A stretch of 64,000 nt of DNA. Source: Stenotrophomonas sp. 364. GTDB taxonomy: Bacteria > Pseudomonadota > Gammaproteobacteria > Xanthomonadales > Xanthomonadaceae. Below, one piece after another: positions 1 through 64,000 of this stretch (its first letter is position 1; the number at the start of each line of letters is the position of its first letter). Location: contig NZ_CP047135.1 in assembly GCF_009832905.1 (NCBI RefSeq), positions 2,954,001-3,018,000 of the forward strand, read 5' to 3'. Both the position numbers and the translations under genes were made by a program. The notes under the pieces are model-generated. The model worked only from the letters and a program-made list of their open reading frames with translations, ran no database searches and had not been told where the DNA came from.

Positions 1-1
1 C

Positions 2-352
2 CAGGTCGGCGACACCGTCCTGCGCCTGATCGCCAGCGAGATCGGCGCGCACGCTCGGCGGCCGCGCGACATGGCCGCGCGTTTCGGCGGCGACGAGTTC
101 GCGCTGATCCTGCCCGACACCGCGGCCGACGGCGCGGTGCAGGTGATCGAAGACCTGCTGGCACGGGTACGCCTGCTGGAGGTGCCCGGCGCGCAGGGCG
201 AACGCATCCACATCACCCTGACCGTGGGCGTGTATACGCGCGTGCCCGCCGCCAGCAGCGAACCGCGGCATTTCTTTGAAGGCGCCGATGCGGCGCTGTA
301 CAAGGCCAAGGCCGCCGGGCGCGACGGCTACATGGCCGACGACGGCGACTGA
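2..352 (+). CDS. GGDEF-domain diguanylate cyclase, C-terminal part
   Basis: This is the last 116 residues of a protein whose start lies before the window. It carries the active-site signature GGDEF at visible residues 29-33, so the domain should condense two GTP into cyclic di-GMP. Five residues before it is an RxxD motif (R20 to D23), the usual product-inhibition site of active cyclases. The tail after GGDEF has the expected family features, including an ADAALYKAK-type helix. The sensory N-terminus is missing, so the stimulus cannot be judged. The gene ends with TGA and is followed by a DUF4442 gene on the same strand after about 60 bases. Confidence 0.9.
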   Translation, partial: QVGDTVLRLIASEIGAHARRPRDMAARFGGDEFALILPDTAADGAVQVIEDLLARVRLLEVPGAQGERIHITLTVGVYTRVPAASSEPRHFFEGADAALYKAKAAGRDGYMADDGD

Positions 353-415
353 CCGCGCCACCATACGCTTGCGAATGGTAAGCTGCGCCCCTCGTTCGCA
401 ACCTGGGTCGACCCG

Positions 416-889
416 ATGAAAGCCAGCGTGTTCCGCCACGGCATGAACCTGTGGCCGCCGTTCCTGTTCACTGGCATCCACGTCACGCAGGTCAGCCCCG
501 ACTACCGCCACGTGCGCGTCGAGCTGCGCATGCGCCCCTGGAACCGCAACTACGTGGGCACCCACTTCGGCGGCAGCCTGTTTGCGATGACCGATCCGTT
601 CTGGATGCTCACCGTGATGCACAACCTGGGCCGCGACTACTACGTGTGGGATCGGGCCGGCGAGATCGAGTTCCTCAAACCGGGTCGCGGCACGGTGCGT
701 GCGGAATTCCATCTGGACGACGCGCTGCTGGACCAGCTGCGTGCCGCCACGGCCGGTGGTGAAAAATACCTGCACTGGTTCAGCAACGACATTCTCAACG
801 CACAGGGCGAGGTGGTCGCGCGGGTACGCAAGCAGGTGTACCTGCGGCTGAAGCCGGACGCGCGCAACGGCGGCGCGCGCAAGGGCTGA
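416..889 (+). CDS. DUF4442 domain protein, hotdog-fold thioesterase-like
   Basis: A 157-residue protein that matches the DUF4442 family by its length and by the motif around HFGGSLFAMTDPFW (about residues 45-58). The family is predicted to have a hotdog fold related to acyl-CoA thioesterases. No substrate is established, and the family often lacks a clear catalytic acid, so enzyme activity is an inference. There is no signal peptide, so it should be cytoplasmic. The ATG is preceded by a GTCGACCC stretch without a strong Shine-Dalgarno site. The basic C-terminal tail is a poorly conserved extension. Confidence 0.8.
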   Translation: MKASVFRHGMNLWPPFLFTGIHVTQVSPDYRHVRVELRMRPWNRNYVGTHFGGSLFAMTDPFWMLTVMHNLGRDYYVWDRAGEIEFLKPGRGTVRAEFHLDDALLDQLRAATAGGEKYLHWFSNDILNAQGEVVARVRKQVYLRLKPDARNGGARKG

Positions 890-940
890 GCACGCGGCGT
901 GCTTGCTATGCTCGGCGCCCCCAACGTCGGCCCCTGCATC

Positions 941-1657
941 ATGCGCACCCTGCTTATCGCCCTGCCCCTGCTGTCCCTGCCGGCGCTTGCGCACGCACTG
1001 GACATACCGCCGGTGGATTATCCGACGCTGCCGGCCACCGCCGCCGACGCCAACGGCTTCGTGCCGCGCGGCTGGCGCATTGAACAGCGGCTGGACGGCG
1101 ACCTCAACGCCGACCGGCGTGCCGACCTGGTGCTGGTGCTGCGCCAGCAGGATCCCCGCAACGTGCTTGAACACGACGGCATGGGCATCAGTCCGCTGGA
1201 CAGCAACCCGCGCCTGCTCGCGATCGCCTGGGCGCGGCCGGATGGCACCTATGCGCTGGCCGCGCAGAACCACCAGCTGATTCCGCGCCACGAGTACCCG
1301 AACCTGTCAGACGTGTTCGAAGACGGCGCCGGCGGCGTATCGATCGTGCGCGGCACGCTGCAGGTGGTCCTGTACGCGTTCTCCAACGCCGGCAGCTGGG
1401 CCACCGGTTCCACCCGCTTCACCTTCCGCTGGCAGCACGATGCCTTCGCGCTGATCGGCTACGACAACGATTCAATGATGCGCAACTCCGGGCAGACCGA
1501 ATCGGTGAGCATCAACTACGCCACCGCGAAGGTGCGCCGCGCGAGCGGCAGCATCGAGACCGACGGCGAGCAGGTGAGATGGGAGAAACTGCTCTCGAAG
1601 AAGCGCTGGACGCTGGACAGCATCGGCGACGGCGCGGCGTTCACTCCGCTGCCGTAA
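941..1657 (+). CDS. Secreted protein of unknown function with an FG-GAP-like motif
   Basis: A 238-residue protein. The ATG at 941 is preferred to an in-frame ATG at 899 because it gives a clean signal peptide (MRTLLIALPLLSLPALAHA) cut after AHA. A GDLNADRRADLVLVL stretch near residue 50 resembles the Asp-rich calcium-binding loop of FG-GAP/VCBS repeats, but only one such loop is visible. The rest is beta-rich with no catalytic motif I recognise. It is probably periplasmic. The neighbouring genes give no functional clue. Confidence 0.75.
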   Translation: MRTLLIALPLLSLPALAHALDIPPVDYPTLPATAADANGFVPRGWRIEQRLDGDLNADRRADLVLVLRQQDPRNVLEHDGMGISPLDSNPRLLAIAWARPDGTYALAAQNHQLIPRHEYPNLSDVFEDGAGGVSIVRGTLQVVLYAFSNAGSWATGSTRFTFRWQHDAFALIGYDNDSMMRNSGQTESVSINYATAKVRRASGSIETDGEQVRWEKLLSKKRWTLDSIGDGAAFTPLP

Positions 1658-1666
1658 CCGCGCCGC

Positions 1667-2983
1667 TCAATGCGGGCGCCACGCCTGTGGCAGCGCTGCG
1701 CTGACCCACGGCGGCCCGCCGTCGCCCGCGCGGCCGTACCGCGGCACCTGCACCCGCTGCCCATCGGCGCTCAGCTGCGGCGGGCGCTGCGTGCTGCGCA
1801 GCGCCTGCGGCATCGCGGCCAGGCGGGCCAGCGCGTCGGTCTGGCCACGCGGCTGCCCATGCAGCCACAGCATCGCCCCCGCCAGCCGCAGCTGGGCGCC
1901 GGCATCCTGCATGCGAAGGGAATAGTCGTCGTATGCCGGCTCGCTGATGGCCAGCGTCATGCAACCGGCCGCGTTGGCCACGCAGGCCAATGACCAGATC
2001 GACGGCGCCGCGGGCAGCTGCACGGGGCGATCGTCGTGGATCTGCGCCTGCACCTTGGCGCCGCAGGTGCGCGACATCTGCCAGGCATTGCGGGCCTGGG
2101 TCTTGCCTTCGACGTGCAACCAGCCTTGCGCCTGCTCCAGCGCCGGCTGGTTGGCCATCGCCGCCCGCACGAACGCAAACTCGCCGCGCATCGGCAGGCA
2201 CAGGTCCAGCTCGGCCACCGTGGGGGCGACGAGGGCCTGCTGGCACGTCGCCGGGACGGCTGCCCCCGCAGGCAGCTCGGCCAGGATCTCGGTGAACAGG
2301 CCCGCGTTGCGCTCGGCCATCGCCGACCCCACCATCGCCACCAGCACGCTATCGCTGCGGGCCATCAGCATGCGCCCGGTGCGGATGTCCTCGCAGGTGC
2401 CCTGCAGTGCCTGGGTGCTGTTGCCGCGCACATGCGCCAGGGCATGCCACGAGGTGCGCTCCATCAGCACCTGGAACGCCGGGAACGGCATCGCCGTGTC
2501 GGGCACGAACAGCGAACGGTAGTGATCGTCCTCGCCCAGCGCCGCAATCCGTGCGTGCAGCCCGTCATGCCCGGCATGGGCCTGCGCGACCGCATCGGCG
2601 TCGGCACGTACCGCAGCCAGACAGGCGCTGACATCGCGCCTGCACCACCGGGTGGCCGGCGTGACTTTCGCAACGTGCGTTTCGACCGCCACGGCATCGC
2701 CGGCCGGCGCTGCGCCGCGGGCCGGGCCCGGCGCCCAACGGCGCGCATCCTCTGCGGTCTGCGCCTGTATCTGCGCCGGCGTCATGCCGTCATGGTCCAA
2801 CAGCCAGATCGCCGGGAACGCGTTGCGTTCGGGTGCCATCGCGGGCAACCCTGCCTCCATGACCTGCAGCGCCCGGCGTTCCTCAGCCGGCACCGGCATC
2901 AGCCATGACACCAGCAGCACCCCGCCCACCAGCACCCCCATGCCCAGCACGGTCACGCCCACCCACTTCAGTCCCTTCAACAC
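1667..2983 (-). CDS. Unknown membrane-anchored periplasmic protein
   Basis: A 438-residue protein. A GTG start at 2983 is chosen because it follows an AGGGA ribosome-binding site and begins directly before a single N-terminal membrane segment (about residues 7-28). A longer upstream open frame runs antisense through the DUF502 gene and is not credible. The remainder is a soluble, probably periplasmic domain with several scattered cysteines (for example in WCRRDVSACL, TCEDIR and SRTCGAK) that could form disulphides. I do not recognise a family. It is divergent from the DUF502 gene and converges on the secreted protein that ends at 1657, with 9 bases between their stops. Confidence 0.7.
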   Translation of the reverse strand: MLKGLKWVGVTVLGMGVLVGGVLLVSWLMPVPAEERRALQVMEAGLPAMAPERNAFPAIWLLDHDGMTPAQIQAQTAEDARRWAPGPARGAAPAGDAVAVETHVAKVTPATRWCRRDVSACLAAVRADADAVAQAHAGHDGLHARIAALGEDDHYRSLFVPDTAMPFPAFQVLMERTSWHALAHVRGNSTQALQGTCEDIRTGRMLMARSDSVLVAMVGSAMAERNAGLFTEILAELPAGAAVPATCQQALVAPTVAELDLCLPMRGEFAFVRAAMANQPALEQAQGWLHVEGKTQARNAWQMSRTCGAKVQAQIHDDRPVQLPAAPSIWSLACVANAAGCMTLAISEPAYDDYSLRMQDAGAQLRLAGAMLWLHGQPRGQTDALARLAAMPQALRSTQRPPQLSADGQRVQVPRYGRAGDGGPPWVSAALPQAWRPH

Positions 2984-3058
2984 AGCATTCCCTTCATGCG
3001 CCGCTCCCTGCGACCGCAGGCAGGGTAATCCGGGTGGCCGCACCGCTACAATGCGTCG

Positions 3059-3736
3059 ATGTCGCCCGAAGCCCCCCAACTTGTTCCGCGCCCCTCCCTG
3101 CAGCGCCTGTTCCTGACCGGTCTGCTGACCCTGCTGCCGATCTGGCTGACCTGGGTGGTGGTCAAATTCGTGTTCGTGCTGTTGTCGGGCATTTCCAGCC
3201 CGGTGGTGGTGCCCCTGTCCGAGCAGATCGCCGCCTCGTTCCCGCACTACCTGGGCTGGGTCAAGGTGGAGTGGATGCAGAACCTGATCGGCCTGGCCGC
3301 CACCCTGCTGGTGATCCTCAGCGTGGGCGTGCTCAGCCGCCGGGTGATCGGCCAGCGCCTGCTGCGCTGGTTCGGCGCGGTGATCAAGCGCATCCCGCTG
3401 GCCAGCATCATCTACGACAGCGCCAAGAAGCTGCTGGACATGCTGCAGACCGAGCCGGGCAGCACCCAGCGCGTGGTGCTGATCGACTTCCCGCACCGTG
3501 ACATGAAATCGGTGGGCCTGGTGACACGGGTGATCCGCGAACAGGGCTCCGACCGCGAGCTGGCCGCAGTGTATGTGCCGACCACGCCCAACCCCACCTC
3601 CGGCTACCTGGAAATCGTGCCGGTGGAACTGCTGACCCCCACCGACTGGACCGTTGACCAGGCAATGAGCTTCATCATCTCCGGCGGTGCCGTCGCGCCG
3701 GAAAGCGTGCCGTTCACCCGCGCCGGCGACCGCTGA
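3059..3736 (+). CDS. DUF502 family inner-membrane protein
   Basis: A 225-residue protein with two membrane segments near the N-terminus (about residues 18-40 and 70-92) followed by a soluble domain containing the DUF502 signature PLASIIYDSAKKLLDML and, later, VYVPTTPNPTSGYLEIVP. The family is widespread but has no settled function. The start gives the expected family length, and no better site was seen upstream. The stop is one base before the GTG of the next gene, so the two are almost certainly one transcript. Confidence 0.88.
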   Translation: MSPEAPQLVPRPSLQRLFLTGLLTLLPIWLTWVVVKFVFVLLSGISSPVVVPLSEQIAASFPHYLGWVKVEWMQNLIGLAATLLVILSVGVLSRRVIGQRLLRWFGAVIKRIPLASIIYDSAKKLLDMLQTEPGSTQRVVLIDFPHRDMKSVGLVTRVIREQGSDRELAAVYVPTTPNPTSGYLEIVPVELLTPTDWTVDQAMSFIISGGAVAPESVPFTRAGDR

Positions 3737-3737
3737 G

Positions 3738-4511
3738 GTGAGCGCGCGGCCGTTGCAGGACCGTGCGGTGCTGTTGTTCATCGCGCTGTCGGCGTTCTTC
3801 TGCGCCAATGCGGTGCTGGCCGAACTGATCGGGGTGAAGATCTTCGCGCTCGAAGACACGCTCGGGCTGGCGCCGTTCAACTGGAATCTGTTCGGCCAGA
3901 CCGGCTCGCTCAGTTTCACCGCCGGCACGCTGTTGTGGCCGGTGGTGTTCATCATGACCGACACCATCAACGAGTTCTTCGGCCGCCGCGGGGTGAAGTT
4001 CATCTCGTGGCTGGCGGTGGTGTTGATCAGCTACGGCTTCGTGTTCGCCTTCGCGGCGATTTCGCTGGTGCCGGCCAGCTGGTGGGTCACCTCGATGAGC
4101 GCCCACGGCGTGCCCGATTACCAGGCCGCCTTCGCCGCGGTGTTCGGCCAGGGCATGTGGACCATTGCCGGTTCGCTGGTGGCCTTCCTGGTCGGGCAGC
4201 TGATCGATGTCTCGATCTTCCATCGCATCCGCCGGGCCACCGGTGAACGCCACGTCTGGTTGCGCGCCACGGGCTCCACGGCGGTATCGCAGCTGGTGGA
4301 CAGCTTCGTGGTGATCTGGATCGCGTTCGTGCTGGGCCCGCAGCAGTGGCCCACCGCGCTGTTCCTGGCGGTCAGCAGCGTCAACTACGTCTACAAGATG
4401 GGCTTCGCCATCGCCCTGATTCCCTTGCTGTACCTGATGCGGCGCGCCATCACCCGCTACCTGGGCGCCGAACGCGCCGCGCAGCTGCGTGCCGACGCTG
4501 CAGCTGACTGA
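3738..4511 (+). CDS. yhhQ: Queuosine precursor transporter (VUT/DUF165 family)
   Basis: A 257-residue integral membrane protein with about six hydrophobic segments. The family (YhhQ/QueT-like, DUF165) imports queuosine precursors such as preQ0 and preQ1 for tRNA modification. Family-typical stretches are LAELIGVKIF near residue 27, MTDTINEFFGRRG around residue 73 and GQLIDVSIFHRIRR around residue 155. A GTG start at 3738 is used, one base after the stop of the DUF502 gene and preceded by GAGG. A longer frame begins inside the upstream gene and would add a non-homologous head. A hairpin lies just downstream. Confidence 0.88.
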   Translation: MSARPLQDRAVLLFIALSAFFCANAVLAELIGVKIFALEDTLGLAPFNWNLFGQTGSLSFTAGTLLWPVVFIMTDTINEFFGRRGVKFISWLAVVLISYGFVFAFAAISLVPASWWVTSMSAHGVPDYQAAFAAVFGQGMWTIAGSLVAFLVGQLIDVSIFHRIRRATGERHVWLRATGSTAVSQLVDSFVVIWIAFVLGPQQWPTALFLAVSSVNYVYKMGFAIALIPLLYLMRRAITRYLGAERAAQLRADAAAD

Positions 4512-4512
4512 G

Positions 4513-4560
4513 GCCCGTACCGCACGAAACTGACCAGGGGCCAGCGCTGGCCGTACGGGC
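4513..4560. terminator. Nested inverted repeat after the transporter gene
   Basis: GCCCGTAC at 4513-4520 pairs with GTACGGGC at 4553-4560 and encloses a perfect 14-base palindrome, GGCCAGCGCTGGCC, at 4539-4552. There is no T run, so intrinsic termination is uncertain. The position directly after the stop codon fits a transcript end. Confidence 0.45.
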
Positions 4561-4607
4561 ACGGATCGGGCAAGCTCCCCGGTCTGTGTGTTTTACGGAT
4601 ACCGCCG

Positions 4608-6533
4608 ATGCCCCATCCCGCCCGCGCCCTGGCGCTCGCCATCGCCGCCCTGCTGCTGTTCGGCAGCGCCGCCCCGGCTGAAGCTGCCAAGAAGAAGGCC
4701 AACCGGCCGGCTGCCGCGCAGACCCGCTCCGCCGCCAAGCCCAAGGCCAAGCCGCGCGCACGTCCGGCCGCCGCGCCCGCGCGCCAGCCACTGGTCCGCC
4801 AGCAGAGCAAGGCCGCCCAGCTCAACCGCATCTACGACGAATACTGGGATGCCTCGATGCGGCTCAACCCGCTGCAGGCCACCTTCCAGGGCGATGCACG
4901 CCACAACGACCAGCTGCCCAACATCCTGTCGGCCGCCTACCGCCAGCAATCGCATGATTTCACCGTGGAATGGCTGGGCAAGGTCGAGAAGATCGGCACC
5001 GACGGCCTGACCGGGCAGGACCTGCTCAGCTACGAAATCTTCGTGCGCGACGCGCGCATGTCGCTGGCCGCCGAGAAGTACCCCAGCTGGATGCTGCCGG
5101 TCAGCCAGTACTACAACCTGGGCAGCATCATGGCCATCCTGGGCTCCGGCTCGGGCGCGCAGCCGTTCAATACCGTGGCCGACTACGACAGCTGGTCCAG
5201 GCGCTCGCTGGGGATCGCACCGCTGTTCGACCAGGCCGTGGCCAACATGCGCGACGGCATGAAGGCCGGCGTGGTGCAGCCGCGCGACCTGATGGAAAAG
5301 GTGCTGCCGCAGCTGGATGCGGTGATCAAGCCGACCGCCGAGGAGAGCATCTTCTGGGCCCCGGTACGCAACATGCCCGAGGACTTCCCGGCGGCGGACA
5401 AGGCGCGCATCAGCGCCGAGTACAAGCGCATGATCGAGTACCGCATCATGCCGGCCTACCGCGCCCTGCGCGGCTTCATCGCCACCGAATACCTGCCGGC
5501 CACGCGCACCAGCGATGGCCTGGGTGCGCTGCCCAACGGCCAGGCCTGGTACACCCAGAACATCGTGCAGAGCACCGCCGCCACCCTGGATGCCAAGCAG
5601 ATCCACGCCGTCGCCGAACAACGCGTAGCCAGCCTGCAGGCGCAGATCGCCGCGACGCTCAAGGACAACAAGATCCGCGGTTCGCAGCAGAAGGTGCTGC
5701 GCAACATGCGCACCGACCGCAGCTTCCAGTACGCCAACAGCGAGGCGTTGCTGACCCGCTACAAGCAGTTGCAGGCCCAGGTGGGCAGCCGCCTGCCCGC
5801 CCTGCTGGGCACCCTGCCGAAGGCGCCGCTGGAGGTCCGTGCGGTTGAACCCGAACGTGCCGCAAGTGCGTCGGCGGTGGCCTACCAGCCGCCCCTGCCC
5901 GACGGCATGCGTCCGGGCATCCTGTACGTCAACACCACCAACCTGCCGAGCCGCCGCCGCTGGGCGGCGCCGATGCAGTTCCTGCATGAAGGCATTCCCG
6001 GCCACCACGTGCAGCTGGGACTGCAGCAGGAGCTGGACAAGCTGCCGCGCTTCCGCCGGCTGGGCGGCGATATCGCCTTCATCGAAGGCTGGGGCCTGTA
6101 TGCCGAATCGGTGGGTGAGCAGCTGGGCGTGTACCAGGACCCCTACGAGCGCATCGGCTACCTGCAGGCCGCGCTGACCCGCGCCGCCCGCATGGCCGCC
6201 GACACCGGCGTGCATGCGCAGGGCTGGAGCAAGCGCCAGGCGGTGGATTACCTGGTCAAGACCGCCGACATGCCCACCGAAGATGCCACCGCCGAAGTCG
6301 AGCGTTTCATGGCCCTGCCCGGGCAGACCCTGCCCAACGGCCTGGGCGAACTGAAGATGGTGGAACTGCGCGATCGCGCCAAGGCCGCGCTCGGCCCGCG
6401 CTTCGACCTGCGCCGTTTCCATGAGGAAATCCTGCGCGACGGCTCGATGCCGCTGGACATCCTCGACGCCAAGATGACCCGCTGGATCGCGGCCGAAACC
6501 GCCGGCACGCCGACGCCCGCAGCGACCCCCTGA
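4608..6533 (+). CDS. DUF885 family metallopeptidase-like secreted protein
   Basis: A 641-residue protein with a signal peptide ending near residue 26 (GSAAPAEA), then a basic, alanine- and lysine-rich linker, then the long helical DUF885 domain. The family signature HEGIPGHH is at about residues 460-467. Its HExxxHH-like arrangement, plus a downstream EGWGLYAES glutamate motif, resembles zinc peptidases, and the family is usually annotated as putative carboxypeptidases. The substrate is unknown. The start is the first ATG with a good signal peptide. Twenty bases separate it from the next gene, suggesting cotranscription. Confidence 0.87.
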   Translation: MPHPARALALAIAALLLFGSAAPAEAAKKKANRPAAAQTRSAAKPKAKPRARPAAAPARQPLVRQQSKAAQLNRIYDEYWDASMRLNPLQATFQGDARHNDQLPNILSAAYRQQSHDFTVEWLGKVEKIGTDGLTGQDLLSYEIFVRDARMSLAAEKYPSWMLPVSQYYNLGSIMAILGSGSGAQPFNTVADYDSWSRRSLGIAPLFDQAVANMRDGMKAGVVQPRDLMEKVLPQLDAVIKPTAEESIFWAPVRNMPEDFPAADKARISAEYKRMIEYRIMPAYRALRGFIATEYLPATRTSDGLGALPNGQAWYTQNIVQSTAATLDAKQIHAVAEQRVASLQAQIAATLKDNKIRGSQQKVLRNMRTDRSFQYANSEALLTRYKQLQAQVGSRLPALLGTLPKAPLEVRAVEPERAASASAVAYQPPLPDGMRPGILYVNTTNLPSRRRWAAPMQFLHEGIPGHHVQLGLQQELDKLPRFRRLGGDIAFIEGWGLYAESVGEQLGVYQDPYERIGYLQAALTRAARMAADTGVHAQGWSKRQAVDYLVKTADMPTEDATAEVERFMALPGQTLPNGLGELKMVELRDRAKAALGPRFDLRRFHEEILRDGSMPLDILDAKMTRWIAAETAGTPTPAATP

Positions 6534-6552
6534 CCCATGCACGGAGCCGGCC

Positions 6553-7653
6553 ATGCAGCCCCCTGATCGCCCGCGTGACCGCAGCAGGCTGATGGCGGGC
6601 GGCCTGGTCTGGCTGGGCCTGCTGGCGGCGGGTGGCGCGCTGGCAGCGCCGGCGGCGGCGCCACCCGACCCCGGCATCGACGCCCTGCTGCAGCGTTATG
6701 ACGGTCAGGTTCCGGGCGCGGCGGTGCTGGTCCTGCACGAGGGCCAGCCGGTGTTCCAGCGCGGCTACGGGCTGGCGGTGGTCGAAGACCACACGCCCGT
6801 GACCGCCCGGACCAACTTCCGCCTGGCCTCTGTCAGCAAGCAGTTCACCGCCGCGGCAATCCTGCTGCTGGCCGAAGACGGCGCACTGCGCCTGGATGAC
6901 CCGCTCAAACGCTGGCTGCCCTCGCTCCCGGCCGCCGCCGACGGGATCACCCTGCGCCACCTGCTCAGCCATACCGGTGGCCTGCTCGACTACGAGGACC
7001 TGATGCCCGCTGCGGCCACCGCACAGGTGCACGACATCGACGTGCTGCACCTGCTGGAGGCCCAGGACCGCACGCTGTTCCCTCCGGGCAGCCAGTACCG
7101 CTACAGCAACAGCGGCTATGCGCTGCTGGCGCTGGTGGTGGCCAAGGCATCGGGTCAGGATTTCGCCACGTTCCTGCGCGCCCGGATCTTCCAGCCGCTG
7201 GGCATGCGCGACACCGTGGCCCACCAGGACGGCGTGGACGACGTGGCCCGGCGCGCCTATGGCTACAGCGAGGTCGACGGGCGTTGGCAGCGCACCGACC
7301 AGAGCCCGACCAGCGCGGTGCTGGGCGACGGCGGCATCTACGCGTCGCTGGAGGACCTGGCCCGGTGGGACGCGGCGCTGTACGACCAGCGCCTGCTCAC
7401 GGCCGCCTCCCTGCGCCAGGCCTTCGCCCCGGCCACGCGCACCACCGAGCCCGACGTGCCGTTCTACGGCTTCGGCTGGCGGCTCAACGGCGACGCGCAA
7501 TGGCACAGCGGCGAGAGCATCGGCTTCCGCAACGTGATCCTGCGCTATCCCCGCCAGCACCTGACGGTCATCATCCTGACCAACCGCGATGGCCCCGAAC
7601 CCTATCCGCTGGCGCTGCAGATCGCCCAGCGCTGGCTGGACACCCTGCAATGA
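6553..7653 (+). CDS. Serine hydrolase of the class C beta-lactamase/penicillin-binding family
   Basis: A 366-residue exported protein. The N-terminal signal sequence includes LVWLGLLAAGGALAAP. The nucleophile motif SxxK is SVSK at residues 93-96, the YxN motif is seen in YSNSGY near residue 183, and an HSGES segment lies near residue 317 in place of the third box. This set fits the beta-lactamase family 12 proteins, which include D-Ala peptidases and esterases as well as resistance enzymes. Length and context do not identify a true AmpC. An internal ATG at 6592 is an alternative start. The stop overlaps the following ATG by ATGA. Confidence 0.85.
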   Translation: MQPPDRPRDRSRLMAGGLVWLGLLAAGGALAAPAAAPPDPGIDALLQRYDGQVPGAAVLVLHEGQPVFQRGYGLAVVEDHTPVTARTNFRLASVSKQFTAAAILLLAEDGALRLDDPLKRWLPSLPAAADGITLRHLLSHTGGLLDYEDLMPAAATAQVHDIDVLHLLEAQDRTLFPPGSQYRYSNSGYALLALVVAKASGQDFATFLRARIFQPLGMRDTVAHQDGVDDVARRAYGYSEVDGRWQRTDQSPTSAVLGDGGIYASLEDLARWDAALYDQRLLTAASLRQAFAPATRTTEPDVPFYGFGWRLNGDAQWHSGESIGFRNVILRYPRQHLTVIILTNRDGPEPYPLALQIAQRWLDTLQ

Positions 7654-8057
7654 CGCCCACCCACGACACTCCGCTGCTAGGCATCCACCACGTAGCCGTG
7701 ATCGGCGCGGACTACGCCCGTTCCAAGGCCTTCTACACCCAGGTGCTGGGCCTGCGGATCCTGGACGAGAACTACCGCGCCGCACGCGATTCCTGGAAGC
7801 TGGACCTGGCCCTGCCCGACGGCAGCCAGCTGGAGCTGTTCTCCTTCCCCGGCGCCCCGCCCCGGCCCAGCCGCCCCGAGGCGCAGGGCCTGCGCCACCT
7901 GGCCTTCCGGGTAGCGGCCCTGGAACCGATGGTCGCTCGTCTGGCCGCCGCCGGTGTCGCCTGCGAACCGATCCGCACGGACGCGTACACCGGCCGCCGC
8001 TTTACCTTCTTCGCCGATCCCGACGGGCTGCCGCTGGAGCTGTACGAAATCGGCTGA
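7650..8057 (+). CDS. VOC family metalloenzyme, glyoxalase I-like (GloA2/YaeR type)
   Basis: A 135-residue protein with the two paired beta-alpha-beta-beta-beta modules of the vicinal oxygen chelate fold. GIHHVAVIGADYARSKAFYTQV opens the first module, and the final ADPDGLPLELYE motif supplies a conserved metal-binding glutamate. The start is fixed by an ATGA overlap with the previous gene. Close relatives are called SMU1112c/YaeR-like proteins, and their substrate is not established. It is cytoplasmic and probably cotranslated with the serine hydrolase. Confidence 0.87.
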   Translation: MTPTHDTPLLGIHHVAVIGADYARSKAFYTQVLGLRILDENYRAARDSWKLDLALPDGSQLELFSFPGAPPRPSRPEAQGLRHLAFRVAALEPMVARLAAAGVACEPIRTDAYTGRRFTFFADPDGLPLELYEIG

Positions 8058-8145
8058 CCCCGTTGCCCATACCCCGGCGAATGGGTATACAGTCGGCCTG
8101 TACCGGCACTGCGCCGGCCTTCACCGACATCCCTGGGAGGGGAAC

Positions 8146-8589
8146 ATGCGCAAGACTTTGAAGACCCTGTTGCTGGCGCTGCCGCTGATGCTGGCCGCGA
8201 TGTCGGCCAGCGCCGCCGATGGCGCGGTTGGCCGCTGGAAGACGATCGACGACAAGACCGGCAAGGTGAAGTCGATCGTGGAGATCACCCAGGCCGCCAA
8301 CGGCGCGCTGACCGGCAAGGTCGTGGACATCCTGCATTCGGACAAGGGCCCCAACCCGGTCTGCGACGGCTGCGAAGGCGCCAACAAGAACAAGCCGGTC
8401 AAGGGCATGACCATCCTGTGGAACCTGAAGGCCGACGGCGCCAACGCCTGGTCCGGCGGCACCATCCTGGACCCGGCCAACGGCAAGACCTACAAGTCCA
8501 AGGCCAAGCTGCAGACCGGCGGCGCCAAGCTGGACGTCTCCGGCTGCATCGCCTTCATCTGCCGCTCCCAGACCTGGGTGCGGGAGTAA
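8146..8589 (+). CDS. DUF2147 family secreted protein
   Basis: A 147-residue protein with a signal peptide ending in MSASA. The DUF2147 core begins at GAVGRWKTIDDKTGKVKS and ends with the family-typical SGCIAFICRSQTWVR. A pair of cysteines in NPVCDGC and another pair in CIAFIC could form disulphides. The family is often linked to envelope or metabolic stress but has no confirmed reaction. A strong GGGAGGGG ribosome-binding site precedes the ATG at 8146. Confidence 0.88.
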   Translation: MRKTLKTLLLALPLMLAAMSASAADGAVGRWKTIDDKTGKVKSIVEITQAANGALTGKVVDILHSDKGPNPVCDGCEGANKNKPVKGMTILWNLKADGANAWSGGTILDPANGKTYKSKAKLQTGGAKLDVSGCIAFICRSQTWVRE

Positions 8590-8631
8590 CTTCTCGGCGC
8601 TGCTTTTGGCTAGTCATTGCCATGGTGTGGT

Positions 8632-8735
8632 CGAGGCGGGTTAACCCCCACCGGGACACGCCGTGAACCCATCCATGGGGGCTCGTCCACGGCATCCATG
8701 CCGTGGACGGTCCCGGTGGGGGTTAACCCGCCTCG
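8632..8735. repeat. Composite palindromic element, type A, copy 1
   Basis: A perfect 26-base inverted repeat (8632-8657 with 8710-8735) encloses an asymmetric middle that starts ACACGCCGTGAA and a second perfect palindrome at 8685-8708 centred on CATCCATG. A second copy with different but still complementary arms is at 28941-29039 on the other strand. With the terminator at 8774, the next palindromic copy at 8971 and the array at 9099, it fills the 662-base gap between the DUF2147 gene and metG. Confidence 0.85.
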
Positions 8736-8773
8736 CCCTCCAGGCATGTGCATCGCCGGTTGGGAAGAGGAAG

Positions 8774-8806
8774 AAGGCCGAAGCGGCTGCGCCGCTTCGG
8801 CCTTTT
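8774..8806 (+). terminator. Rho-independent terminator
   Basis: A 14-base-pair stem (8774-8787 with 8791-8804) with a three-base loop runs straight into TTTT. It is GC-rich and perfect, so it is a strong candidate terminator for the DUF2147 transcript. Confidence 0.75.
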
Positions 8807-8970
8807 GCATTTCTACTCTCCCCCACACCCCGAACCAAACCGCTCTGGCTCGGGCTTCGGCAGGCAGAAGCTCCGGTCAGGTCGGTTCATTCGGCCCGGT
8901 TCGCTTCACCTAGGCTTCTGCCACCCGCTCCTGCCCCCGCCTTTCCCCTGCACACCAACCAACTGTGGAA

Positions 8971-9076
8971 GGGCTGGGGTGGGTGAGGTTGCGGGGCCCT
9001 CCACCGCATGGATGCGGTGGCGGAGCTTACACGGACGTACTTGCAGCGTGCCCCGCGGCCTCACCCACCCCAGCCC
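8971..9076. repeat. Composite palindromic element, type B, copy 1
   Basis: Outer arms 8971-8997 and 9050-9076 pair at 25 of 27 positions. Inside is a 20-base palindrome at 9001-9020 with core GCATGGATGC, then GCGGAGCTTACACGG and GCAGCGTGCC, which recur in the copies at 22244 and 22742. CCAACTGTGG precedes the left arm. The hexamer array begins 23 bases after the right arm. Confidence 0.85.
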
Positions 9077-9098
9077 TCCCCCAGCAGGCCGGTCAATG

Positions 9099-9176
9099 GG
9101 CTTCGGCTGTGGCTGTGGCTGTGGCTGTGGCCCTGGCTCCGGCTCCGGCTCCGGCTCCGGCCTTGGCTCCGGCTTC
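9099..9176. repeat. Hexanucleotide array (GGCTNN)13
   Basis: Thirteen hexamers in perfect phase. Eleven fit GGCTNN: four GGCTGT, five GGCTCC and two GGCTTC. The other two are GGCCCT and GGCCTT. A nine-base A run follows at 9178-9186. The array ends about 75 bases before the metG start, close to where its promoter must lie. A GATAAT box at 9217-9222 is a possible metG -10 element, but no convincing -35 was seen. Confidence 0.85.
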
Positions 9177-9251
9177 GAAAAAAAAAGCCCGCCGCAGGCG
9201 CACACCCCCTCCATGCGATAATCCCCGGTCCCCAAGGCAACAACGCAGACC

Positions 9252-11324
9252 ATGACCCGCACCGCTCTCGTCACCACCGCACTGCCCTACGCCAACGGCC
9301 CCCTGCACCTGGGCCACCTGGTCGGCTACATCCAGGCGGACATCTGGGTGCGTGCGCGTCGAATGAGCGGCGGCAAAACCTGGTTCGTCTGCGCCGATGA
9401 CACCCACGGCACCCCGATCATGCTCGCCGCCGAAAAGGCCGGCGTCACCCCGGAAGCCTTCATCGCCAACATCCAGGCCAGCCACGAACGCGACTTTGCC
9501 GCCTTCGGCGTGGCCTTCGACCACTACGATTCCACCAACTCCGCCGCCAACAAAGCGCTCACCGAAGCCTTCTACCTCAAGCTTGAGGCCGAAGGCCACA
9601 TCGCGCGCCGCTCCGTGGCCCAGTTCTATGATCCCGCCAAGGGCATGTTCCTGCCCGACCGCTACATCAAAGGCATCTGCCCGGTCTGCAGCAGCCCGGA
9701 CCAGTATGGCGACAACTGCGAAGTGTGCGGCGCCACCTACGCCCCCACCGAACTGAAGGACCCGCGCTCGGTCATCTCCGGGGCCACCCCGGAAATGCGC
9801 GACTCCGACCACTTCTTCTTCGAGGTCGGCCACTTCGACACCTTCCTCCGCGAATGGCTGGCTGGCGACGTCGCCCTGCCAGGCGTCAAGGCCAAGCTCG
9901 GCGAATGGCTCAACGCCGACGGCGGCCTGCGCGCCTGGGACATTTCCCGCGATGCCCCCTACTTCGGCTTTGAAATCCCCGGCCAGCCCGGCAAGTACTT
10001 CTACGTCTGGCTCGATGCCCCGATCGGCTACCTGTCCAGCTTCAAAACCCTGTGCGACAAGAACGGCGAAGACTTCGACGCCCACCTCCGCGCCGGCACC
10101 AGCACCGAACTGCACCATTTCATCGGCAAGGACATCGTCAACTTCCACGGCCTGTTCTGGCCCGCCGTGCTGCACGGCACCGGCCACCGCGCGCCCACCC
10201 GCCTGCACGTCAACGGCTACCTGATGGTCGACGGCGCCAAGATGTCCAAGTCGCGCGGCACCTTCGTCATGGCCCGCACCTACCTCGACGTCGGCCTGGA
10301 AGCCGAGGCCCTGCGCTACTACTTCGCCGCCAAGTCCGGCGGCGGCGTCGAAGACCTCGATCTGAACCTGAGCGACTTCACCGCGCGCGTCAACGCCGAC
10401 CTGGTCGGCAAGTTCGTCAACCTGGCCAGCCGCTGCGCCGGCTTCATCAGCAAGCGTTTCGACGGGCGCCTGGCCGACAGCCTGCCCGATGCCGCCCAGT
10501 ACGACCGCTTCGTCGCCGCCCTCGCCCCCATCCGCGAGGCCTACGAGCGCAACGACCCGGCCGCCGCCGTGCGCCTGACCATGACCCTGGCCGACGAAGC
10601 CAACCGCTACATCGACGACCAGAAACCGTGGGTGATCGCCAAGCAGGAGGGCGCCGACGCGCAGCTGCAGGCGGTCTGCACCCAAGGCCTGAACCTGTTC
10701 CGCGTGCTGGTCACCGCGCTGAAGCCGATCCTGCCGGCCACCGCTGCCCAGGCCGAGGCCTTCCTGGCCGCCCCCGTGCAGGACTGGACCGACATCGTCC
10801 GCCCGCTCACCGCGCACACCATCGCCGTGTACGCCCCGCTGTTCACCCGGATTGACCCGAAAATGATCGACGCCATGACCGACGCCTCCAAGGACACCCT
10901 CGCCGCTGCCGCCCCGGCCGCCCCGGCCAAGCCTCCCAAGCCTGCTGCCGTACCGGCACCGGCGGTGGCCGCGGCACCCGCCGACGGCCCGGCCTATATC
11001 GGCATCGACGACTTCGCCAAGCTCGACCTGCGCATCGGCAAGGTGCTGGCCTGCGAGTTCGTGGACGGCTCGGACAAGCTGCTGCGCTTCGAACTGGATG
11101 CCGGCGACCTCGGCACGCGCCAGATCTTCTCCGGTATCCGCGCCAGCTACGGCGAGCCGGAGAAGCTGGTCGGCCGCAGCGTGGTATTCATTGCCAACCT
11201 GGCCCCGCGCAAGATGCGCTTCGGCCTGAGCGAAGGCATGATCCTGTCGGCCGGCTTCGACGGGGGCGACCTGGCCCTGCTCGACGCCGACAGCAGCGCC
11301 CAGCCCGGCATGCCGGTGCGCTGA
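9252..11324 (+). CDS. metG: Methionyl-tRNA synthetase
   Basis: A 690-residue class I aminoacyl-tRNA synthetase that charges tRNA-Met, including initiator tRNA. The HIGH-type motif is HLGH at residues 19-22, and KMSKS is at residues 330-334. A zinc-binding knuckle has cysteines near residues 143, 146, 156 and 159. An Ala/Pro-rich linker (about residues 555-578) leads to a C-terminal EMAP-II-like tRNA-binding and dimerisation domain. The length matches the long MetG1 form. The first half uses unusually many C-ending codons (GTC, CTC, GCC), a bias that fades toward the 3' end. Confidence 0.97.
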   Translation: MTRTALVTTALPYANGPLHLGHLVGYIQADIWVRARRMSGGKTWFVCADDTHGTPIMLAAEKAGVTPEAFIANIQASHERDFAAFGVAFDHYDSTNSAANKALTEAFYLKLEAEGHIARRSVAQFYDPAKGMFLPDRYIKGICPVCSSPDQYGDNCEVCGATYAPTELKDPRSVISGATPEMRDSDHFFFEVGHFDTFLREWLAGDVALPGVKAKLGEWLNADGGLRAWDISRDAPYFGFEIPGQPGKYFYVWLDAPIGYLSSFKTLCDKNGEDFDAHLRAGTSTELHHFIGKDIVNFHGLFWPAVLHGTGHRAPTRLHVNGYLMVDGAKMSKSRGTFVMARTYLDVGLEAEALRYYFAAKSGGGVEDLDLNLSDFTARVNADLVGKFVNLASRCAGFISKRFDGRLADSLPDAAQYDRFVAALAPIREAYERNDPAAAVRLTMTLADEANRYIDDQKPWVIAKQEGADAQLQAVCTQGLNLFRVLVTALKPILPATAAQAEAFLAAPVQDWTDIVRPLTAHTIAVYAPLFTRIDPKMIDAMTDASKDTLAAAAPAAPAKPPKPAAVPAPAVAAAPADGPAYIGIDDFAKLDLRIGKVLACEFVDGSDKLLRFELDAGDLGTRQIFSGIRASYGEPEKLVGRSVVFIANLAPRKMRFGLSEGMILSAGFDGGDLALLDADSSAQPGMPVR

Positions 11325-11387
11325 TCGCATCCGGGGGCGGCGCTGCCGCCGTCCCCGCCTGCTGGCCTGCACGGAGGGAGGTGCGGT

Positions 11388-11978
11388 TTGGAACTGGCGT
11401 TGTTCGATTTCGACCACACGGTCACCACCTGCGACACCTATGGCCGCTTCCTGCGCCGCGTGGCCACCCCGGAACAACTGGCCCAGGCCTGGTGGAAAGT
11501 GGGTCCATGGCTGCTGGCCTATCGGCTCAAGCTGATCTCGGCCGCGCGCATCCGCGCCCGCGTGACCCGCCTGACCTTCAGCAACCGCCACAGCGAGGAC
11601 ATCGCCACCCAGGCCGCCGGCTATGCCCGCGACGTGCTGCCCGGCGTGGTGCGCCCGCAGATGCTCGAACAGATCCGCTGGCACCTGCAGCAACGGCATA
11701 CCGTGGTGATCGTGTCCGGCTCGCTGGACCTGTACCTGCGGCCGTGGTGCGAATCGCTGGGGCTGGGCCTGATCTGCAACCGGCTGGAAAGCCACGACGG
11801 CCGCCTGACCGGGCGCTATGCCGACGGCGACTGTGGCCCGCGCAAGGTTGAACACATCCGCCAACGCTACGACCTGTCACGCTTCCAGCGCATCCACGCC
11901 TACGGCGACAGCCGCGAAGACCGGCCGATGCTGGCGCTCGCCCACGACCGCTGGTATCGCGGCAAACCCCTCAAATAA
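11388..11978 (+). CDS. HAD-IB family phosphatase (SerB-like)
   Basis: A 196-residue HAD-superfamily hydrolase. Motif I is DFDHT at residues 7-11 (nucleophile D7, acid D9), motif II lies in IVSGSLDLYL, and motif III is GDSREDRPML. Subfamily IB includes phosphoserine phosphatases and PgpC-type phosphatidylglycerophosphatases, and the substrate is not clear here. A TTG start at 11388 follows a strong GGAGGGAGG site, and no ATG fits. It sits downstream of metG and is followed after 24 bases by the RnfB-like gene. Confidence 0.87.
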   Translation: MELALFDFDHTVTTCDTYGRFLRRVATPEQLAQAWWKVGPWLLAYRLKLISAARIRARVTRLTFSNRHSEDIATQAAGYARDVLPGVVRPQMLEQIRWHLQQRHTVVIVSGSLDLYLRPWCESLGLGLICNRLESHDGRLTGRYADGDCGPRKVEHIRQRYDLSRFQRIHAYGDSREDRPMLALAHDRWYRGKPLK

Positions 11979-12002
11979 CGCCCCGCGCAGCCGACGCCAC
12001 GC

Positions 12003-12428
12003 ATGCCCAGCACCTCCGCCAGTTTGATCGAACGCCTCGACCGCCTGTTGCCGCAGACCCAATGCGGCCAGTGCGGCTATGACGGCTGCTACCCGTACGC
12101 GCAGGCCATGGCCCGTGGCGAGGCCGGCGTCGACCACTGCCCACCGGGCGGCGACGACGGTGCCCGTGCGCTGGCCCATGTGCTGGGCGTACCGGCGGTG
12201 CCGTTCGACCGCAGCCGCGGCGCGCACAAACCCGCACAGGTCGCGCTGATCATCGAAGCCGACTGCATCGGCTGCACCAAATGCATCCAGGCCTGCCCGG
12301 TGGACGCCATCGTGGGCGGTGCCAAGTACATGCACACCGTCCTGCCCGACCTGTGCACCGGTTGCGAGCTGTGCATTCCCCCGTGCCCGGTGGATTGCAT
12401 CGAATTGATCGCAGCACCCGCCCGGTAA
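12003..12428 (+). CDS. RnfB-type ferredoxin, without other rnf genes
   Basis: A 141-residue iron-sulfur protein. Residues about 15-50 form the RnfB 4Fe-4S domain, with cysteines at 21, 24 and 29 and another near 46. Two bacterial ferredoxin motifs follow ([12 protein letters not shown] and [12 protein letters not shown]). The N-terminal membrane helix of true RnfB is absent, and no rnfACDGE genes are nearby, so this is a soluble electron carrier rather than a Rnf pump subunit. Xanthomonads keep such a lone gene near metG. Its last codons are the first unit of a tandem repeat that continues past the stop. Confidence 0.88.
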
Positions 12429-12530
12429 CGCCGGACGTTGATCGCGGCACCCGTCCCGCAACGCCGGACCTTGATCGCGGCCACGCCCCGTAACCCGGAC
12501 GTTGATCGCAGCACACGCCCGTAGCGCCGG
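12405..12530. repeat. Four tandem degenerate units of 29-33 bases overlapping a gene end
   Basis: Units start at 12405, 12438, 12471 and 12502, each with TTGATCGCRGC followed by a CCGTAACGCCGGACG-like part. The first unit is the coding end of the RnfB-like gene, including its TAA stop. The fourth merges into a GTAG stem-loop. The array looks like copying of the gene end or of a GTAR-type stem-loop half. Confidence 0.8.
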
Positions 12531-12593
12531 GCTCTGCCCGGCTGCTGTTGAATTTGCATGCCCGTCGAACAGCCGGGCAGAGCCCGGCTCTAC
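12521..12593. repeat. Inverted pair of GTAG stem-loops (SMAG type)
   Basis: GTAGCGCCGGGCTCTGCCCGG on the plus strand (from 12521) faces its near-complement ending in CTAC at 12593. Each half is a stem-loop with a GTAG end, and the pair forms a larger hairpin. It sits at the convergent ends of the RnfB-like gene and ridA and could stop transcripts from both sides. Confidence 0.82.
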
Positions 12594-12603
12594 TGGCTGC
12601 TGT

Positions 12604-12951
12604 TTACGGCAACGCAGCGGTGATCACGATCTCCACCTTCCAGCTCGGGTCGGCCAGCTTGGCTTCCACTGTCGCGCGCGCCGGGGTCATGCCCGCCACC
12701 ACCCACTCATCCCACGCGGCGTTCATGCCGGCGAAGTCGTTGATGTCGGCCAGGAACACTTCCGCGCGCAGCACGTGCTGCTTGTCGCTGGCCACCAGCG
12801 CCAGCAGCTTGTCGATCTCTTCCAGCACCTGCCGGGTCTGGCCGGTGATGTCCTGGCTGGTGTCTTCCGGGATCTGCCCGGACAGATAGGCAACCTTGTT
12901 GTGCACGGTCATTTCAGACATGCGCGGACCGACGTCGAAACGTTCCAACAT
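12604..12951 (-). CDS. RidA family enamine/imine deaminase
   Basis: A 115-residue RidA/YjgF-type protein, the usual family length. It shows the N-terminal VHNKVAYLSGQIP stretch, the QTRQVLEEIDKLL helix and the C-terminal PARATVEAKLADPSWKVEI motif. Proteins of this family hydrolyse reactive enamine and imine intermediates, though some subfamilies lack the catalytic Arg context, so activity is inferred. An AGAGGAG site precedes the ATG. It is divergent from mprF. Confidence 0.9.
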   Translation of the reverse strand: MLERFDVGPRMSEMTVHNKVAYLSGQIPEDTSQDITGQTRQVLEEIDKLLALVASDKQHVLRAEVFLADINDFAGMNAAWDEWVVAGMTPARATVEAKLADPSWKVEIVITAALP

Positions 12952-13144
12952 GGCGATGGCTCCTCTTGGTGATGGGCCATTGTCACCGATGCGGCGTGAG
13001 CCTGTCCTTGCCCCGGATCATTGCCGCCACGGCAGGCACAGCGCACACCCTTGGCAAGCGTGCACATCCGGCGCACGATGCGCGCGCACCACCGTGCCGC
13101 CTGTCTTGACTCCTTCATCGCCCGCCCCGGAGCACGCTTCACCG

Positions 13145-15703
13145 ATGACCGAACCCACCCCTGCTCCCGCACCGGCCCGCCTTGCCTGGCGCCGTGCCGC
13201 CACCGTCATCTTCAGCCTGGCGATCCTGGCCCTGGCCCTGCGCGGGCTGGCCAGCGAATTCGACGAACACGGCTACCGTGCCATCCGCGAAGCCTTCCGA
13301 CATCTCGGCGCAGGGCAGATCGCGCTGACCGTGGTGCTGGGCCTGGCCAGTTACGCGTGCCTGATCGGCTTCGATGCGATCGGCCTGCGCCGCAGTGGCA
13401 AGCGCCTGCATCCGGCGCGCGTGGGCATCACCGCGTTCCTGGCCCACACGCTGGGCCAGACCCTGGGCTTTGCCGCCCTCACCGGCGGTGCCGTGCGCCT
13501 GCGCGGCTACGGTGGCGCCGGCCTGAGCCTGGGCGAGATTGGCCAGGTGGTGCTGATGAGCACGCTCGGCTTCGTGTTCGGTGCCTGGCTGCTGCTCGCC
13601 CTGGCCTTCGTGCTGGAGCCCGGCGCAGCGGCGCTGGCGCTGCCTGTATCGGTGCAGGCGGTTCGCGTGGCCGGCATCGTCGGCCTGCTCGGCTATGTCG
13701 CCACGCTGCTGCTGGTCGGGCGCGAAGGGCGCAGTTTCAGCATCCGCGGCCACGCCCTGTGGCTGCCCGACCGCCGCACCATGCTCTGGGTCACCGCCCT
13801 GAGCGTGGTCGAACTGGTGCTGGCCAGCGCCGCGTTCTACGTGCTGCTGCCGATGGACACCCCAACCGGGCTGCCCGGCTTTGTAGGCCTGTACCTGGTG
13901 GCGGTGCTGGCCGGGCTGATCTCCAGCGTGCCGGCCGGGCTGGGCGTGTTCGAGTGGAGCCTGCTCAAGCTGTTGCCGCAGGTGGCACCGGCCGCCGTGC
14001 TGGCCGCCGCGCTGATCTACCGGGTTACCTACTACGTGCTGCCGTTGCTGTTGGCCACGCTGCTCGCGCTGGGCCCGGCCCTGCGCAAACCGCTGCGCGT
14101 CGGTGCCGGGGCCACCCGCGCCGGTTGGACCGCGCTGCGCCCGTGGCTGCCGCAGATCATCGCACTGGCGGTGTTCAGCGTGGGCGCGGCACTGGTGATC
14201 GACGGCACCCTGCCCACGCCACGTCGGCACCTGCTCAACGCCTCGCTGCCGATCCTGGAAACCTCGCACCTGCTCGGCAGCCTGGCCGGCGTGGCACTGC
14301 TGCTGATCGGCCAGGGCCTGCAACGGCGCAGCCACGCCGCGTGGATGCTGGCGCTGGGTATCTGCGTGATCGCGCCGCTGCCGATCTGGCTGCGCGGCGG
14401 CCAGGTGCTGATCGCGCTGTCAGCGCTGCTGGTAGCCATGGCGCTGTGGGCCTCGCGCCGCGAGTTCTACCGCCAGGGCGCGTTGCTGGACGAAGCCTGG
14501 TCGTGGCCCTGGATCCGCAATCTTGGGCTGGTGCTGGTCGCGGTGATCTGGCTGCTCTTCTTCGTCTACAGCCACGTGGAGTACCAGAACGAGCTGTGGT
14601 GGCAGTTCGCCCTGCAGGGCAACGCGCCGCGCGCGCTGCGTGCGTTGCTGGTGGTGGCCATCGCACTGACCATCTTCGGCCTGGCGCGGCTGCTGCACAG
14701 CACCCGCAGCCCACTGCCGCCGGCCGACATGCCCACGCTGGACGCGCTGGCGCCGATCCTGTTGGCCGCCGAAGACACCCAGGCCTGCCTGGTGCTCACT
14801 GCCGACAAGGCGGTGCTGCGTGATGCCGAGCAGCGGGGCTTTGTGATGATGCAGCGCTACGGCGGTTCGCTGATCGCCATGGGCGACCCGGTCGGCCCGC
14901 CGGACGTGGCGCGTGGGCTGATCTGGCGCTTCCGTGAGGAAGCCGACCGGCTCGGTCTGCGCCCGGTGTTCTATCAGGTTGGCGAAGCCTACTGGCAGAC
15001 CTACCTCGACCTGGGGCTGACCCTGGTCAAACTGGGCGAAGAGGCGATGGTGCCGCTGCAGGATTTCGGCCTGGAAGGACGCGAGCGCGCCGACCTGCGC
15101 CAGGCCTGGAACCGCGGCAAGCGCGGCGGCCTGAGTTTCCGCGTGGCCGCACCGGCAGAGGTGCCGGCACTGCTGCCTGCACTGGCAGCGATTTCGCAAC
15201 AGTGGCTGGACGACAAGGCCGGCGACGAGAAAGGCTTCTCGCTGGGCAGCTTCGATCCGGACTATCTGGTGCGCTTCCCGGTCGCGCTGGTGGAAGCCGA
15301 CGGCCGCATCGTGGCGTTCGCCAACCTGTGGCAGGCACCGGCCGGGCATGAGCTGTCGGTGGACCTGATGCGGCACGTCGACGATGCGCCCAAGGGCACC
15401 ATGGATTTCCTGTTCATCGAGCTGTTCCTGTGGGGTCGCGCGAACGGCTTCCACCGCTTCTCGCTGGGCATGGCGCCCCTGTCCGGGTTGGCGCAGCATC
15501 GGCTGGCCGGTCGCTGGAACCGCTTTGCCAACATCGTCGCCCGCCACGGCGAGCGCTTCTACGGGTTCAGCGGGCTGCGCCGCTTCAAGTCCAAATTCGC
15601 CCCGCAGTGGCGCGCGCGATACCTGGCCGCACCGGGCGGCGTGCACCTGCCTGCCGCCCTGCTCGATGCCACCCGACTGATCTCACTGGACCCACGCCGG
15701 TAG
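13145..15703 (+). CDS. mprF: Bifunctional lysylphosphatidylglycerol flippase/synthetase
   Basis: An 852-residue protein with the MprF layout. The first two thirds hold about 13-14 membrane helices (flippase), and the last third is the soluble DUF2156 domain that moves lysine from Lys-tRNA to phosphatidylglycerol. The product makes the membrane less negative and raises resistance to cationic peptides. Domain markers include the FGAWLLLALAF-type helices and, in the synthetase, MDFLFIELFLWGRANGFHRFSLGMAPLSG. The ATG at 13145 is preferred to a frame beginning at 12896. The TAG stop is supplied by a GTAG stem-loop. It faces acvB. Confidence 0.93.
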   Translation: MTEPTPAPAPARLAWRRAATVIFSLAILALALRGLASEFDEHGYRAIREAFRHLGAGQIALTVVLGLASYACLIGFDAIGLRRSGKRLHPARVGITAFLAHTLGQTLGFAALTGGAVRLRGYGGAGLSLGEIGQVVLMSTLGFVFGAWLLLALAFVLEPGAAALALPVSVQAVRVAGIVGLLGYVATLLLVGREGRSFSIRGHALWLPDRRTMLWVTALSVVELVLASAAFYVLLPMDTPTGLPGFVGLYLVAVLAGLISSVPAGLGVFEWSLLKLLPQVAPAAVLAAALIYRVTYYVLPLLLATLLALGPALRKPLRVGAGATRAGWTALRPWLPQIIALAVFSVGAALVIDGTLPTPRRHLLNASLPILETSHLLGSLAGVALLLIGQGLQRRSHAAWMLALGICVIAPLPIWLRGGQVLIALSALLVAMALWASRREFYRQGALLDEAWSWPWIRNLGLVLVAVIWLLFFVYSHVEYQNELWWQFALQGNAPRALRALLVVAIALTIFGLARLLHSTRSPLPPADMPTLDALAPILLAAEDTQACLVLTADKAVLRDAEQRGFVMMQRYGGSLIAMGDPVGPPDVARGLIWRFREEADRLGLRPVFYQVGEAYWQTYLDLGLTLVKLGEEAMVPLQDFGLEGRERADLRQAWNRGKRGGLSFRVAAPAEVPALLPALAAISQQWLDDKAGDEKGFSLGSFDPDYLVRFPVALVEADGRIVAFANLWQAPAGHELSVDLMRHVDDAPKGTMDFLFIELFLWGRANGFHRFSLGMAPLSGLAQHRLAGRWNRFANIVARHGERFYGFSGLRRFKSKFAPQWRARYLAAPGGVHLPAALLDATRLISLDPRR

Positions 15704-15812
15704 AGCCGACCGTTGGTCGGCTGCTGTCACACCGCACAGGGTGGAGCCGACTGTTGGTCGGCTGCGGTAGCGCCGCGCGGGTAGAGCAGCCGGCCGACGG
15801 TCGGCTCAACCG
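15700..15812. repeat. Cluster of GTAG stem-loops after mprF
   Basis: GTAGAGCCGACC-GTT-GGTCGGC starts at 15700 and contains the mprF stop codon. A GGAGCCGAC-TGTTGGTCGGC copy follows at about 15742, and an imperfect copy with GGCCGACGGTCGGC lies at about 15781-15812. All resemble the SMAG class. Confidence 0.82.
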
Positions 15813-15851
15813 TGTGGGCAGAGGGTCCAGCAGCGTCTACGCCGAACGGCG

Positions 15852-15963
15852 TGGAATTGGTCGTTGGCGTTCTTGCCGACCGACATCAAGCCGATCGGCG
15901 CCACGTTGGCGCGCGTGGCCGGGGTCAGCGGGTTGATCGCCGCCTGCAGCACGTCAACGCCCT
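15852..15963 (-). pseudogene. Decayed fragment of acvB
   Basis: This 112-base segment aligns without gaps to 16292-16403 inside the neighbouring acvB gene, at a constant offset of 440 bases. By hand count 99 of 112 bases are the same. In the acvB reading frame it still reads as about 37 codons without a stop, and several of the changes alter residues. It lacks both ends of the gene. It most likely remains from a tandem duplication whose rest was lost and which is now flanked by stem-loops. Confidence 0.8.
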
Positions 15964-15994
15964 ACACCCGGCGGATGGCGCTGGACCCTGCCCG

Positions 15995-16063
15995 GTAGAG
16001 CCGACCGTTGGTCGGCTGCTCGGATGCGCGGCGCTACAGCAGCCGACCAACGGTCGGCTCTAC
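15995..16063. repeat. Inverted pair of GTAG stem-loops between mprF and acvB
   Basis: GTAGAGCCGACCGTTGGTCGGC from 15995 faces its complement ending in CTAC at 16063. Read on the minus strand, the second GTAG provides the TAG stop of acvB. The pair forms a large hairpin suitable for bidirectional transcript ends. Confidence 0.82.
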
Positions 16064-17403
16064 CGGGCGGGGAGATGGTCCAGCAGCGTCTGCGCCAGGC
16101 GATCGTAGTCGCCCTTGAAATGGTGGTCGCCCGGCAGCTTGATCACCTGTGCGTTGCCTGCCGGCAGCGACGGGCACAGTGCGTCGTCGTCATCTTCGCC
16201 ATACAGGCACAGCGTCTTGCCCGGCGGCAGCCTGGCGATCTCCGGCGCAATCGGAAGACCGCCTCCGCCACCGCCCAGCCAGTTGCTGACATGGAATTCG
16301 TAGTCGGCATTCTTGCCGACCGACATCAACCCGATCATCGCCACGTTGGCGCGCGTGGCCGGGGACAACTGGTTGATCGCCGCCGGCAGCACGTCGGCGC
16401 CCTGCGAGAACCCAACCAGCACCACCCGCTTGCGCTGCCATTGCCGGCTGTAGTGGCTGGCAATGCGCTCCAGGTCGCGGGCGAACCCTTCCGGGGTGCG
16501 TGCCGTCCAGAAGTAGCGCAGCGAATCCACGCCGACCACCGGCACCCCCGCCTCGCCCAGTGCCGCCGCCACTTCCTTGTCCAACCCGGCCCAGCCACCG
16601 TCGCCGGACACGAAAATGGCGAACGTGTCGCCGGGCTTGCTGGCGGGCACTTCCACCACGGGCAGGCCCTTGAGCGCATCTGGCGGCGGCGCCAGGCTCA
16701 CGCCCTTCTGCGCCCCGACCACCTGCGCGGCCGCCAACAGCCCGGGCAGGTCGTCGCCCTCGGCGCTGCGTTGGAAATCGCGCCCCATCGCCACCTTGCG
16801 CACGAATGCGGCCGCGTTGCCGGCGGCGCAATGGCTGTCGCCCGCCGCGTTCAACCACGGGAAATTCAGCTCGGCCGGTTGCAGCCGACCATGGCTGCTG
16901 CCGGCCCCGCAGACCTTGCGCTCGCGTGCGTGGTCGGGACAGAAGCCGGTGGTCAGCAGGCCGGCAAACACCTGCGTATCGGCCTGCGCGGCCACCGCGT
17001 AGGCCAGCTCGGCCCCTTCGCCGTCACCGCCGATCAGCGGCAGGTGGTAGCCGGGTACGTGCAGGTAGGCCTGGAACCAGCGCGAGAAATTCTCAACGTC
17101 GCCGGCGCCGAACGCGCAGGTGCCGCTGCCTTCCTTGGCCAGCACCTGGCGCAACCGGGCTACGTCCACCTGCGCCACCAGTGCGCCTTGCGCGCGCAGG
17201 GCGTCGATGCGCGTACGGCTGCGCGCGTGGTCCTGGCCGCCGTCGAACCACACCACCACCCGCTGCGGGTGGCCCTCGGGCAGGAACACCGGCACCTGCT
17301 GGAACCGCCCATGGCTGACCTGTTGCGGAGTCGCGGCAGCTGCCATCGACACCCAGCCCCCGATCACCAGACCCAGTACCTTCCCCCACCCGGCTCGCCG
17401 CAT
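16060..17403 (-). CDS. acvB: AcvB/VirJ family lysyl-phosphatidylglycerol hydrolase
   Basis: A 447-residue periplasmic protein with a signal peptide (GLVIGGWVSMAAAA). The C-terminal VirJ domain is an alpha/beta hydrolase with nucleophile elbow GFSQGAD and a late histidine in LPGDHHFKGDY. AcvB of Agrobacterium is known to remove lysine from lysyl-phosphatidylglycerol, so this enzyme should oppose MprF, which is encoded next door and faces it. The ATG at 17403 has only a weak ribosome-binding site, and a GTG at 17409 is possible. The TAG stop lies in a GTAG stem-loop, and a decayed duplicate of codons from its C-terminal domain lies just beyond. Confidence 0.88.
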   Translation of the reverse strand: MRRAGWGKVLGLVIGGWVSMAAAATPQQVSHGRFQQVPVFLPEGHPQRVVVWFDGGQDHARSRTRIDALRAQGALVAQVDVARLRQVLAKEGSGTCAFGAGDVENFSRWFQAYLHVPGYHLPLIGGDGEGAELAYAVAAQADTQVFAGLLTTGFCPDHARERKVCGAGSSHGRLQPAELNFPWLNAAGDSHCAAGNAAAFVRKVAMGRDFQRSAEGDDLPGLLAAAQVVGAQKGVSLAPPPDALKGLPVVEVPASKPGDTFAIFVSGDGGWAGLDKEVAAALGEAGVPVVGVDSLRYFWTARTPEGFARDLERIASHYSRQWQRKRVVLVGFSQGADVLPAAINQLSPATRANVAMIGLMSVGKNADYEFHVSNWLGGGGGGLPIAPEIARLPPGKTLCLYGEDDDDALCPSLPAGNAQVIKLPGDHHFKGDYDRLAQTLLDHLPAR

Positions 17404-17491
17404 CGTCACGCATCCCAAAAGAGTCCACGCCACGATACGCCGGTCCCCCGGCAACGGCATGTACACAGACTGGCTGCAAGGGTGAGCCGGC

Positions 17492-18136
17492 TCAACCGGC
17501 CTGGCGACGTCCGTGCTGCCACTGGCGCAGTGCCACCCCCAGCAGCCACACCACCACCGCGGCAATCACCAGCTTCTGCCCCGCCCCGCGCGGCGGACCG
17601 CGCCACAGCACGTGCAGCCACAGCAGCACGAAGCAGCCCCAGGCCCACCACCACGCCGGAACCGCCCAGCGCGACCAGTGCGGGTCGGCGCGCAGATACC
17701 AGCTCTGCAGCAGCATGGCCACGCTCACGCACAGGAACGCGGTATTGGCCGCCAGCCCATGCACCAGTGGCGCCACCAGTGGCGCGTACGTCGGCAACCA
17801 GCTGTCAGCGATCGCCACACCCATCAGGCCGAGCCCGGCCACGCAGAACAGCAGCGGTGCGGCCGTGCTGCGCCGGGGCGAGCGGCTGCCCGCATGTAGC
17901 GACCAGGCCAGCAGCATGATCGCCACCGCCAGCACGCAATACGCGCTGCGTAACGCCAGCCCGCCCGGGCCGTGCAGGTAGAGGCTGAGCGTGGCCTGCA
18001 CCCAGTCCAGGTCGTGGCGCGCCCATTGGAGCCACAGCGCAGTGGCGGAAAACAGGACCAGCGCGGCCACCGCCGCCAGCGCCGCGTGGCCCTGCCGGGG
18101 CGAGACGCCGGGTACCGCGCGCGCAACGTTCGTCAC
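17492..18136 (-). CDS. DUF998-like multi-span membrane protein
   Basis: A 214-residue membrane protein with about six hydrophobic segments, consistent with the DUF998 family of unknown function. The GTG start at 18136 gives a short polar head before the first helix. The longer frame up to 18391 overlaps the next gene and is not convincing. The product ends in a basic tail (RQWQHGRRQ). It lies 11 bases downstream of the small oxidoreductase-like gene and is probably cotranscribed with it. Confidence 0.7.
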   Translation of the reverse strand: MTNVARAVPGVSPRQGHAALAAVAALVLFSATALWLQWARHDLDWVQATLSLYLHGPGGLALRSAYCVLAVAIMLLAWSLHAGSRSPRRSTAAPLLFCVAGLGLMGVAIADSWLPTYAPLVAPLVHGLAANTAFLCVSVAMLLQSWYLRADPHWSRWAVPAWWWAWGCFVLLWLHVLWRGPPRGAGQKLVIAAVVVWLLGVALRQWQHGRRQAG

Positions 18137-18147
18137 GGCCGCGCATC

Positions 18148-18333
18148 TCAGTCGGTGGTGTCGGGGTGGCGCAACTGCCACGCCGCCAGCGCGGCCCGGT
18201 AGCGCTGCAGTTCGTCGCTGTACAGATCCAGCACACACAGCGGGCAGCCACTGCCACAGCATTCGTTGGGGCCGGGTTCTTCCGGCGGCTGCGGACGCGG
18301 GTCGGGATCGGGGAAAACGGCAGGCAGGGACAT
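18148..18333 (-). CDS. Small oxidoreductase-like domain protein
   Basis: A 61-residue protein with a proline-rich head and the Oxidored-like signature PNECCGSGCPLCVLDLY, in which four cysteines (CC, C, C) could bind a metal or cluster. After it comes a short helix, YRAALAAWQLR. The family occurs as a stand-alone protein in proteobacteria and within some eukaryotic oxidoreductases. No reaction is established. It is easy to miss because of its size. Confidence 0.8.
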   Translation of the reverse strand: MSLPAVFPDPDPRPQPPEEPGPNECCGSGCPLCVLDLYSDELQRYRAALAAWQLRHPDTTD

Positions 18334-18390
18334 GGGCGGACGGGAGGTGATGTAAGGAAGGCCGGGAGTGCCACGACGGCACCGCCGTCA

Positions 18391-18990
18391 TTATCCGATG
18401 CGGCGGCGCAGGTTGGCGCGCGCGGCGGCATCCAGCCGTGCGTGGAAGAACGCACTCAGGAAGATGCGCGGCTTGAGCAGCAGCTGCTTGAGGAAGCGCC
18501 GCCGGTTGAGCCGGAACAGGAAGCCCGGCACGTGGCCGGCGTACTCCTCGGCAATGCCCTGGTCATAGGCGTCGAACACCGCCGCCGGCGCGCCCAGGAT
18601 GGCCATGTCGCAGTCCAGGAACAGGGCCGCCTCGGCATCGATGTCGGTCGCGGCCAGCGCGCCGTGGCGGGCCGTCAGTTCGATCAGCTGCACCACCCGG
18701 GCCACGTCGATGCCGGCGTCGGGCAGCCAGCGCTGGATCGCCTCGCGCGCCAGCACGGCCGAACGCGCCTCGTTGTCGCTGCGCCCGGCGTCGTAGATCG
18801 CGTCGTGGTACAGCGCGGCCAACTGCACTTCGCGCGGGTGCTCCCAGCCCGGGCCGTCGGCCACCGCGCGACAGTGCTGCAGCACCGCCTGCACGTGCGA
18901 AAAATTGTGGTACGCCCGCGCAGGCATGGCGTAGGCGGCTTCAAGGTCGGCCTGCATGGCCGCGGGCAAGGTCATCGGTTCAAAGCGCAT
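18391..18990 (-). CDS. HD-superfamily metal-dependent phosphohydrolase (COG4339 type)
   Basis: A 199-residue protein. The metal site is visible as H in YHNFSHV, then the HD pair in ALYHDAIYD and later D in FLDCDMAILG, as in the predicted HD hydrolases of this group. The substrate is unknown. The ATG at 18990 begins a family-like helix. An ORF extending to 19059 would add a basic head with no homologous look. It is divergent from the TPR gene across 233 bases. Confidence 0.85.
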   Translation of the reverse strand: MRFEPMTLPAAMQADLEAAYAMPARAYHNFSHVQAVLQHCRAVADGPGWEHPREVQLAALYHDAIYDAGRSDNEARSAVLAREAIQRWLPDAGIDVARVVQLIELTARHGALAATDIDAEAALFLDCDMAILGAPAAVFDAYDQGIAEEYAGHVPGFLFRLNRRRFLKQLLLKPRIFLSAFFHARLDAAARANLRRRIG

Positions 18991-19223
18991 GCGCCAACAG
19001 TGGCGGTCCCGCCCGCGGCTGGCAAGCAGGGCGCCGCTGGCAGTTTTTTGGCCAGCCATCGCGAACGCCCGCCGCGCGGCGCGCGCACCGGCTTATCCAC
19101 AGGTTTGCCCATGGCTGGTCCACACGGGCTGTGGATGGGCGATCGCGCCGACGGACGGCATTCCGGCTGCGCGGCGCAGGCCTAGACTGGGGTCGGCAAC
19201 GACCGTCCCGCGAGGTGAGCGAC

Positions 19224-20363
19224 ATGTCCGCCTGGAGAATGCTGTGTGTGCTGGCCCTGCTGTCGGCGCTACCCGTGCTGCCGGCCGCCGCCGCTGCCCC
19301 CGCCCCCGCGCCCGAAGCGTGGACCGCCGCCGCCCCGCCCACGCCCGAACAGATCCTGGCGATACCGCCTGAGCTGCAGGCACTGCTGAAGCAGCGGGTG
19401 ATCGCGCCGGTCTACTCGCGCGAGCAGCGCGTGCAGCGGCTGGTGCACATGATCTTCGACGAGGACGCCATGCACCTGGCCTACGACCCGTATGCCACCC
19501 AGACCCTGACCGAAACCTGGCAGAACCGGCGTGCCAACTGCCTGTCCTTCACCCTGCTGTTTGTGACGCTGGCGCGCGCGGCCGGTATCGACGCGCGTGT
19601 GCAGGAGGTCGCCCAGGTGGTCACTTGGTATGAAGACCAGGGCGCCATCTACAACATCGGGCATGTCAACGCCGGGGTGAACCTGGACGGGCGCATCGCG
19701 GTGGTGGACCTGGACCGCAACGTGCTCTACGACCGCTACGGCCCCCAGCAGATCGACTCGTCCCGTGCACTGGCACACTTCTACAACAACCGTGGCGCCA
19801 TGCGCATGAGCGAGGGCGACCTGGTGCAGGCACGTGCCTATTTCCAGGCCGCGCTGGCGCAGGACCCGGCCTTCGTGGCCGGCTGGAACAACCTTGGCGT
19901 GCTGGATGCCCGCAGTGGCAATCTGGCCGATGCCGAGCGCGATTACCGCACCGCACTGGGGATCAAGCCGCGCAATATCGCCAGCCTGACCAACGCCAGC
20001 GCGCTGTACCGCCGGCTGGGCGACACCCGCCAGGCCGGCCTGCTGGCCAGGCGCCTGCAGCAGGTGCAGCGCAACGATCCGTTCGTGCAGTTCCGCCTGG
20101 GCAACGAGGCCGAGCAGCGCCGGGACTATGCCGACGCGATCCGTGCCTACCGCCGCGCGATCAGCCTGTATGGCACCGCGCACCAGTTCCATTTCGGACT
20201 GGCGCGCGCCTATTTTCTGGCCGGCGACAACCGTCGCGCCTCGGTGGAAATGTCCAAGGCGCGCGATCTGGCCAGCCCCAACGCCGATTTTCTCAAGGCG
20301 CAGTACCAGGCCAAACTGGACAGCCTGCACCGCCTGCGGCAAGGCACCGCGGCCATCAACTGA
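19224..20363 (+). CDS. Exported transglutaminase-like and TPR protein
   Basis: A 379-residue protein with a signal peptide ending in PAAAAA. Residues about 95-165 look like a transglutaminase-like fold: NCLSFTLLFVTLARAAGIDARVQEV carries the candidate cysteine, and NIGHVNAGVNL carries the candidate histidine. From about residue 190 to 360 there are TPR helices (YFQAALAQDPAFVAGWNNLGV and following units). The pairing suggests a periplasmic scaffold with a possible peptidase or cross-linking domain. The ATG follows GAGGTGAGCGAC. Confidence 0.82.
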   Translation: MSAWRMLCVLALLSALPVLPAAAAAPAPAPEAWTAAAPPTPEQILAIPPELQALLKQRVIAPVYSREQRVQRLVHMIFDEDAMHLAYDPYATQTLTETWQNRRANCLSFTLLFVTLARAAGIDARVQEVAQVVTWYEDQGAIYNIGHVNAGVNLDGRIAVVDLDRNVLYDRYGPQQIDSSRALAHFYNNRGAMRMSEGDLVQARAYFQAALAQDPAFVAGWNNLGVLDARSGNLADAERDYRTALGIKPRNIASLTNASALYRRLGDTRQAGLLARRLQQVQRNDPFVQFRLGNEAEQRRDYADAIRAYRRAISLYGTAHQFHFGLARAYFLAGDNRRASVEMSKARDLASPNADFLKAQYQAKLDSLHRLRQGTAAIN

Positions 20364-20370
20364 GCCCGGC

Positions 20371-20706
20371 TCAGGCCTTCTTGAGGAAGCAGGTCTTCAG
20401 TACCAGGCCCTTGATCTTGTCCGAGTTGCCTTCGATATGCTCGGCATCGTCCTCGACCAGGCGGATGTTGCGGATCACCGTGCCCTGCTTGAGCGGGATG
20501 GAGGAGCCCTTCACCTTCAGGTCCTTGATCACGGTGACGGTGTCGCCCCCGGCCAGGACGTTGCCGTTGCTGTCGCGCACTACGACGCCCCCGGTGCTGG
20601 CCTCGGCGGCGGTCCACTCATGCCCGCAGTCGGCGCAGATCCACAGCGGGCCATCGGCGTAGGTGTTTTCCAGGGTGCATTGCGGGCAGGCGGGAGCGGT
20701 AGACAT
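20371..20706 (-). CDS. yjdM: YjdM (PhnA-type) zinc-ribbon protein
   Basis: A 111-residue protein of the PhnA/YjdM family. An N-terminal zinc ribbon uses C7, C10, C24 and C27. The C-terminal SH3-like KOW domain contains the signature GDTVTVIKDLKVKGSS and ends in the typical LKTCFLKKA. Despite the old name PhnA, the family is not shown to hydrolyse phosphonoacetate. The length equals the E. coli protein. Its stop is 7 bases from the convergent TPR gene. Confidence 0.92.
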   Translation of the reverse strand: MSTAPACPQCTLENTYADGPLWICADCGHEWTAAEASTGGVVVRDSNGNVLAGGDTVTVIKDLKVKGSSIPLKQGTVIRNIRLVEDDAEHIEGNSDKIKGLVLKTCFLKKA

Positions 20707-20821
20707 GGTGAAGCCTTCGGAAACTGAACAACCCCCATTGTAACCGCCCGCCTTCCGGCCCTTGCACCGCTGGCCCGCTTGCCGCACAGTGCGCGCCCCC
20801 TGACCTCCGGCCCGGCCCCGC

Positions 20822-22177
20822 ATGAAAATCGGCATCGACTTTGGTACCAGCAACTCCGCCGCCGCCGCGGTGGTGGACGGGAGGGTCGTGCCGATCCAGT
20901 TCGGCCAGGCCGAGCAGTTCCGCACCACGGTGTATTTCCCGGAAGTGATGCGCGACCCGAACGACTTCGAGCTGACCCCGGCACTGGAACACGAGCTGGC
21001 CCGGCTGATCGACGCCGCGGCGCGCGATGCACGTGCGGCCGGCCAGGAGCGTGCCCACGACGCGCTGCGCCGCGAAGCGCTGCGCGTGGTGCGCAGGCAG
21101 TGGATGGAAGAGCAGATGCGCGCGCCGCTGACCTCGACCAAGCTGCTGCAGAACGCGGTCTATGGCGATGAGGCGCTGGAAGCCTATTTCGAAGAGAACG
21201 AGGGCAACCTGGTGCAGAGTCCGAAGTCGATGCTGGGCTACAACCTGCATCCGCGCGCGCGCCAGACCATTACCGGTATCGCCACGCACATCCTGGAACA
21301 CATCCGCCTGACCGCCTCGCGCCAGCTGGACCGCCCGGTGCGCACGGCGACGCTGGGGCGGCCGGTGCAGTTCCGCAGTTCGATCGGCGCGGCCGGCAAT
21401 GACCAGGCGCTGGAGATCCTGCACAGCGCGGCGATCGCGGCGGGCTTCGACGATGTGGATTTCCTGGAGGAGCCGGCCGCGGCGGCGATGCACTACCACG
21501 CCGAGAGCGCGGAGGAGCACGAGGCCATTGTGGTGGACATCGGCGGCGGTACGACCGATATCGCGCATGCGCGGGTGGGTGGGCAGCACGCCCCGAAGAT
21601 CCACCGCGCGTGGGGTATCGCGCGCGGCGGTACGGATATCGACCTGGCGTTGAGTCTGGGCGCGTACATGCCGCTGTTCGGTCGTGGCGTGAGCCGGGTG
21701 CCGGCGCACCACTACGTGGAAGCGGCGATGGTGCAGGACATGACCCGTCAGCGCGATTTCCGCCAGCACAGCTATCGCGATGCGGAAGCGCCGTGGGGCA
21801 AGCGGTTGCAGGCGCTGCAGGACACGGGCAACACGGCGCGGCTGTACCGTGAGGTGGAGCAGTGCAAAATCGCGCTGAGCAGCGCGGTGGCGCATGAGAG
21901 TGCGCTGGATTTCATCGAGCGCGGGATGGCGGTGCAGGTGGAACGCGCGCGGCTGGAAGCGGCGGCGGGCAACTACCTGGCCGAGCTGACGACGTTGCTG
22001 GAGCAGGTCCGCGCGGACATCGGCCACGACCCGGCCGCGGTGTTCCTGACCGGCGGGATGTCGCGCGCGGGGTATCTGCAGGAGGCCGTGGCGGCAGCCT
22101 TTCCGGGCGCAACCCTGATCCGCGGCAACCCCTCCTTCGGCGTCGTCCACGGGTTGGCGTGGGCGGCGGCTTCGTAA
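20822..22177 (+). CDS. yegD: Hsp70-family protein of the YegD type
   Basis: A 451-residue actin-fold ATPase with phosphate 1 motif GIDFGTSNS at residues 4-12 and phosphate 2 motif VVDIGGGTTDIAHA near residue 240. It ends after the nucleotide-binding part and lacks the substrate-binding domain of DnaK, as in E. coli YegD (about 450 residues). Its role as a chaperone is unproven. There is no clear ribosome-binding site. The last third uses mainly G-ending codons (GCG, ACG, CGG, TTG), unlike the first third. The TAA stop touches a 12-base tandem repeat. Confidence 0.9.
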   Translation: MKIGIDFGTSNSAAAAVVDGRVVPIQFGQAEQFRTTVYFPEVMRDPNDFELTPALEHELARLIDAAARDARAAGQERAHDALRREALRVVRRQWMEEQMRAPLTSTKLLQNAVYGDEALEAYFEENEGNLVQSPKSMLGYNLHPRARQTITGIATHILEHIRLTASRQLDRPVRTATLGRPVQFRSSIGAAGNDQALEILHSAAIAAGFDDVDFLEEPAAAAMHYHAESAEEHEAIVVDIGGGTTDIAHARVGGQHAPKIHRAWGIARGGTDIDLALSLGAYMPLFGRGVSRVPAHHYVEAAMVQDMTRQRDFRQHSYRDAEAPWGKRLQALQDTGNTARLYREVEQCKIALSSAVAHESALDFIERGMAVQVERARLEAAAGNYLAELTTLLEQVRADIGHDPAAVFLTGGMSRAGYLQEAVAAAFPGATLIRGNPSFGVVHGLAWAAAS

Positions 22178-22225
22178 AGCTGGGTCAAGAGCTGGATCAA
22201 GAGCTGGATCAAGAGCTGGGTTGAT
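22178..22225. repeat. Tandem 12-base repeat directly after yegD
   Basis: Four units of AGCTGGRTCAAG (last one AGCTGGGTTGAT) in perfect phase start at the base after the yegD stop. Each unit is two hexamers. The array lies 19 bases from the outer arm of the palindromic element at 22244. Confidence 0.85.
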
Positions 22226-22243
22226 GGTCTTCCGGTTTGGGTC

Positions 22244-22339
22244 GGGGTGGGTGAGGCCGCGGGGCACGCTGCAAGTACTTCCGTGTAAGCTCCGCCACCG
22301 CATCCATGCGGTGGAGGGCCCCGCAACCTCACCCACCCC
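22244..22339. repeat. Composite palindromic element, type B, copy 2 (inverted)
   Basis: Outer arms 22244-22265 and 22318-22339 pair at 20 of 22 positions. The inner 20-base palindrome at 22295-22314 is the same as in the copy at 8971 but on the opposite strand. GACAGTTGG follows the right arm, the mirror of CCAACTGT seen beside other copies. Confidence 0.85.
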
Positions 22340-22428
22340 GCCCCCCGACAGTTGGCCGGTGCGCATGCAAAAAGCACCGCAGCTTTTTTTTGGGGGGAGG
22401 ATGCCGAGCGGAGCTCGGCACTTTCGAA

Positions 22429-22548
22429 GCAACTGCAACGGCCACTGCAACGGCCACTGCAACAGCAACAGCAACAGCAACAGCAAATGCCACTGCAAAG
22501 GCCGAAGCAACGGCGAAAGCAGCAGCCAAGGCAGCAGCTACAGGCGCT
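22429..22548. repeat. Degenerate hexamer array (GCNNNN)n
   Basis: About 20 hexamers in phase, beginning GCAACT GCAACG GCCACT and including four GCAACA in a row. GC at positions 1-2 is almost fixed, while positions 3 and 6 vary most. A T8G6 run (22384-22397) and a perfect small hairpin TGCCGAGC-GGA-GCTCGGCA (22402-22420) lie just before it. Confidence 0.8.
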
Positions 22549-22608
22549 GCCGCTCTCGCGGCCTTTGCCCACTGCCACACCCATCCACACATCCCCACAT
22601 CCACACTT

Positions 22609-22641
22609 AAGCCGCAGCCGCAGCCGCAGCCGCAGCCTCAG
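22609..22641. repeat. Short hexamer array (GCCGCA)4
   Basis: Four GCCGCA units from 22611, then GCCTCA. It is preceded by a looser CCACAT-like six-base periodicity from about 22571. Confidence 0.75.
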
Positions 22642-22741
22642 ACAGTGCTGCCGACCAATCCGCGTGCCCGGCCCGCCGGCCAAACCGGCTTGTCTGCCGT
22701 TGCTCCGGCTATTCCCTTGCGCACCGACCCTTTGTGCAGGT

Positions 22742-22824
22742 GCGTCGCGTGTGGGTTGGCGGTGGCGGTGGCGGAGCTTACATGCACGCACTTGCAGCGT
22801 GCCCTGCCAACCCACACACGACGC
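22742..22824. repeat. Composite palindromic element, type B, copy 3 (eroded)
   Basis: Outer arms GCGTCGCGTGTGGGTTGGC (22742-22760) and its complement at 22806-22824 match at 18 of 19 positions. The middle keeps GGCGGAGCTTACATG and TTGCAGCGTGCC of the copy at 8971. The inner palindrome has lost its CATCCATG core. Confidence 0.8.
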
Positions 22825-22861
22825 GCCCGCCCCACCCAGGACAACGCAGCCCAAGGTTTTC

Positions 22862-22903
22862 GGCTTCGGCTCTGGCTTTGAACCTGGACGTGGCTCCGGA
22901 CGT
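22862..22903. repeat. Short hexamer array, GGCTNN-like
   Basis: Seven hexamers in phase: GGCTTC, GGCTCT, GGCTTT, GAACCT, GGACGT, GGCTCC, GGACGT. It lies 38 bases after the outer arm of the element at 22742. Confidence 0.7.
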
Positions 22904-23205
22904 TGCCCTTCGCTCTTGAATTCCACCCCTCCCCCCCCATCAAAGGGAAGGCGAAGGAAGACTGAAAGCCAGGCGCCATAAGGGTTTAGCCCCAGCAATC
23001 GCGCGCATTAACAAAACGTTACGCCGAAAGCGCTATCATCTTTCGGCGTCAATGCGCAATGCGCACGTCGTCCCGGGCCTCGTACAGGCCACCGTCCTTC
23101 TCGATGCTGCCGCCCTGGACATGTCCCGGGCGCCGGGATCGCTTTTACGCTGTGATCCGGCTCGTTCCCAGCATGTAGCGCCCTGAGCCGCCAAGAGATA
23201 TCCGA
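22904..23205. other. Intergenic stretch without a recognised gene
   Basis: There are C-rich tracts near 22930 and a small inverted repeat CGCCGAAAG/CTTTCGGCG at about 23023-23049. No reading frame with codon usage like its neighbours was seen. It may hold the promoter of the cysteine-cluster gene. Confidence 0.5.
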
Positions 23206-23559
23206 TTGGGCGAACGCCTGGTTGTACCAGCCCCAGTTACCGCTGCCGAACCCGACCCCATCGACTGCCGCCGTTGTGACGCGGTCTGTTGCCGGATGTC
23301 GGTGACCGTCATGCCCGACGACAACGTACCCAGCTACCTGCTGGATACCGATGAAGCCGGCCGCACCGTCATGGCGCGCAACGACGAAGGCTGGTGCGCC
23401 GCCATCGATCCCTATCACCTGCGCTGCACCATCTACTCGCAGCGTCCCGCCATCTGCCGCCAGTTTGACATGGGCGGCGATGACTGCCGCCTTGTGCGGC
23501 AGGAGTACCGTCGGCAACAGCACGATCTGTCGACGCTTTTTCCCTCGTTCCACCCATGA
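23206..23559 (+). CDS. YkgJ family cysteine-cluster protein
   Basis: A 117-residue protein whose conserved cysteines (CRRCDAVCC near residues 21-29, then CAAIDPYHLRC and ICRQF further on) define the zinc- or iron-chelating UPF0153/YkgJ family. Function is unknown. The start is uncertain: TTG at 23206 follows an AAGAGA site and gives a short head, and no ATG fits. Eleven bases separate it from the next small gene, which is probably cotranscribed. Confidence 0.82.
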   Translation: MGERLVVPAPVTAAEPDPIDCRRCDAVCCRMSVTVMPDDNVPSYLLDTDEAGRTVMARNDEGWCAAIDPYHLRCTIYSQRPAICRQFDMGGDDCRLVRQEYRRQQHDLSTLFPSFHP

Positions 23560-23570
23560 CAGGAGCATCC

Positions 23571-23750
23571 ATGGCTCGTACGCCAAAGACCTCCCCCAAG
23601 GCAGGCAACACCGTTCGCGTCGACCGTAAGCAGGGTTCCAGCACGGCCGTCAACAGCACCAGCATCGCAGCCGACCTGGCCGCGTTCCGCAAGGGCGGTG
23701 GCAAGATCGAAGTGCTCGGCAACACCCTGGCACTGAAGAAAACCGGCTGA
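23571..23750 (+). CDS. Small basic protein of unknown function
   Basis: A 59-residue, lysine-rich protein (ARTPKTSPKAGNTVRVDRK at the N-terminus, EVLGNTLALKKTG at the end). An AGGAG site sits six bases before the ATG, and the frame has normal codon usage, so it is likely real. I recognise no domain. The basic composition would suit nucleic-acid or phospholipid contact, but that is only a guess. Confidence 0.7.
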   Translation: MARTPKTSPKAGNTVRVDRKQGSSTAVNSTSIAADLAAFRKGGGKIEVLGNTLALKKTG

Positions 23751-23761
23751 CCTGCAGCCGT

Positions 23762-23786
23762 CCGCACCGGCCCCGTGCCGGTGCGG
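23762..23786. terminator. Hairpin between convergent genes
   Basis: CCGCACCGGC and GCCGGTGCGG form a perfect 10-base-pair stem with a five-base loop between the small basic gene and the DUF4097 gene. There is no T run, so it may stop or stabilise transcripts from either side. Confidence 0.5.
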
Positions 23787-23795
23787 AGGCCGCAC

Positions 23796-24680
23796 TCAAC
23801 GCCCGCCCAGGCCTACCCGCACGCTGCCCGAATGGGCATTGATCGCGATGTCGCCATCGCCGCCGCCCAATTTTGCATCCAGGCTCCGGCCCGGCCCGTA
23901 CCGCGGCCGTTCCACCGTGCCCGAATCGGACTGGATGTCGCCGCTGAAGGTCTTCACGCTCAGCTGCGCCGACACCGACCGCGGCAGCTGCAGCCCGATC
24001 GAGCCGCTCACCGTCTGCAACGTCACCTTGCCGCCCGGCGCCAACCCTGCTGCCGACACCGTCAGGCTGCCCGACACGGCTTCGGCGGACAGCCGCTGCA
24101 CGCGGCCCGCGTCCACTTTGATGCTGCCCGACACCGTTTCCAGCGCCACCTCGCCCGAGGCGCCGCCACCGGCCTGGATCCCGCCGCTGACCGCACGCAG
24201 ATCCAGCCGCGGCGTCTGCACCTGCGAACGGATCCCGCCACTGACCGTGGTCAACGCCGTCTCGGCGCTGCGCCCGGCGGCAGCGATGCTGCCGCTCACT
24301 GCGTTGGCCTGCAGCCGCCGCACGTCCACGTCGGCCACCTCGATGTCCGCGCTCACCGTGCCCAGCTGCACCTCCACCGCACGCGGCACGCGCAGTTCCA
24401 GCGTCGCGCCTCCGTTGCTCCGGCCGCGCGGATATACCACCTCCCAGCGCACCCGGTTGGCGCTGCGGTCCTGCTTGAGCGTCAGCCCATCGGCCATCGA
24501 ACCGCTCAACGCCACTTCGTTGCGGTCCCACCCGCGCACACTGACCTTGCCGGCGATGTTGCTCACTTCCACGCGCCCGCCCGCTCCGAGCGGGGCGCGC
24601 TCATCCACACGGGTGGCCGCCTGCGCCGCCAACGGCAGCAGCAGGGCCAGGGCTGCGATCAGACGCAATGAATGGTGCAT
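23796..24680 (-). CDS. DUF4097 beta-repeat exported protein
   Basis: A 294-residue protein with a clear signal peptide (LIAALALLLPLAAQAA). The body is a run of short beta repeats such as VSGSIKVDAG, VSGSLTVSAAG and VSGSIGLQL, typical of the DUF4097/DUF4098 parallel beta-solenoid family often called putative adhesins. It is the last gene of an operon with an anti-sigma-like protein and an ECF sigma factor, which suggests an envelope-stress output or sensor. Twelve bases separate it from the upstream gene. Confidence 0.85.
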   Translation of the reverse strand: MHHSLRLIAALALLLPLAAQAATRVDERAPLGAGGRVEVSNIAGKVSVRGWDRNEVALSGSMADGLTLKQDRSANRVRWEVVYPRGRSNGGATLELRVPRAVEVQLGTVSADIEVADVDVRRLQANAVSGSIAAAGRSAETALTTVSGGIRSQVQTPRLDLRAVSGGIQAGGGASGEVALETVSGSIKVDAGRVQRLSAEAVSGSLTVSAAGLAPGGKVTLQTVSGSIGLQLPRSVSAQLSVKTFSGDIQSDSGTVERPRYGPGRSLDAKLGGGDGDIAINAHSGSVRVGLGGR

Positions 24681-24692
24681 GGTGTGTCTCCT

Positions 24693-25214
24693 TCAGGATG
24701 GCAGGCCAGCGGCCATCACGGCCTGCTGGGTAAGTTCAAGGCGCAGCGCGTAGGTGCGCTGCAGTTGCCCGAGCAGAACGCGCGAGCGGGGGTTTTCACT
24801 GAGGGCGGCGCGGATATGGTCGGCACTGCTGTCCAGCTCGTGCAGCGCCGGCTGCCATTCGCCGCCCACCTGGGCGGTTGGCAGGGTCGCCATCGCCTGC
24901 TGGTACTCGGCCACCATCGCCTCGGCCTGGCGTTGCACCAGCGTCGGCGGCGGCGTCCGCGGTACCGGCGTTGGCACCACCATCAGCAGGCCCAGCGCGG
25001 CCGCCAGACCCAGGCCGACCCGCAGCGGCCAGCGTCGACGCCGGGTCCATCCGGTTACCACTGCCGGTGCCGGCATGGGCGCGGGCATCGGCATGGCCGG
25101 CAGCTGCGCGGCAATGCCCTGCCACACACGTGCCGGCGGCAGCCGCTCGGCCGGCAGCGCGCGCAACCGCGCCTGCAGCGCATCGGAGTCGTCGTGGTGG
25201 TTCATGTCGTTCAT
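24693..25214 (-). CDS. Probable anti-sigma factor with one membrane helix
   Basis: A 173-residue protein. A cytoplasmic head of about 60 residues precedes one membrane helix (PLRVGLGLAAALGLLMVVPTP), then a helical periplasmic region. This layout, and its place directly after an ECF sigma gene, fits an anti-sigma factor. No zinc-binding HxxxCxxC motif is present, so it is not a ZAS type. The start at 25214 overlaps the sigma stop (ATGA), so translation is coupled. An ATG at 25205 is an alternative. Confidence 0.75.
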   Translation of the reverse strand: MNDMNHHDDSDALQARLRALPAERLPPARVWQGIAAQLPAMPMPAPMPAPAVVTGWTRRRRWPLRVGLGLAAALGLLMVVPTPVPRTPPPTLVQRQAEAMVAEYQQAMATLPTAQVGGEWQPALHELDSSADHIRAALSENPRSRVLLGQLQRTYALRLELTQQAVMAAGLPS

Positions 25215-25795
25215 GCGGTTTCTCCCAGGCGTGCGCGCAACAGACCGCGCGCACGGTGCAACTGTGCCTTCGAACTGCCCACAGCCATCTGCAGCTGCTC
25301 GGCGATTTCGTGGTGTTTCCAGCCTTCTATGTCGTGCAGCACCAGCACCGCCCGGGCGCGCGGCGGCAGGGTTTCCAGCGCGCGTTCGAGGTCCAGCGTG
25401 GTGCCCGCACACCGGTCCACTGCCACCAGCGTGGCCAGGCTGTCGTGCCCTTCCTCGCCGGCATCGGTCAGCTGCCAGTGCGCGCTGGCGCGCAGTTCCA
25501 TCAGCGCCGCGTTCACCCCCAGCCGGTGCAGCCAGGTGACCAGGCTGCTGTCGAAACGGAACCCCGGCAGCGCCTTCCATGCCTGCAGGAACGCATCCTG
25601 CAGGGCATCCTCGGCGCGTGCGGCGTGGCCGCCACACAACCGCCACAGCACCGCGTAGATGCGCGGCGAATGGCGTCGGTAGATCTGTTCATAGGCGGCC
25701 ACGTTGCCCCCCACCGCGGCGCGGACCAGGGCGTGGTCGTCGGCGGCGTCGGCCTCGATCGGGGCACGGGATGCGGGCATGGTGGCGTTGAGCAT
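25211..25795 (-). CDS. ECF-family RNA polymerase sigma factor
   Basis: A 194-residue sigma factor. Region 2 is seen in AAYEQIYRRHSPRIYAVLWRL and AEDALQDAFLQAWKAL, and region 4 in LPPRARAVLVLHDIEGWKHHEIAEQLQMAVGSSKAQLHRAR. It should direct transcription of its own operon and perhaps a small set of envelope genes. The start is uncertain: ATG 25795 coincides with the expected transcript start of the promoter described at 25801, which would make it leaderless, and ATG 25780 has no ribosome-binding site. The frame up to 25888 crosses that promoter and is unlikely. Confidence 0.85.
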   Translation of the reverse strand: MLNATMPASRAPIEADAADDHALVRAAVGGNVAAYEQIYRRHSPRIYAVLWRLCGGHAARAEDALQDAFLQAWKALPGFRFDSSLVTWLHRLGVNAALMELRASAHWQLTDAGEEGHDSLATLVAVDRCAGTTLDLERALETLPPRARAVLVLHDIEGWKHHEIAEQLQMAVGSSKAQLHRARGLLRARLGETA

Positions 25796-25800
25796 ATCCG

Positions 25801-25829
25801 TTGGATGCGGGGTCCAGCGAAAAGGTTTA
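25801..25829 (-). promoter_or_regulatory. ECF-type promoter for the sigma factor operon
   Basis: On the minus strand TAAACCTTTT, 11 bases, then GCATCCAA. The same two blocks with the same spacing occur facing the other way at 25864-25892. AAACC to CATCC spacing is 16 bases, normal for ECF promoters. Confidence 0.75.
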
Positions 25830-25863
25830 AACCGGTTGGCGCGATGTTCGTGAGCACCGGCTC

Positions 25864-25892
25864 TAAACCTTTTGGCCGCCGCCGGCATCCAA
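25864..25892 (+). promoter_or_regulatory. ECF-type promoter for the small gene at 25930
   Basis: TAAACCTTTT at 25864-25873 and GCATCCAA at 25885-25892, with 11 bases between, exactly as in the divergent copy. A transcript starting near 25898 would have a leader of about 32 bases that includes the AAGGA site before the next ATG. Confidence 0.75.
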
Positions 25893-25929
25893 GCCTGCGT
25901 ACCCCACGGGCCATCGACAAGGAATCGCC

Positions 25930-26112
25930 ATGTCCACCAGTTGCCTCGTCCTGCTGTTGTCGCTGGCCAGCAGCTGCACCCTTCCCTGGAGCCCGGTGAC
26001 TATCCGTATGTCGGTGTCGCCGCAACCGGACCTGTGCGTGCAATATGCCGCGCATGACCCGGTCTGTGCCTCGGTACTGATCGCACGGCTGGCATCGCAG
26101 CCCGTGGTGTGA
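25930..26112 (+). CDS. Small exported or membrane protein under ECF control
   Basis: A 60-residue protein. The first 18 residues (MSTSCLVLLLSLASSCTL) form a hydrophobic signal-like stretch with a possible lipobox at LASSC. The rest has three more cysteines or short hydrophobic patches (LCVQYAAHDPVCASVLIARL). Support comes from the AAGGA site eight bases upstream and from the promoter at 25864, which matches the one for the sigma operon. I recognise no family. It could be the sensor or an effector of the sigma system. Confidence 0.65.
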   Translation: MSTSCLVLLLSLASSCTLPWSPVTIRMSVSPQPDLCVQYAAHDPVCASVLIARLASQPVV

Positions 26113-26192
26113 ACGACGGCGGCGGTGGTCGGCGCGCGGCCGCATTAAGATAGCGGCTCGACGCACTATCGCTGCAAGGATCCACGCTGCAC

Positions 26193-26774
26193 ATGAAAGA
26201 CCATCTGCCTACCTGGACCCACGAGTGGCTGCATTACGGGGTCCCTGCCCTGCAGATCCTGCTGACGCTGCTGGCCGCCTGGCTGCTGCGCCTGATCGCA
26301 CGGCGGCTGATGCGCCGCATCGGCGAACATTACACACTGCCCCCGGAAATGGTCATGGGCGTGCGCCGTGCCTTCAGTTTCGTGGTCTACAGCACCGCGC
26401 TGCTGGTGATCCTGAGCATTGTCGGGGTCAAAGCCAGCGTCCTTTGGACCGCCTTCACCGGCTTTGCCGCCGTGGGTGCGGTGGCGTTCTTCGCCGCGTG
26501 GAGCGTGTTGTCCAACATCTTCTGCACGCTGCTGATCTTCACCACACGCCCGTTCCGCCTGCACGACTACATCGAGCTGCTGGAGAACGGCGAGAAGCCG
26601 GGATTGAAGGGCCGCGTGATCGACGTGAACCTGATCTACACCACGCTGCAGGAAACCGACGGCCACCACGAAGGGACCGTGCTGCAGATTCCCAACAACA
26701 TGTTCTTCCAGCGCACCGTGCGCCGCTGGCGTGATCCGTCGCAGGCGCCGGGCGGTATCCAGGGCGATGGTTGA
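26193..26774 (+). CDS. Small mechanosensitive channel of the MscS family
   Basis: A 193-residue protein with three membrane segments and the MscS core. The pore helix and beta domain show as FTGFAAVGAVAFFAAWSVLSNIFCTLLIFTTRPFRLHDYIEL, followed by the short beta domain with VIDVNLIYTTLQ and VLQIPNNMFFQRTV. It is shorter than E. coli MscS (286 residues) because the C-terminal alpha/beta cage is missing. It should act as an osmotic release channel in the inner membrane. The ATG is the first in frame after the small gene. Confidence 0.9.
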   Translation: MKDHLPTWTHEWLHYGVPALQILLTLLAAWLLRLIARRLMRRIGEHYTLPPEMVMGVRRAFSFVVYSTALLVILSIVGVKASVLWTAFTGFAAVGAVAFFAAWSVLSNIFCTLLIFTTRPFRLHDYIELLENGEKPGLKGRVIDVNLIYTTLQETDGHHEGTVLQIPNNMFFQRTVRRWRDPSQAPGGIQGDG

Positions 26775-26810
26775 ACAACGGCGGCGCGCGCCCGGCGCAC
26801 CGCGCAGGGG

Positions 26811-27077
26811 TCAACGCAGCTGGCTGTCCTTGCTGCCACGGCGGTTGTAACCGCCGCCATCGTGCTGCGCGGCGTCCTCTTCTTCCTGGCAGCGCACGCA
26901 TAACCGTACGCCGGGCACGGCCTTGCGCCGCGCCTCGGGAATGGGCGCGTCACAGTGTTCGCAGTGGGTCAGCCCGGGGCCCTGTTTGAGCTGCGCGCGG
27001 GCGCGCTGGATGGCATCGTCAACGGTGGCGTCGATCTGGTCCTGCACCGCGCCGTCGCCTGCCCAACCTGTCGCCAT
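26811..27077 (-). CDS. DksA/TraR-type C4 zinc-finger protein
   Basis: An 88-residue protein with the zinc finger CEHC (near residue 39) and CVRC (near residue 60), separated by the family's DAPIPEARRKAVPGVRL stretch. It lacks the long coiled coil of DksA and resembles YbiI-type short relatives, so it may bind RNA polymerase's secondary channel weakly or act differently. It ends in a polar tail. Confidence 0.9.
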   Translation of the reverse strand: MATGWAGDGAVQDQIDATVDDAIQRARAQLKQGPGLTHCEHCDAPIPEARRKAVPGVRLCVRCQEEEDAAQHDGGGYNRRGSKDSQLR

Positions 27078-27185
27078 GATGCGTCTCCCATGCCGGTGTC
27101 AGGCACCAGCATAGACCCGGCCCCGCGGGCGCAGCCAACGTGCGGCTGAACGCCTTGGCGGCGGCGTGAATGCTTCAGCCGGGTG

Positions 27186-27737
27186 TTACCAGACCAGGTC
27201 GTCGGGCACCTGGAACTGGGCGTAGTAGGCATCGTCGTCGGCGTTGCCGGTGCTTGGCTCGGCGGTGGCCTGGGCGTTGTCGAGCACGATGGCGCTGGCA
27301 TCGCGCTCACGCACCTTGTCGGCGGCCGGACGCGGCAGCAGCTCGAAGCCGTCGCCGAACCGGGCAATGACCAGCGCGCCGGACGCCAGCTGCCGGCGCA
27401 GGGCGGGGTTGACCAGCAGGGTGCGGATCACGGTGCCATCATTGAAGCGGTACTCGCTGTCGCCGTCACGCTTGACCTTGTTGGTCTCGATGATCTGCCG
27501 GACCTGCGCCTGCAGTTCCTGCGCGCGCGCCTTTTCCTTGCGCTCGGCCTCCAGGGCGCGGTCGCGTTCAGCTTTCTCGGCCCGCAGCCGGTCGGCCTCG
27601 CGCTGGCTTTCGCTGGGCGCAACGGGGGCCTTGCCGTGTCGGGCCTTGACCTGTTCACGTGCGGCCTGTGAGACCTGGGACTTCTTGACCAGCCCGGCCT
27701 TGAGCAGCTGCTCCTGCAGGGGATTTGCCTTCGCCAT
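27186..27737 (-). CDS. DUF2058 (YaiL-type) protein
   Basis: A 183-residue protein with the characteristic head NPLQEQLLKAGLVKKSQV, a charged helical middle rich in Glu, Lys and Arg (probably a coiled coil, about residues 50-90) and the conserved end containing YRFNDGTVIRTLLVN. E. coli YaiL is associated with nucleoproteins, but its action is not defined. It is divergent from the YgjP gene, with 74 bases between their starts. Confidence 0.9.
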   Translation of the reverse strand: MAKANPLQEQLLKAGLVKKSQVSQAAREQVKARHGKAPVAPSESQREADRLRAEKAERDRALEAERKEKARAQELQAQVRQIIETNKVKRDGDSEYRFNDGTVIRTLLVNPALRRQLASGALVIARFGDGFELLPRPAADKVRERDASAIVLDNAQATAEPSTGNADDDAYYAQFQVPDDLVW

Positions 27738-27811
27738 ACGCGTGCATCTGTTGTTGCGGGATTCCGGAGGCCATCATACTGGTCTGTCCGCCCCAGTCCC
27801 AACCGTTGTCC

Positions 27812-28309
27812 ATGACCGCCCTGAAGTACCTCGCCGGTTACCCCGAAGCCCTGCAGCAGCAGGTGCGCGAGCTGATCGCGGGCGACCGCCTGGGGCCCTG
27901 GCTGGAACGGCGCTACGCGGAACTGCATACGGTGCGCAACGATCGGCAGCTGTACGACTACACGCAGGGGCTGAAGGAGCGCTATCTGCGGCAGTCGGCG
28001 CCGCTGTCGAAAGTGGTCTATGACAGCAAGCTGCAGGTGCTGAAGCACGCGCTGGGCACGCACACGACGGTGTCGCGGGTGCAGGGCAGCCGGTTGAAGG
28101 CGAGCCGCGAGATCCGGATCGCGACGGTGTTCCGCGAGGCCCCGGCGCCGTTCCTGAAGATGATCGTGGTGCACGAGCTGGCCCACCTGAAGGAATCGGA
28201 CCACAACAAGGCCTTCTATCAGCTGTGCACGCACATGGAAGCGGATTACCACCAGCTGGAGTTCGATCTGCGCCTGTACCTGACCCATCTGGAACGCCCC
28301 ACCCGCTGA
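27812..28309 (+). CDS. YgjP-like zinc metallopeptidase-domain protein
   Basis: A 165-residue protein with the zinc motif HELAHLKESDH at about residues 117-127, the signature of the YgjP-like (WLM-related) family. Members are linked to DNA-protein or ubiquitin-like biology in other lineages, but no bacterial substrate is known. The ATG at 27812 is preferred to a frame that starts inside the divergent promoter region. Codons are strongly G-ending (GCG, ACG, TCG, CGG). Confidence 0.87.
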   Translation: MTALKYLAGYPEALQQQVRELIAGDRLGPWLERRYAELHTVRNDRQLYDYTQGLKERYLRQSAPLSKVVYDSKLQVLKHALGTHTTVSRVQGSRLKASREIRIATVFREAPAPFLKMIVVHELAHLKESDHNKAFYQLCTHMEADYHQLEFDLRLYLTHLERPTR

Positions 28310-28345
28310 CCCCTTCGCACGGCTGCGGGCCGCTGGCCGCCTGGC

Positions 28346-28397
28346 GTGCCGGCCGCTGGCCGGTGGGGCGCGGTAGTGCCGGCCGCTGGCCGGCTGC
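28346..28397. repeat. GTAG stem-loops after the YgjP gene
   Basis: GTAGTGCCGGCCGCTGGCCGGC starts at 28373 and is preceded by a second, less complete GTGCCGGCCGCTGGCCGG from about 28346. Both are SMAG-like. They open the 897-base gap without a gene between the YgjP gene and the S4 gene, which also holds two palindromic elements and three arrays. Confidence 0.78.
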
Positions 28398-28421
28398 TCG
28401 CAAAGCCAGAGCGAAGCTCAA

Positions 28422-28457
28422 GCAACTGCAACTGCAACTGCAACTGCAACGGCTTCT
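28422..28457. repeat. Hexamer array (GCAACT)4
   Basis: Four GCAACT units, then GCAACG and GCTTCT, in phase. It lies 24 bases from the outer arm of the palindromic element at 28481. Confidence 0.82.
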
Positions 28458-28480
28458 GGCGCAACGATCGCTGGATTGGG

Positions 28481-28664
28481 CGGGGGTGTGTGAGTTCGCG
28501 GGACACGCTGCAAGTCCCGCTCAGCGGCCCGGCCCAGCCGCTGGCGGCTGTGCGTTCGGACGCATGCGAGGAAGTGCCTCGCAAGCAATGCGCCCTCACC
28601 CATGTAAGCTCCGTCGCCGCATCCATGCGGCTCAGGGTCCCGCGAACCCACACACCCCCGCCCC
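28481..28664. repeat. Composite palindromic element, type B, copy 4 (inverted, with insertion)
   Basis: Outer arms 28481-28504 and 28637-28660 pair at 23 of 24 positions. GACACGCTGCAAGT and CATGTAAGCTCC match other copies but are split by about 80 extra bases containing their own hairpins. The inner palindrome GCCGCATCCATGCGGC is at 28616-28631. Confidence 0.82.
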
Positions 28665-28720
28665 AGACAGACTGCCGGTGGCCGATGAAGAGCTAGAAGC
28701 GGGGGCGAAAGCAGGAAAAA

Positions 28721-28804
28721 GCCAAGCCAGAGCCAGAGCCAGAGCCAAAGCTCAGAATTCGATTTCAATGTGAATTTGAATTCATATTAGAAATCAAATC
28801 CAAA
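28721..28804. repeat. Hexamer-period array passing from GC-rich to AT-rich units
   Basis: CCAGAG units (three in a row) and CCAAAG run in the same six-base phase into AT-rich units such as ATTTCA, ATTTGA, ATTCAT and ATTAGA. The AT-rich half, about 28756-28804, stands out sharply in this GC-rich genome. Confidence 0.75.
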
Positions 28805-28940
28805 AAACCAGATTCGGACCAGACATCAGCTTCGGCCTTCCGGCCGAGCACCAGCCACCAAGTCACCCGCCGGACCAAAAGCCGTCCGATCGCAGTTCGC
28901 CGTTGCCTCCCCCAAAGGCCACCAGCCAACTGTCGGGGCT

Positions 28941-29039
28941 GGGGGTGGGTGGGTTGGCGGGACCGTTGGGCGCCATGGATGGCGCCCACGAGCCTCCAGG
29001 GATGGATTCACGGCGTGTCCCGCCAACCCACCCGCCCCC
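28941..29039. repeat. Composite palindromic element, type A, copy 2 (inverted)
   Basis: Outer arms 28941-28963 and 29017-29039 pair at 22 of 23 positions. The inner palindrome is 28967-28988. Read on the minus strand it has the same GACACGCCGTGAAYCCATCC and GGCTCG blocks as the copy at 8632, while both sets of arms differ in sequence. CCAACTGTCGGGG precedes it. Confidence 0.85.
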
Positions 29040-29065
29040 GGCCAACCCAAGCCGCCCGGCCAACC

Positions 29066-29134
29066 GGCTGTGGCTCCGGCTGTGGCTTCGGCTGTTAGCT
29101 CCGGCTCCGGCTCTGGCTCCGGCCTCGGCTCAGC
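29066..29134. repeat. Hexamer array (GGCTNN)n
   Basis: GGCTGT, GGCTCC, GGCTGT, GGCTTC, GGCTGT, then a one-base phase slip and more GGCTCC-like units. It begins 27 bases after the palindromic element and ends about 70 bases before the next gene, the same order as upstream of metG. Confidence 0.82.
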
Positions 29135-29206
29135 CCCAGCAGGGCCCACCCACCCCGCACACCCAGTACACTCCCCGCCCGCATCCCGCTTTTCGTTGCC
29201 AGCCCC

Positions 29207-29917
29207 ATGACCGACCCGATCCGACTCGACAAACGCCTGACCAGCCTCATCGGCTGCTCCCGGGGCGACGCCCAGCGCTACATCGAAGGCGGCTGGGTCA
29301 CCGTCGACGGCACGATCGTCGAACAACCGCAGACCCTGGTCACCGACGAAACCATCGTCCTGCGCGACAACGCCGAAGCCACCCGCACCGAAACCGTCAG
29401 CATGCTGCTGCACAAACCCGCCGGCATGCGCGCCGACGAACTGTGCGCCCTGGTCACCCCTGACAGCCGCAGCGAACTGGACGCCACCGGCGTCACCCTC
29501 CTCCAGCGGCATTTCCACGCCCTGCAACTGGTCATGCCGCTCGCCGACGAAGACAGCGGCCTGGTCGTCGTCAGCCAGGACGGCCGCATCGTGTCCCACC
29601 TCAAGGACCGCGGCGCCACCCTCGAACAGGAATACCTCGTCGAAGTCAGTGGCGAACTCGCACCCTATGGCATGAAACGCCTCGCCCACGGCCTCAGCTT
29701 CCGCAACTGGCCCCTGCCCCCGTGCAAGGTCAGCTGGCAGAACGAAACCCGCCTGCGCTTTGCCATCAAACCCGTACAACCCGGCCAGCTCCGCGACATG
29801 TGCCGCCAGGTCGGACTCGACGTCGTCAGCGTCCGCCGCCTGCGCATCGGCCGCGTCGCCATGGGCAAGCTGGTACCGGGCCAGTGGCGCTACCTCGCGC
29901 CCGACGAACGTTTCTGA
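29207..29917 (+). CDS. S4-domain pseudouridine-synthase relative lacking the catalytic aspartate
   Basis: A 236-residue protein. An S4 RNA-binding domain (residues about 5-50) precedes an RsuA/RluF-type domain with LLHKPAGM near residue 66. In active members the catalytic motif is GRLDxxTxGL. Here the aligned stretch reads MPLADEDSGL, so the catalytic Asp position is Ala, although an Asp follows it. The C-terminus keeps the family's VRRLRIGRVAMGKL. It may bind RNA without isomerising uridine, or use the neighbouring Asp. Codons are strongly C-ending (GTC, CTC, ACC). Confidence 0.85.
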   Translation: MTDPIRLDKRLTSLIGCSRGDAQRYIEGGWVTVDGTIVEQPQTLVTDETIVLRDNAEATRTETVSMLLHKPAGMRADELCALVTPDSRSELDATGVTLLQRHFHALQLVMPLADEDSGLVVVSQDGRIVSHLKDRGATLEQEYLVEVSGELAPYGMKRLAHGLSFRNWPLPPCKVSWQNETRLRFAIKPVQPGQLRDMCRQVGLDVVSVRRLRIGRVAMGKLVPGQWRYLAPDERF

Positions 29918-29974
29918 GGTCGTCGCGCGCGTCCGGCACTCGCCGTGCACGCCCGCCCGGCTTAGCATCGGCAC

Positions 29975-31552
29975 ATGACTGAACGAAAGCCGCTCTGGCG
30001 CCGGATGCTGCGCTGGCTGGGAATCGTACTCGCGGTGCTGGTGCTGTTGGTACTCAGCGGCCTGTTGCTGGCCGACCACCTGACCCCCAAGGCGATGGGC
30101 GCCCCCAGCAGCGTACTGCCCGTCCAGCCGGCCAAGACCGTCATCGACCGCGAACTGGCCCGCCTGCAGGCCAGCCACCCCGACCAGAGCGGCGTCGCCT
30201 TCCTTGCCGACGGGCTGGATGCCTATGCCGCGCGGGCGGTCATCACCGCCCATGCCGGCCGCAGCCTGGACCTGCAGTATTACATCTGGCACGACGACCT
30301 GATCGGCCACCTGATGGCGCAGTCCCTGTACCAGGCCGCCGAACGCGGCGTGCGCGTGCGCCTGCTGCTCGATGACATGAATGCCCGGGACAAGGACGCC
30401 CTGTTGATGGCGCTCGACGAGCATCCCAACATCGAGATCCGCCTGTACAACCCCTTCCGCAACCGCACCGGGCCGTGGCGGATGGTGGAGATGGTGCAGC
30501 GCTTTTTCAGCGTCAACCATCGCATGCACAACAAGGCGTGGATCGCCGATGGGCGCGTGGCCATCGTCGGCGGCCGCAACATCGGCGAAGAGTATTTCAG
30601 TGCGCGGTCGGACGTGAACTTCCGCGACCTCGACCTGCTGGTGGCCGGTCATGCGGTGAACCAGGCCAACCGTATTTTTGACGACTACTGGAACAGCGAA
30701 ACCGCCGTTCCCATCGCTGCGCTGGCCTTCCACACCCCGGCCCAGCTGCGCCTGCTGGTGCGCGAATCCGAGCACGAAGCCAAGCGCGATGTCGCCCAGC
30801 CGTACCTGCGCCGTGTCCAGCAGTCACAGTCGGCGCGCTCGTACTACCGCGACGCGGTCGAGCTGCACTGGTCACCGAACGTGGAGATCGTCTCCGACCC
30901 GGCCATGAAACACCGCCGCGATGACACGTCGAACTGGCTGGTGACCCGGCTGGTCAGCGAGATGCAGGCCACCCGGCACAAGGCGCTGCTGATCTCGCCG
31001 TACTTCGTCCCCGGCGAGGAAGGCACAGACGGCATGGCCGCCATGGTCAAGCGCGGCGCCCTGGTCGGGGTGGTGACCAACTCGCTGGCGGCCAACGACG
31101 TCGCCGCCGTGCACGGGGGCTACATGCACTACCGGGCGCCCCTGCTGCACAGCGGCGTGCACCTCTACGAACTGAAGGCGCACGGCTATGGCGACCGCAG
31201 CGGGCTGTTCGGCAGCAGCGGCGCCAGCCTGCACACCAAGGCTTTCCTGCTGGACGATCGGCGCGGCTTCGTCGGGTCGTTCAACCTCGACCCACGGTCG
31301 GCGTACCTCAACACCGAGATGGGCGTGCTGTTCGATGATCCGGTGCTGGGCGCGCAGCTGCGTGCCGAGTACCTGCGCCTGGCCGATCCGGCGCAGAGCT
31401 ACTGGGTGATGCTGGACGCACAGGACCGGGTCCGCTGGCTGGACCGCGCCGCCCAGCCACCGGTAGTGCTCGACCGGGAACCGGATACGTCGTTCTGGCT
31501 GCGTGCCAGCGCGCGCGTCATCAGCTGGCTGCCGCTGGAGTCGCAGCTGTAG
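29975..31552 (+). CDS. Phospholipase D family protein, cardiolipin-synthase-like
   Basis: A 525-residue protein with an N-terminal membrane segment (LGIVLAVLVLLVLSGLLLA) and two HKD motifs. The first is HNKAWIADGRVAIVGGRNIG near residue 185, and the second is HTKAFLLDDRRGFVGSFNLDPRS near residue 420. This matches ClsC/YmdC-like enzymes that make cardiolipin from phosphatidylglycerol and phosphatidylethanolamine, but other phosphatidyl transfers are possible and no YmdB-type partner is adjacent. It should act at the inner membrane, facing the periplasm. Confidence 0.88.
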   Translation: MTERKPLWRRMLRWLGIVLAVLVLLVLSGLLLADHLTPKAMGAPSSVLPVQPAKTVIDRELARLQASHPDQSGVAFLADGLDAYAARAVITAHAGRSLDLQYYIWHDDLIGHLMAQSLYQAAERGVRVRLLLDDMNARDKDALLMALDEHPNIEIRLYNPFRNRTGPWRMVEMVQRFFSVNHRMHNKAWIADGRVAIVGGRNIGEEYFSARSDVNFRDLDLLVAGHAVNQANRIFDDYWNSETAVPIAALAFHTPAQLRLLVRESEHEAKRDVAQPYLRRVQQSQSARSYYRDAVELHWSPNVEIVSDPAMKHRRDDTSNWLVTRLVSEMQATRHKALLISPYFVPGEEGTDGMAAMVKRGALVGVVTNSLAANDVAAVHGGYMHYRAPLLHSGVHLYELKAHGYGDRSGLFGSSGASLHTKAFLLDDRRGFVGSFNLDPRSAYLNTEMGVLFDDPVLGAQLRAEYLRLADPAQSYWVMLDAQDRVRWLDRAAQPPVVLDREPDTSFWLRASARVISWLPLESQL

Positions 31553-31563
31553 GCGACCGCGAG

Positions 31564-31588
31564 GCAGCCACGCATGGCGTGGCTCTAG
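31564..31588 (-). repeat. Stem-loop of the SMAG type (CTAG end)
   Basis: On the minus strand CTAGAGCCACGC-CAT-GCGTGGCTGC forms a seven-base-pair stem-loop between the phospholipase and HDOD genes. The first base departs from GTAG. Confidence 0.7.
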
Positions 31589-31636
31589 CCGTGGGTCATC
31601 GCGTTCAGGGGCTGCATGGCTGCCCTCCACGAACCC

Positions 31637-32740
31637 TCAGGCCTCGGCCTCGTCGGCGTCCAGGGTTTCCACCGCGCGCCCATGCAGGCGTCGCCAGATC
31701 CACTGCAGCGCATGTGGCGGGGTGCCGTGCTGCTGCTCCAGGATGGCCAGCGCCTGCGCCTGGCCGATCCGCCCGTGCCGACACAGCAGGCTGGCGGCCG
31801 CCGCCGCGCGTGCAAAGCGCAGACTGGCCGACAGCCCGTCCTGGGCCGTACCGGCGTCGCGCAGCAGCGCTTCGTGTACCGCCCCGGGCAACTCCCAGGC
31901 CGCCGCGATCCGCCCGGCCACAGGCAAGGTCCAGGCATCCAGCAGTTGCATCGCCAACGCGCGCGATGGCAATGCAGCGTCCTGCACGGCGCAGGTATCC
32001 AGCAGCTGCCGCATCACCAACGCCGCGCCCAGGCCCTGGGTCAGCCCCAGCCATTGTGCGGCGAAGGCGTCTTCATGGGTCACCAGCCGCGCATGGTCGG
32101 CCGCCGCGCGCGAGGCCAGCAGCGCGTGCTCCCAGATCACCGTGCCAAACTGCGGGAACGTCTCGCAGTGCACCTGCATCACCGGCTGCACCAGTACCGC
32201 GCTGATGATCTGGCGGATGCCTTCGGTACCCACCAGGGTTACCGCCCGCTGCAGGCTGTCCACCGGCTTGGCCTGCAGGCGGTACACCGGGCTGTTGGCG
32301 ATGCGCAGGAGATTGCCGGTCAGCACCGGGTCCTGGCCGATGATGGCGGCCATCGCACGCGCCGAGGCGTCGCTGTCGTTGACCGACTGGATCAGCTGCG
32401 GCAGCAGTTGCGGGCGCCGGGGCAGCTGCCGGGCCGACCAGTCGCGCTGCTCCAGCGCTGCCACCACCGCCGCGTGCAAAGTGCCATCGCTGTGCCGGTC
32501 CGGGTCGGCAGCGTCGCCACTGCGCGGCACCAGCGCCAGCGCGTGCAGGCCGGCCTGGAGCGCCTCGGCCGGGGCGGTCTCGGCGACGCTGCCGGCCTGC
32601 CCAGACAGGACCGCCAAAGGCGCACGCGGGCGCACGGCCGCCGCCGGGGCGGCGACGCGCACGCGGCGGCGCCGCGTTACCGCCAGCCCGAGCGCGACCG
32701 CTCCCGCCAGTCCTGCCACCACCATCACGTTCATATCCAT
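31637..32740 (-). CDS. HDOD-domain signalling protein with an N-terminal membrane anchor
   Basis: A 367-residue protein. One membrane helix (VMVVAGLAGAVALGLAV) opens it, then a basic linker, then an HDOD domain from about residue 110 (ARQLPRRPQLLPQLIQSVND, GNLLRIANSPVYRL). HDOD domains are HD-fold relatives that usually lack catalytic residues and act as adaptors in regulation of motility or stress. The ATG at 32740 follows AAGGCGG, and a GTG at 32767 is possible. Confidence 0.85.
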   Translation of the reverse strand: MDMNVMVVAGLAGAVALGLAVTRRRRVRVAAPAAAVRPRAPLAVLSGQAGSVAETAPAEALQAGLHALALVPRSGDAADPDRHSDGTLHAAVVAALEQRDWSARQLPRRPQLLPQLIQSVNDSDASARAMAAIIGQDPVLTGNLLRIANSPVYRLQAKPVDSLQRAVTLVGTEGIRQIISAVLVQPVMQVHCETFPQFGTVIWEHALLASRAAADHARLVTHEDAFAAQWLGLTQGLGAALVMRQLLDTCAVQDAALPSRALAMQLLDAWTLPVAGRIAAAWELPGAVHEALLRDAGTAQDGLSASLRFARAAAAASLLCRHGRIGQAQALAILEQQHGTPPHALQWIWRRLHGRAVETLDADEAEA

Positions 32741-33058
32741 CAGCGTGGCCGCCTTGCGCGGCGCCACTGTGTTGTCACTGCACCCACGTCGTCCGTCCTG
32801 GCATTGCTGGTACTGCGCACCGTTGCCACGGCATCGGCGCCATCTTCAGCAACTTTAATGGCCCGTACCGTCGCGCCCCGGGGCCGATCCCGGCCGTGGG
32901 TCGCGGCAAGCCCTGACAACACCCTCCGGCGGAATGCACTAGAATGGCGCCGCGCGACCCGTCCCCCGATCCGACGAAGTCGCTTTTTTTGTTTTACAAC
33001 CCACCTTTTGCTGGTGCGTTCGCCGCTGTTCCCAGCCGTTCGCCCCATCGGAGCCACC
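32741..33058. other. Divergent intergenic region between the HDOD and leucine dehydrogenase genes
   Basis: These 318 bases contain no gene that I can support. There is a TAGAAT box at 32940-32945 like a -10 element, without a matching -35 at normal spacing, and a T-rich stretch at about 32983-32996. It presumably carries promoters in both directions. Confidence 0.5.
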
Positions 33059-34156
33059 ATGTTATTTGAAACCCTCGAAACTTCCGGTCACGAACAAGTG
33101 GTGTTCTGCCACAACCGCGATGCCGGCCTGAGGGCGATCATCGCCATCCACAACACCACCCTGGGCCCGGCCCTGGGTGGCGTGCGCATGCGCCCGTACG
33201 CCAGCACCGATGATGCGCTGGCCGACGCGCTGCGCCTGAGCCGCACCATGACCTACAAGAACGCCCTGGCCGGGCTGAACGTGGGTGGCGGCAAGGCGGT
33301 GATCATCGGCGACCCGCGCCAGGACAAGAGCGAGGTGCTGTTCCGCGCGTTCGGTCGTTACGTGGATTCGCTGGGCGGTCGCTACATCACCGCCGAGGAC
33401 GTAGGCACCGATGTCAACGACATGGAGAACATCTACCTGGAGAGTGAGTACGTCACCGGCGTGCACCAGGTCCATGGCGGCTCCGGCGACCCGGCCCCGT
33501 TCACCGCTTACGGCGCGCTGCAGGCGCTGATGGCCTCGATGCAGCACAAGCTCGGCCATGAAGAAGTGGGCAAGACCAGCATCGCGGTCCAGGGCCTGGG
33601 CCATATCGGCATGGAGCTGGTCAAGCTGCTGCGCGACCGCGGCGCCAAGCTGTTCGTCACCGACCTGGACAGCGCGCGGGTCGATCGTGCGGTCACCGAG
33701 TACGGTGCCGAAGCGGTGAAGCCGGACGACATCTACGACGTCAACGCCGATGTGTTCGCCCCGTGCGCACTGGAAGGGGCGATCAACCCGCAGACCCTGC
33801 CCCGCCTGAAGTGCAGGATCGTCTGCGGTACCGCCAACAACCAGCTGTCCAGCCTGGAGGTCGGCGATGAACTGCATGCACGCGGCATCCTGTACGCGCC
33901 GGACTACGCGGTCAACGCGGGCGGGGTGATGAACGTCTCGCTGGAAATCGATGGCTACAACCGCGAACGCGCGATGCGCCTGATCCGCAGCATCTACCAC
34001 AACCTCGGCCGGATCTTCGCCCTGTCCCAGAGTGAGGGCATCGCGCCCCAGCGGGCGGCCGACCTGATCGCCGAGACGCGCATCCATTCCATCGGCAAGC
34101 TGAAGATGCCGCTGGGCCGCGCCACGCCGCGGCTGGGCACGCTACGCGGGAACTGA
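33059..34156 (+). CDS. Leucine dehydrogenase (Glu/Leu/Phe/Val dehydrogenase family)
   Basis: A 365-residue NAD-dependent amino-acid dehydrogenase that oxidatively deaminates branched-chain amino acids, feeding branched 2-oxo acids to fatty-acid synthesis. This suits Xanthomonads, which are rich in branched fatty acids. The catalytic region is TYKNALAGLNVGGGKAVI (Lys about 80), and the Rossmann site is VQGLGHIG near residue 183. The length equals Bacillus leucine dehydrogenases. GGAG lies six bases before the ATG, and a strong terminator follows the gene. Confidence 0.93.
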   Translation: MLFETLETSGHEQVVFCHNRDAGLRAIIAIHNTTLGPALGGVRMRPYASTDDALADALRLSRTMTYKNALAGLNVGGGKAVIIGDPRQDKSEVLFRAFGRYVDSLGGRYITAEDVGTDVNDMENIYLESEYVTGVHQVHGGSGDPAPFTAYGALQALMASMQHKLGHEEVGKTSIAVQGLGHIGMELVKLLRDRGAKLFVTDLDSARVDRAVTEYGAEAVKPDDIYDVNADVFAPCALEGAINPQTLPRLKCRIVCGTANNQLSSLEVGDELHARGILYAPDYAVNAGGVMNVSLEIDGYNRERAMRLIRSIYHNLGRIFALSQSEGIAPQRAADLIAETRIHSIGKLKMPLGRATPRLGTLRGN

Positions 34157-34180
34157 GCCGCTCCGCCGCAGAATGAAGAA

Positions 34181-34206
34181 GGGCGCGATTGCATCGCGCC
34201 CTTTTT
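34181..34206 (+). terminator. Rho-independent terminator after leucine dehydrogenase
   Basis: GGGCGCGAT and ATCGCGCCC form a perfect nine-base-pair stem with loop TGC, followed by TTTTT. Confidence 0.9.
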
Positions 34207-34248
34207 CGTTTCAGACCATTACGTGTGTCGCCGACCGGGGCCTGGTGC

Positions 34249-37107
34249 CTAGAACGCGGCCGAATAGCGCAGCGCCACCTGGCTCAGGTCGCCCCGCGGC
34301 CCGAACCGCTGGTCGTAACCGAACGCCACCCGCGTATTGCGGGTCAGCCACGACTCCACCGACAGCCCGAGCAGGCCACCCGATCGCGCCGGCTGCAGCC
34401 CCGCCATCGGCGCCCAGGCATCCACGCCGACGAAACTGGCGTCCTGCGTCAGCCCATCACTGGACAGCAGCTGCTGCCATTCGGCATAGCCGCGCAGCGC
34501 CCAGCTGCCCCACTGGCGTTCGGCGCGCACGCCGGCCAGCGCCTGGCTGCGCGTGCTCACCCCGCCCTGGGTGCGCAGGCCAAAGCCCAGCCCGCCCTGT
34601 TCGCTGAAGCTGTCGCTGTCCACGCGGGCGTAGTCGGCCCCCAGGTACGGGGTCAACGAGGCGCGGCCGTCGCCAACGCGGTAGCCGGTTTCCACGCTCG
34701 CCGCGGTGAACTGACCGCCGTAGCGGGCATTGACCCCGTACTGGCCGGCACCGAGCAGCAGCTGGCGATCGATTTCCCGGGTGAACTGGCCGGCCCCCAG
34801 CTGGCCCAGCGCATAGGCCCGCCCGGTACCCCAGCCGGCATACATCTGCGCCTGCGACTGGCGGTCGCGGCCACGGTCACTGCCCCAGTCGCGGCTGTTG
34901 TGGGTGCGGGTTTCGCCGAAGGCAAAGCCCAGCACGCCGTTGCTGCCGAAGGCCATGTCCTGGCCCATCATCCAGCCACGGGTATCGGCGCCGCTGGCCG
35001 AGAAGCTGCCCTGCCCGACCTCGCCGAGCTGGTTCTGCCAGGCCCCGCGCAGGCGCGGTGCGCCCTGCACCTGGCCGAACCGCGCCGACAGCGCGCGGCG
35101 GTTGAGGTCGACGCTGTCGAAGGTGGCCGCGGTGGCCAGCGCATGGGCCTTGCCAGACAAACTGTCCAGGCTGGCCTGCAGCGCCTGGTTGCCCTGCACC
35201 TGCTGCAGCTGACCGGCCGCATCCGCGAAACCGCCGGTGCCGTTGCCGCTTCCCGTATCGAGTTGGACGAACGCCTGTTCCACACGGTTGGCCGACGCGA
35301 TGGCCACGGCGTCCAGGCCCGCAGCGCTGGCGGCCGAATTCACGTTGACCCGGTTGATGTTCAACCAGGCCGTGCTCGCGTCGTAGGAGAAGTTGGCATC
35401 GAGCAGGGTGACCGGGCCGCTGAACTCCAGGCCGCCGAAGGCGCCGCTGATCCCCGTGCCGGCCTTGATCAGCGCCTGGCGCTGGTTGTTCTGCGGCACA
35501 TAGCCACTGACCGCACCGACCACATTGACGCGCCCGCCTTCCAGGCTGGCATGGCCGGTCACCTGCAGTGCGGGCGCGCCCAGCGTGGTGACGTAGCGGG
35601 CATTGGCCCGCTGCACGTAATCGCCGTCGATGACCGCAGTGGTATTGGCTTCGGTGAGCACAACGCTGCCGTTGTTGTCGACGATGCCGGTAATGCGCGT
35701 GGTGCCGGTACGGAACTGCAGTGCGCCGAAGGTGCCGTTGCCGGCTGCAGGACCGACCAGCACCACCGAGGTGAGCGAGGCACCATCACGCAGCGCCAGC
35801 GTGCCACGCTCGATGCTGGTCAGGCCGGTATACGTGTTGGCGCCGGACAGCACCAGCGTGCCATCGCCCTGCTTGGTCAGCCCACCGTCGCCGCTGATGT
35901 TGTTGGCCCACACCGTGCCCGATGCCGACTGCGGAATGTTGATCGTGACGTCGCCCCAGTCGAACCGCCCCGGCCCGTTGATGGCCTTGGCGATGTTGAG
36001 CAGGCCGTAGCCGAAGGTGCTGTCCACGCCGGGCGCGCCCAGGTCGGTGGCGGTGCCCAGCAGCGTCTGCCGCACCAGGTCGTTGCTGAAGTACGGGTAC
36101 TTCTGCCAGACCAGCGCGGCGGCACCGGACACCAGCGGCGCGGCGAAGGAGGTGCCATAGTTCCAGAGATAGCTGGGGGTACCGCCAGCGGTATGGGCCG
36201 GATCGACGTACACCGCCGCGCCCGGGGCGGCCAGGCAATACCTGGCGGCAACGCCGCAGGCATTGGCGTAGGACGCCAGCTTGCCGGGACTGTTGGAATC
36301 GACGGCGGTGACGCTCAGCCAGCCGCGCTCCAGGTCGGCCGCCGGCAGTGTGCCGTTCGGGCCGGGCTGGCTGGGCAACGCCGCCATGCTGGACGGGTCC
36401 GGCTTGCTCTCGTTGCCGGTGGCGAACACCACCAGGCCGCCGTGGTTGAGGATGAAGGGGCGGTATTCCTGGGCGATCGGCGCGGTGGCCGCCGGGTTGG
36501 TCCAGTACAGACCGCCCCAGGAGTTGTTCATGACCTTCACGCCCTGGTTCATCAGGTCCACATGGACCTCGGCCAGGCCCAGCGCGCCGTTGACTTCATT
36601 GCCGCTGCCCGAGCCATCGTCGGTGGGCCGCTTGTCGGCGATGATGCGCGCCGACACGATCTGCGCGCCGGGGGCGATGCCGCCCGGCCAGGTGCCCACG
36701 GCCGCACCGGCGGCCAGTTCGGCCACGGCGGTGCCATGCCCGACGACGTCATCGACGTTGAGGTTGTTCACCCGCGGATCGACGTAGGTGTAGTTGGCCA
36801 GCACGCGCCCGGCCAGCGCCGGATGGTTGCGCATCACGCCGGAATCGACGATGCCGATGCGCACGCCGCTGCCGGTCAGCCCGGCACTGCGCGCGGCGCC
36901 GGCCTGGGTGATGGTCAGGTGCGCATCGAAGGCCGGCTGCGTAGGCGTGGTGGTCGTGGGTGGAGGGGTGGTAGGAGGCGTGGTGGGAGGCGTGGTCGGC
37001 GGGGGATCGATGCGGACATTGCCGCCCCCACCACCACCGCCACACGCGCCCAGCGCTGCCGCGAGCGCGGTGACCAGTACGGATCGACCCACTACTGCCT
37101 TGTTCAT
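34249..37107 (-). CDS. Subtilisin-type (S8) autotransporter protease
   Basis: A 952-residue protein. The N-terminal signal ends in a lipobox-like LGAC (Cys22), then a glycine run and a Pro/Thr-rich linker (about residues 35-58). The S8 catalytic triad is D88 in IVDSG, H124 in GHGTA and S320 in GTSFAAP. A beta-helical linker with the autotransporter-associated motif TLVLSGANTYTGLTSIERGTL follows, then a C-terminal beta barrel ending in LRYSAAF, an outer-membrane-insertion-type terminus. It should be surface exposed or secreted. Similar proteases in Stenotrophomonas are virulence-linked. Confidence 0.93.
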   Translation of the reverse strand: MNKAVVGRSVLVTALAAALGACGGGGGGGNVRIDPPPTTPPTTPPTTPPPTTTTPTQPAFDAHLTITQAGAARSAGLTGSGVRIGIVDSGVMRNHPALAGRVLANYTYVDPRVNNLNVDDVVGHGTAVAELAAGAAVGTWPGGIAPGAQIVSARIIADKRPTDDGSGSGNEVNGALGLAEVHVDLMNQGVKVMNNSWGGLYWTNPAATAPIAQEYRPFILNHGGLVVFATGNESKPDPSSMAALPSQPGPNGTLPAADLERGWLSVTAVDSNSPGKLASYANACGVAARYCLAAPGAAVYVDPAHTAGGTPSYLWNYGTSFAAPLVSGAAALVWQKYPYFSNDLVRQTLLGTATDLGAPGVDSTFGYGLLNIAKAINGPGRFDWGDVTINIPQSASGTVWANNISGDGGLTKQGDGTLVLSGANTYTGLTSIERGTLALRDGASLTSVVLVGPAAGNGTFGALQFRTGTTRITGIVDNNGSVVLTEANTTAVIDGDYVQRANARYVTTLGAPALQVTGHASLEGGRVNVVGAVSGYVPQNNQRQALIKAGTGISGAFGGLEFSGPVTLLDANFSYDASTAWLNINRVNVNSAASAAGLDAVAIASANRVEQAFVQLDTGSGNGTGGFADAAGQLQQVQGNQALQASLDSLSGKAHALATAATFDSVDLNRRALSARFGQVQGAPRLRGAWQNQLGEVGQGSFSASGADTRGWMMGQDMAFGSNGVLGFAFGETRTHNSRDWGSDRGRDRQSQAQMYAGWGTGRAYALGQLGAGQFTREIDRQLLLGAGQYGVNARYGGQFTAASVETGYRVGDGRASLTPYLGADYARVDSDSFSEQGGLGFGLRTQGGVSTRSQALAGVRAERQWGSWALRGYAEWQQLLSSDGLTQDASFVGVDAWAPMAGLQPARSGGLLGLSVESWLTRNTRVAFGYDQRFGPRGDLSQVALRYSAAF

Positions 37108-37290
37108 CCTTGTTTCCCCAATTGACGTGTTGTTCGCCCCCGTCTGGCCGGTCCTCCTGGACCTGGCCCGGCGGCAAGTGCCAAGCCTCTATACTTGGCC
37201 GGTAGTTCGCAGTCTGCCGGGAAAACCCGCTGCCGCCAATGGCATGCGGTCCCACTCTTGAAACCTGCTCACGCACCAACGAGATTGCCC

Positions 37291-38466
37291 ATGTCCAACA
37301 TCGTCATCGCCGCTGCCAAACGCACCGCCATTGGTTCCTTCCTGGGCCAGTTCACCGGCGTACCCACCCCGACCCTGGGTGCCACGGCAATCGCGTCGGC
37401 ACTGCAACAGTCCGGCATCGCGGCGGCCGATGTGTCCGAGGTCATCATGGGCTGCGTGCTGCCGGCCAACCTGGGCCAGGCGCCGGCGCGCCAGGCGGCG
37501 ATCGCGGCGGGCATTCCGGTTTCCACCGGTGCCACCACCCTCAACAAGGTGTGCGGTTCGGGCATGAAAGCCATCATGCTGGGACACGACCTGATCAAGG
37601 CCGGGTCGGCCAGCATCGTGGTGGCCGGCGGCATGGAATCGATGTCCAATGCGCCGCACCTGCTGCCCAATTCGCGCACCGGCAACCGCTTCGGCAATTT
37701 CCAGGCGGTCGACCACATGGCCCATGACGGCCTGGTCAATGCCTACGACGGCAAGGCAATGGGCGAATTCGCCGAAACCACGGTGGACAAGTACCAGTTC
37801 AGCCGCGAGGAGCAGGACGCCTTCGCCATTGAATCGGTGCGCCGGGCGCAGGCCGCCCAGGCCGACGGCGCCTTCGCCGACGAAATCGTTCCGGTGAAGG
37901 TGGCCGGTCGCAAGGGCGAGGTTGAGTACAGCCAGGACGAACAGCCCGGCCGCTCGGACATCGCCAAGATTCCGACCCTGCGCCCGGCCTTCAAGAAGGA
38001 CGGCACGGTCACCGCGGCCAGCTCCTCGAGCATTTCCGATGGCGCTGCCGCGCTGGTGCTGCTGTCCGAGGACGATGCTGCGGCGCGCGGGGTAACGCCG
38101 CTGGCGCGGATCGTGGCCCACGCCACGCATTCCCAGGAACCGGAGTGGTTCACCACCGCCCCCATCGGCGCCCTGCACAAGGTGCTGGAGAAAGCCGGCT
38201 GGCAGCTGGACCAGGTCGACCTGTTCGAAATCAACGAAGCCTTCGCGGTGGTGGCGATGGCCCCGATCCGTGAATTGGGCATCCCGCACGAGAAGGTCAA
38301 CGTCAACGGGGGCGCCTGCGCATTGGGCCATCCGATCGGCGCTTCCGGCGCACGCCTGGTGGTAACGCTGGTCAACGCATTGCGCACGCGCGGCGGAAAG
38401 CGCGGCGTCGCCACCCTGTGCATCGGCGGCGGCGAAGCGACGGCCATTGCCATCGAATTGATTTGA
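37291..38466 (+). CDS. Acetyl-CoA C-acetyltransferase (thiolase II)
   Basis: A 391-residue biosynthetic-type thiolase that condenses two acetyl-CoA to acetoacetyl-CoA or runs in reverse. The acyl-carrying cysteine is C88 in NKVCGSGMKA. NEAFAVV, GGACALGHPIGASGAR and the final CIGGGE supply the remaining active-site loops. An ATG at 37291 gives the standard length. No beta-hydroxybutyrate polymer genes are adjacent, so the pathway is open. It is divergent from the S8 protease. Confidence 0.93.
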   Translation: MSNIVIAAAKRTAIGSFLGQFTGVPTPTLGATAIASALQQSGIAAADVSEVIMGCVLPANLGQAPARQAAIAAGIPVSTGATTLNKVCGSGMKAIMLGHDLIKAGSASIVVAGGMESMSNAPHLLPNSRTGNRFGNFQAVDHMAHDGLVNAYDGKAMGEFAETTVDKYQFSREEQDAFAIESVRRAQAAQADGAFADEIVPVKVAGRKGEVEYSQDEQPGRSDIAKIPTLRPAFKKDGTVTAASSSSISDGAAALVLLSEDDAAARGVTPLARIVAHATHSQEPEWFTTAPIGALHKVLEKAGWQLDQVDLFEINEAFAVVAMAPIRELGIPHEKVNVNGGACALGHPIGASGARLVVTLVNALRTRGGKRGVATLCIGGGEATAIAIELI

Positions 38467-38508
38467 TTGAACTTAACGCGCATTTCGCAAAAATGAATGC
38501 GCGATCGC

Positions 38509-38536
38509 TTGACAGCCAAACGTGGCTTGTCATCAT
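38509..38536 (+). promoter_or_regulatory. Candidate sigma-70 promoter of the first alanine-rich lipoprotein
   Basis: A perfect TTGACA at 38509-38514, then 16 bases, then CATCAT. A GACGAGGA ribosome-binding site precedes the ATG at 38591. Confidence 0.6.
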
Positions 38537-38590
38537 GTTGCCGGGCGCGCAATAGCGCGTTGCCTAATCTAACGACGAGGATTCACACAA

Positions 38591-38932
38591 ATGAGCATCA
38601 ACAAGCTGCTGATCGCGATGGCCCTGGGCCTGGCTCTGACCGCCTGCTCGAAGCAGGAACAGGCTGCTGACGCCGCTGCTTCGGCCAACGAAGCTGCCGC
38701 TGACGCCCAGGTCGCCGCCGACCAGGCCGCTGCTGCTGGCGCCCAGACCGCCGACGCTGCCCAGGCTGCTGCCGACACCGCCGCCACCGCCGCCAACACC
38801 TCGGCTGACGCCGCTGCCCAGGCTGGCGCTGCTGCCACCGACGCTGCTGCCGACACCGCTGCAGACGCTGCCAAGGCCGGTGAAGCCACCGCCGAGCAGG
38901 CCAAGGACGCTGCTGAAGAAGCCAAGAAGTAA
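38591..38932 (+). CDS. Small alanine-rich lipoprotein (first of two)
   Basis: A 113-residue protein with lipobox LTAC (Cys19). The mature part is almost entirely Ala, Asp, Gln, Thr and Glu in helical repeats such as ADAAQAAADTAATAA, with a charged end EQAKDAAEEAKK. It probably forms a long amphipathic helix or coiled coil anchored in the outer membrane. It resembles the protein encoded 164 bases downstream. A sigma-70 promoter, a good ribosome-binding site and a terminator suggest a highly expressed single-gene unit. Confidence 0.82.
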   Translation: MSINKLLIAMALGLALTACSKQEQAADAAASANEAAADAQVAADQAAAAGAQTADAAQAAADTAATAANTSADAAAQAGAAATDAAADTAADAAKAGEATAEQAKDAAEEAKK

Positions 38933-38960
38933 TAACTTCTTTCTTCACGCAAGTCTGAAG

Positions 38961-38990
38961 AAGCCGCTGGTTCGCCAGCGGCTTTTTCTT
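38961..38990 (+). terminator. Rho-independent terminator
   Basis: AAGCCGCTGG-TTCG-CCAGCGGCTT, a ten-base-pair stem with a stable UUCG loop, followed by TTTCTTT. Confidence 0.92.
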
Positions 38991-39095
38991 TGGGCGCATT
39001 CCAGTGGGGCTGCGGCTGCCCGATCCGCAGCGACCCGGTCTTCACGCAGGCATGAATAGGCTGGCTTTCCCTACGATCCCGTATTGGAGACCGCC

Positions 39096-39500
39096 ATGAA
39101 GATTCGTCCGTTCACCACGTCGCTGTTGGCCGCCTCCCTGCTGCTCGGCCTGGCCGCATGCAAGGGCCCGGAAGCCGAGAAGGCCCGCGACGACGCCGCG
39201 CAGGCCGCCGACAGCGCCAATGCCGCCGCACGCGAAGCGGTGGACAAGGCCGCCGCCTCCACGCGCAACGCCGCCGACGATGCCGCTGCCGCCTCCGAGC
39301 GCGCCGCCGCCGAAACCCAGCAGGCGCTCGACCGCGCCGCTGCAGCCACCTCCGAAGCCGCTGGCGAAGCCAAGACCGCCGCCAAGGATGCGGGCGTGCA
39401 CGCCAGCGATGCCACCGCCGATGCCGCGCAGAAGGTGGCCGACAAGGCCCGCGACGTGGCCGATGAAGCAAAGAAGAACGCTGACGAAGCCAAGCGCTGA
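39096..39500 (+). CDS. Small alanine-rich lipoprotein (second of two)
   Basis: A 134-residue protein with lipobox LAAC (Cys22). The mature part is Ala-, Asp-, Glu- and Lys-rich with helix repeats like ARDDAAQAADSANAAAREA and a charged tail EAKKNADEAKR. The design is the same as the gene at 38591, so they are likely old duplicates. GGAGA precedes the ATG at 39096, which is preferred to a TTG four codons earlier. It has its own terminator. Confidence 0.82.
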   Translation: MKIRPFTTSLLAASLLLGLAACKGPEAEKARDDAAQAADSANAAAREAVDKAAASTRNAADDAAAASERAAAETQQALDRAAAATSEAAGEAKTAAKDAGVHASDATADAAQKVADKARDVADEAKKNADEAKR

Positions 39501-39524
39501 GTCTGGCGTTTCCGCAGCACCCGG

Positions 39525-39555
39525 AACGCCCCTTCGCAGGAAGGGGCGTTTTTTT
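39525..39555 (+). terminator. Rho-independent terminator
   Basis: AACGCCCCTTC-GCAG-GAAGGGGCGTT, an eleven-base-pair stem followed by a run of six or more T. Confidence 0.93.
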
Positions 39556-39776
39556 ATGGTCTTTCTTCCATCCAAGGGGAGCGTCTTTGTTGCAAGGCCG
39601 TCGCCGCGTAAGCACGACGCTGCGCGGGCGGGCATGGATCGGCTGGCGTCTCCGATCAGGCTGGTCGCGAGCATGAGGGCCCCGTAGCAGCCGGTAGGCC
39701 CCTGGCGCAAATGTCCCCCGGCCGCTACGCGGCTCGGCTTGCGGTTAGCAGGTAGACGCGACGCCTTTTGGGCGGT

Positions 39777-39907
39777 GATCGGTGGGTCGGGCGCTGGCTC
39801 CCCATGCCCTTGGAGGCGAAATAAAGGAGGAGGGGACGGCCGCAGGCCGACGCCGGGGGAACATTCGCCGGAAAGGGTCTGGGGAGCCAGCGCCCGACCC
39901 GCCGATC
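39777..39907. repeat. Large 131-base inverted repeat with nested pairing
   Basis: Arms 39777-39804 and 39880-39907 pair at 27 of 28 positions. Pairing goes on inside (CCCTT with AAGGG, GGCGAA with TTCGCC), and a GGCCGCAGGCC hairpin lies near the centre. It could be a structured RNA, a mobile stem-loop element or a strong bidirectional terminator. With the stretch 39556-39776, in which I see no gene, it fills the gap before aidB. Confidence 0.75.
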
Positions 39908-39940
39908 AACCGTTCGCACCAAGAGCGCCACCACCGAGTG

Positions 39941-39966
39941 CGTCACCACCAACGGTGGTGACCTAT
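39941..39966 (-). repeat. Stem-loop of the SMAG type overlapping the aidB stop
   Basis: On the minus strand ATAG-GTCACCACC-GTT-GGTGGTGAC. The TAG is the stop codon of aidB. The first base departs from GTAG. Confidence 0.75.
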
Positions 39967-41594
39967 GGCAGCGCCCGCGCCAGCACCGCCGCCGTGTCCA
40001 GATCCGCCGGCAGCGTCCCGAATGCCATGCCATGCTCGCCGCCCAGCCGCGTGCGCACGAACGCGCCGGCGATCAGGCTGTTGGCACGCAACAGCACCGC
40101 CGCCTGCAGCAGCAGCGCCAACTGCTCGGTGATGCGGCGCGCCTGTGCCTCGCCCGGCGACGTCGCCAACGCACTGCGCAATGCCTGCAACGCCGCATCG
40201 TAGATCGCGTCGCGCCCCGCCACGGCATCCAGTTCGGCATCCAGCACCGGGGCCACCTGCGGCTCGCGCGCCAACGCGCGCAGCACGTCCAGGCACTGGA
40301 TGTTGCCGCTGCCCTCCCAGATCGAATTCAACGGGGCCTGCCGGTACAACCGCGGCAGCATCGACTCCTCCACGTACCCTGCGCCACCCAGGCATTCCTG
40401 CGCCTCGTTGACGAACACCGCCGCGCGCTTGCACACCCAGTACTTGCCCACCGCCGTGGCAATGCGCGCGAACGCCGCGTCGACGCTGCTGTGGCGCGCC
40501 CGATCGACCGCACCGGCCACGCGTATCGCGAAGGTGGTGGCCGCTTCGGATTCCATCGCCAGATCGGCCAGCACATTGGCCATCAGCGGGTGATCGCACA
40601 AGCGCTTGCCGAAGCTGGTGCGGTGCCGGGTGTGGTGCAACGCCTGCGCCAGCGCCATGCGCATCTCCGCTGCCGCACCCAGCATGCAGTCGAGCCGGGT
40701 CATCATCACCATGCCGATGATCGTGGCCACCCCTCGCCCTTCCTCGCCCACCCGGCGGGCCCAGGCACCACACAGCTCCACCTCGCTGGACGCGTTGGAC
40801 CAGTCGCCCAGCTTGTCCTTCAGCCGCATCAACCGGAACGCATTGCGGTTCCCGTCGGGAAGACGGCGCGGCATCAGGAAACAGCTCAACCCCGCCGGGG
40901 CCTGCGCCAGCACCAGGAAACCGTCGGACATCGGCGCCGAGAAAAACCACTTGTGCCCCACCAGCCGATAACTGCCGTCGGCCTGCGGTTCGGCACGCGT
41001 GGTATTGCTGCGCACATCCGAGCCGCCCTGCTTCTCGGTCATGCCCATGCCCAGCGTGATGCCGGCCTTGTCGGCGATCGGCACATCGCGCCGATCGTAG
41101 TGCGGGGCCGCCGCCTTGTCGGCCCACTCGGCCAGCGCCGGGTCCTGGCGCAGCACCGCCACCGCCGCATGCGTCATCGTGAGCGGGCAACTGGTGCCTG
41201 CATCGGCCTGGTGATGCAGGTAGCTCAGCGCCGCGCGCGCGACATGCGCACCGGCCGTGCCATCGTGCCAGGACAGCCCGGCCACGCCGTGCACCTTGGC
41301 CGCGTCCATCAACTGGTGGTAGGTCGGATGGAACTCGACCGTGTCGATGCGATGCCCCTGCGCATCATGCGTGCGCAGCCGCGGTTTATCGCGGTTGGCA
41401 TCAAACCCCAACCCATACAGCGCATCGCCGGCCAGGCCACCATAGCGCGCCAGCGCGACAGCAAAGCCGTCGCCGCCTTCGCGCTGCACCGCCTCGGCCA
41501 GGGCCACATCATCGGCCCACAGGTTGCGGCCACCGAACGGCGGCGGCTGGTTGAATACCTCGTGGGTGTCGAATGCGGGCAGTGCAGAGGACAT
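39963..41594 (-). CDS. aidB: AidB-type acyl-CoA dehydrogenase family protein
   Basis: A 543-residue flavoprotein of the AidB branch of acyl-CoA dehydrogenases. The head VFNQPPPFGGRNLWADDVALAEAV and MTEKQGGSDVRSNTT are typical of AidB, as is the length (E. coli 541). AidB is induced by alkylation and binds DNA, protecting it or destroying alkylators. An AGGAGG site precedes the ATG at 41594. It is divergent, 110 bases apart, from a four-gene DNA repair operon, so the two may share regulation. Its TAG stop lies in a stem-loop. Confidence 0.9.
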   Translation of the reverse strand: MSSALPAFDTHEVFNQPPPFGGRNLWADDVALAEAVQREGGDGFAVALARYGGLAGDALYGLGFDANRDKPRLRTHDAQGHRIDTVEFHPTYHQLMDAAKVHGVAGLSWHDGTAGAHVARAALSYLHHQADAGTSCPLTMTHAAVAVLRQDPALAEWADKAAAPHYDRRDVPIADKAGITLGMGMTEKQGGSDVRSNTTRAEPQADGSYRLVGHKWFFSAPMSDGFLVLAQAPAGLSCFLMPRRLPDGNRNAFRLMRLKDKLGDWSNASSEVELCGAWARRVGEEGRGVATIIGMVMMTRLDCMLGAAAEMRMALAQALHHTRHRTSFGKRLCDHPLMANVLADLAMESEAATTFAIRVAGAVDRARHSSVDAAFARIATAVGKYWVCKRAAVFVNEAQECLGGAGYVEESMLPRLYRQAPLNSIWEGSGNIQCLDVLRALAREPQVAPVLDAELDAVAGRDAIYDAALQALRSALATSPGEAQARRITEQLALLLQAAVLLRANSLIAGAFVRTRLGGEHGMAFGTLPADLDTAAVLARALP

Positions 41595-41704
41595 CGCGGC
41601 GGCCTCCTGGCCATGGGGTTCAGCCGATTCTGCCGCATCCGGTTGCAGCGCGCCGTTCAGGTGGATTCTCACCTCCTGCACGAGCGCGGCGGCACAGTGC
41701 AGCC

Positions 41705-42712
41705 ATGAGCCTTGGCAGCCCGAACAACGATCTGGTGGTGCTTCGTCCGGAAGGGCTGTATTGCCCCGCCGGCGATTTCCATATCGACCCGTGGCGGCCG
41801 GTGCCGCGTGCGGTGATCACCCATGGCCACGGCGACCACGCGCGCAGTGGCATGGGCCAGTACTACTGCGCCACCGGCAGCGTGCCGATCCTGCGCTGGC
41901 GGCTCGGCGATGTGCCACTGCAGGCGTACGACTACGGCCGCCCGTTCCGGCTGGGGAATGTGGAGGTATCGCTGCATTCGGCCGGGCACGTGCTGGGCTC
42001 GGCGCAGGTGCGCATCGACGATGGCGAGCAGGTCTGGGTCGCCTCGGGCGACTACAAGCGCCAGCCGGACCCCACCTGCGCGCCGTTCGACGTAGTGCCC
42101 TGCGATGTATTCATCACCGAGGCCACCTTCGCCCTGCCCATCTACCGCTGGCAGGACACTGCCGAGGTGGCGGCCGAGATCGTGGCATGGCGGCACGAGT
42201 GCGCCGCACGCGGCGAAGCGGCCATCCTGCTCTGCTACGCGCTGGGCAAGGCGCAGCGGGTGCTGGCCGAACTGCTGCCGCTGGATGACCAGCCGGCCTG
42301 GCTGCATGGCGCCATTGCCAACGGCGTGGCGGTGTACCGGCAGGCGGGCATCGCCATGCTGGACACCCATACCGTGGCCGAACAGGGCCGCCAACCCGAC
42401 GCCGCCGGGAAACTGATCCTGGCGCCGCCGTCGGCCGCCGGCACCCCGTGGCTGCGGCGCTTCGGCAAGCATCAGCTGGGCTTCGCATCGGGCTGGATGC
42501 GGTTGCGCGGCAACCGCCGCCGACGCAACTACGACCGCGGTTTCGTGGTCTCCGACCATGCCGACTGGCCGGCCCTGCTGCAGACCATCACCGAGACCGG
42601 CGCGCGGCGGGTGATCGCCACCCACGGCAACACCGATGCGCTGATTCCCTTCCTGCGCGAACGGGGCATCGCCGCCGAAGCGTTCCGCACCGATTTCGGG
42701 AGCGAGGAATGA
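41705..42712 (+). CDS. Ligase-associated DNA exonuclease (metallo-beta-lactamase fold)
   Basis: A 335-residue metallo-beta-lactamase/beta-CASP protein. The metal motif HGHGDHARSG is near residues 40-49, and further ligands are seen in HSAGHVLGSAQ and SGDYKRQ. The family (Exo) is a manganese-dependent 5' exonuclease encoded with an ATP-dependent ligase. It begins a four-gene operon and overlaps the ligase start by ATGA. It should trim DNA ends before repair. Confidence 0.92.
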   Translation: MSLGSPNNDLVVLRPEGLYCPAGDFHIDPWRPVPRAVITHGHGDHARSGMGQYYCATGSVPILRWRLGDVPLQAYDYGRPFRLGNVEVSLHSAGHVLGSAQVRIDDGEQVWVASGDYKRQPDPTCAPFDVVPCDVFITEATFALPIYRWQDTAEVAAEIVAWRHECAARGEAAILLCYALGKAQRVLAELLPLDDQPAWLHGAIANGVAVYRQAGIAMLDTHTVAEQGRQPDAAGKLILAPPSAAGTPWLRRFGKHQLGFASGWMRLRGNRRRRNYDRGFVVSDHADWPALLQTITETGARRVIATHGNTDALIPFLRERGIAAEAFRTDFGSEE

Positions 42713-44313
42713 AGGCCTTCGCCGCCCTCTACCAGCGCCTGGACCGCAGCACCGCCACGCTCGACAAGCGTGCCGCGCTGGTTGCCTATTTCCGCGATGC
42801 GCGCCCGCACGACGCCGCGTGGGCGCTGTACCTGCTCAGCGGCGGCAAGGTGGGCGGCGCGCGCCGCAAGATCGCCGCCAGCGGTGAACTGCGCGCGTGG
42901 ATCAGCGATGCGTCCGGATTGCCGCCGTGGCTGGTGGAAGACAGCTACGAACAAGTGGGGGACCTCGCCGAAACCCTGACCCTGCTGCTGGATGATCCCC
43001 CCCAACGCAGCCCGGATCGGCCCTTGGCCGAATGGATCGAAACGCATCTGCTGGCGGTAGCCAACCAACCCGAACCGGTGCGCCACGCCGCGGTGCTGGA
43101 CGGCTGGCGGCAGCTGCCGGCCGATGAACGCCTGGTGTTCAACAAACTGCTCACCGGCGCACTCCGTGTAGGCGTTTCGCAGCGACTGGTACAGCAGGCG
43201 TTGGCCGAACTGTCCGGCATCGACATCGCACGCATCGCGCAGCGCATGCTCGGCGAGTGGGTCCCCTCCCCCGGGCTGCTCGCCGCGCTGCTGTCGCCGC
43301 AGGAGCGCCCGGAAGACCGCCAGCAGCCGTATCCCTTCTTCCTGGCCTCGCCGCTGGAAGCCGAGGTCGAGAGCCTCGGGCCGATCACCGACTGGGTACT
43401 GGAATGGAAGTGGGATGGCATCCGCCTGCAGCTGCTGCGGCGCAAGGGCGAGGCCGCGCTGTGGTCACGCGGCGAAGAACGCCTGGACGGACGTTTCCCG
43501 GAAATCGAAGCGGCGGCCATGGCGCTACCCGATGGCTGCGTGATCGATGGCGAGCTGCTGGCCTGGCGCGACGGCGATGCGCAGCCGCTGCCGTTCACCG
43601 CGCTGCAGACGCGCATCCAGCGTCGCAAGCCCGGGCCGAAGACACTGCGCGACACGCCGGTGCGCGTGCTCGCCTATGACCTGCTCGAGATCGACGGCGA
43701 GGACCTGCGAACGCAGCCCCTGCACGCCCGACGCGCACGCCTGGCGGCCCTGCTGCAGGCACTGGACGATCCGCGCATCGTGCTCTCGCCCACGCTGGCG
43801 GCCAACGACTGGCCCGACGCCGCGGCGCAACGCGCGCAGGCACGCGAGCGCGGCGTGGAAGGGCTGATGCTCAAGCGCCACGATTCGCTGTACCAGAGCG
43901 GGCGCCGACGCGGCGACTGGTGGAAGTGGAAGATCGATCCGCTCACCATCGATGCGGTGATGATCTACGCGCAGGCCGGGCATGGCCGGCGCAGCACGCT
44001 CTACACCGACTACACCTTCGGGGTGTGGAACGGGGACACGCTGGTGCCCGTCGCCAAGGCGTACTCCGGGTTGGACGACACGGAAATCCTCGCGCTTGAT
44101 CGCTGGATACGGGCCAACACCGTGGAGCGTTTCGGGCCGGTGCGCAGCGTGCGCGGTGAACAGGTGTTCGAACTGGGCTTTGAAGCGGTCAACCGCAGTA
44201 CCCGGCACAAATCCGGTATCGCGGTGCGCTTTCCGCGCATCCTGCGCTGGCGTCGGGACAAGCCGGCCAGTGAGGCCGATACGCTGGCCCAGCTGCAGGC
44301 CCTGGCGCGGTGA
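42709..44313 (+). CDS. ATP-dependent DNA ligase of the Lhr-linked repair operon
   Basis: A 534-residue ligase with an N-terminal DNA-binding domain, then the nucleotidyl transferase core. Adenylated lysine K234 lies in EWKWDGIR, followed by SRGEERLDGRFPE, VIDGELLAW and KWKIDPL motifs, then an OB domain. It seals nicks using ATP, unlike the NAD-dependent housekeeping LigA. The start overlaps the exonuclease stop, and the end overlaps the helicase GTG, so the operon is tightly coupled. Confidence 0.93.
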   Translation: MKAFAALYQRLDRSTATLDKRAALVAYFRDARPHDAAWALYLLSGGKVGGARRKIAASGELRAWISDASGLPPWLVEDSYEQVGDLAETLTLLLDDPPQRSPDRPLAEWIETHLLAVANQPEPVRHAAVLDGWRQLPADERLVFNKLLTGALRVGVSQRLVQQALAELSGIDIARIAQRMLGEWVPSPGLLAALLSPQERPEDRQQPYPFFLASPLEAEVESLGPITDWVLEWKWDGIRLQLLRRKGEAALWSRGEERLDGRFPEIEAAAMALPDGCVIDGELLAWRDGDAQPLPFTALQTRIQRRKPGPKTLRDTPVRVLAYDLLEIDGEDLRTQPLHARRARLAALLQALDDPRIVLSPTLAANDWPDAAAQRAQARERGVEGLMLKRHDSLYQSGRRRGDWWKWKIDPLTIDAVMIYAQAGHGRRSTLYTDYTFGVWNGDTLVPVAKAYSGLDDTEILALDRWIRANTVERFGPVRSVRGEQVFELGFEAVNRSTRHKSGIAVRFPRILRWRRDKPASEADTLAQLQALAR

Positions 44314-46775
44314 CGCGGCGCGAAGCGATGGCGCGGCTGGTTGACTGGTTTGCCAGCCGCGGCTGGGCACCGCTGCCCTTCCAGAAGAACGTGTGGCGCC
44401 AGTATCTGTCGGGCGCCTCCGGGCTGTTGCACACGCCCACCGGCAGCGGCAAGACCCTGGCCGTGTTCGGTGGCCCGTTGCTGCAGGCGTTGAGCGCCCC
44501 GCGCCCGGCGCCCGCCGGTGGACGCGCGCGCAAAGCGGTGCCGGCCCTGCAGGTGCTGTGGATCACCCCGTTGCGCGCGCTGGCCGCCGATACCGCCCGT
44601 GCCCTGCGCGAACCGCTGGGCGCGCTGGGGCTGGACTGGCAGGTGGGGCTGCGCACCGGCGATGCCAGCGCGCGGGACAAGCGGCTGGCGCGCGAGGGCC
44701 GCGTGGATGTGCTGGTCACCACGCCGGAATCGCTGGCGCTGCTGCTCAGCTACCCCGACGGCCTGGCGAAGATGCGCCAGCTGCGCTGCGTGGTGGTCGA
44801 CGAATGGCACGAACTTCTGGGTAACAAGCGCGGCGTGCTGCTGCAGTTGAACCTGCGGCGGCTGCGCGATGCGCTGCCCGCGCTGCAGGTGTGGGGCCTG
44901 TCGGCGACGCTGGGCAATCTCGAGCAGGCGCGCGACGTGCTGCTGCCCGATGTTCCCGATGCCCCGCTGGTGGCAGGTGCACGGCCGCGCCCGGTGCATC
45001 TGGACACCCTGCTGCCCGCCCACGGCGAACGCTTCCCGTGGGCCGGCCACCTGGGCTTGTCGCAATTGCAGCGCGTGCTGGAAAAGCTGCTGACGGTGCG
45101 CACCAGCCTGCTGTTCACCAACACCCGCGCCCAGGCCGAGCTGTGGCACCAGGCGCTGGCGGCGGTATGGCCGGAAGATCCGTCCACGCTGGCGCTGCAC
45201 CACGGTTCGTTGGACCCCGCCGTGCGCCGCCACGCCGAACAGGGCCTGCGCGAGGGCCAGCTGCGCTGCGTGGTGGCCACCTCCAGCCTGGATCTGGGCG
45301 TGGACTTCCCGGCGGTGGACCAGGTGCTGCAGATCGGCAGCCCGAAAGGCATTGCGCGGCTGCTGCAGCGCGCCGGGCGTGCGCGGCACCGGCCGGGCGA
45401 ATCGGGCACGCTGGTGTGCGTGCCCTCGCATGCGCTGGAGCTGGTTGAATACGCCGCGGCACGGCATGCACTGGCGGCTGGCGTGATCGAAGCGCGCCGC
45501 CCGCCCACGCTGTCGCTGGACGTGCTGGCCCAGCATTGCGTGAGCTGCGCGCTGGGCGGTGGCTTCGAACCTGACGCCCTGTTCGCGCAGGTCCGCCGTA
45601 CCCACGCATTCGCGGCACTGGACGCCACGCAGTGGCAGGGCGTGCTGGAGTTCATCGTGCAGGGCGGTCGTGCGCTGTCGCAGTATCCGGATTTCCACAA
45701 GGTGGTGCGCGACGAGGACGGCGTGTACCGCGTGCACGACCGGCGCGTAGCGCTGCGCCACCGCTTGTCGATCGGCACCATCACCAGCGATGGCAGCGTG
45801 AGCGTGCAGTTCCTGCGCGGCGGCCGGTTGGGCGCGGTGGAAGAGCAGTTTCTGGGGCGGCTGCGCCCGGGTGATCGCTTCCAGTTCGCCGGGCGCCTGC
45901 TGGAACTGGTGCGGCTGGAGAACCTTACCGCCTACGTGCGCCTGGCCAAGGGCGGCGATGGGCTGGTGCCGCGCTGGCAGGGCGGCCGGCTGCCGCTGTC
46001 TGAAGCGCTGGGGCAGGAAATGGAAGCGGTCTTCGCCGCACCGCCGGCATCACCGGAGATGCGCTGGCTGGCGCCCCTGCTCACCCTGCAGTCGCGCATC
46101 TCGATGCTGCCGGGCCCGACGTCGTTGCTGGTGGAAATGGTGCGCCGTCGCGAGGGACAGTTCGTGTTCGTGTATCCGTTCGCCGGGCGACAGGTCAACG
46201 AAGGCGTCGCCGCGCTGATGGCACTGCGCCTGGCCCGGCTGCAGCCCAACACGCTGGGCTACGCGGCCAACGACTACGGCTTCGTGCTGGCGCCGGCACG
46301 CCCGGTCGACCTGGACGTGGCCGGCCTGCGCGTTTTGCTGCAGCCTGCGGGACTGTTGGACGACCTGCGCGACAGCCTCAACCTGGCCGAGCTGGCCCGC
46401 CGTCAGTTCCGCGATATCGCGCGGGTTTCGGGCATGCTGGTGCCGGCGCTGCCCGGCCGCACTCCACGCAGCCTGCGCCAACTGCAGGCCTCCAGCGGCC
46501 TGCTCTACGACGTGCTGCGCCAGCACGATCCGGACCACATCCTGCTGGGCCTGGCCGATCGCGAAGTGCTGCACGGCCAACTCGACCTGGACAGCCTGGC
46601 GGCCACGCTGCAGCGCCTGCAGGCGCGTACGCTGTGCCTGCAGGCGCCGCGCACCCTGGGCCCGCTCTCATTTCCGCTGTGGGCCGAACGCCTGCGTGGC
46701 CAGCTCAGCAATGAAGACTGGAAAACCCGCGTCAAACGCGCTGCCGCGCAATTGGAGACCCGCCATGGCACCTGA
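44310..46775 (+). CDS. Ligase-associated Lhr-type DEXH helicase
   Basis: An 821-residue superfamily 2 helicase. Motif I is TPTGSGKT at about residues 42-49, motif II is VVDEWHELL, and motif III is GLSATLGN. The second RecA domain contains VVATSSLDLGVDFP and QRAGRARH. The C-terminal part is the Lhr winged-helix and beta region. It is the core type (about 820 residues), without the long extension of full Lhr, and should translocate 3' to 5' on single-stranded DNA. A GTG start overlaps the ligase stop. An ATG at 44328 is an alternative. Confidence 0.92.
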   Translation: MTRREAMARLVDWFASRGWAPLPFQKNVWRQYLSGASGLLHTPTGSGKTLAVFGGPLLQALSAPRPAPAGGRARKAVPALQVLWITPLRALAADTARALREPLGALGLDWQVGLRTGDASARDKRLAREGRVDVLVTTPESLALLLSYPDGLAKMRQLRCVVVDEWHELLGNKRGVLLQLNLRRLRDALPALQVWGLSATLGNLEQARDVLLPDVPDAPLVAGARPRPVHLDTLLPAHGERFPWAGHLGLSQLQRVLEKLLTVRTSLLFTNTRAQAELWHQALAAVWPEDPSTLALHHGSLDPAVRRHAEQGLREGQLRCVVATSSLDLGVDFPAVDQVLQIGSPKGIARLLQRAGRARHRPGESGTLVCVPSHALELVEYAAARHALAAGVIEARRPPTLSLDVLAQHCVSCALGGGFEPDALFAQVRRTHAFAALDATQWQGVLEFIVQGGRALSQYPDFHKVVRDEDGVYRVHDRRVALRHRLSIGTITSDGSVSVQFLRGGRLGAVEEQFLGRLRPGDRFQFAGRLLELVRLENLTAYVRLAKGGDGLVPRWQGGRLPLSEALGQEMEAVFAAPPASPEMRWLAPLLTLQSRISMLPGPTSLLVEMVRRREGQFVFVYPFAGRQVNEGVAALMALRLARLQPNTLGYAANDYGFVLAPARPVDLDVAGLRVLLQPAGLLDDLRDSLNLAELARRQFRDIARVSGMLVPALPGRTPRSLRQLQASSGLLYDVLRQHDPDHILLGLADREVLHGQLDLDSLAATLQRLQARTLCLQAPRTLGPLSFPLWAERLRGQLSNEDWKTRVKRAAAQLETRHGT

Positions 46776-47409
46776 GTTGCCCACCCCGCTCGCCGGCGAG
46801 CAGGTCCTGCTGCTGGGCGCCCGCGCGCTCTACTGGCCCGCGCGCAAGGCGCTGCTGATCGCCGACCTGCACCTGGGCAAGGCCGACGTGTTCCGGCGAG
46901 CGGGCATCGGCCTGCCCAGCGGCGGCACCGGCGACGACCTGGAACGCCTGTCGACGCTGCTGCAGCAGCACGCCGTGGATACGTTGTGGATTCTCGGCGA
47001 CGTGCTGCATGGCGCAGCGCATCGGGCCGCGTGGTACCGGCAGTGGCAAGGTTGGCGCGAGCAGCACGCCACGTTGGAGATCGGCGCCTTGGCCGGCAAT
47101 CACGACCGCGCGTTGCCCAAGGCTGATCTCGGCCTCACGCTGCTCGGTGAACAGCTGCAGGTCGGCCCGTTTCTACTGCGCCACGATCCGCACCCGCACC
47201 CGTCGCTGCATGTGCTGTGCGGGCATGTGCATCCGCTGGCCCGTCTGCCGGGCATGCAGCGGCGCTGGCCCGCGTTCTGGCTGCGTGAGAGGTTGACGGT
47301 GCTGCCGGCCTACTCGCGGTTTACCGCGGGCATCGCGCCGGTCCTTGCCAGCGGCGAACGGCTGGTGGCCTGTGTGGAAGACGAGGCCATTGCATTGCCG
47401 GCGCGCTGA
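46765..47409 (+). CDS. pdeM: Ligase-associated DNA damage response phosphoesterase PdeM
   Basis: A 214-residue calcineurin-like phosphoesterase. Its metal ligands appear in order: ADLHLGKAD, ILGDVLHG, AGNHDRAL and CGHVHP. It starts 11 bases before the helicase stop. With exonuclease, ligase and helicase it completes the known four-gene repair cluster. The biochemical role of Pde (phosphodiesterase or endonuclease) is the least defined of the four. Confidence 0.92.
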   Translation: MAPELPTPLAGEQVLLLGARALYWPARKALLIADLHLGKADVFRRAGIGLPSGGTGDDLERLSTLLQQHAVDTLWILGDVLHGAAHRAAWYRQWQGWREQHATLEIGALAGNHDRALPKADLGLTLLGEQLQVGPFLLRHDPHPHPSLHVLCGHVHPLARLPGMQRRWPAFWLRERLTVLPAYSRFTAGIAPVLASGERLVACVEDEAIALPAR

Positions 47410-47433
47410 GCCACCGGCATCAGGCAACCTGCG

Positions 47434-47700
47434 TTACGCGGCGGCCAGCACCTGCGGCATCAACTGGATCTCCGACCGCGGTGGATCCGGTCGAACTGGC
47501 CGCCGTTGAATGTCGGTCAGCATCGCGTGTGCGGCATCGCGGATGCGGCGGTGGTGCTCGGGTGCGGTGTGCGTGATCAGGCTGGTGACATGGAACTCGA
47601 AAATGTCGTGCATCACGTCGGGCTGATCCTCATGCAGCATCTGCAGCAGTCCGTGCAATTTGCAGATCTCAGCATCCAGGATTTCGGCCGGGAACAGCAT
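47434..47700 (-). CDS. Small protein of unknown function
   Basis: An 88-residue protein rich in His and Met (LHGLLQMLHEDQPDVMHDIFEFHV and TAPEHHRRIRDAAHAML). The ATG at 47700 is chosen because AAGGAG lies six bases upstream, while ATG 47706 directly abuts that site. It is cytoplasmic with no known domain. It converges on pdeM. Confidence 0.65.
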   Translation of the reverse strand: MLFPAEILDAEICKLHGLLQMLHEDQPDVMHDIFEFHVTSLITHTAPEHHRRIRDAAHAMLTDIQRRPVRPDPPRSEIQLMPQVLAAA

Positions 47701-47810
47701 GTCCATCTCCTTCAGGTAGCGATTGGCAGGTGCACGGGTGTGCGGGGCCAATCGGTTACTTGTGACAGGTCAGGGGTGAGTTCATCGTCCACTCCAGGTT
47801 AAGTGTGTCT

Positions 47811-49094
47811 TCACTCTCCTGGAAATGCCCGCCACGCATGGTTATCAGCAGATGATGCCTGGGCAGCATGTCCACTCATCGCCGCGATGAACCCGGGCGT
47901 GAGCGCCAGTTTGCCGATCCAGCCGCGCTGTGTGCCGCTGAGCACGCGCAGCATGTGGCCGTGTCCACCGGGCATGCGCCCCATCGGCTTGAACAGCACG
48001 TCGCGCGCACGCGCCAGGTTGTCGCGCTCGGATTGGAACAGCGGCGTCAACCAGCGGCTCCAGAAATGGTAGATGGCCACGTGCGCGCGACGCTGCGCCG
48101 CATACGCCTGCAATGCGGCGTCGCGGTCGGTGTGCGCACGCAGTGCATCGCGCAGCGCCAGTGCGTCCATCAGCGCCATGTTCACGCCCTGCCCCAGCTG
48201 CGGGCTCATCGCGTGTGCCGCATCGCCGGCAAGCACCAGGCGCTCGCGGCTCCAGCGCGTCATCACCGCATCGCGGTAACCCGCACGCGCCAGCTGCGCA
48301 CTGTCGCGCACACCGTCCAGGCGCGCGTGCGCCTCGGGCCACAGCGCAGCGATCTCATCGAGCCAACGCTGCAGACCGTCGCGCTCCCATTGCGCGAACT
48401 GCTCGCGCGGCAGGCTCCAGAAGAAGCTCAACCGAGGCTCCGCATCGCCCGGGCGCGTGCCCACCGGCAGCAATCCGATCATCTTGCGCGCGGCCACGTA
48501 GCGCTGGCGCAGCTCATCGGGATAGGCCCAGTCGCCGCGCGGCAACAGGCACCACAGCGCGCCCCACGGATATTCACGATCCAGTTGCGTGGCCTGCACC
48601 TGGGTGCGCAAGGTCGAGGCGGCACCGTCGGCGGCGATCACCAGATCGTAGGGCCCATGCCACTGGCCGCGTGCATCACGCACGCGCCCCTGCACGGCGT
48701 CCACCTCCACGATGCAGGTATCGGCCTGCAGATTGGCGGGGTGCGCCCACGCCTGCGCAAGCAGGGTGAACAGTGCGCCGCGCTGCATGCCGATGCCGTG
48801 CAGGCGTGCATCCAGTCCCGCATAGCCCATCTCCATCACGGTGCGTCCGCAGGGCGTGTCGCCATACAACCGGCGTACCGCTGCGCCATGTGCGAGCACC
48901 TCCGGCAGCAGGTCCATCTGCCACAATACGTCCAGTCCACTGGGCTGCAGCAGAAAGCCGGCACCCACCGGGCCGGGCGCAGCGGCACGCTCAAAGACGT
49001 GCACGTCGTGATGATCGCGTGAAAGAAGAACGGCCAGTGCCTGGCCGGCGGTGCCGTAGCCGACGATGGCGATGGTGCGTCGTTGCGGGTGCAT
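47811..49094 (-). CDS. FAD-dependent monooxygenase (UbiH/salicylate hydroxylase-like)
   Basis: A 427-residue class A flavin monooxygenase. The FAD motif GYGTAGQALAVLLSRD is near residues 12-27, with a DG-like motif VIAADGAAST and the second FAD motif LAGDAAHAMSPQLGQGVNMALMD. Such enzymes use NAD(P)H and oxygen to hydroxylate aromatics, and the substrate cannot be deduced. The ATG at 49094 follows AAGGA. A strong terminator separates it from the upstream cold-shock gene. Confidence 0.88.
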   Translation of the reverse strand: MHPQRRTIAIVGYGTAGQALAVLLSRDHHDVHVFERAAAPGPVGAGFLLQPSGLDVLWQMDLLPEVLAHGAAVRRLYGDTPCGRTVMEMGYAGLDARLHGIGMQRGALFTLLAQAWAHPANLQADTCIVEVDAVQGRVRDARGQWHGPYDLVIAADGAASTLRTQVQATQLDREYPWGALWCLLPRGDWAYPDELRQRYVAARKMIGLLPVGTRPGDAEPRLSFFWSLPREQFAQWERDGLQRWLDEIAALWPEAHARLDGVRDSAQLARAGYRDAVMTRWSRERLVLAGDAAHAMSPQLGQGVNMALMDALALRDALRAHTDRDAALQAYAAQRRAHVAIYHFWSRWLTPLFQSERDNLARARDVLFKPMGRMPGGHGHMLRVLSGTQRGWIGKLALTPGFIAAMSGHAAQASSADNHAWRAFPGE

Positions 49095-49186
49095 GCATGT
49101 CCTTATAGCGTGATGTGCATCACGCGGTGCGCGGAACGCCGACCTTCGATCCAGGCCACGCAGTATCGGCAAACCGGGTGACACCC

Positions 49187-49214
49187 AAAAAAAACCCCGC
49201 CGAAGCGGGGTTTT
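49187..49214 (-). terminator. Rho-independent terminator of the cold-shock gene
   Basis: On the minus strand AAAACCCCGC-TTCG-GCGGGGTTTT followed by more T. It is a ten-base-pair stem with a UUCG loop. Confidence 0.93.
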
Positions 49215-49232
49215 CAATGCGCAGCGTGAGCG

Positions 49233-49439
49233 TTACTCAGCCGGCACGATGTTCGAGGCTTGGGCGCCCTTCGGGCCCTGGGTCACGTCATACGTGACAC
49301 GCTGGCCTTCCTGCAGACTGCGGAAGCCCTTGGAGTTGATCGCGGAGAAGTGCGCGAAGACGTCGGCGCTGCCGTCCTCCGGCGAGATAAAGCCAAATCC
49401 CTTGGCGTCGTTGAACCACTTGACGGTACCGTTCGGCAT
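49233..49439 (-). CDS. CspA family cold-shock protein
   Basis: A 68-residue protein with both RNA-binding motifs, KGFGFI (residues 13-18) and VFAHFSAI (residues 27-34). It is a single cold-shock domain that binds single-stranded RNA and DNA and melts mRNA structure. A GAAGAAGG site and a leader of about 52 bases precede it. The promoter and terminator make it a single-gene unit. The leader is too short for the long CspA thermosensor type. Confidence 0.95.
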
Positions 49440-49498
49440 GGTGATGCGAGACCTTCTTCAATGAATGGGTGGTGTACGCTCAACCAGCGCACTGGCGG

Positions 49499-49527
49499 AG
49501 TATGCAAAGCTTGCTCCGCAATGACAA
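49499..49527 (-). promoter_or_regulatory. Candidate sigma-70 promoter of the cold-shock gene
   Basis: On the minus strand TTGTCA (49522-49527), 17 bases, CATACT (49499-49504). It lies just beyond the stop of mtnP. Confidence 0.65.
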
Positions 49528-50277
49528 TCACCCCCGCGCCAATTCACCGATCAGCTCGGGCAAACCGGCCGATGCAGCGTCCACGTTGGCCAGTACTTCG
49601 GCCATCGTGATTTCGTCGCCATCACCACAGCCGGCGGCCCAGTTGGCCACGATCGCCAGGCAGGCGTAGTCCAGCCCCAGCTCGCGTGCGAGGCTGGCCT
49701 CGGGCATGCCGGTCATGCCGACCAGGTCGCAGCCATCACGGCGCATCCGCGCAATTTCCGCGTTGGTTTCCAGCCGCGGGCCCTGCGTGGCACCGTAGCA
49801 GCCGCCGTCGTGCAGACGCACGCCGGTGACCTTGGCCGCGGCCAGCACCTTGCTGCGCAGCAGCGGGGTGTAGGGGTGGCCGAAGTCCACGTGCAGCACC
49901 TCGCTGCCGGGCTCTTCACTCAGGGTGGAAATACGGCCCCAGGTGTAGTCGATCAGCTGGTCCGGGCAGGCCAGCACGCGCGGGCCGCAGTGTTCGGTAA
50001 TGCCGCCGACCGTATTGAGCGCCAGCACGCGCGTCGCGCCGATCTGCTGCAATGCGGCAAGGTTTGCGCGGTAGTTGATCTTGTGCGGCGGCAGCGAATG
50101 CCCTTCGCCGTGCCGTGCCAGGAAGGCCACGCGTTGGCCCAGCAGCGTGCCAACCCGGATCGGGCCGGACGGTGTGCCGTAGCGCGTGTCCACCTGGTGG
50201 CTGCTGACGTCGTCGAGCTGGGCCAGTTTGTAGACGCCGGTGCCGCCGATGACGGCCAGTGCGATGTGTTCCATCAT
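49528..50277 (-). CDS. mtnP: S-methyl-5'-thioinosine phosphorylase
   Basis: A 249-residue nucleoside phosphorylase of the MTAP/MTIP family. The phosphate-binding GGTGVYKL is near residues 10-17, and the sugar/base sites appear in LARHGEGHSLPPHKINYRAN and LVGMTGMPEASLARELGLDYACLAIVANWAAG. Pseudomonas-type enzymes prefer methylthioinosine, and the family call follows that group. The start overlaps the hpt stop by ATGA, and an adjacent second ATG (50274) is possible. Pairing with hpt fits purine salvage. Confidence 0.88.
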   Translation of the reverse strand: MMEHIALAVIGGTGVYKLAQLDDVSSHQVDTRYGTPSGPIRVGTLLGQRVAFLARHGEGHSLPPHKINYRANLAALQQIGATRVLALNTVGGITEHCGPRVLACPDQLIDYTWGRISTLSEEPGSEVLHVDFGHPYTPLLRSKVLAAAKVTGVRLHDGGCYGATQGPRLETNAEIARMRRDGCDLVGMTGMPEASLARELGLDYACLAIVANWAAGCGDGDEITMAEVLANVDAASAGLPELIGELARG

Positions 50278-50828
50278 TCCTTCATCGCGTAGATGGCCGG
50301 CACGCAGCGCAGCGTTTCATTGACGTCCATCCCGAAGCCGAACACATAGCGGTCGGGCAGCTCGATACCGGCGTAGTCGGCCTTGACGTCCGGCAGCGCG
50401 CGGTCGTGCTGCTTGACCGTCAGCGCGGCGATGCGCACGTCGGTGGCGCCCTGCTCCAGGCACCAGGTGCGCACGCCCTGGAGGGTGAAGCCTTCATCGA
50501 GGATGTCGTCGACCAGCAGCACGCGGCGGCCGAACAGCGCGGTGGCCGGCTTGTGCTTCCACACCAGCTCGCCGCCGGTGGTTTCACCGCGGTAGCGGGT
50601 GGCATGCAGGTAATCGAACTGCACGTCCTGGCCGCGTGCGCCCAGTTCCAGCGCGAGCTGGCCGGCGAACGGCAGCGCGCCGTGCATGATCGACAGGAAC
50701 AACGGCACTTCGCCCTTGTAATCGCGCGCGATGGCGTCGGCGATGGCGGCGATGGCCGCGTCGATGGTGGGACGGTCGACCAGCAGGTCGGCCTGGGCCA
50801 GGGCCTGGGAAATGGTGAGGTTGGGCAT
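50274..50828 (-). CDS. hpt: Hypoxanthine-guanine phosphoribosyltransferase
   Basis: A 184-residue PRTase that converts hypoxanthine and guanine to IMP and GMP. The PRPP loop is VLLVDDILDEGFTL, and the flexible loop is seen in LDYLHATRYRGETTGG-like sequence. It shares one base with the nagZ stop (TGATG) upstream and overlaps mtnP downstream, so the hypoxanthine released by MtnP can be reclaimed by the product of the same operon. Confidence 0.92.
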   Translation of the reverse strand: MPNLTISQALAQADLLVDRPTIDAAIAAIADAIARDYKGEVPLFLSIMHGALPFAGQLALELGARGQDVQFDYLHATRYRGETTGGELVWKHKPATALFGRRVLLVDDILDEGFTLQGVRTWCLEQGATDVRIAALTVKQHDRALPDVKADYAGIELPDRYVFGFGMDVNETLRCVPAIYAMKE

Positions 50829-51835
50829 CAGACGGTTCTTCCAAGGGTGTCAAGCAAACGGGATTGGGTAGTGCCATGGCGGGCATCGGCCAGCAGGCCG
50901 TCCCAGCCAAGCGCTGCTCGGCCGATCAGGCCGAGCAGCGCAGCGGTATTGAGGGTGCGCGGTTCCACCGCACGCAGCGATTCGTCGACCAGCTCGGGGT
51001 GGCAGACCAGCACCACGTCGCAGCCGGCATCCAGATGCGCATCCACGCGCGCCTTGACCCCGCCGGCCGAGAACGACGCGGCCATGCCGATGTCGTCGGA
51101 GAACACCACGCCGCCGAACCCCATCTGTTCGCGCAGGATCTGCTGGATCCAGCGCGGTGAGTAACCGGCCGGCTCGGGGGCCACCTGCGGATAGACCACG
51201 TGGGCCATCATCACCGCATCGGCACCGGCGTCGATGCCGGCGGCGAAGGGAATCAGGTCCAGCGCGCGCAGTTCGTCCAGCGAGCGCGGATCGGAGGCAT
51301 CGTTGAAATGGGTGTCTTCAAGCACCGTGCCGTGGCCGGGGAAGTGCTTGAGCGTGGCGGCCATGCCGACGCTGTGCATGCCGCGCACGTAGGCGGCGGT
51401 GAACGCCGCCACCACCTGCGGGTCGGCGCTGAAGGCACGGTCGCCGATGGCCAGGTTGCCGCGGCCCAGATCCACCACCGGGGCAAAGCTCAGGTCCACG
51501 CCACTGGCGCGCACTTCGCTGGCCATCAGCCAGGCATGCTGTTCGGCCAGCGCCAGCGCTGCCTGCGGGTCCTGCCGGTACAGGGCATCGAAGCCCTGCA
51601 GCGGCGGCAGCGCGCTGTAGCCCTCGCGGAAGCGCTGGACGCGACCGCCCTCCTGGTCCACGCAGATCAGCTGCGGGCGCGGCGCGGCGGCGCGGATTGC
51701 CGCCGACAGCTCGGCCACCTGTTCGCGCGAGGCGAAGTTGCGCTTGAACAGGATGACCCCGGCCACGGCATCGTGCTGCAGCCAGTCGCGTTCCTGGGCG
51801 GTGAGTTCGGTCCCGGCAACGCCGATCACGAGCAT
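50828..51835 (-). CDS. nagZ: Beta-N-acetylhexosaminidase of peptidoglycan recycling
   Basis: A 335-residue glycoside hydrolase family 3 enzyme. The family signature KHFPGHGTVLEDTHFNDAS is near residues 163-181, and DLSFAPVVDLGRGNLAIGDRAF precedes it. It removes N-acetylglucosamine from recycled muropeptides in the cytoplasm, a step that also feeds AmpR-controlled beta-lactamase induction. GGAG lies six bases before the ATG at 51835. It heads the nagZ-hpt-mtnP operon. Confidence 0.93.
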   Translation of the reverse strand: MLVIGVAGTELTAQERDWLQHDAVAGVILFKRNFASREQVAELSAAIRAAAPRPQLICVDQEGGRVQRFREGYSALPPLQGFDALYRQDPQAALALAEQHAWLMASEVRASGVDLSFAPVVDLGRGNLAIGDRAFSADPQVVAAFTAAYVRGMHSVGMAATLKHFPGHGTVLEDTHFNDASDPRSLDELRALDLIPFAAGIDAGADAVMMAHVVYPQVAPEPAGYSPRWIQQILREQMGFGGVVFSDDIGMAASFSAGGVKARVDAHLDAGCDVVLVCHPELVDESLRAVEPRTLNTAALLGLIGRAALGWDGLLADARHGTTQSRLLDTLGRTV

Positions 51836-51931
51836 GGTCGATCTCCAATACGGGGCGCCATGATGGCGCACCGCCGCATTGTCGCAGAAGCCGCGTGTAC
51901 TGGGCCACGACCGGCGCCGTGGGCGGCCCTC

Positions 51932-52621
51932 TTATGGGCAGCCGTCCACGTCGCACTGGCCGCCCTGTGCCGCGGCGGGGGTGTCGGGCATGTCGGCGGC
52001 GATCTGGCGCAGGGCCTGGGCGAAGGCCTCCGGCGGTTGGGCGCCCTGGATGGCATAGCGGTCATTGACCACGAAGGTGGGCACCGACTGGATGCCCAGC
52101 GCCTGGGCCTGGGCCAGCTGGGCCTGGATCTCCTGCAGCCCCTCCTCGCCGGCCAGCAACGCGCTGACCCGCTCGGCAGGAATGCCACCGGCGGCTGCCG
52201 CGGCGATCAGGGTCCGGGTATCGGCCAGGTTGCGGCCCTCGACGAAATGGGCGCGGAACAGCGCCTCGCCCACGGCTTCCTGGACGCCTTCACGCCCGGC
52301 CAGCCACAGCAGCCGGTGCGCCGGCAGGGTGGTGACCCGTACCTGCCCCTGGTCGAAGTCCATCGGCAGGCCTTCGGCGCGCGCGGTGGTCTGGGTCTGC
52401 GACAGGATCTGCGCGGTGCGCTCGGCGCTGCCGAACTTGGCCACGTACGCCTCGCGCAGCGGCACCGGGGTGGTGCCGGCGTCGGGGTCGAGCTGGAAGG
52501 GATGCCAGTGCACTTCGATCTCGGGCGCGTCATCGCCCAGCAGGGCCACGCCCTGCTGGAAACGATGCTTGCCGATCCAGCACCAGGGGCAGACCACGTC
52601 GGACCATATATCGATTTTCAT
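51932..52621 (-). CDS. DsbA family oxidoreductase, FrnE-like
   Basis: A 229-residue thioredoxin-fold protein with CPWC at residues 11-14 and no signal peptide, so it is cytoplasmic like FrnE of Deinococcus. FAQALRQIAADM is near the C-terminus, and SVPTFVVNDRYAIQGAQPPE holds the cis-proline. It may act in dithiol exchange or polyketide-type isomerisation. The last residues contain a CDVDGC pair that could form another redox centre. Confidence 0.9.
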   Translation of the reverse strand: MKIDIWSDVVCPWCWIGKHRFQQGVALLGDDAPEIEVHWHPFQLDPDAGTTPVPLREAYVAKFGSAERTAQILSQTQTTARAEGLPMDFDQGQVRVTTLPAHRLLWLAGREGVQEAVGEALFRAHFVEGRNLADTRTLIAAAAAGGIPAERVSALLAGEEGLQEIQAQLAQAQALGIQSVPTFVVNDRYAIQGAQPPEAFAQALRQIAADMPDTPAAAQGGQCDVDGCP

Positions 52622-52700
52622 GCGCCATGCCTATGGGCCGCGGGCGGCCAAAACAAGGGGCCCTGGCGCATCTGCGTGGCAAGCCTGCGTACCCACCCAC

Positions 52701-52726
52701 CGTATCCACCAGCGGTGGATACCTAC
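52701..52726 (-). repeat. GTAG stem-loop overlapping a stop codon
   Basis: On the minus strand GTAG-GTATCCACC-GCT-GGTGGATAC. Its TAG is the stop of the CYTH gene. Confidence 0.8.
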
Positions 52727-53229
52727 GGGCCCCGTTCAGCGCCCGACCAGCGCGCATAGGGATGCGCGGCCAGGGCCAGGTTGTAGTACCGCACCTGATC
52801 GGTCACTTCGGAGCCGGCCCAGTCGGGCAGTTCGATGGCCTGGTCGGCGTGCTCCAGCTCCACCTCGGCCACCACCAGCCCGGCGTTGTCGCCCAGGAAT
52901 TCGTCCACCTCCCAGACCAGCCCGGCATGGCGCACAAGGTGCCGGCGCTTGTCGATCAGGCCGCCCACGCACAGGGCCAGCAGCGCACGCGCGTCGTCGA
53001 CCGGGATCGGGTAGTCGAACTCCTGCCGGGTGTGGCCGATCTCGCGTGATTTGAAGTTGAGGAAGGCCTGGTCGCCTTGGATGCGCACGCGCACCGAGGC
53101 TTTTTGCGCGCCGCTGTCGAGCGCGGCGGTGTCGTTGATGTAGCCCTGCGCCATCGGGATCACCGCATGTGCGGCACTGCGCCAGCCATCACCGGTAACG
53201 AGGTATTTGCGTTCGATTTCAATGCCCAT
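52723..53229 (-). CDS. CYTH-domain protein (triphosphate tunnel metalloenzyme)
   Basis: A 168-residue protein starting with the CYTH signature GIEIERKYLV, with tunnel residues in VRVRIQGDQAFLNFKSREIG and WEVDEFLGDNAGLVVAEVELE. Enzymes of this size hydrolyse inorganic triphosphate or, less often, make cAMP. The E-x-E-x-K and later Glu and Arg residues expected for catalysis are present. The ATG at 53229 leaves 60 bases to the divergent gene. The TAG stop is part of a stem-loop. Confidence 0.9.
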   Translation of the reverse strand: MGIEIERKYLVTGDGWRSAAHAVIPMAQGYINDTAALDSGAQKASVRVRIQGDQAFLNFKSREIGHTRQEFDYPIPVDDARALLALCVGGLIDKRRHLVRHAGLVWEVDEFLGDNAGLVVAEVELEHADQAIELPDWAGSEVTDQVRYYNLALAAHPYARWSGAERGP

Positions 53230-53289
53230 GCACGCATTATGGCGCGCACGGCCTACACTGCGCGCCCTTTCCAAGGACCCGGTTCCCCC

Positions 53290-53928
53290 ATGACCCGTCG
53301 CGCCCGTTTCCTGCTCCGATCCACCCTGCCCGCCCTGTTGCTGGCGCTGCCGGTCGCGCATGCCGCCGCATCCCCCGATCCCACCCTGGCGCAGGCCCAG
53401 GCTGCGATGGATCGCCTGTTCGACGAGGCCATCGCCGATCGCCCGGCCAGCGACAGCAGCCGCCTGGTGGCCGAAGCCTTCCGCCCGCGCCTGCAGGCCG
53501 TGTCCGGCTGCCTGCCGGTAACCGACGCGGGCCCATCCAGCATGGACTGCATCGTCACCGCGGAGGATGGCGGGGACGCGGTGCACCGCCTGTTGCGCTT
53601 CAGCCAGGTCGACGGCACGTGGGCGCTGCTGTACACGCAGCAGCAGCGTCAGCGACCGGCGCCGGTGCCGCCCACGGCGCGCGTGCAGGTACTGCTGCGC
53701 GAAGGGTTTGCTGCGCGTCTGGCGCGCGAGCAGGATGCCGGAACGCGCGCCGACCTGACCCTGGCCATGAACAGTGCCGAGGTGCTGGACGTGCGCGACT
53801 GCGCGGTCGGCGACGATGCGCCGGTGATCGAGTGCACGGTGCGCGCCGGTGCCGGCAGCGAGCGCGGCGAGCAGACCATGGCGTTTGCCTGGCGGGACGG
53901 GCAGTGGGTCAACGCCCCGCAGCCGTAA
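53290..53928 (+). CDS. Secreted protein of unknown function
   Basis: A 212-residue protein with a twin-arginine-like but ordinary signal (RRARFLLRSTLPALLLALPVAHAAA). The mature part has a helical first half and a beta-rich second half, with cysteine pairs (GCLP with MDCIV, and RDCAV with IECTV) likely to form disulphides in the periplasm. No family is recognised. Confidence 0.72.
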   Translation: MTRRARFLLRSTLPALLLALPVAHAAASPDPTLAQAQAAMDRLFDEAIADRPASDSSRLVAEAFRPRLQAVSGCLPVTDAGPSSMDCIVTAEDGGDAVHRLLRFSQVDGTWALLYTQQQRQRPAPVPPTARVQVLLREGFAARLAREQDAGTRADLTLAMNSAEVLDVRDCAVGDDAPVIECTVRAGAGSERGEQTMAFAWRDGQWVNAPQP

Positions 53929-53943
53929 GCGGCCGCCCCGGTC

Positions 53944-53971
53944 GGGCGCCGATGCGAGGCATCGGCCGCCC
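53944..53971. terminator. Hairpin between convergent genes
   Basis: GGGCGCCGATGC and GCATCGGCCGCCC pair imperfectly around GAG, between the ends of the secreted-protein gene and rlmD. There is no T run. Confidence 0.5.
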
Positions 53972-53988
53972 GGGCGGTGGCGCCGGCC

Positions 53989-55323
53989 TCAGCGCTTCTC
54001 GAAGACCGCGATGCTTTCCACGTGCGCGGTGTGCGGGAACATGTCCATCGCACCGGCACTGACCAGGGTGAAGCCCTGTTCGTTGACCAGGTAGCCGGCA
54101 TCGCGCGCCAGCGAACCGGGGTGGCAGCTCACATAGACGATGCGCTTGAACTGTTTCAGCGGCAGCTGCTGCAGCACTTCGATCGCGCCCGAGCGCGGCG
54201 GGTCCAGCAGCAGCTTGTCGAAGCCCTGGCGCATCCACGGGGCGTTGCGCTGGTCCTGGGTAAGGTCGGCGGCATGGAACTGCGCGTTGGCCAGCCCGTT
54301 GCGCTCGGCATTTTCCCGGGCCCGGGCGACCAGGCCTGCATCGCCTTCCACGCCCACCACGTCACGCACGGTACGCGCCAGCGGCAGGGTGAAGTTGCCC
54401 AGCCCGCAGAACAGGTCCAGCACGCGCTCGTCCGGACCGGCTTCCAGCAGCTCCAGCGCCAGCGCGATCATCTTCACGTTGAGCGAGGCATTGACCTGGA
54501 TGAAATCCAGCGGGCGGAAGGCCAGCTCCACATCCCACGGCGCCAGCTTGAACGACAGCGGCACCTCGGCCGGCCACAACGGTTGCACCGACTCCACGCC
54601 GCCGGGCTGCAGCGAGATCGCAAAGCCATGCTCCTGCCCGAAGGCGGTCCAGGCGGCGCGGTCGGCCTCGGTCAGCGGCTGCATGTGGCGGATGGTGAGC
54701 ATGATCGCCTCGTCGCCGGCGATGAACTCGATCTGCGGGATGTCGCGCTTGCCGTCGAGGGTTTCGATGAAGGTCGCCATCGCCCCGACCTTGCTGCCGA
54801 TCTCCGGAATGACGGTCAGGCACTGGCTCAGGTCGGCCACGAAGCGCGGGTCCAGCTCACGGAAGCCGACCAGGGTCTTGTCCTTCTTTTCCACCCGGCG
54901 CACCGAGAAGCGGCCCTTGCGGCGGTAGCCCCAGCTGTCGCCCACCAGCGGCGGCAGCACCTTGCCGGGGGTGACGTGGCCGATCCGGGTCAGATTGTCC
55001 GTAAGGACCCGTTGCTTGGCCACGATCTGCTGCGACTCTTCCAGGTGCTGCAACACGCACCCGGCGCAGACGCCGAAATGCGGGCAGCGCGGGGTGACCC
55101 GCTGCGGCGACGGCTGCAGCACCTCCAGGGTGCGCGCCTCGTCGAAATGGCGGTTGCGCGCGGTCGGTTCGGCGCTCACCACTTCGCCGGGCAGTGCGCC
55201 GGTGATGAAGGTGACCTTGCCGCCCTCGCCTTCACGGCGGGCAACGCCACGGCCATCATGGCTGAGGTCGAGGATGTCGGTCTGGAAGGGGGTACGGTCG
55301 AGGCGGGAGCGGGATCGGGCCAC
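53989..55323 (-). CDS. rlmD: 23S rRNA (uracil-1939-C5)-methyltransferase
   Basis: A 444-residue methyltransferase. A TRAM domain (about residues 10-60) is followed by 4Fe-4S cysteines in RCPHFGVCAGC, then the SAM fold (LDLFCGLGNFTLPLA) and the active-site motifs DPPRSG and YVSCHPGSLARD, the latter with the catalytic cysteine. It modifies U1939 of 23S rRNA (E. coli numbering). The start is uncertain: GTG 55323 gives a normal length, TTG 55344 is further upstream, and neither has a good ribosome-binding site. Confidence 0.92.
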   Translation of the reverse strand: MARSRSRLDRTPFQTDILDLSHDGRGVARREGEGGKVTFITGALPGEVVSAEPTARNRHFDEARTLEVLQPSPQRVTPRCPHFGVCAGCVLQHLEESQQIVAKQRVLTDNLTRIGHVTPGKVLPPLVGDSWGYRRKGRFSVRRVEKKDKTLVGFRELDPRFVADLSQCLTVIPEIGSKVGAMATFIETLDGKRDIPQIEFIAGDEAIMLTIRHMQPLTEADRAAWTAFGQEHGFAISLQPGGVESVQPLWPAEVPLSFKLAPWDVELAFRPLDFIQVNASLNVKMIALALELLEAGPDERVLDLFCGLGNFTLPLARTVRDVVGVEGDAGLVARARENAERNGLANAQFHAADLTQDQRNAPWMRQGFDKLLLDPPRSGAIEVLQQLPLKQFKRIVYVSCHPGSLARDAGYLVNEQGFTLVSAGAMDMFPHTAHVESIAVFEKR

Positions 55324-55460
55324 GTGGCAACAGGCTGCGGGCAAAAAGGGTGCGTATTGTCGCAGATACGCGGGTCGGGCTGCCGATGAGCCCGTTGGAA
55401 TCGCTTGCAGAGCGCGTTCTCATGTTTAATATGGGCATAGCTGACATGGAGGCAGCCCCA

Positions 55461-56186
55461 ATGCAGATGACCCCTCGGGATCCAATGCCCCGATTCCTGC
55501 TCGTCGAGGACGACACCATCAGCCGCGGCTTTTTCAAGGCCGCGCTGGAGACCCTGCCGGCGCAGGTGGACACCGCCGATTCGCTGGCCACGGCGATGGA
55601 CACCGGGCGCAGCGGCCAGCACGATCTGTGGCTGATCGACGTCAACCTGCCCGACGGCAATGGCACCCAGCTGCTGCATGCGCTGCGCCGTTCACGTCCG
55701 GACACGCCCGCGCTGGCGCATACCGCCGATGGCGATACCAGCATCCATGCGCGGCTGCGCGATGCCGGCTTCAGCGACACCCTGGTCAAACCGCTCACCG
55801 GCGAGCAGCTGCTCAAGGCCGTGCGGCGTGCGCTGGTCAACAGCCCGGGCACCGCCCCGCCGGCCGTTGGCGCAAGTGCGGACACCGAGCGCGAAGACTG
55901 GGACGAAATCACCGCGCTGGCCGCCCTGAACGGGCAGCGCCACCATCTCATCGCCCTGCGCGAACTGTTCCTGGCCGAGCTGCCTGGCGTACGCGACGCG
56001 GTCGCCAAGGCTCTGCTGCAGCAGGACGTGCGTGCCCTGCAGGGCCAGCTCCATCGCCTGCAGGCCAGTTGTGGCTTCGTCGGCGCGGCGCGGCTGGCAC
56101 GCGCGGTGCGGCAGCTGCACCAGGCACCGGATTCCAGCGGCGCGCATACGCAGTTCCGGGCGGCAGTGGACGCGTTGCTGCATTGA
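55461..56186 (+). CDS. Response regulator with a C-terminal Hpt domain
   Basis: A 241-residue protein that joins a receiver domain (residues about 10-130; acidic pocket VEDD, phosphoacceptor D60, K110) to a histidine phosphotransfer domain whose likely phospho-site is H198 in HRLQASCGFVGAARL. Such Rec-Hpt proteins act inside phosphorelays and have no output domain. The ATG at 55461 is chosen for the GGAGG site eight bases before it, and longer frames add an unlikely head. No kinase gene is adjacent. Confidence 0.85.
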   Translation: MQMTPRDPMPRFLLVEDDTISRGFFKAALETLPAQVDTADSLATAMDTGRSGQHDLWLIDVNLPDGNGTQLLHALRRSRPDTPALAHTADGDTSIHARLRDAGFSDTLVKPLTGEQLLKAVRRALVNSPGTAPPAVGASADTEREDWDEITALAALNGQRHHLIALRELFLAELPGVRDAVAKALLQQDVRALQGQLHRLQASCGFVGAARLARAVRQLHQAPDSSGAHTQFRAAVDALLH

Positions 56187-56200
56187 AGGCGTAACCGCCC

Positions 56201-56321
56201 CGTGGCACCGTGCTCTGCCCGGCTGATGGGGCCGCATACCCCGTAGAGCCGGGCTCTGCCCGGCTGACGGGGAAATTGGCGTACTTGCGTACCAAAGCAG
56301 CCGGGTAGAACCCGGCTCTAC
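56201..56321. repeat. Cluster of GTAG stem-loops between the receiver-Hpt gene and recO
   Basis: An eroded copy lies near 56201, a full GTAGAGCCGGGC-TCT-GCCCGGC at 56243 and an inverted copy that ends in CTAC at 56321. The last provides the TAG stop of recO. Confidence 0.82.
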
Positions 56322-57040
56322 CGGCGTCTGGCCAGGTCTTCGAGCATTTCCCACGACTTCAACCCGCGCCCGCCCAGGTGGTGCAGCAGCACGGCGCGCA
56401 TGGCGCGGCGCAGGCTGGCCAGGTCGTCGGGGTCGGGTTGGCGGTCCTCGGCCAGTGCCAGCAGGCCGCTGCCGGTGGCGGTGCCACGGCGGGGGTCGGT
56501 GCCGCGCTCGCTGAGCAGCCGGCGCGGCCCTTCCTGCGGGTCCAGTTCGTAGCGGGCGGCCGGGTCGACCGGCTCGCCGTCGCTGCCATGGGCCAGGTCG
56601 AACCCGAACCCCAGCGCCTCCAGCAGGTCGCGCTCGAAGCGGCGCAGCGTCCAAGCCAACGGCTCGCCGTCGCGCAGGCGCTGGCGGACCAGGCCGTAGT
56701 GGTCATACAACTCGGGCAGCGGGTCCTGGCGCGGGGCCAGCCGCATCAGCAGCTCGTTGATGTAGAACCCGGCCAGCATTGCCTCGCCGCCCAGTCGCGG
56801 CGCGGCATCCAGGGCTTCGGCACCGCGCAGCTGGGCCAGTTCACCGCGCTGCATGGCACTGAAACGGATCCACTGCAGCGGCTGCAATGCCGCCCGCAGG
56901 GCCTGGCTGCGCGGGCTGCTCACGCCCCGCGCCAGCAGGCCGATACGGCCGTGCTGCTCGGTCAATACTTCCACCAGCAGGCTGGTTTCGCGCCACGACC
57001 GGGCATGCAGCACGAAGGCGGGTTCATCATCGATGCGCAT
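56318..57040 (-). CDS. recO: DNA repair protein RecO
   Basis: A 240-residue recombination mediator. The N-terminal OB fold begins with [34 protein letters not shown]. The helical C-terminal domain lacks the four cysteines of some homologues, which is common in gammaproteobacteria. RecO loads RecA at gaps with RecR. The TAG stop is in a GTAG stem-loop. It is the last gene of the lepA-lepB-rnc-era-recO cluster, 23 bases after era. Confidence 0.93.
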
Positions 57041-57063
57041 GGCGCAGCCGTCAGCGACCCGGC

Positions 57064-57960
57064 TTACTCGTAGCCGAACGCCTTCAGCGCGGCTTCGTCA
57101 TCGGACCAGCCTTCACGCACGCGCACCCAGGTCTCCAGGAAGACCTTGGCGCCGAACAGGCGCTCCATCTGCATGCGCGACTTGGCGCCGATGTCCTTCA
57201 GGCGGGTACCGCCCTTGCCGATCACGATGGCCTTCTGGCCTTCGCGCTCGACCCAGATCACCGCGCCGATGCGCAGCAGGTTGCCGTCTTCGACGAACCG
57301 CTCGATTTCCACCGTGGTGGCGTACGGCAGTTCTTCGCCCAGCTGGCGCATGAGCTGCTCACGGACCAGTTCGCCGGCCAGGAAGCGCTGGCTGCGGTCG
57401 GTGATTTCATCCTCGCCGAACATCGGCGGGGCTTCGGGCAGCAGCTTGAGCAGGTCGCGCACCAGCGCTTCCAGGCCGTTGCGCTTCTGCGCCGAAATCG
57501 GGTGAACGGCGGCGAACGCGCGGCCTTCGGTGACCTGCTGCAGGAACGGCAGCAGCGCCGCCTTGTCCTTGAGCCGGTCGACCTTGTTGACCACCAGCAC
57601 CACCGGAATGCCCGAGTCGCTGAGCACGTTGAAGGCCAGGGTGTCCTCCTCGTCCCAGCGGCCGGCTTCGATCACCAGCATGCCGGCGTCCACGCCCTCC
57701 AGCGAGCCGCGCGCGGCGCGGTTCATGACGCGGTTCATGGCGCGCTTCTGCACCCGGTGCAGGCCGGGGGTGTCCACCAGCACCAGCTGCCCTTCCGGGT
57801 AACTGGCAATGCCCAGCAACCGGTGCCGCGTGGTCTGCGGGCGGTTGGACACGATGCTGACCTTGGCGCCCACCAGGGCGTTGGTCAGGGTGGATTTGCC
57901 GACGTTGGGGCGGCCGATGACGGCCACGCTGCCGCAATGATGGGGAATTGCTTCGCTCAC
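57064..57960 (-). CDS. era: GTPase Era
   Basis: A 298-residue GTPase with P-loop GRPNVGKST (residues 16-24), DTPGLH switch motif, NKVD specificity motif and a C-terminal KH domain with [13 protein letters not shown]. It helps 30S ribosome assembly by binding the end of 16S rRNA. The start overlaps the rnc stop by ATGA. Confidence 0.96.
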
Positions 57961-58637
57961 TTGGAATCCAGTTGCTCGAGGGCGGCCGCGGCCGCCTGTT
58001 GTTCGGCCAGCCGTCGCGAGGCACCTTCGCCTTCGGTGCTGACAGCGGGATCGGCTACGCCACAGCGTACCCGGAAGGTCTTGGCATGGTCGTCACCCGA
58101 CTCTGACAGCAGCTCGTACAGCGGCAGCGTCTTCTGTCGGGCCTGCAACCATTCCTGAAGGCGGGTCTTGGGGTCTTTCTCGGGCTTGCCGGTGGCCGGC
58201 AGCGCCTCCATCGAGGGGCCGAACCAGGGCAGAACCACGCCGCGGCAGGCCTCGAAGCCGGCATCCAGGTAGATGGCGGCTACCACCGCCTCCAGAGCGT
58301 CGGCCAGGATGGAGTCGCGGCGGTGGCCGCCGGTCTTCATCTCGCCCGGGCCCAGGATCAGCCGGTCGCCCAGTTCGAGGGTGCGGGCGATCACCGCCAG
58401 CGCACCTTCACGCACCAGTTCGGCACGGGCGCGGGTGAGCGCACCTTCGTCGGCCTTGGGCCAGCGCTGATACAGCGCCTGGGCCACCATCATGTTGACG
58501 ATGCTGTCGCCGAGGAATTCCAGCCGCTCGTTGTTGGGCGTGCCGGCACTGCGATGCGTCAGGGCCTGCTGGAGCAGGCCCGGATCTGCGAAGGGATGAC
58601 CAATGCGGTCACCACGTTGGAAAGTCTTAGTCGACAC
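57957..58637 (-). CDS. rnc: Ribonuclease III
   Basis: A 226-residue enzyme that cuts double-stranded RNA, including rRNA precursors. The signature [12 protein letters not shown] is near residues 36-47, the second catalytic region is [15 protein letters not shown], and a C-terminal double-stranded RNA-binding domain follows ([37 protein letters not shown]). It overlaps era at its end and the DUF4845 gene at its start. Confidence 0.95.
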
Positions 58638-59010
58638 CGGCGAGGGTCAGTTCCTGATTCGAATCGAATTTGCCCACCACGTCGAGGTTGCCGATCAGTT
58701 CACGGCGCACTTCGTAGTTGACCTTCATGTTCCAGCCGCCGTCGATGCGATCGAACTTGACGTTGGCCGGCTTCACGTTTTCCGAGTAGTTGATGTACAG
58801 CCGCTTGAAGAACAGATCCTGCACGCGGGCAGGCTCCATGTTGCCCACGCCCGGCTCCTTGGCCAGGCTCTTCATCGCCGAGCGCACCGAGTAGTACTCC
58901 TGGTACATCGGGAACAGCTTCATGCCGACATACAGGCCGAACGCGACCACGATCAGTACCGCCAGGAACGAGGTCAGGGTCATGCCACGCTGCGTGTTCA
59001 TCGTCTTCAT
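58627..59010 (-). CDS. DUF4845 membrane protein
   Basis: A 127-residue protein with a pilin-like N-terminus ([36 protein letters not shown]), one membrane helix and a small periplasmic domain. It is always found between lepB and rnc in this group. Function is unknown. An MKTMNTQRG start at 59010 is used, and the frame to 59046 would overlap the lepB end without reason. Confidence 0.88.
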
Positions 59011-59042
59011 TGCGTTCTCCCCAGATACGCGAGTGTGATGGA

Positions 59043-59837
59043 TCAATTGATGCTCGAGCCGATCCGCGACGGCTCGAAGCCGTCCTTGCAGAACCAGCCC
59101 GAGCAGTTCAGCCAGATCAGGAACGCCTTGCCGCGCAGGTTCTCTTCCGGGAGCAGGCCCCAGAAGCGACCATCATCGCTGTTGTCGCGGTTGTCGCCCA
59201 TCACCAGGTACTTGCCGGCCGGCACCGTCCACTGGCCTGCGCCACGCGGGTAGTCGGTTTCCAGCACGGTGTGGGTGCGGCCCGGCAGGTGCTCGACCAG
59301 CAGCGAGCTGCCCTCGCCCTGGCCGCGATGGCCGGCATACAGGCCCTTGTTGTCGTACTTGACCGGTTCGCCGTTGAGGATCAACCCGTTCCCCTCGAAC
59401 ACGATCTCGTCACCGGGGATGCCGATGACGCGCTTGATGAAATTCTCGCCCTTGGCCGGATCGTTGTCCGAGTGGCCCGGGAAGTGGAACACCACCACGT
59501 CGCCGCGCTTGGGTTCGCCCAGCGGGACGACCTTGGCATTGTTCAGCGGCAGGCGCAGGCCATAGGAGAACTTGTTGACCAGGATGAAGTCGCCGATCAG
59601 CAGGTTGGGCATCATCGAGCTGGACGGGATCTTGTACGGCTCGGCGATGAAGCTGCGCACCACCAGCACGATGGCCAGCACCGGGAAGAACGCCCGGGCG
59701 TAGTCCACCGCGACCGGCTCGGAGTCCAGCAGGCCGGCACGCGCGGCACGGCGCTTGGCGAAATACAGCTTGTCGGCCAGCAGGATCAAACCCGAGGCCA
59801 GCGTCAGTACGACCAGGAGGATCTCAAACAATTTCAT
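59043..59837 (-). CDS. lepB: Signal peptidase I
   Basis: A 264-residue inner-membrane protease with two N-terminal membrane segments. The catalytic serine lies in PSSSMMPNLLIGDF, and the lysine in FIKRVIGIPGDE. MGDNRDNSDDGRFWG is the third conserved box. It removes signal peptides from exported proteins. The ATG at 59837 gives MKLFEILLV, and the longer frame to 59912 lies in non-coding sequence. Confidence 0.95.
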   Translation of the reverse strand: MKLFEILLVVLTLASGLILLADKLYFAKRRAARAGLLDSEPVAVDYARAFFPVLAIVLVVRSFIAEPYKIPSSSMMPNLLIGDFILVNKFSYGLRLPLNNAKVVPLGEPKRGDVVVFHFPGHSDNDPAKGENFIKRVIGIPGDEIVFEGNGLILNGEPVKYDNKGLYAGHRGQGEGSSLLVEHLPGRTHTVLETDYPRGAGQWTVPAGKYLVMGDNRDNSDDGRFWGLLPEENLRGKAFLIWLNCSGWFCKDGFEPSRIGSSIN

Positions 59838-59951
59838 GCGGTGTCCTTGGGCAACGGGTGCAGCGGTGCGGGTGCAGCGGCGACGGGGCCATCCCTGCGC
59901 GCCCGGCGGCACCTGGCGGGTGCCGCGCGGCTGCCGGGCGACCTGCCGGCC

Positions 59952-61757
59952 TTACTTGTCCATCTGCAGCACGGCCAGGAAGGCTTCCTGCGGGATTTCC
60001 ACGCGGCCAACCTGCTTCATGCGCTTCTTGCCTTCCTTCTGCTTTTCCAACAGCTTCTTCTTGCGCGAAACGTCGCCACCATAGCACTTGGCCAGCACGT
60101 TCTTGCGCATCGCCTTGACCGTGGTGCGGGAGATGATCTGCGAGCCGACGGCTGCCTGGATGGCCACGTCGAACTGCTGGCGCGGGATCAGCTCCTTCAT
60201 CTTTTCACAGAGCTCGCGGCCCCGGCGGTCGGCATGGCTGCGGTGCACGATCAGCGACAGGGCGTCGACCTTGTCGCCGTTGATCAGCACGTCCACGCGG
60301 ACGAACGGGCCGGCGTCGAAACGCACGAAGTGGTAGTCCAGCGAGGCATAGCCACGGCTGACCGACTTGAGCTTGTCGAAGAAGTCCAGCACCACTTCGG
60401 CCATCGGCAGCTCGTAGCTGATCTGCACCTGGCTGCCCAGGTAGTTGATGCCGATCTGGCTGCCGCGCTTTTCTTCGCACAGCTTGATGATGTTGCCGAT
60501 GTACTCCTCGGGGGTGAGCACGTTGGCGCGGATGATGGGCTCGCGGATCTCCTGCACATGGTTGACCGGCGGCAGCTTGGCCGGGTTGTCCATGTTGATG
60601 ATCGTGCCGTCGGTCTTGAGCACCTCATAGACCACGGTCGGCGCGGTGCTGATCAGGTCCAGGTTGTATTCGCGCTCCAGCCGCTCCTGCACGATTTCCA
60701 TGTGCAGCATGCCGAGGAAGCCGCAGCGGAAGCCGAAGCCCATGGCTTCGGAGCTTTCCGGCTCGAAGCGCAGCGCGGCGTCGTTCAGGCGCAGCTTGTC
60801 CAGCGCTTCGCGCAGGTCCGGGTAGTCTTCGGCGTCGACCGGGAACAGACCGGCGAACACGCGCGGCTGCATTTCCTGGAAGCCCGGCAGCGGCTTGGCG
60901 GCCGGGTCGGCAGCCAGCGTCAGGGTGTCGCCGACCGGCGCGCCGTGCACGTCCTTGATGCTGGCGGTCACCCAGCCCACTTCACCGGCCCGCAGCGCCG
61001 GCAGCACCTTGCGCTTGGGGGTGAACACGCCGACGTTGTCGACCTGGTGGGTACGGCCGGTGGACATCACCTGCAGCTTGTCGCCGGCCTTGATCTGGCC
61101 CTGCATCACCCGCACCAGCGAGACCACGCCCAGGTAGTTGTCGAACCACGAGTCGATGATCAGCGCCTGCAGCTTGTCGGTATCGCGCGGCACCGGCGGC
61201 GGGATGCGATGCACGATCGCCTCCAGCACGTCGACCACGTTCAGGCCGGTCTTGGCACTGACCGGCACCGCGTCGGTGGCGTCGATGCCGATGACGGCTT
61301 CGATCTCGGCCTTGGCGCGCTCGATGTCGGCGGTGGGCAGGTCGATCTTGTTGATCACCGGCACCACTTCCAGACCCTGCTCGACGGCCGTGTAGCAGTT
61401 GGCGACCGACTGCGCTTCCACGCCCTGGGCCGCATCGACCACCAGCAGCGCGCCTTCGCAGGCGGCCAGCGAGCGGCTGACTTCATAGGAGAAGTCGACG
61501 TGCCCGGGGGTGTCGATGAAGTTCAGGTGGTAGGTCTGGCCGTCTTTTGCCACGTAGGGCAAGGAGACCGACTGGGCCTTGATGGTGATGCCGCGCTCGC
61601 GCTCGATCGGGTTCGAGTCGAGCACCTGCGCCTCCATTTCGCGGGCCTGGAGGCCGCCGCAAAGCTGGATGATGCGATCGGCCAGCGTGGACTTGCCGTG
61701 GTCGACGTGGGCAATGATGGAGAAGTTGCGGATGAATCGCATCGAATCAGAAGACAT
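59952..61757 (-). CDS. lepA: Translation elongation factor 4 (LepA)
   Basis: A 601-residue translational GTPase with P-loop [14 protein letters not shown] and NKID motifs, EF-G-like domains and the LepA-specific C-terminal domain ending in [18 protein letters not shown]. It acts on ribosomes that are stalled or misassembled. Two starts are possible, 61757 and 61742 ([12 protein letters not shown]), and the shorter matches E. coli better. Confidence 0.95.
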
Positions 61758-61866
61758 AGGTGGCGGCGGCGCGTCGCGTCGTCAGGATGACTGCGCATTA
61801 TCGCATGGCCGGCCCGGTCCCGCGTGCGACCGCCGGCGATTGGCGTAATCGACCTGCCAGAAACGA

Positions 61867-61890
61867 CCGGGCCCGCCGAAGCGGGCCCGG
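61867..61890. terminator. Hairpin between mucD and lepA
   Basis: CCGGGCCCGC-CGAA-GCGGGCCCGG, a perfect ten-base-pair stem after the mucD stop. There is no T run, so some readthrough into lepA is likely. Confidence 0.55.
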
Positions 61891-61910
61891 AAACGTAGTG
61901 CTGGCGGGGG

Positions 61911-63437
61911 CTACTGCCCGGCCTTGATCGCCACGAAGGCGCTGTTGCCCGTGGCCCGGACCAGCAGCATGACCACATCGCCCTTCTTGTAGGTGGCCAG
62001 CGCCTTGTCCAGCGCGGCCACGCTGCCGACCGGGGTACGCCCGACCTGCAGGACCACCATGCCGGGCGACACACCGGCGTCGCGCGCCGACGCCCCATTG
62101 ACGCGGGTCACCCGCACGCCCTCGCCCGCCCCGAGGCCCAGCTGCTTGCGCTGGGCGGCGGTCAGGTCGGCCACCTCCAGCCCCAGCAGGGCGTTGGAAC
62201 CGGTCTGCGGCGCGGCGGCCTCGGCGGTGGCTCGGGCCGGGCCGCGTTCGGCGTCCTCGGCCAACTCGGTCAGGGTGGCGGTGATGTCACGTTCCTTGCC
62301 GTCGCGGACCACGCCCAGGCGGACCTTGCTGCCCGGCGGCAGTGCGCCGATCAGCGGCGGCAGGTCGCTGAAGGTGTTGATGGGGCTGCCGTTCACCGAG
62401 CGGATCACGTCGCCCGGTTCCACCCCGGCCTTCAGCGCGGCACTGCCCGGCACCACTTCATTGACCAGTGCGCCGCGGCTGTCGGACAGGCCCAGGCCCT
62501 GCGCCTTGAGCCCGTCGATCGGCCCCACGGCGGCGCCCAGCTGGCCGCGGCTGACCCGGCCGGTCTTCTTGATCTGCTCGACCGCGCCCATGGCCAGGTC
62601 GATCGGGATGGCGAAGCTGATGCCCATGTAGCCGCCGGAGGCGGAGAAGATCTGCGAGTTGATGCCGACCACTTCACCGCGGGTATTGAGCAGCGGGCCG
62701 CCCGAATTGCCCTGGTTGATGGCCACGTCGGTCTGGATGAACGGCACGTAGCGCTGGTCGGCGCCGCCGGTGCTGCGCCCGACCGCGCTGACCACGCCGG
62801 CGGTGACCGAGTGGTCCAGGCCGAACGGCGAGCCGATCGCGACCACCCACTGACCCGGCTTGAGCGTGTTGGAATCGCCCACGCGCACGGTGGGCAGGTT
62901 CTTGCCGTCGATCTTGAGCAGGGCCACGTCGTACTGCTGGTCGCTGCCGATCACCTTGGCGGTGAATTCGCGGCGGTCGCCCAGCTTGACCTTCACTTCG
63001 CTGGCGTCGGCGACCACGTGGTAGTTGGTCAGCACGTAGCCGTCGGCGGAAATGATGAAGCCCGAGCCCATGCCGCGGCCCTGGATGCGCGGGCTGTCGT
63101 CCTGGCCGCCGGGGCCCTGCCCCGGCATCTGGAAGTCCGGGCCGAAGAAGCGCCGGAAGAATTCGGGCATCTCATCGCCGCCACCCGGACCCATGCCGCG
63201 GGCCTGGCGGTTGCTGCGCACGATGGTGGTTTCCACGTTGACCACGCCAGGACCCACCTGTTCGACCAGGTGGGTGAAGTCCGGCAGGCCGCTGACCAGC
63301 TGCGGCGCGGGCGCGCGCGGGGCAGCGGCGGGGGCGGCGGCCACGGGAGCGGCGGGTGCCGGCGCCTGGGCGCAGGCCATCAATGGCAGGGTCAGGGCCA
63401 GCAGGGTCATGGCCTGGCTACGCATGCGGGGAGTCAT
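61911..63437 (-). CDS. mucD: DegP/DegQ-type periplasmic serine protease
   Basis: A 508-residue Do-type protease. The catalytic triad is H in LTNYHVVAD, D in QYDVALLKID and S in NQGNSGGPLL. Two PDZ domains follow (about residues 290-390 and 405-500). The signal sequence ends in LMAC, so lipid attachment is possible though not ideal. It degrades or refolds damaged envelope proteins and in this family belongs to the RpoE regulon, which fits the RseA-like gene upstream. Confidence 0.93.
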   Translation of the reverse strand: MTPRMRSQAMTLLALTLPLMACAQAPAPAAPVAAAPAAAPRAPAPQLVSGLPDFTHLVEQVGPGVVNVETTIVRSNRQARGMGPGGGDEMPEFFRRFFGPDFQMPGQGPGGQDDSPRIQGRGMGSGFIISADGYVLTNYHVVADASEVKVKLGDRREFTAKVIGSDQQYDVALLKIDGKNLPTVRVGDSNTLKPGQWVVAIGSPFGLDHSVTAGVVSAVGRSTGGADQRYVPFIQTDVAINQGNSGGPLLNTRGEVVGINSQIFSASGGYMGISFAIPIDLAMGAVEQIKKTGRVSRGQLGAAVGPIDGLKAQGLGLSDSRGALVNEVVPGSAALKAGVEPGDVIRSVNGSPINTFSDLPPLIGALPPGSKVRLGVVRDGKERDITATLTELAEDAERGPARATAEAAAPQTGSNALLGLEVADLTAAQRKQLGLGAGEGVRVTRVNGASARDAGVSPGMVVLQVGRTPVGSVAALDKALATYKKGDVVMLLVRATGNSAFVAIKAGQ

Positions 63438-63534
63438 CGGACGTCAGCCTCCGGATCGGGACGTGGGGAAAAGCGGGGGCGTTCCGGCCACGGGGCCGGA
63501 CGCAACGTGTGCATGAGCGGGTGCGAGGACAGGG

Positions 63535-64000
63535 TCAGTCGCGATGCCGGCGCGGGGCGGGAGCGGCCGGATCGACCTCCTGCAGGCGCGGCTCGAACGG
63601 GTAGAACGCGGCCTGCGGCTCCTGCGTGGAGAAGCTGGCGTTGAGCGCCCCGCCGGCCGCCGGGGCCAGGGTCGAGCGCGGCCACGGCTTGGCCTGCAGC
63701 GCGGCGACGTCGCCGAACGGCAGGGCACGGGCAGTGGCGGCGGGCAACACCGGCACCGGCACGGCCTGGCTGGCCACGGCACGCTGCGGCTCGGCGCTGC
63801 GTTCGCCGGCGCTGCGCGCGGCCTGCTGGGTACGGGTGGCACTGGCGCGGCGCACGGCGGCCACGTCCTGGCGACGGCTGGCGGCCGCCACTGCCGCCGC
63901 CGGGACGGCGGCCACGGCGACGGCCGCGTCCACCGCCGCCGGCACGGCGGCCGGGGCGCTCGGCGGCAACTCGGCCTGGCTGGCGATGATGGTGGTGGCG
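63535..64000 (-). CDS. C-terminal part of a probable anti-sigma-E factor (RseA-like)
   Basis: The frame runs off the window end. The visible 154 residues are Ala-, Pro- and Arg-rich, of low complexity, ending RLQEVDPAAPAPRRHRD, and contain no recognised domain. In Xanthomonads the order rpoE-rseA-mucD is common, and such a tail follows the membrane segment of RseA. The call rests mainly on gene order. Confidence 0.6.
   Translation of the reverse strand, partial: ATTIIASQAELPPSAPAAVPAAVDAAVAVAAVPAAAVAAASRRQDVAAVRRASATRTQQAARSAGERSAEPQRAVASQAVPVPVLPAATARALPFGDVAALQAKPWPRSTLAPAAGGALNASFSTQEPQAAFYPFEPRLQEVDPAAPAPRRHRD

Follow-up and report, generated by a model that had tools for sequence, protein, structure and literature searches.

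A multicopy, mobile-looking repeat of Stenotrophomonas with paired hairpins of predicted CsrA/RsmA type and likeness to TwoAYGGAY and YPAL/RU-2

TwoAYGGAY (RF01731) is an RNA that reportedly goes back to Weinberg in 2010. It has been proposed as a CsrA binder, with Clostridia in mind, and tandem G-A pairs in the stem are named among its features in the accessible text of PMC4333381. The high-affinity CsrA/RsmE site, in the part of PMC4005645 at hand, is a hexaloop ANGGAX that sits immediately on a stem and whose N may have any identity. The available portion of PMC7694677 describes RsmU, an RsmA-binding sRNA derived from a 3'-UTR, and states that no CsrB or RsmX/Y/Z homologue has been reported in sequenced Xanthomonas. 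The Yersinia repeat YPAL is presented as a mobile repeat (MITE) that shows empty sites and target duplications varying between 3 and 26 bp, and that might affect the stability of upstream transcripts (excerpt of PMC2229807), and its sequence, also called RU-2, is printed in PMC2759123, likewise available in part. Ysr224 (RF02770), a Yersinia sRNA entry, is temperature-responsive according to the accessible section of PMC9029176. REPs carry a GTAG- or CGTC-type end tag on stems of 5-13 bp (PMC3733652, in the part available).

We analyzed a 64-kb window of the 4.84-Mb single-contig genome of Stenotrophomonas sp. 364, for which the original prediction had described six palindromic elements confined to three gene-free islands. 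All six are present, with the strands and coordinates given below together with their associated parts; R1 denotes a model built from 23 family copies.

8590-9213, unstranded: whole island 1, absent at the orthologous site of G159, G165 and G168 (43-59 bp there) and of G184 (137 bp); site comparison.
8631-8736, minus strand: element copy 1, with outer stem, hairpin 1 loop AUGGAU and hairpin 2 CCC-AUGGAU-GGG; R1 94.2 bits, inverted repeat.
8943-8970, plus strand: conserved 5' flank of copy 2, containing CCAACTGTGG; flank information content, sequence.
8971-9076, plus strand: element copy 2, divergent partner of copy 1, with hairpin 2 UAC-ACGGAC-GUA; R1 119.4 bits.
9099-9174, plus strand: 3' hexanucleotide tail (GGCTNN)n, 23 bp past copy 2; TRF, array scan.
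22178-22219, minus strand: 3' array of copy 3, with the 12-base unit AGCTGGATCAAG on the plus strand; TRF.
22239-22344, minus strand: element copy 3; R1 115.4 bits.
22428-22514, minus strand: interior array (GTTGCN)n on the 5' side of copy 3; TRF, array scan.
22610-22641, minus strand: interior array (GCGGCT)n between copies 3 and 4, the single cluster lying on the strand opposite to its nearest element, on the 5' side; TRF, array scan.
22739-22827, plus strand: element copy 4, a degenerate copy that has lost hairpin 1 and has AUGCAC as its hairpin 2 loop; R1 56.0 bits.
28298-29159, unstranded: whole island 3, absent at the orthologous site of G159, G165, G168 and G184 (10-46 bp there); site comparison.
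28422-28450, minus strand: 3' tail of copy 5, (AGTTGC)n, 28 bp past the element; TRF, array scan.
28478-28663, minus strand: element copy 5, long, with an insert of ~80 nt replacing the hairpin 2 loop and hairpin 1 intact; inverted repeat, partial R1 match of 40.5 bits.
28720-28756, minus strand: interior array (CTGGCT)n on the 5' side of copy 5; TRF, array scan.
28909-28936, plus strand: conserved 5' flank of copy 6, containing GGCCACCAGCCAACTGTCGGG; sequence, flank information content.
28937-29043, plus strand: element copy 6, divergent partner of copy 5, with loops AUGGAU and AGGGAU; R1 102.5 bits.
29064-29131, plus strand: 3' tail of copy 6, (GGCTNN)n; TRF, array scan.

Several details of the original prediction carry over. 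The inner palindrome assigned to five copies, CATCCATG/CATGGATG, centers hairpin 1 in five of six (the exception is 22739), and the recurrent sequence noted on the side away from the array, CCAACTGTC, belongs to a 5' flank that is conserved over some 28 nt. The outer arms, put at 19-27 bases, are longer, with an inverted-repeat tool returning 25-44 nt at 82-97% complementarity. The 10-mer GCATCCATGC taken alone occurs 16 times in the window against 12.8 expected and so is not over-represented, which places the signal in the structure rather than in the 10-mer. Two other repeats in the window are recorded here in their own right: two short REP-type palindromes, GCCGGCCGCTGGCCGG, directly beside island 3 (28335-28405), which may resemble the SMAG/GTAG REPs of S. 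maltophilia, and a 33-base unit, TTGATCGCAGCACACGCCCCGTAACGCCGGACG, in about four tandem copies at 12405-12530, unrelated to the islands.

We find that these copies belong to a repeat family with at least 98 elements in the genome. A sequence pattern derived from one copy occurs at 23 places; 21 of these copies plus two from the window form alignment A2, the basis of R1, which omits pattern copies L002 and L013 and the long window copy 28478. R1 gives at least 109 matches in this genome, antisense shadows included, among the best 150 of 4668 candidates scored, and can miss long variants. Elements were then defined as the palindromes located in 60 stretches around R1 matches, plus L008 and the window; two of the 100 hits from the palindrome finder (599555 and 2956791) were judged false, and the resulting 98 is a lower bound, with the degenerate window copy 22739 outside the count. 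Elements measure about 106 or 186 bp between the outer stem ends: 72 have a short core and 26 a long one, the latter with an insert of ~80 nt in hairpin 1 (7 copies) or hairpin 2 (19 copies). No recent copies are seen among 36 element pairs of this genome, where the listed local unit-to-unit matches are only 60-87% alike.

Read on the strand that carries the GGA motifs, each element consists of a 5' flank of ~28 nt (GGCCACCGGCCAACTGTCGAGG), a 27-nt outer arm, hairpin 1, hairpin 2 with a 5-nt bulge on its 3' side, the second outer arm and, often, a tail. In the predicted fold, the 27-bp outer stem closes a three-way junction with the two hairpins, and this stem varies in sequence while its pairing is kept. 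Across the 23 copies of A2, 29 of 38 pairs change on both sides and 97.7% of cells are paired; none of 500 shuffles reaches the A2 value, and in slid versions pairing drops to about 40-47%. The palindrome of the original prediction is real, but the covarying three-way junction with CsrA-type loops had gone unnoticed.

What pairs as G-U on one strand becomes an A-C mismatch on its complement, and the balance of the two points to the strand that is likelier to fold. The finder used here scores Watson-Crick pairs only and orientation is taken from the loops, with three cores that have equal motif counts on both strands set aside. On the GGA strand, G-U and A-C cells number 35:4 in 73 elements of Stenotrophomonas sp. 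364 and 312:28 in 183 elements drawn from the listed core-pattern loci (119 of 120 used, L144 left out), or 182:21 in the 114 elements that remain once 69 with repeated arms are removed; two further sets give 42:8 in 37 elements and 37:2 in 39. Elements showing one kind alone are divided 25:3, 125:2, 14:0 and 16:1 in the four sets. A count of 90:7 was set aside as evidence because its finder accepted G-U. Since G-U outnumbers A-C on the GGA strand, this is most likely the strand that folds. The simplest reading is that the folded molecule is RNA; single-stranded DNA tolerates G-T wobble, so the strand bias is compatible with a DNA hairpin as well.

In short copies, both hairpins nearly always end in a hexaloop A-N-GGA-X on a C-G pair. 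Two CANGGANG motifs are present in 69 of the 72 short copies of this genome and one in the other three, and the motif-to-motif spacing is 23 nt in 68 of the 69. The A and the GGA of hairpin 2 are constant and its N takes any base (G28 C17 A13 T11), while hairpin 1 has T at this position in all copies but one (T68 C1). The finders behind the 98-element set and the strand counts demanded some GGA motif, a demand from which hairpin 1 is free in copies picked by hairpin 2; among the matches listed for that search, there are 130 distinct copies, with many Xanthomonas copies among them; 113 form hairpin 1 as ANGGAX on at least four pairs, with N as T98 G11 A3 C1, and 17 do not fit. One of the two loops is lost in the 26 long copies, 25 of which retain one CANGGANG and one none. 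Minimum-free-energy folds of the 72 short copies leave the GG unpaired in both loops in 39, in one loop in 31 and in neither in 2. The hairpin shape looks like the published high-affinity CsrA/RsmA site, which predicts binding, and the genome has one CsrA-family gene that we could find.

TRF returns seven period-6 rows in the window (9105, 9135, 22428, 22610, 28422, 28720 and 29064), all seven within the three islands. A genome-wide scan for arrays of the (GTTGCN)4 and (GGCTNN)5 types yields 31 hand-merged clusters, of which 29 lie within 400 bp of an element, in neighborhoods amounting to about 1.9% of the genome at most. The prediction that the array has a fixed side and strand relative to the palindrome was run genome-wide and bears out in 24 of 31 clusters, which stand 22-92 bp from the element, 3' of it and on its strand; four are on the 5' side of the same strand, one is on the 5' side of the opposite strand, and two have no element inside 400 bp. 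The tail starts mostly 22-43 nt past the outer arm. A strong period-6 array stands on the 3' side of 32 of 98 elements and on the 5' side of 12, compared with strong 3' arrays in 0-3 of 98 at periods 4, 5, 7, 8 and 9. As 66 of 98 copies lack a strong 3' array, the tail is frequent and not obligatory.

Close copies in this genome form strictly divergent pairs. All 36 close pairs among the 98 elements are divergent, 82-382 bp apart, so that 72 elements are paired and 26 single; the original prediction had recognized copies on opposite strands and missed this strict divergence. Under a looser pairing in relatives' loci, 72 pairs are divergent, 21 convergent and 12 tandem. By gene calls made crudely from codon-position GC, the genes around the 36 pairs run in the same direction in 21 cases, converge in 10 and diverge in 5, and from this mixture we attribute the pairing to the element itself. 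Inspected by eye, the 26 single elements have no evident orientation to genes, several of them having one neighbor that was not called. An origin of the pair by inverted duplication was rejected, partner arms being no more alike (0.633) than random (shuffled mean 0.653).

Two of the three window islands were compared with relatives, and both are absent from G159, G165, G168 and G184, the four related genomes examined in detail, which hold 10-137 bp where this genome has about 620-860 bp. Together with the fixed side, strand and distance of the array, the absence of two whole islands in four relatives upholds the earlier view of palindrome and array as one unit, although the intergenic sequence at the empty sites is too diverged for exact junctions or target duplications to be read. 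No R1 element occurs at the island-1 or island-3 site in the 29 relatives' loci searched for each; near island 1, 8 of 29 loci hold a copy close to the other end of the adjoining gene, off the island site, and at the island-3 site G150, G164 and G169 have 0.7-1.1 kb of other sequence without an R1 match.

R1 matches 39 of 149 genomes of the family, in 16 of 54 genera. Within the genus, presence is nearly all-or-none, with at least 15 matches in 29 of 41 genomes and 0 or 1 in the other 12, and the 41 genomes total at least about 2,100 R1 matches, counting no more than 96 per genome and with antisense shadows included. Among the matches listed for the core pattern are Xanthomonas, Stenotrophomonas, Halopseudomonas, Pseudomonas, Shewanella, Oceanisphaera, Marinobacter, Alloalcanivorax, Samsonia, Pectobacterium, Thiopseudomonas and others. 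Searches of plasmids with one copy and of phages with another return no match at E up to 1e-5, and the core pattern is present in one viral contig.

Some individual loci are worth recording. G082 (L325-L336) has twelve copies of a near-identical element, each with a divergent partner of a different subtype in its vicinity; on the 3' side, tandem repetition of the element's right half blurs its ends, and from its sequence this element looks recently active. In L149 (Halopseudomonas pelagia), a minus-strand left half is seemingly fused to a plus-strand right half, giving a long palindrome with a reversed loop. A group II intron at L179:3970-4960 (Shewanella gelidimarina), recognized by RF02012 and RF00029 matches at 4195-4324 and 4877-4953, adjoins an element copy at about 4000-4090 and the repeat may have served it as a landing site. 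The core pattern in L254, a record of Bacillus subtilis strain SK7B5, is possibly contamination. L145:437-512 matches Rfam sX9 (a Xanthomonas sRNA) with 100 bits, separate from the element copies of that locus.

With confidence evenly balanced, we propose that this mobile-looking multicopy repeat of the TwoAYGGAY/YPAL (RU-2) group works as a one-strand RNA with two CsrA/RsmA-type hairpins, predicted to bind RsmA. A long, freely varying outer stem would present the two hairpins with their GGAs 23 nt apart, and transcripts crossing a copy would bind RsmA dimers, which could shield the transcript; about a hundred copies could together serve as an RsmA decoy dispersed over the genome. Copies would retain the structure as a requirement of their own persistence or spread, not for the sake of a neighboring gene. 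Points against the CsrA reading include the strand of Ysr224, the lost loop of long copies, the T bias of hairpin 1, and the GG that is paired in some folds. A wider proposal, that TwoAYGGAY, YPAL/RU-2 and the Xanthomonad repeats make up a single mobile family of Gammaproteobacteria that spreads by way of CsrA/RsmA-bound RNA and whose ~100+ Xanthomonad copies set the level of free RsmA, strikes us as unlikely.

The foremost competitor is a MITE acting at the DNA level with REPIN-like logic, in which a single-stranded DNA hairpin is recognized by a transposase acting in trans and the loop is its recognition site. Dispersed copies, islands absent in relatives, mixed orientation to genes with every close pair divergent, patchy presence in family and genus, the description of YPAL as a MITE in the accessible text of PMC2229807, and the tolerance of single-stranded DNA for G-T would all suit it. 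What counts against it is that the loops agree with the CsrA consensus, down to the unconstrained N of hairpin 2, and that the G-U excess is strong in four sets; nor does a pair whose arms are no more alike than random look like an inverted duplicate. We regard this reading as possible, if somewhat unlikely. A SINE-like retroposon, copied through an RNA intermediate with the hexamer array as its 3' tail, would fit the strand bias, the strand-fixed short tandem tail on the 3' side and the variable target duplications given for YPAL in that same partial source, and is nonetheless very improbable: RVT_1 has no match in the Stenotrophomonas sp. 364 genome and occurs in 6 of 29 element-rich against 3 of 12 element-poor genomes of the genus, so that a resident reverse transcriptase is not a likely mover, and the tail units vary, with 5 of 31 array clusters on the 5' side.

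Two further readings were weighed. A structure useful to the host at gene 3' ends, for RNA processing, stabilization or termination and with no special CsrA role, draws on the intergenic placement of the copies and on the suggestion, in the available part of PMC2229807, of an influence of YPAL on upstream transcripts; genes around the pairs are mixed in direction, singletons are without clear orientation, and the flank profile has no consistent U tract after the stem, all of which make it quite improbable. In its narrower form, a host-selected 3'-UTR element, we find no sign of such a role, as orientation to neighboring genes looks random by our crude gene calls, and for lack of orientation bias it was rejected. 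A chance sharing of gene-free islands by palindromes and arrays, as independent and ordinary intergenic repeats, could account for the 66 copies without a strong 3' array, but is hardly credible for this genome, where 29 of 31 clusters have an element no more than 400 bp away and 24 agree in side and strand at 22-92 bp.

Should the RNA bind RsmA, as the CsrA/RsmA reading predicts, a mobile repeat would load a genome-wide regulator, and its copy number, nearly all-or-none between species, would be a testable knob on RsmA. On the wider, unlikely proposal, the missing report of an RsmX/Y/Z or CsrB homologue in Xanthomonas, as far as the text of PMC7694677 is available, with RsmU the one RsmA-binding sRNA that it describes, offers a setting in which ~100+ copies could tune RsmA. 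The genus also provides a natural library of CsrA-type hairpins, with at least about 2,100 R1 matches, antisense shadows counted, across its 41 genomes searched.

The original prediction knew of no named element with this architecture, a statement that fails, as the repeat is related to TwoAYGGAY (RF01731) and to Yersinia YPAL/RU-2 and Ysr224 (RF02770). At cut-off, Rfam has no match in the window; permissive scans of two window stretches give chance microRNA matches and a weak Ysr224, and RF01731, missing from the permissive lists (E up to 5 and up to 10), surfaced by targeted search alone. The likeness to TwoAYGGAY comprises the outer stem, the two hairpins and the AYGGAY-type loops, on the same strand. 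The RF01731 model aligns end to end with a copy from S. maltophilia D457 at 40.5 bits, its best score; in Stenotrophomonas sp. 364 the best is 32.1 bits, and all four matches fall on listed elements and their strand, two of them with E above 0.1. The 43-bit cut-off is reached in none of six genomes searched, one of which has no match at all. Among fetched loci, all seven with RF01731 at E up to 0.012 hold an R1 element at the same place and strand, as against none of three with E above 2. The present elements differ in their long GC-rich external stem, high copy number, pairing, hexamer tail and a hairpin 2 loop that takes any base at N. By eye in the alignment, GA stands opposite GA below hairpin 1 in one subtype only.

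The RU-2 core, as printed in the available part of PMC2759123, aligns with a Stenotrophomonas sp. 364 copy over about 55 nt that include both ANGGAX hairpins, and scores for the 72 short cores (best 36, mean 27.1) stand well apart from those of 72 shuffled cores (best 13, mean 8.8). RU-2 is a single unit of 167-168 bp, whereas the elements here measure about 106 or 186 bp and 72 of 98 form divergent pairs; the accessible text describes no divergent pairs, hexamer tail or CsrA link, and our literature search, whose coverage leaves out most subscription journals, found no paper linking YPAL or RU-2 with CsrA. Ysr224 scores over its cut-off in one Pectobacterium copy (91.3 bits) and one Samsonia copy of 18 loci scanned, and gives 23.6, 23.4 and 24.4 bits, below the cut-off of 70, in the scanned window stretches; Rfam draws it on the strand opposite to the GGA strand of the present elements. 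Like the REP/REPIN sequences (SMAG) of S. maltophilia, the elements are high-copy intergenic palindromes, often in inverted pairs, but SMAG/GTAG REP identity was rejected on the 27-bp stems, the branched core and a flank profile without the tag.

CsrA-binding RNAs place the ANGGAX hexaloop directly on the stem, a feature that the present elements have, and CsrB, RsmX, RsmY, RsmZ and RsmU bind CsrA/RsmA through GGA motifs, as the GGA motifs here are predicted to do; those are sRNAs, whereas the present element is a dispersed repeat. Judged by sequence and fold, this kind of element is already known, as a member of the TwoAYGGAY/YPAL (RU-2) group. What is new, as far as our searches show, is a large Xanthomonad branch with strict pairing and a tail, and the link that joins entries kept apart in the sources searched: TwoAYGGAY with its unproven role, YPAL/RU-2, Ysr224 and an unnamed Xanthomonad repeat.
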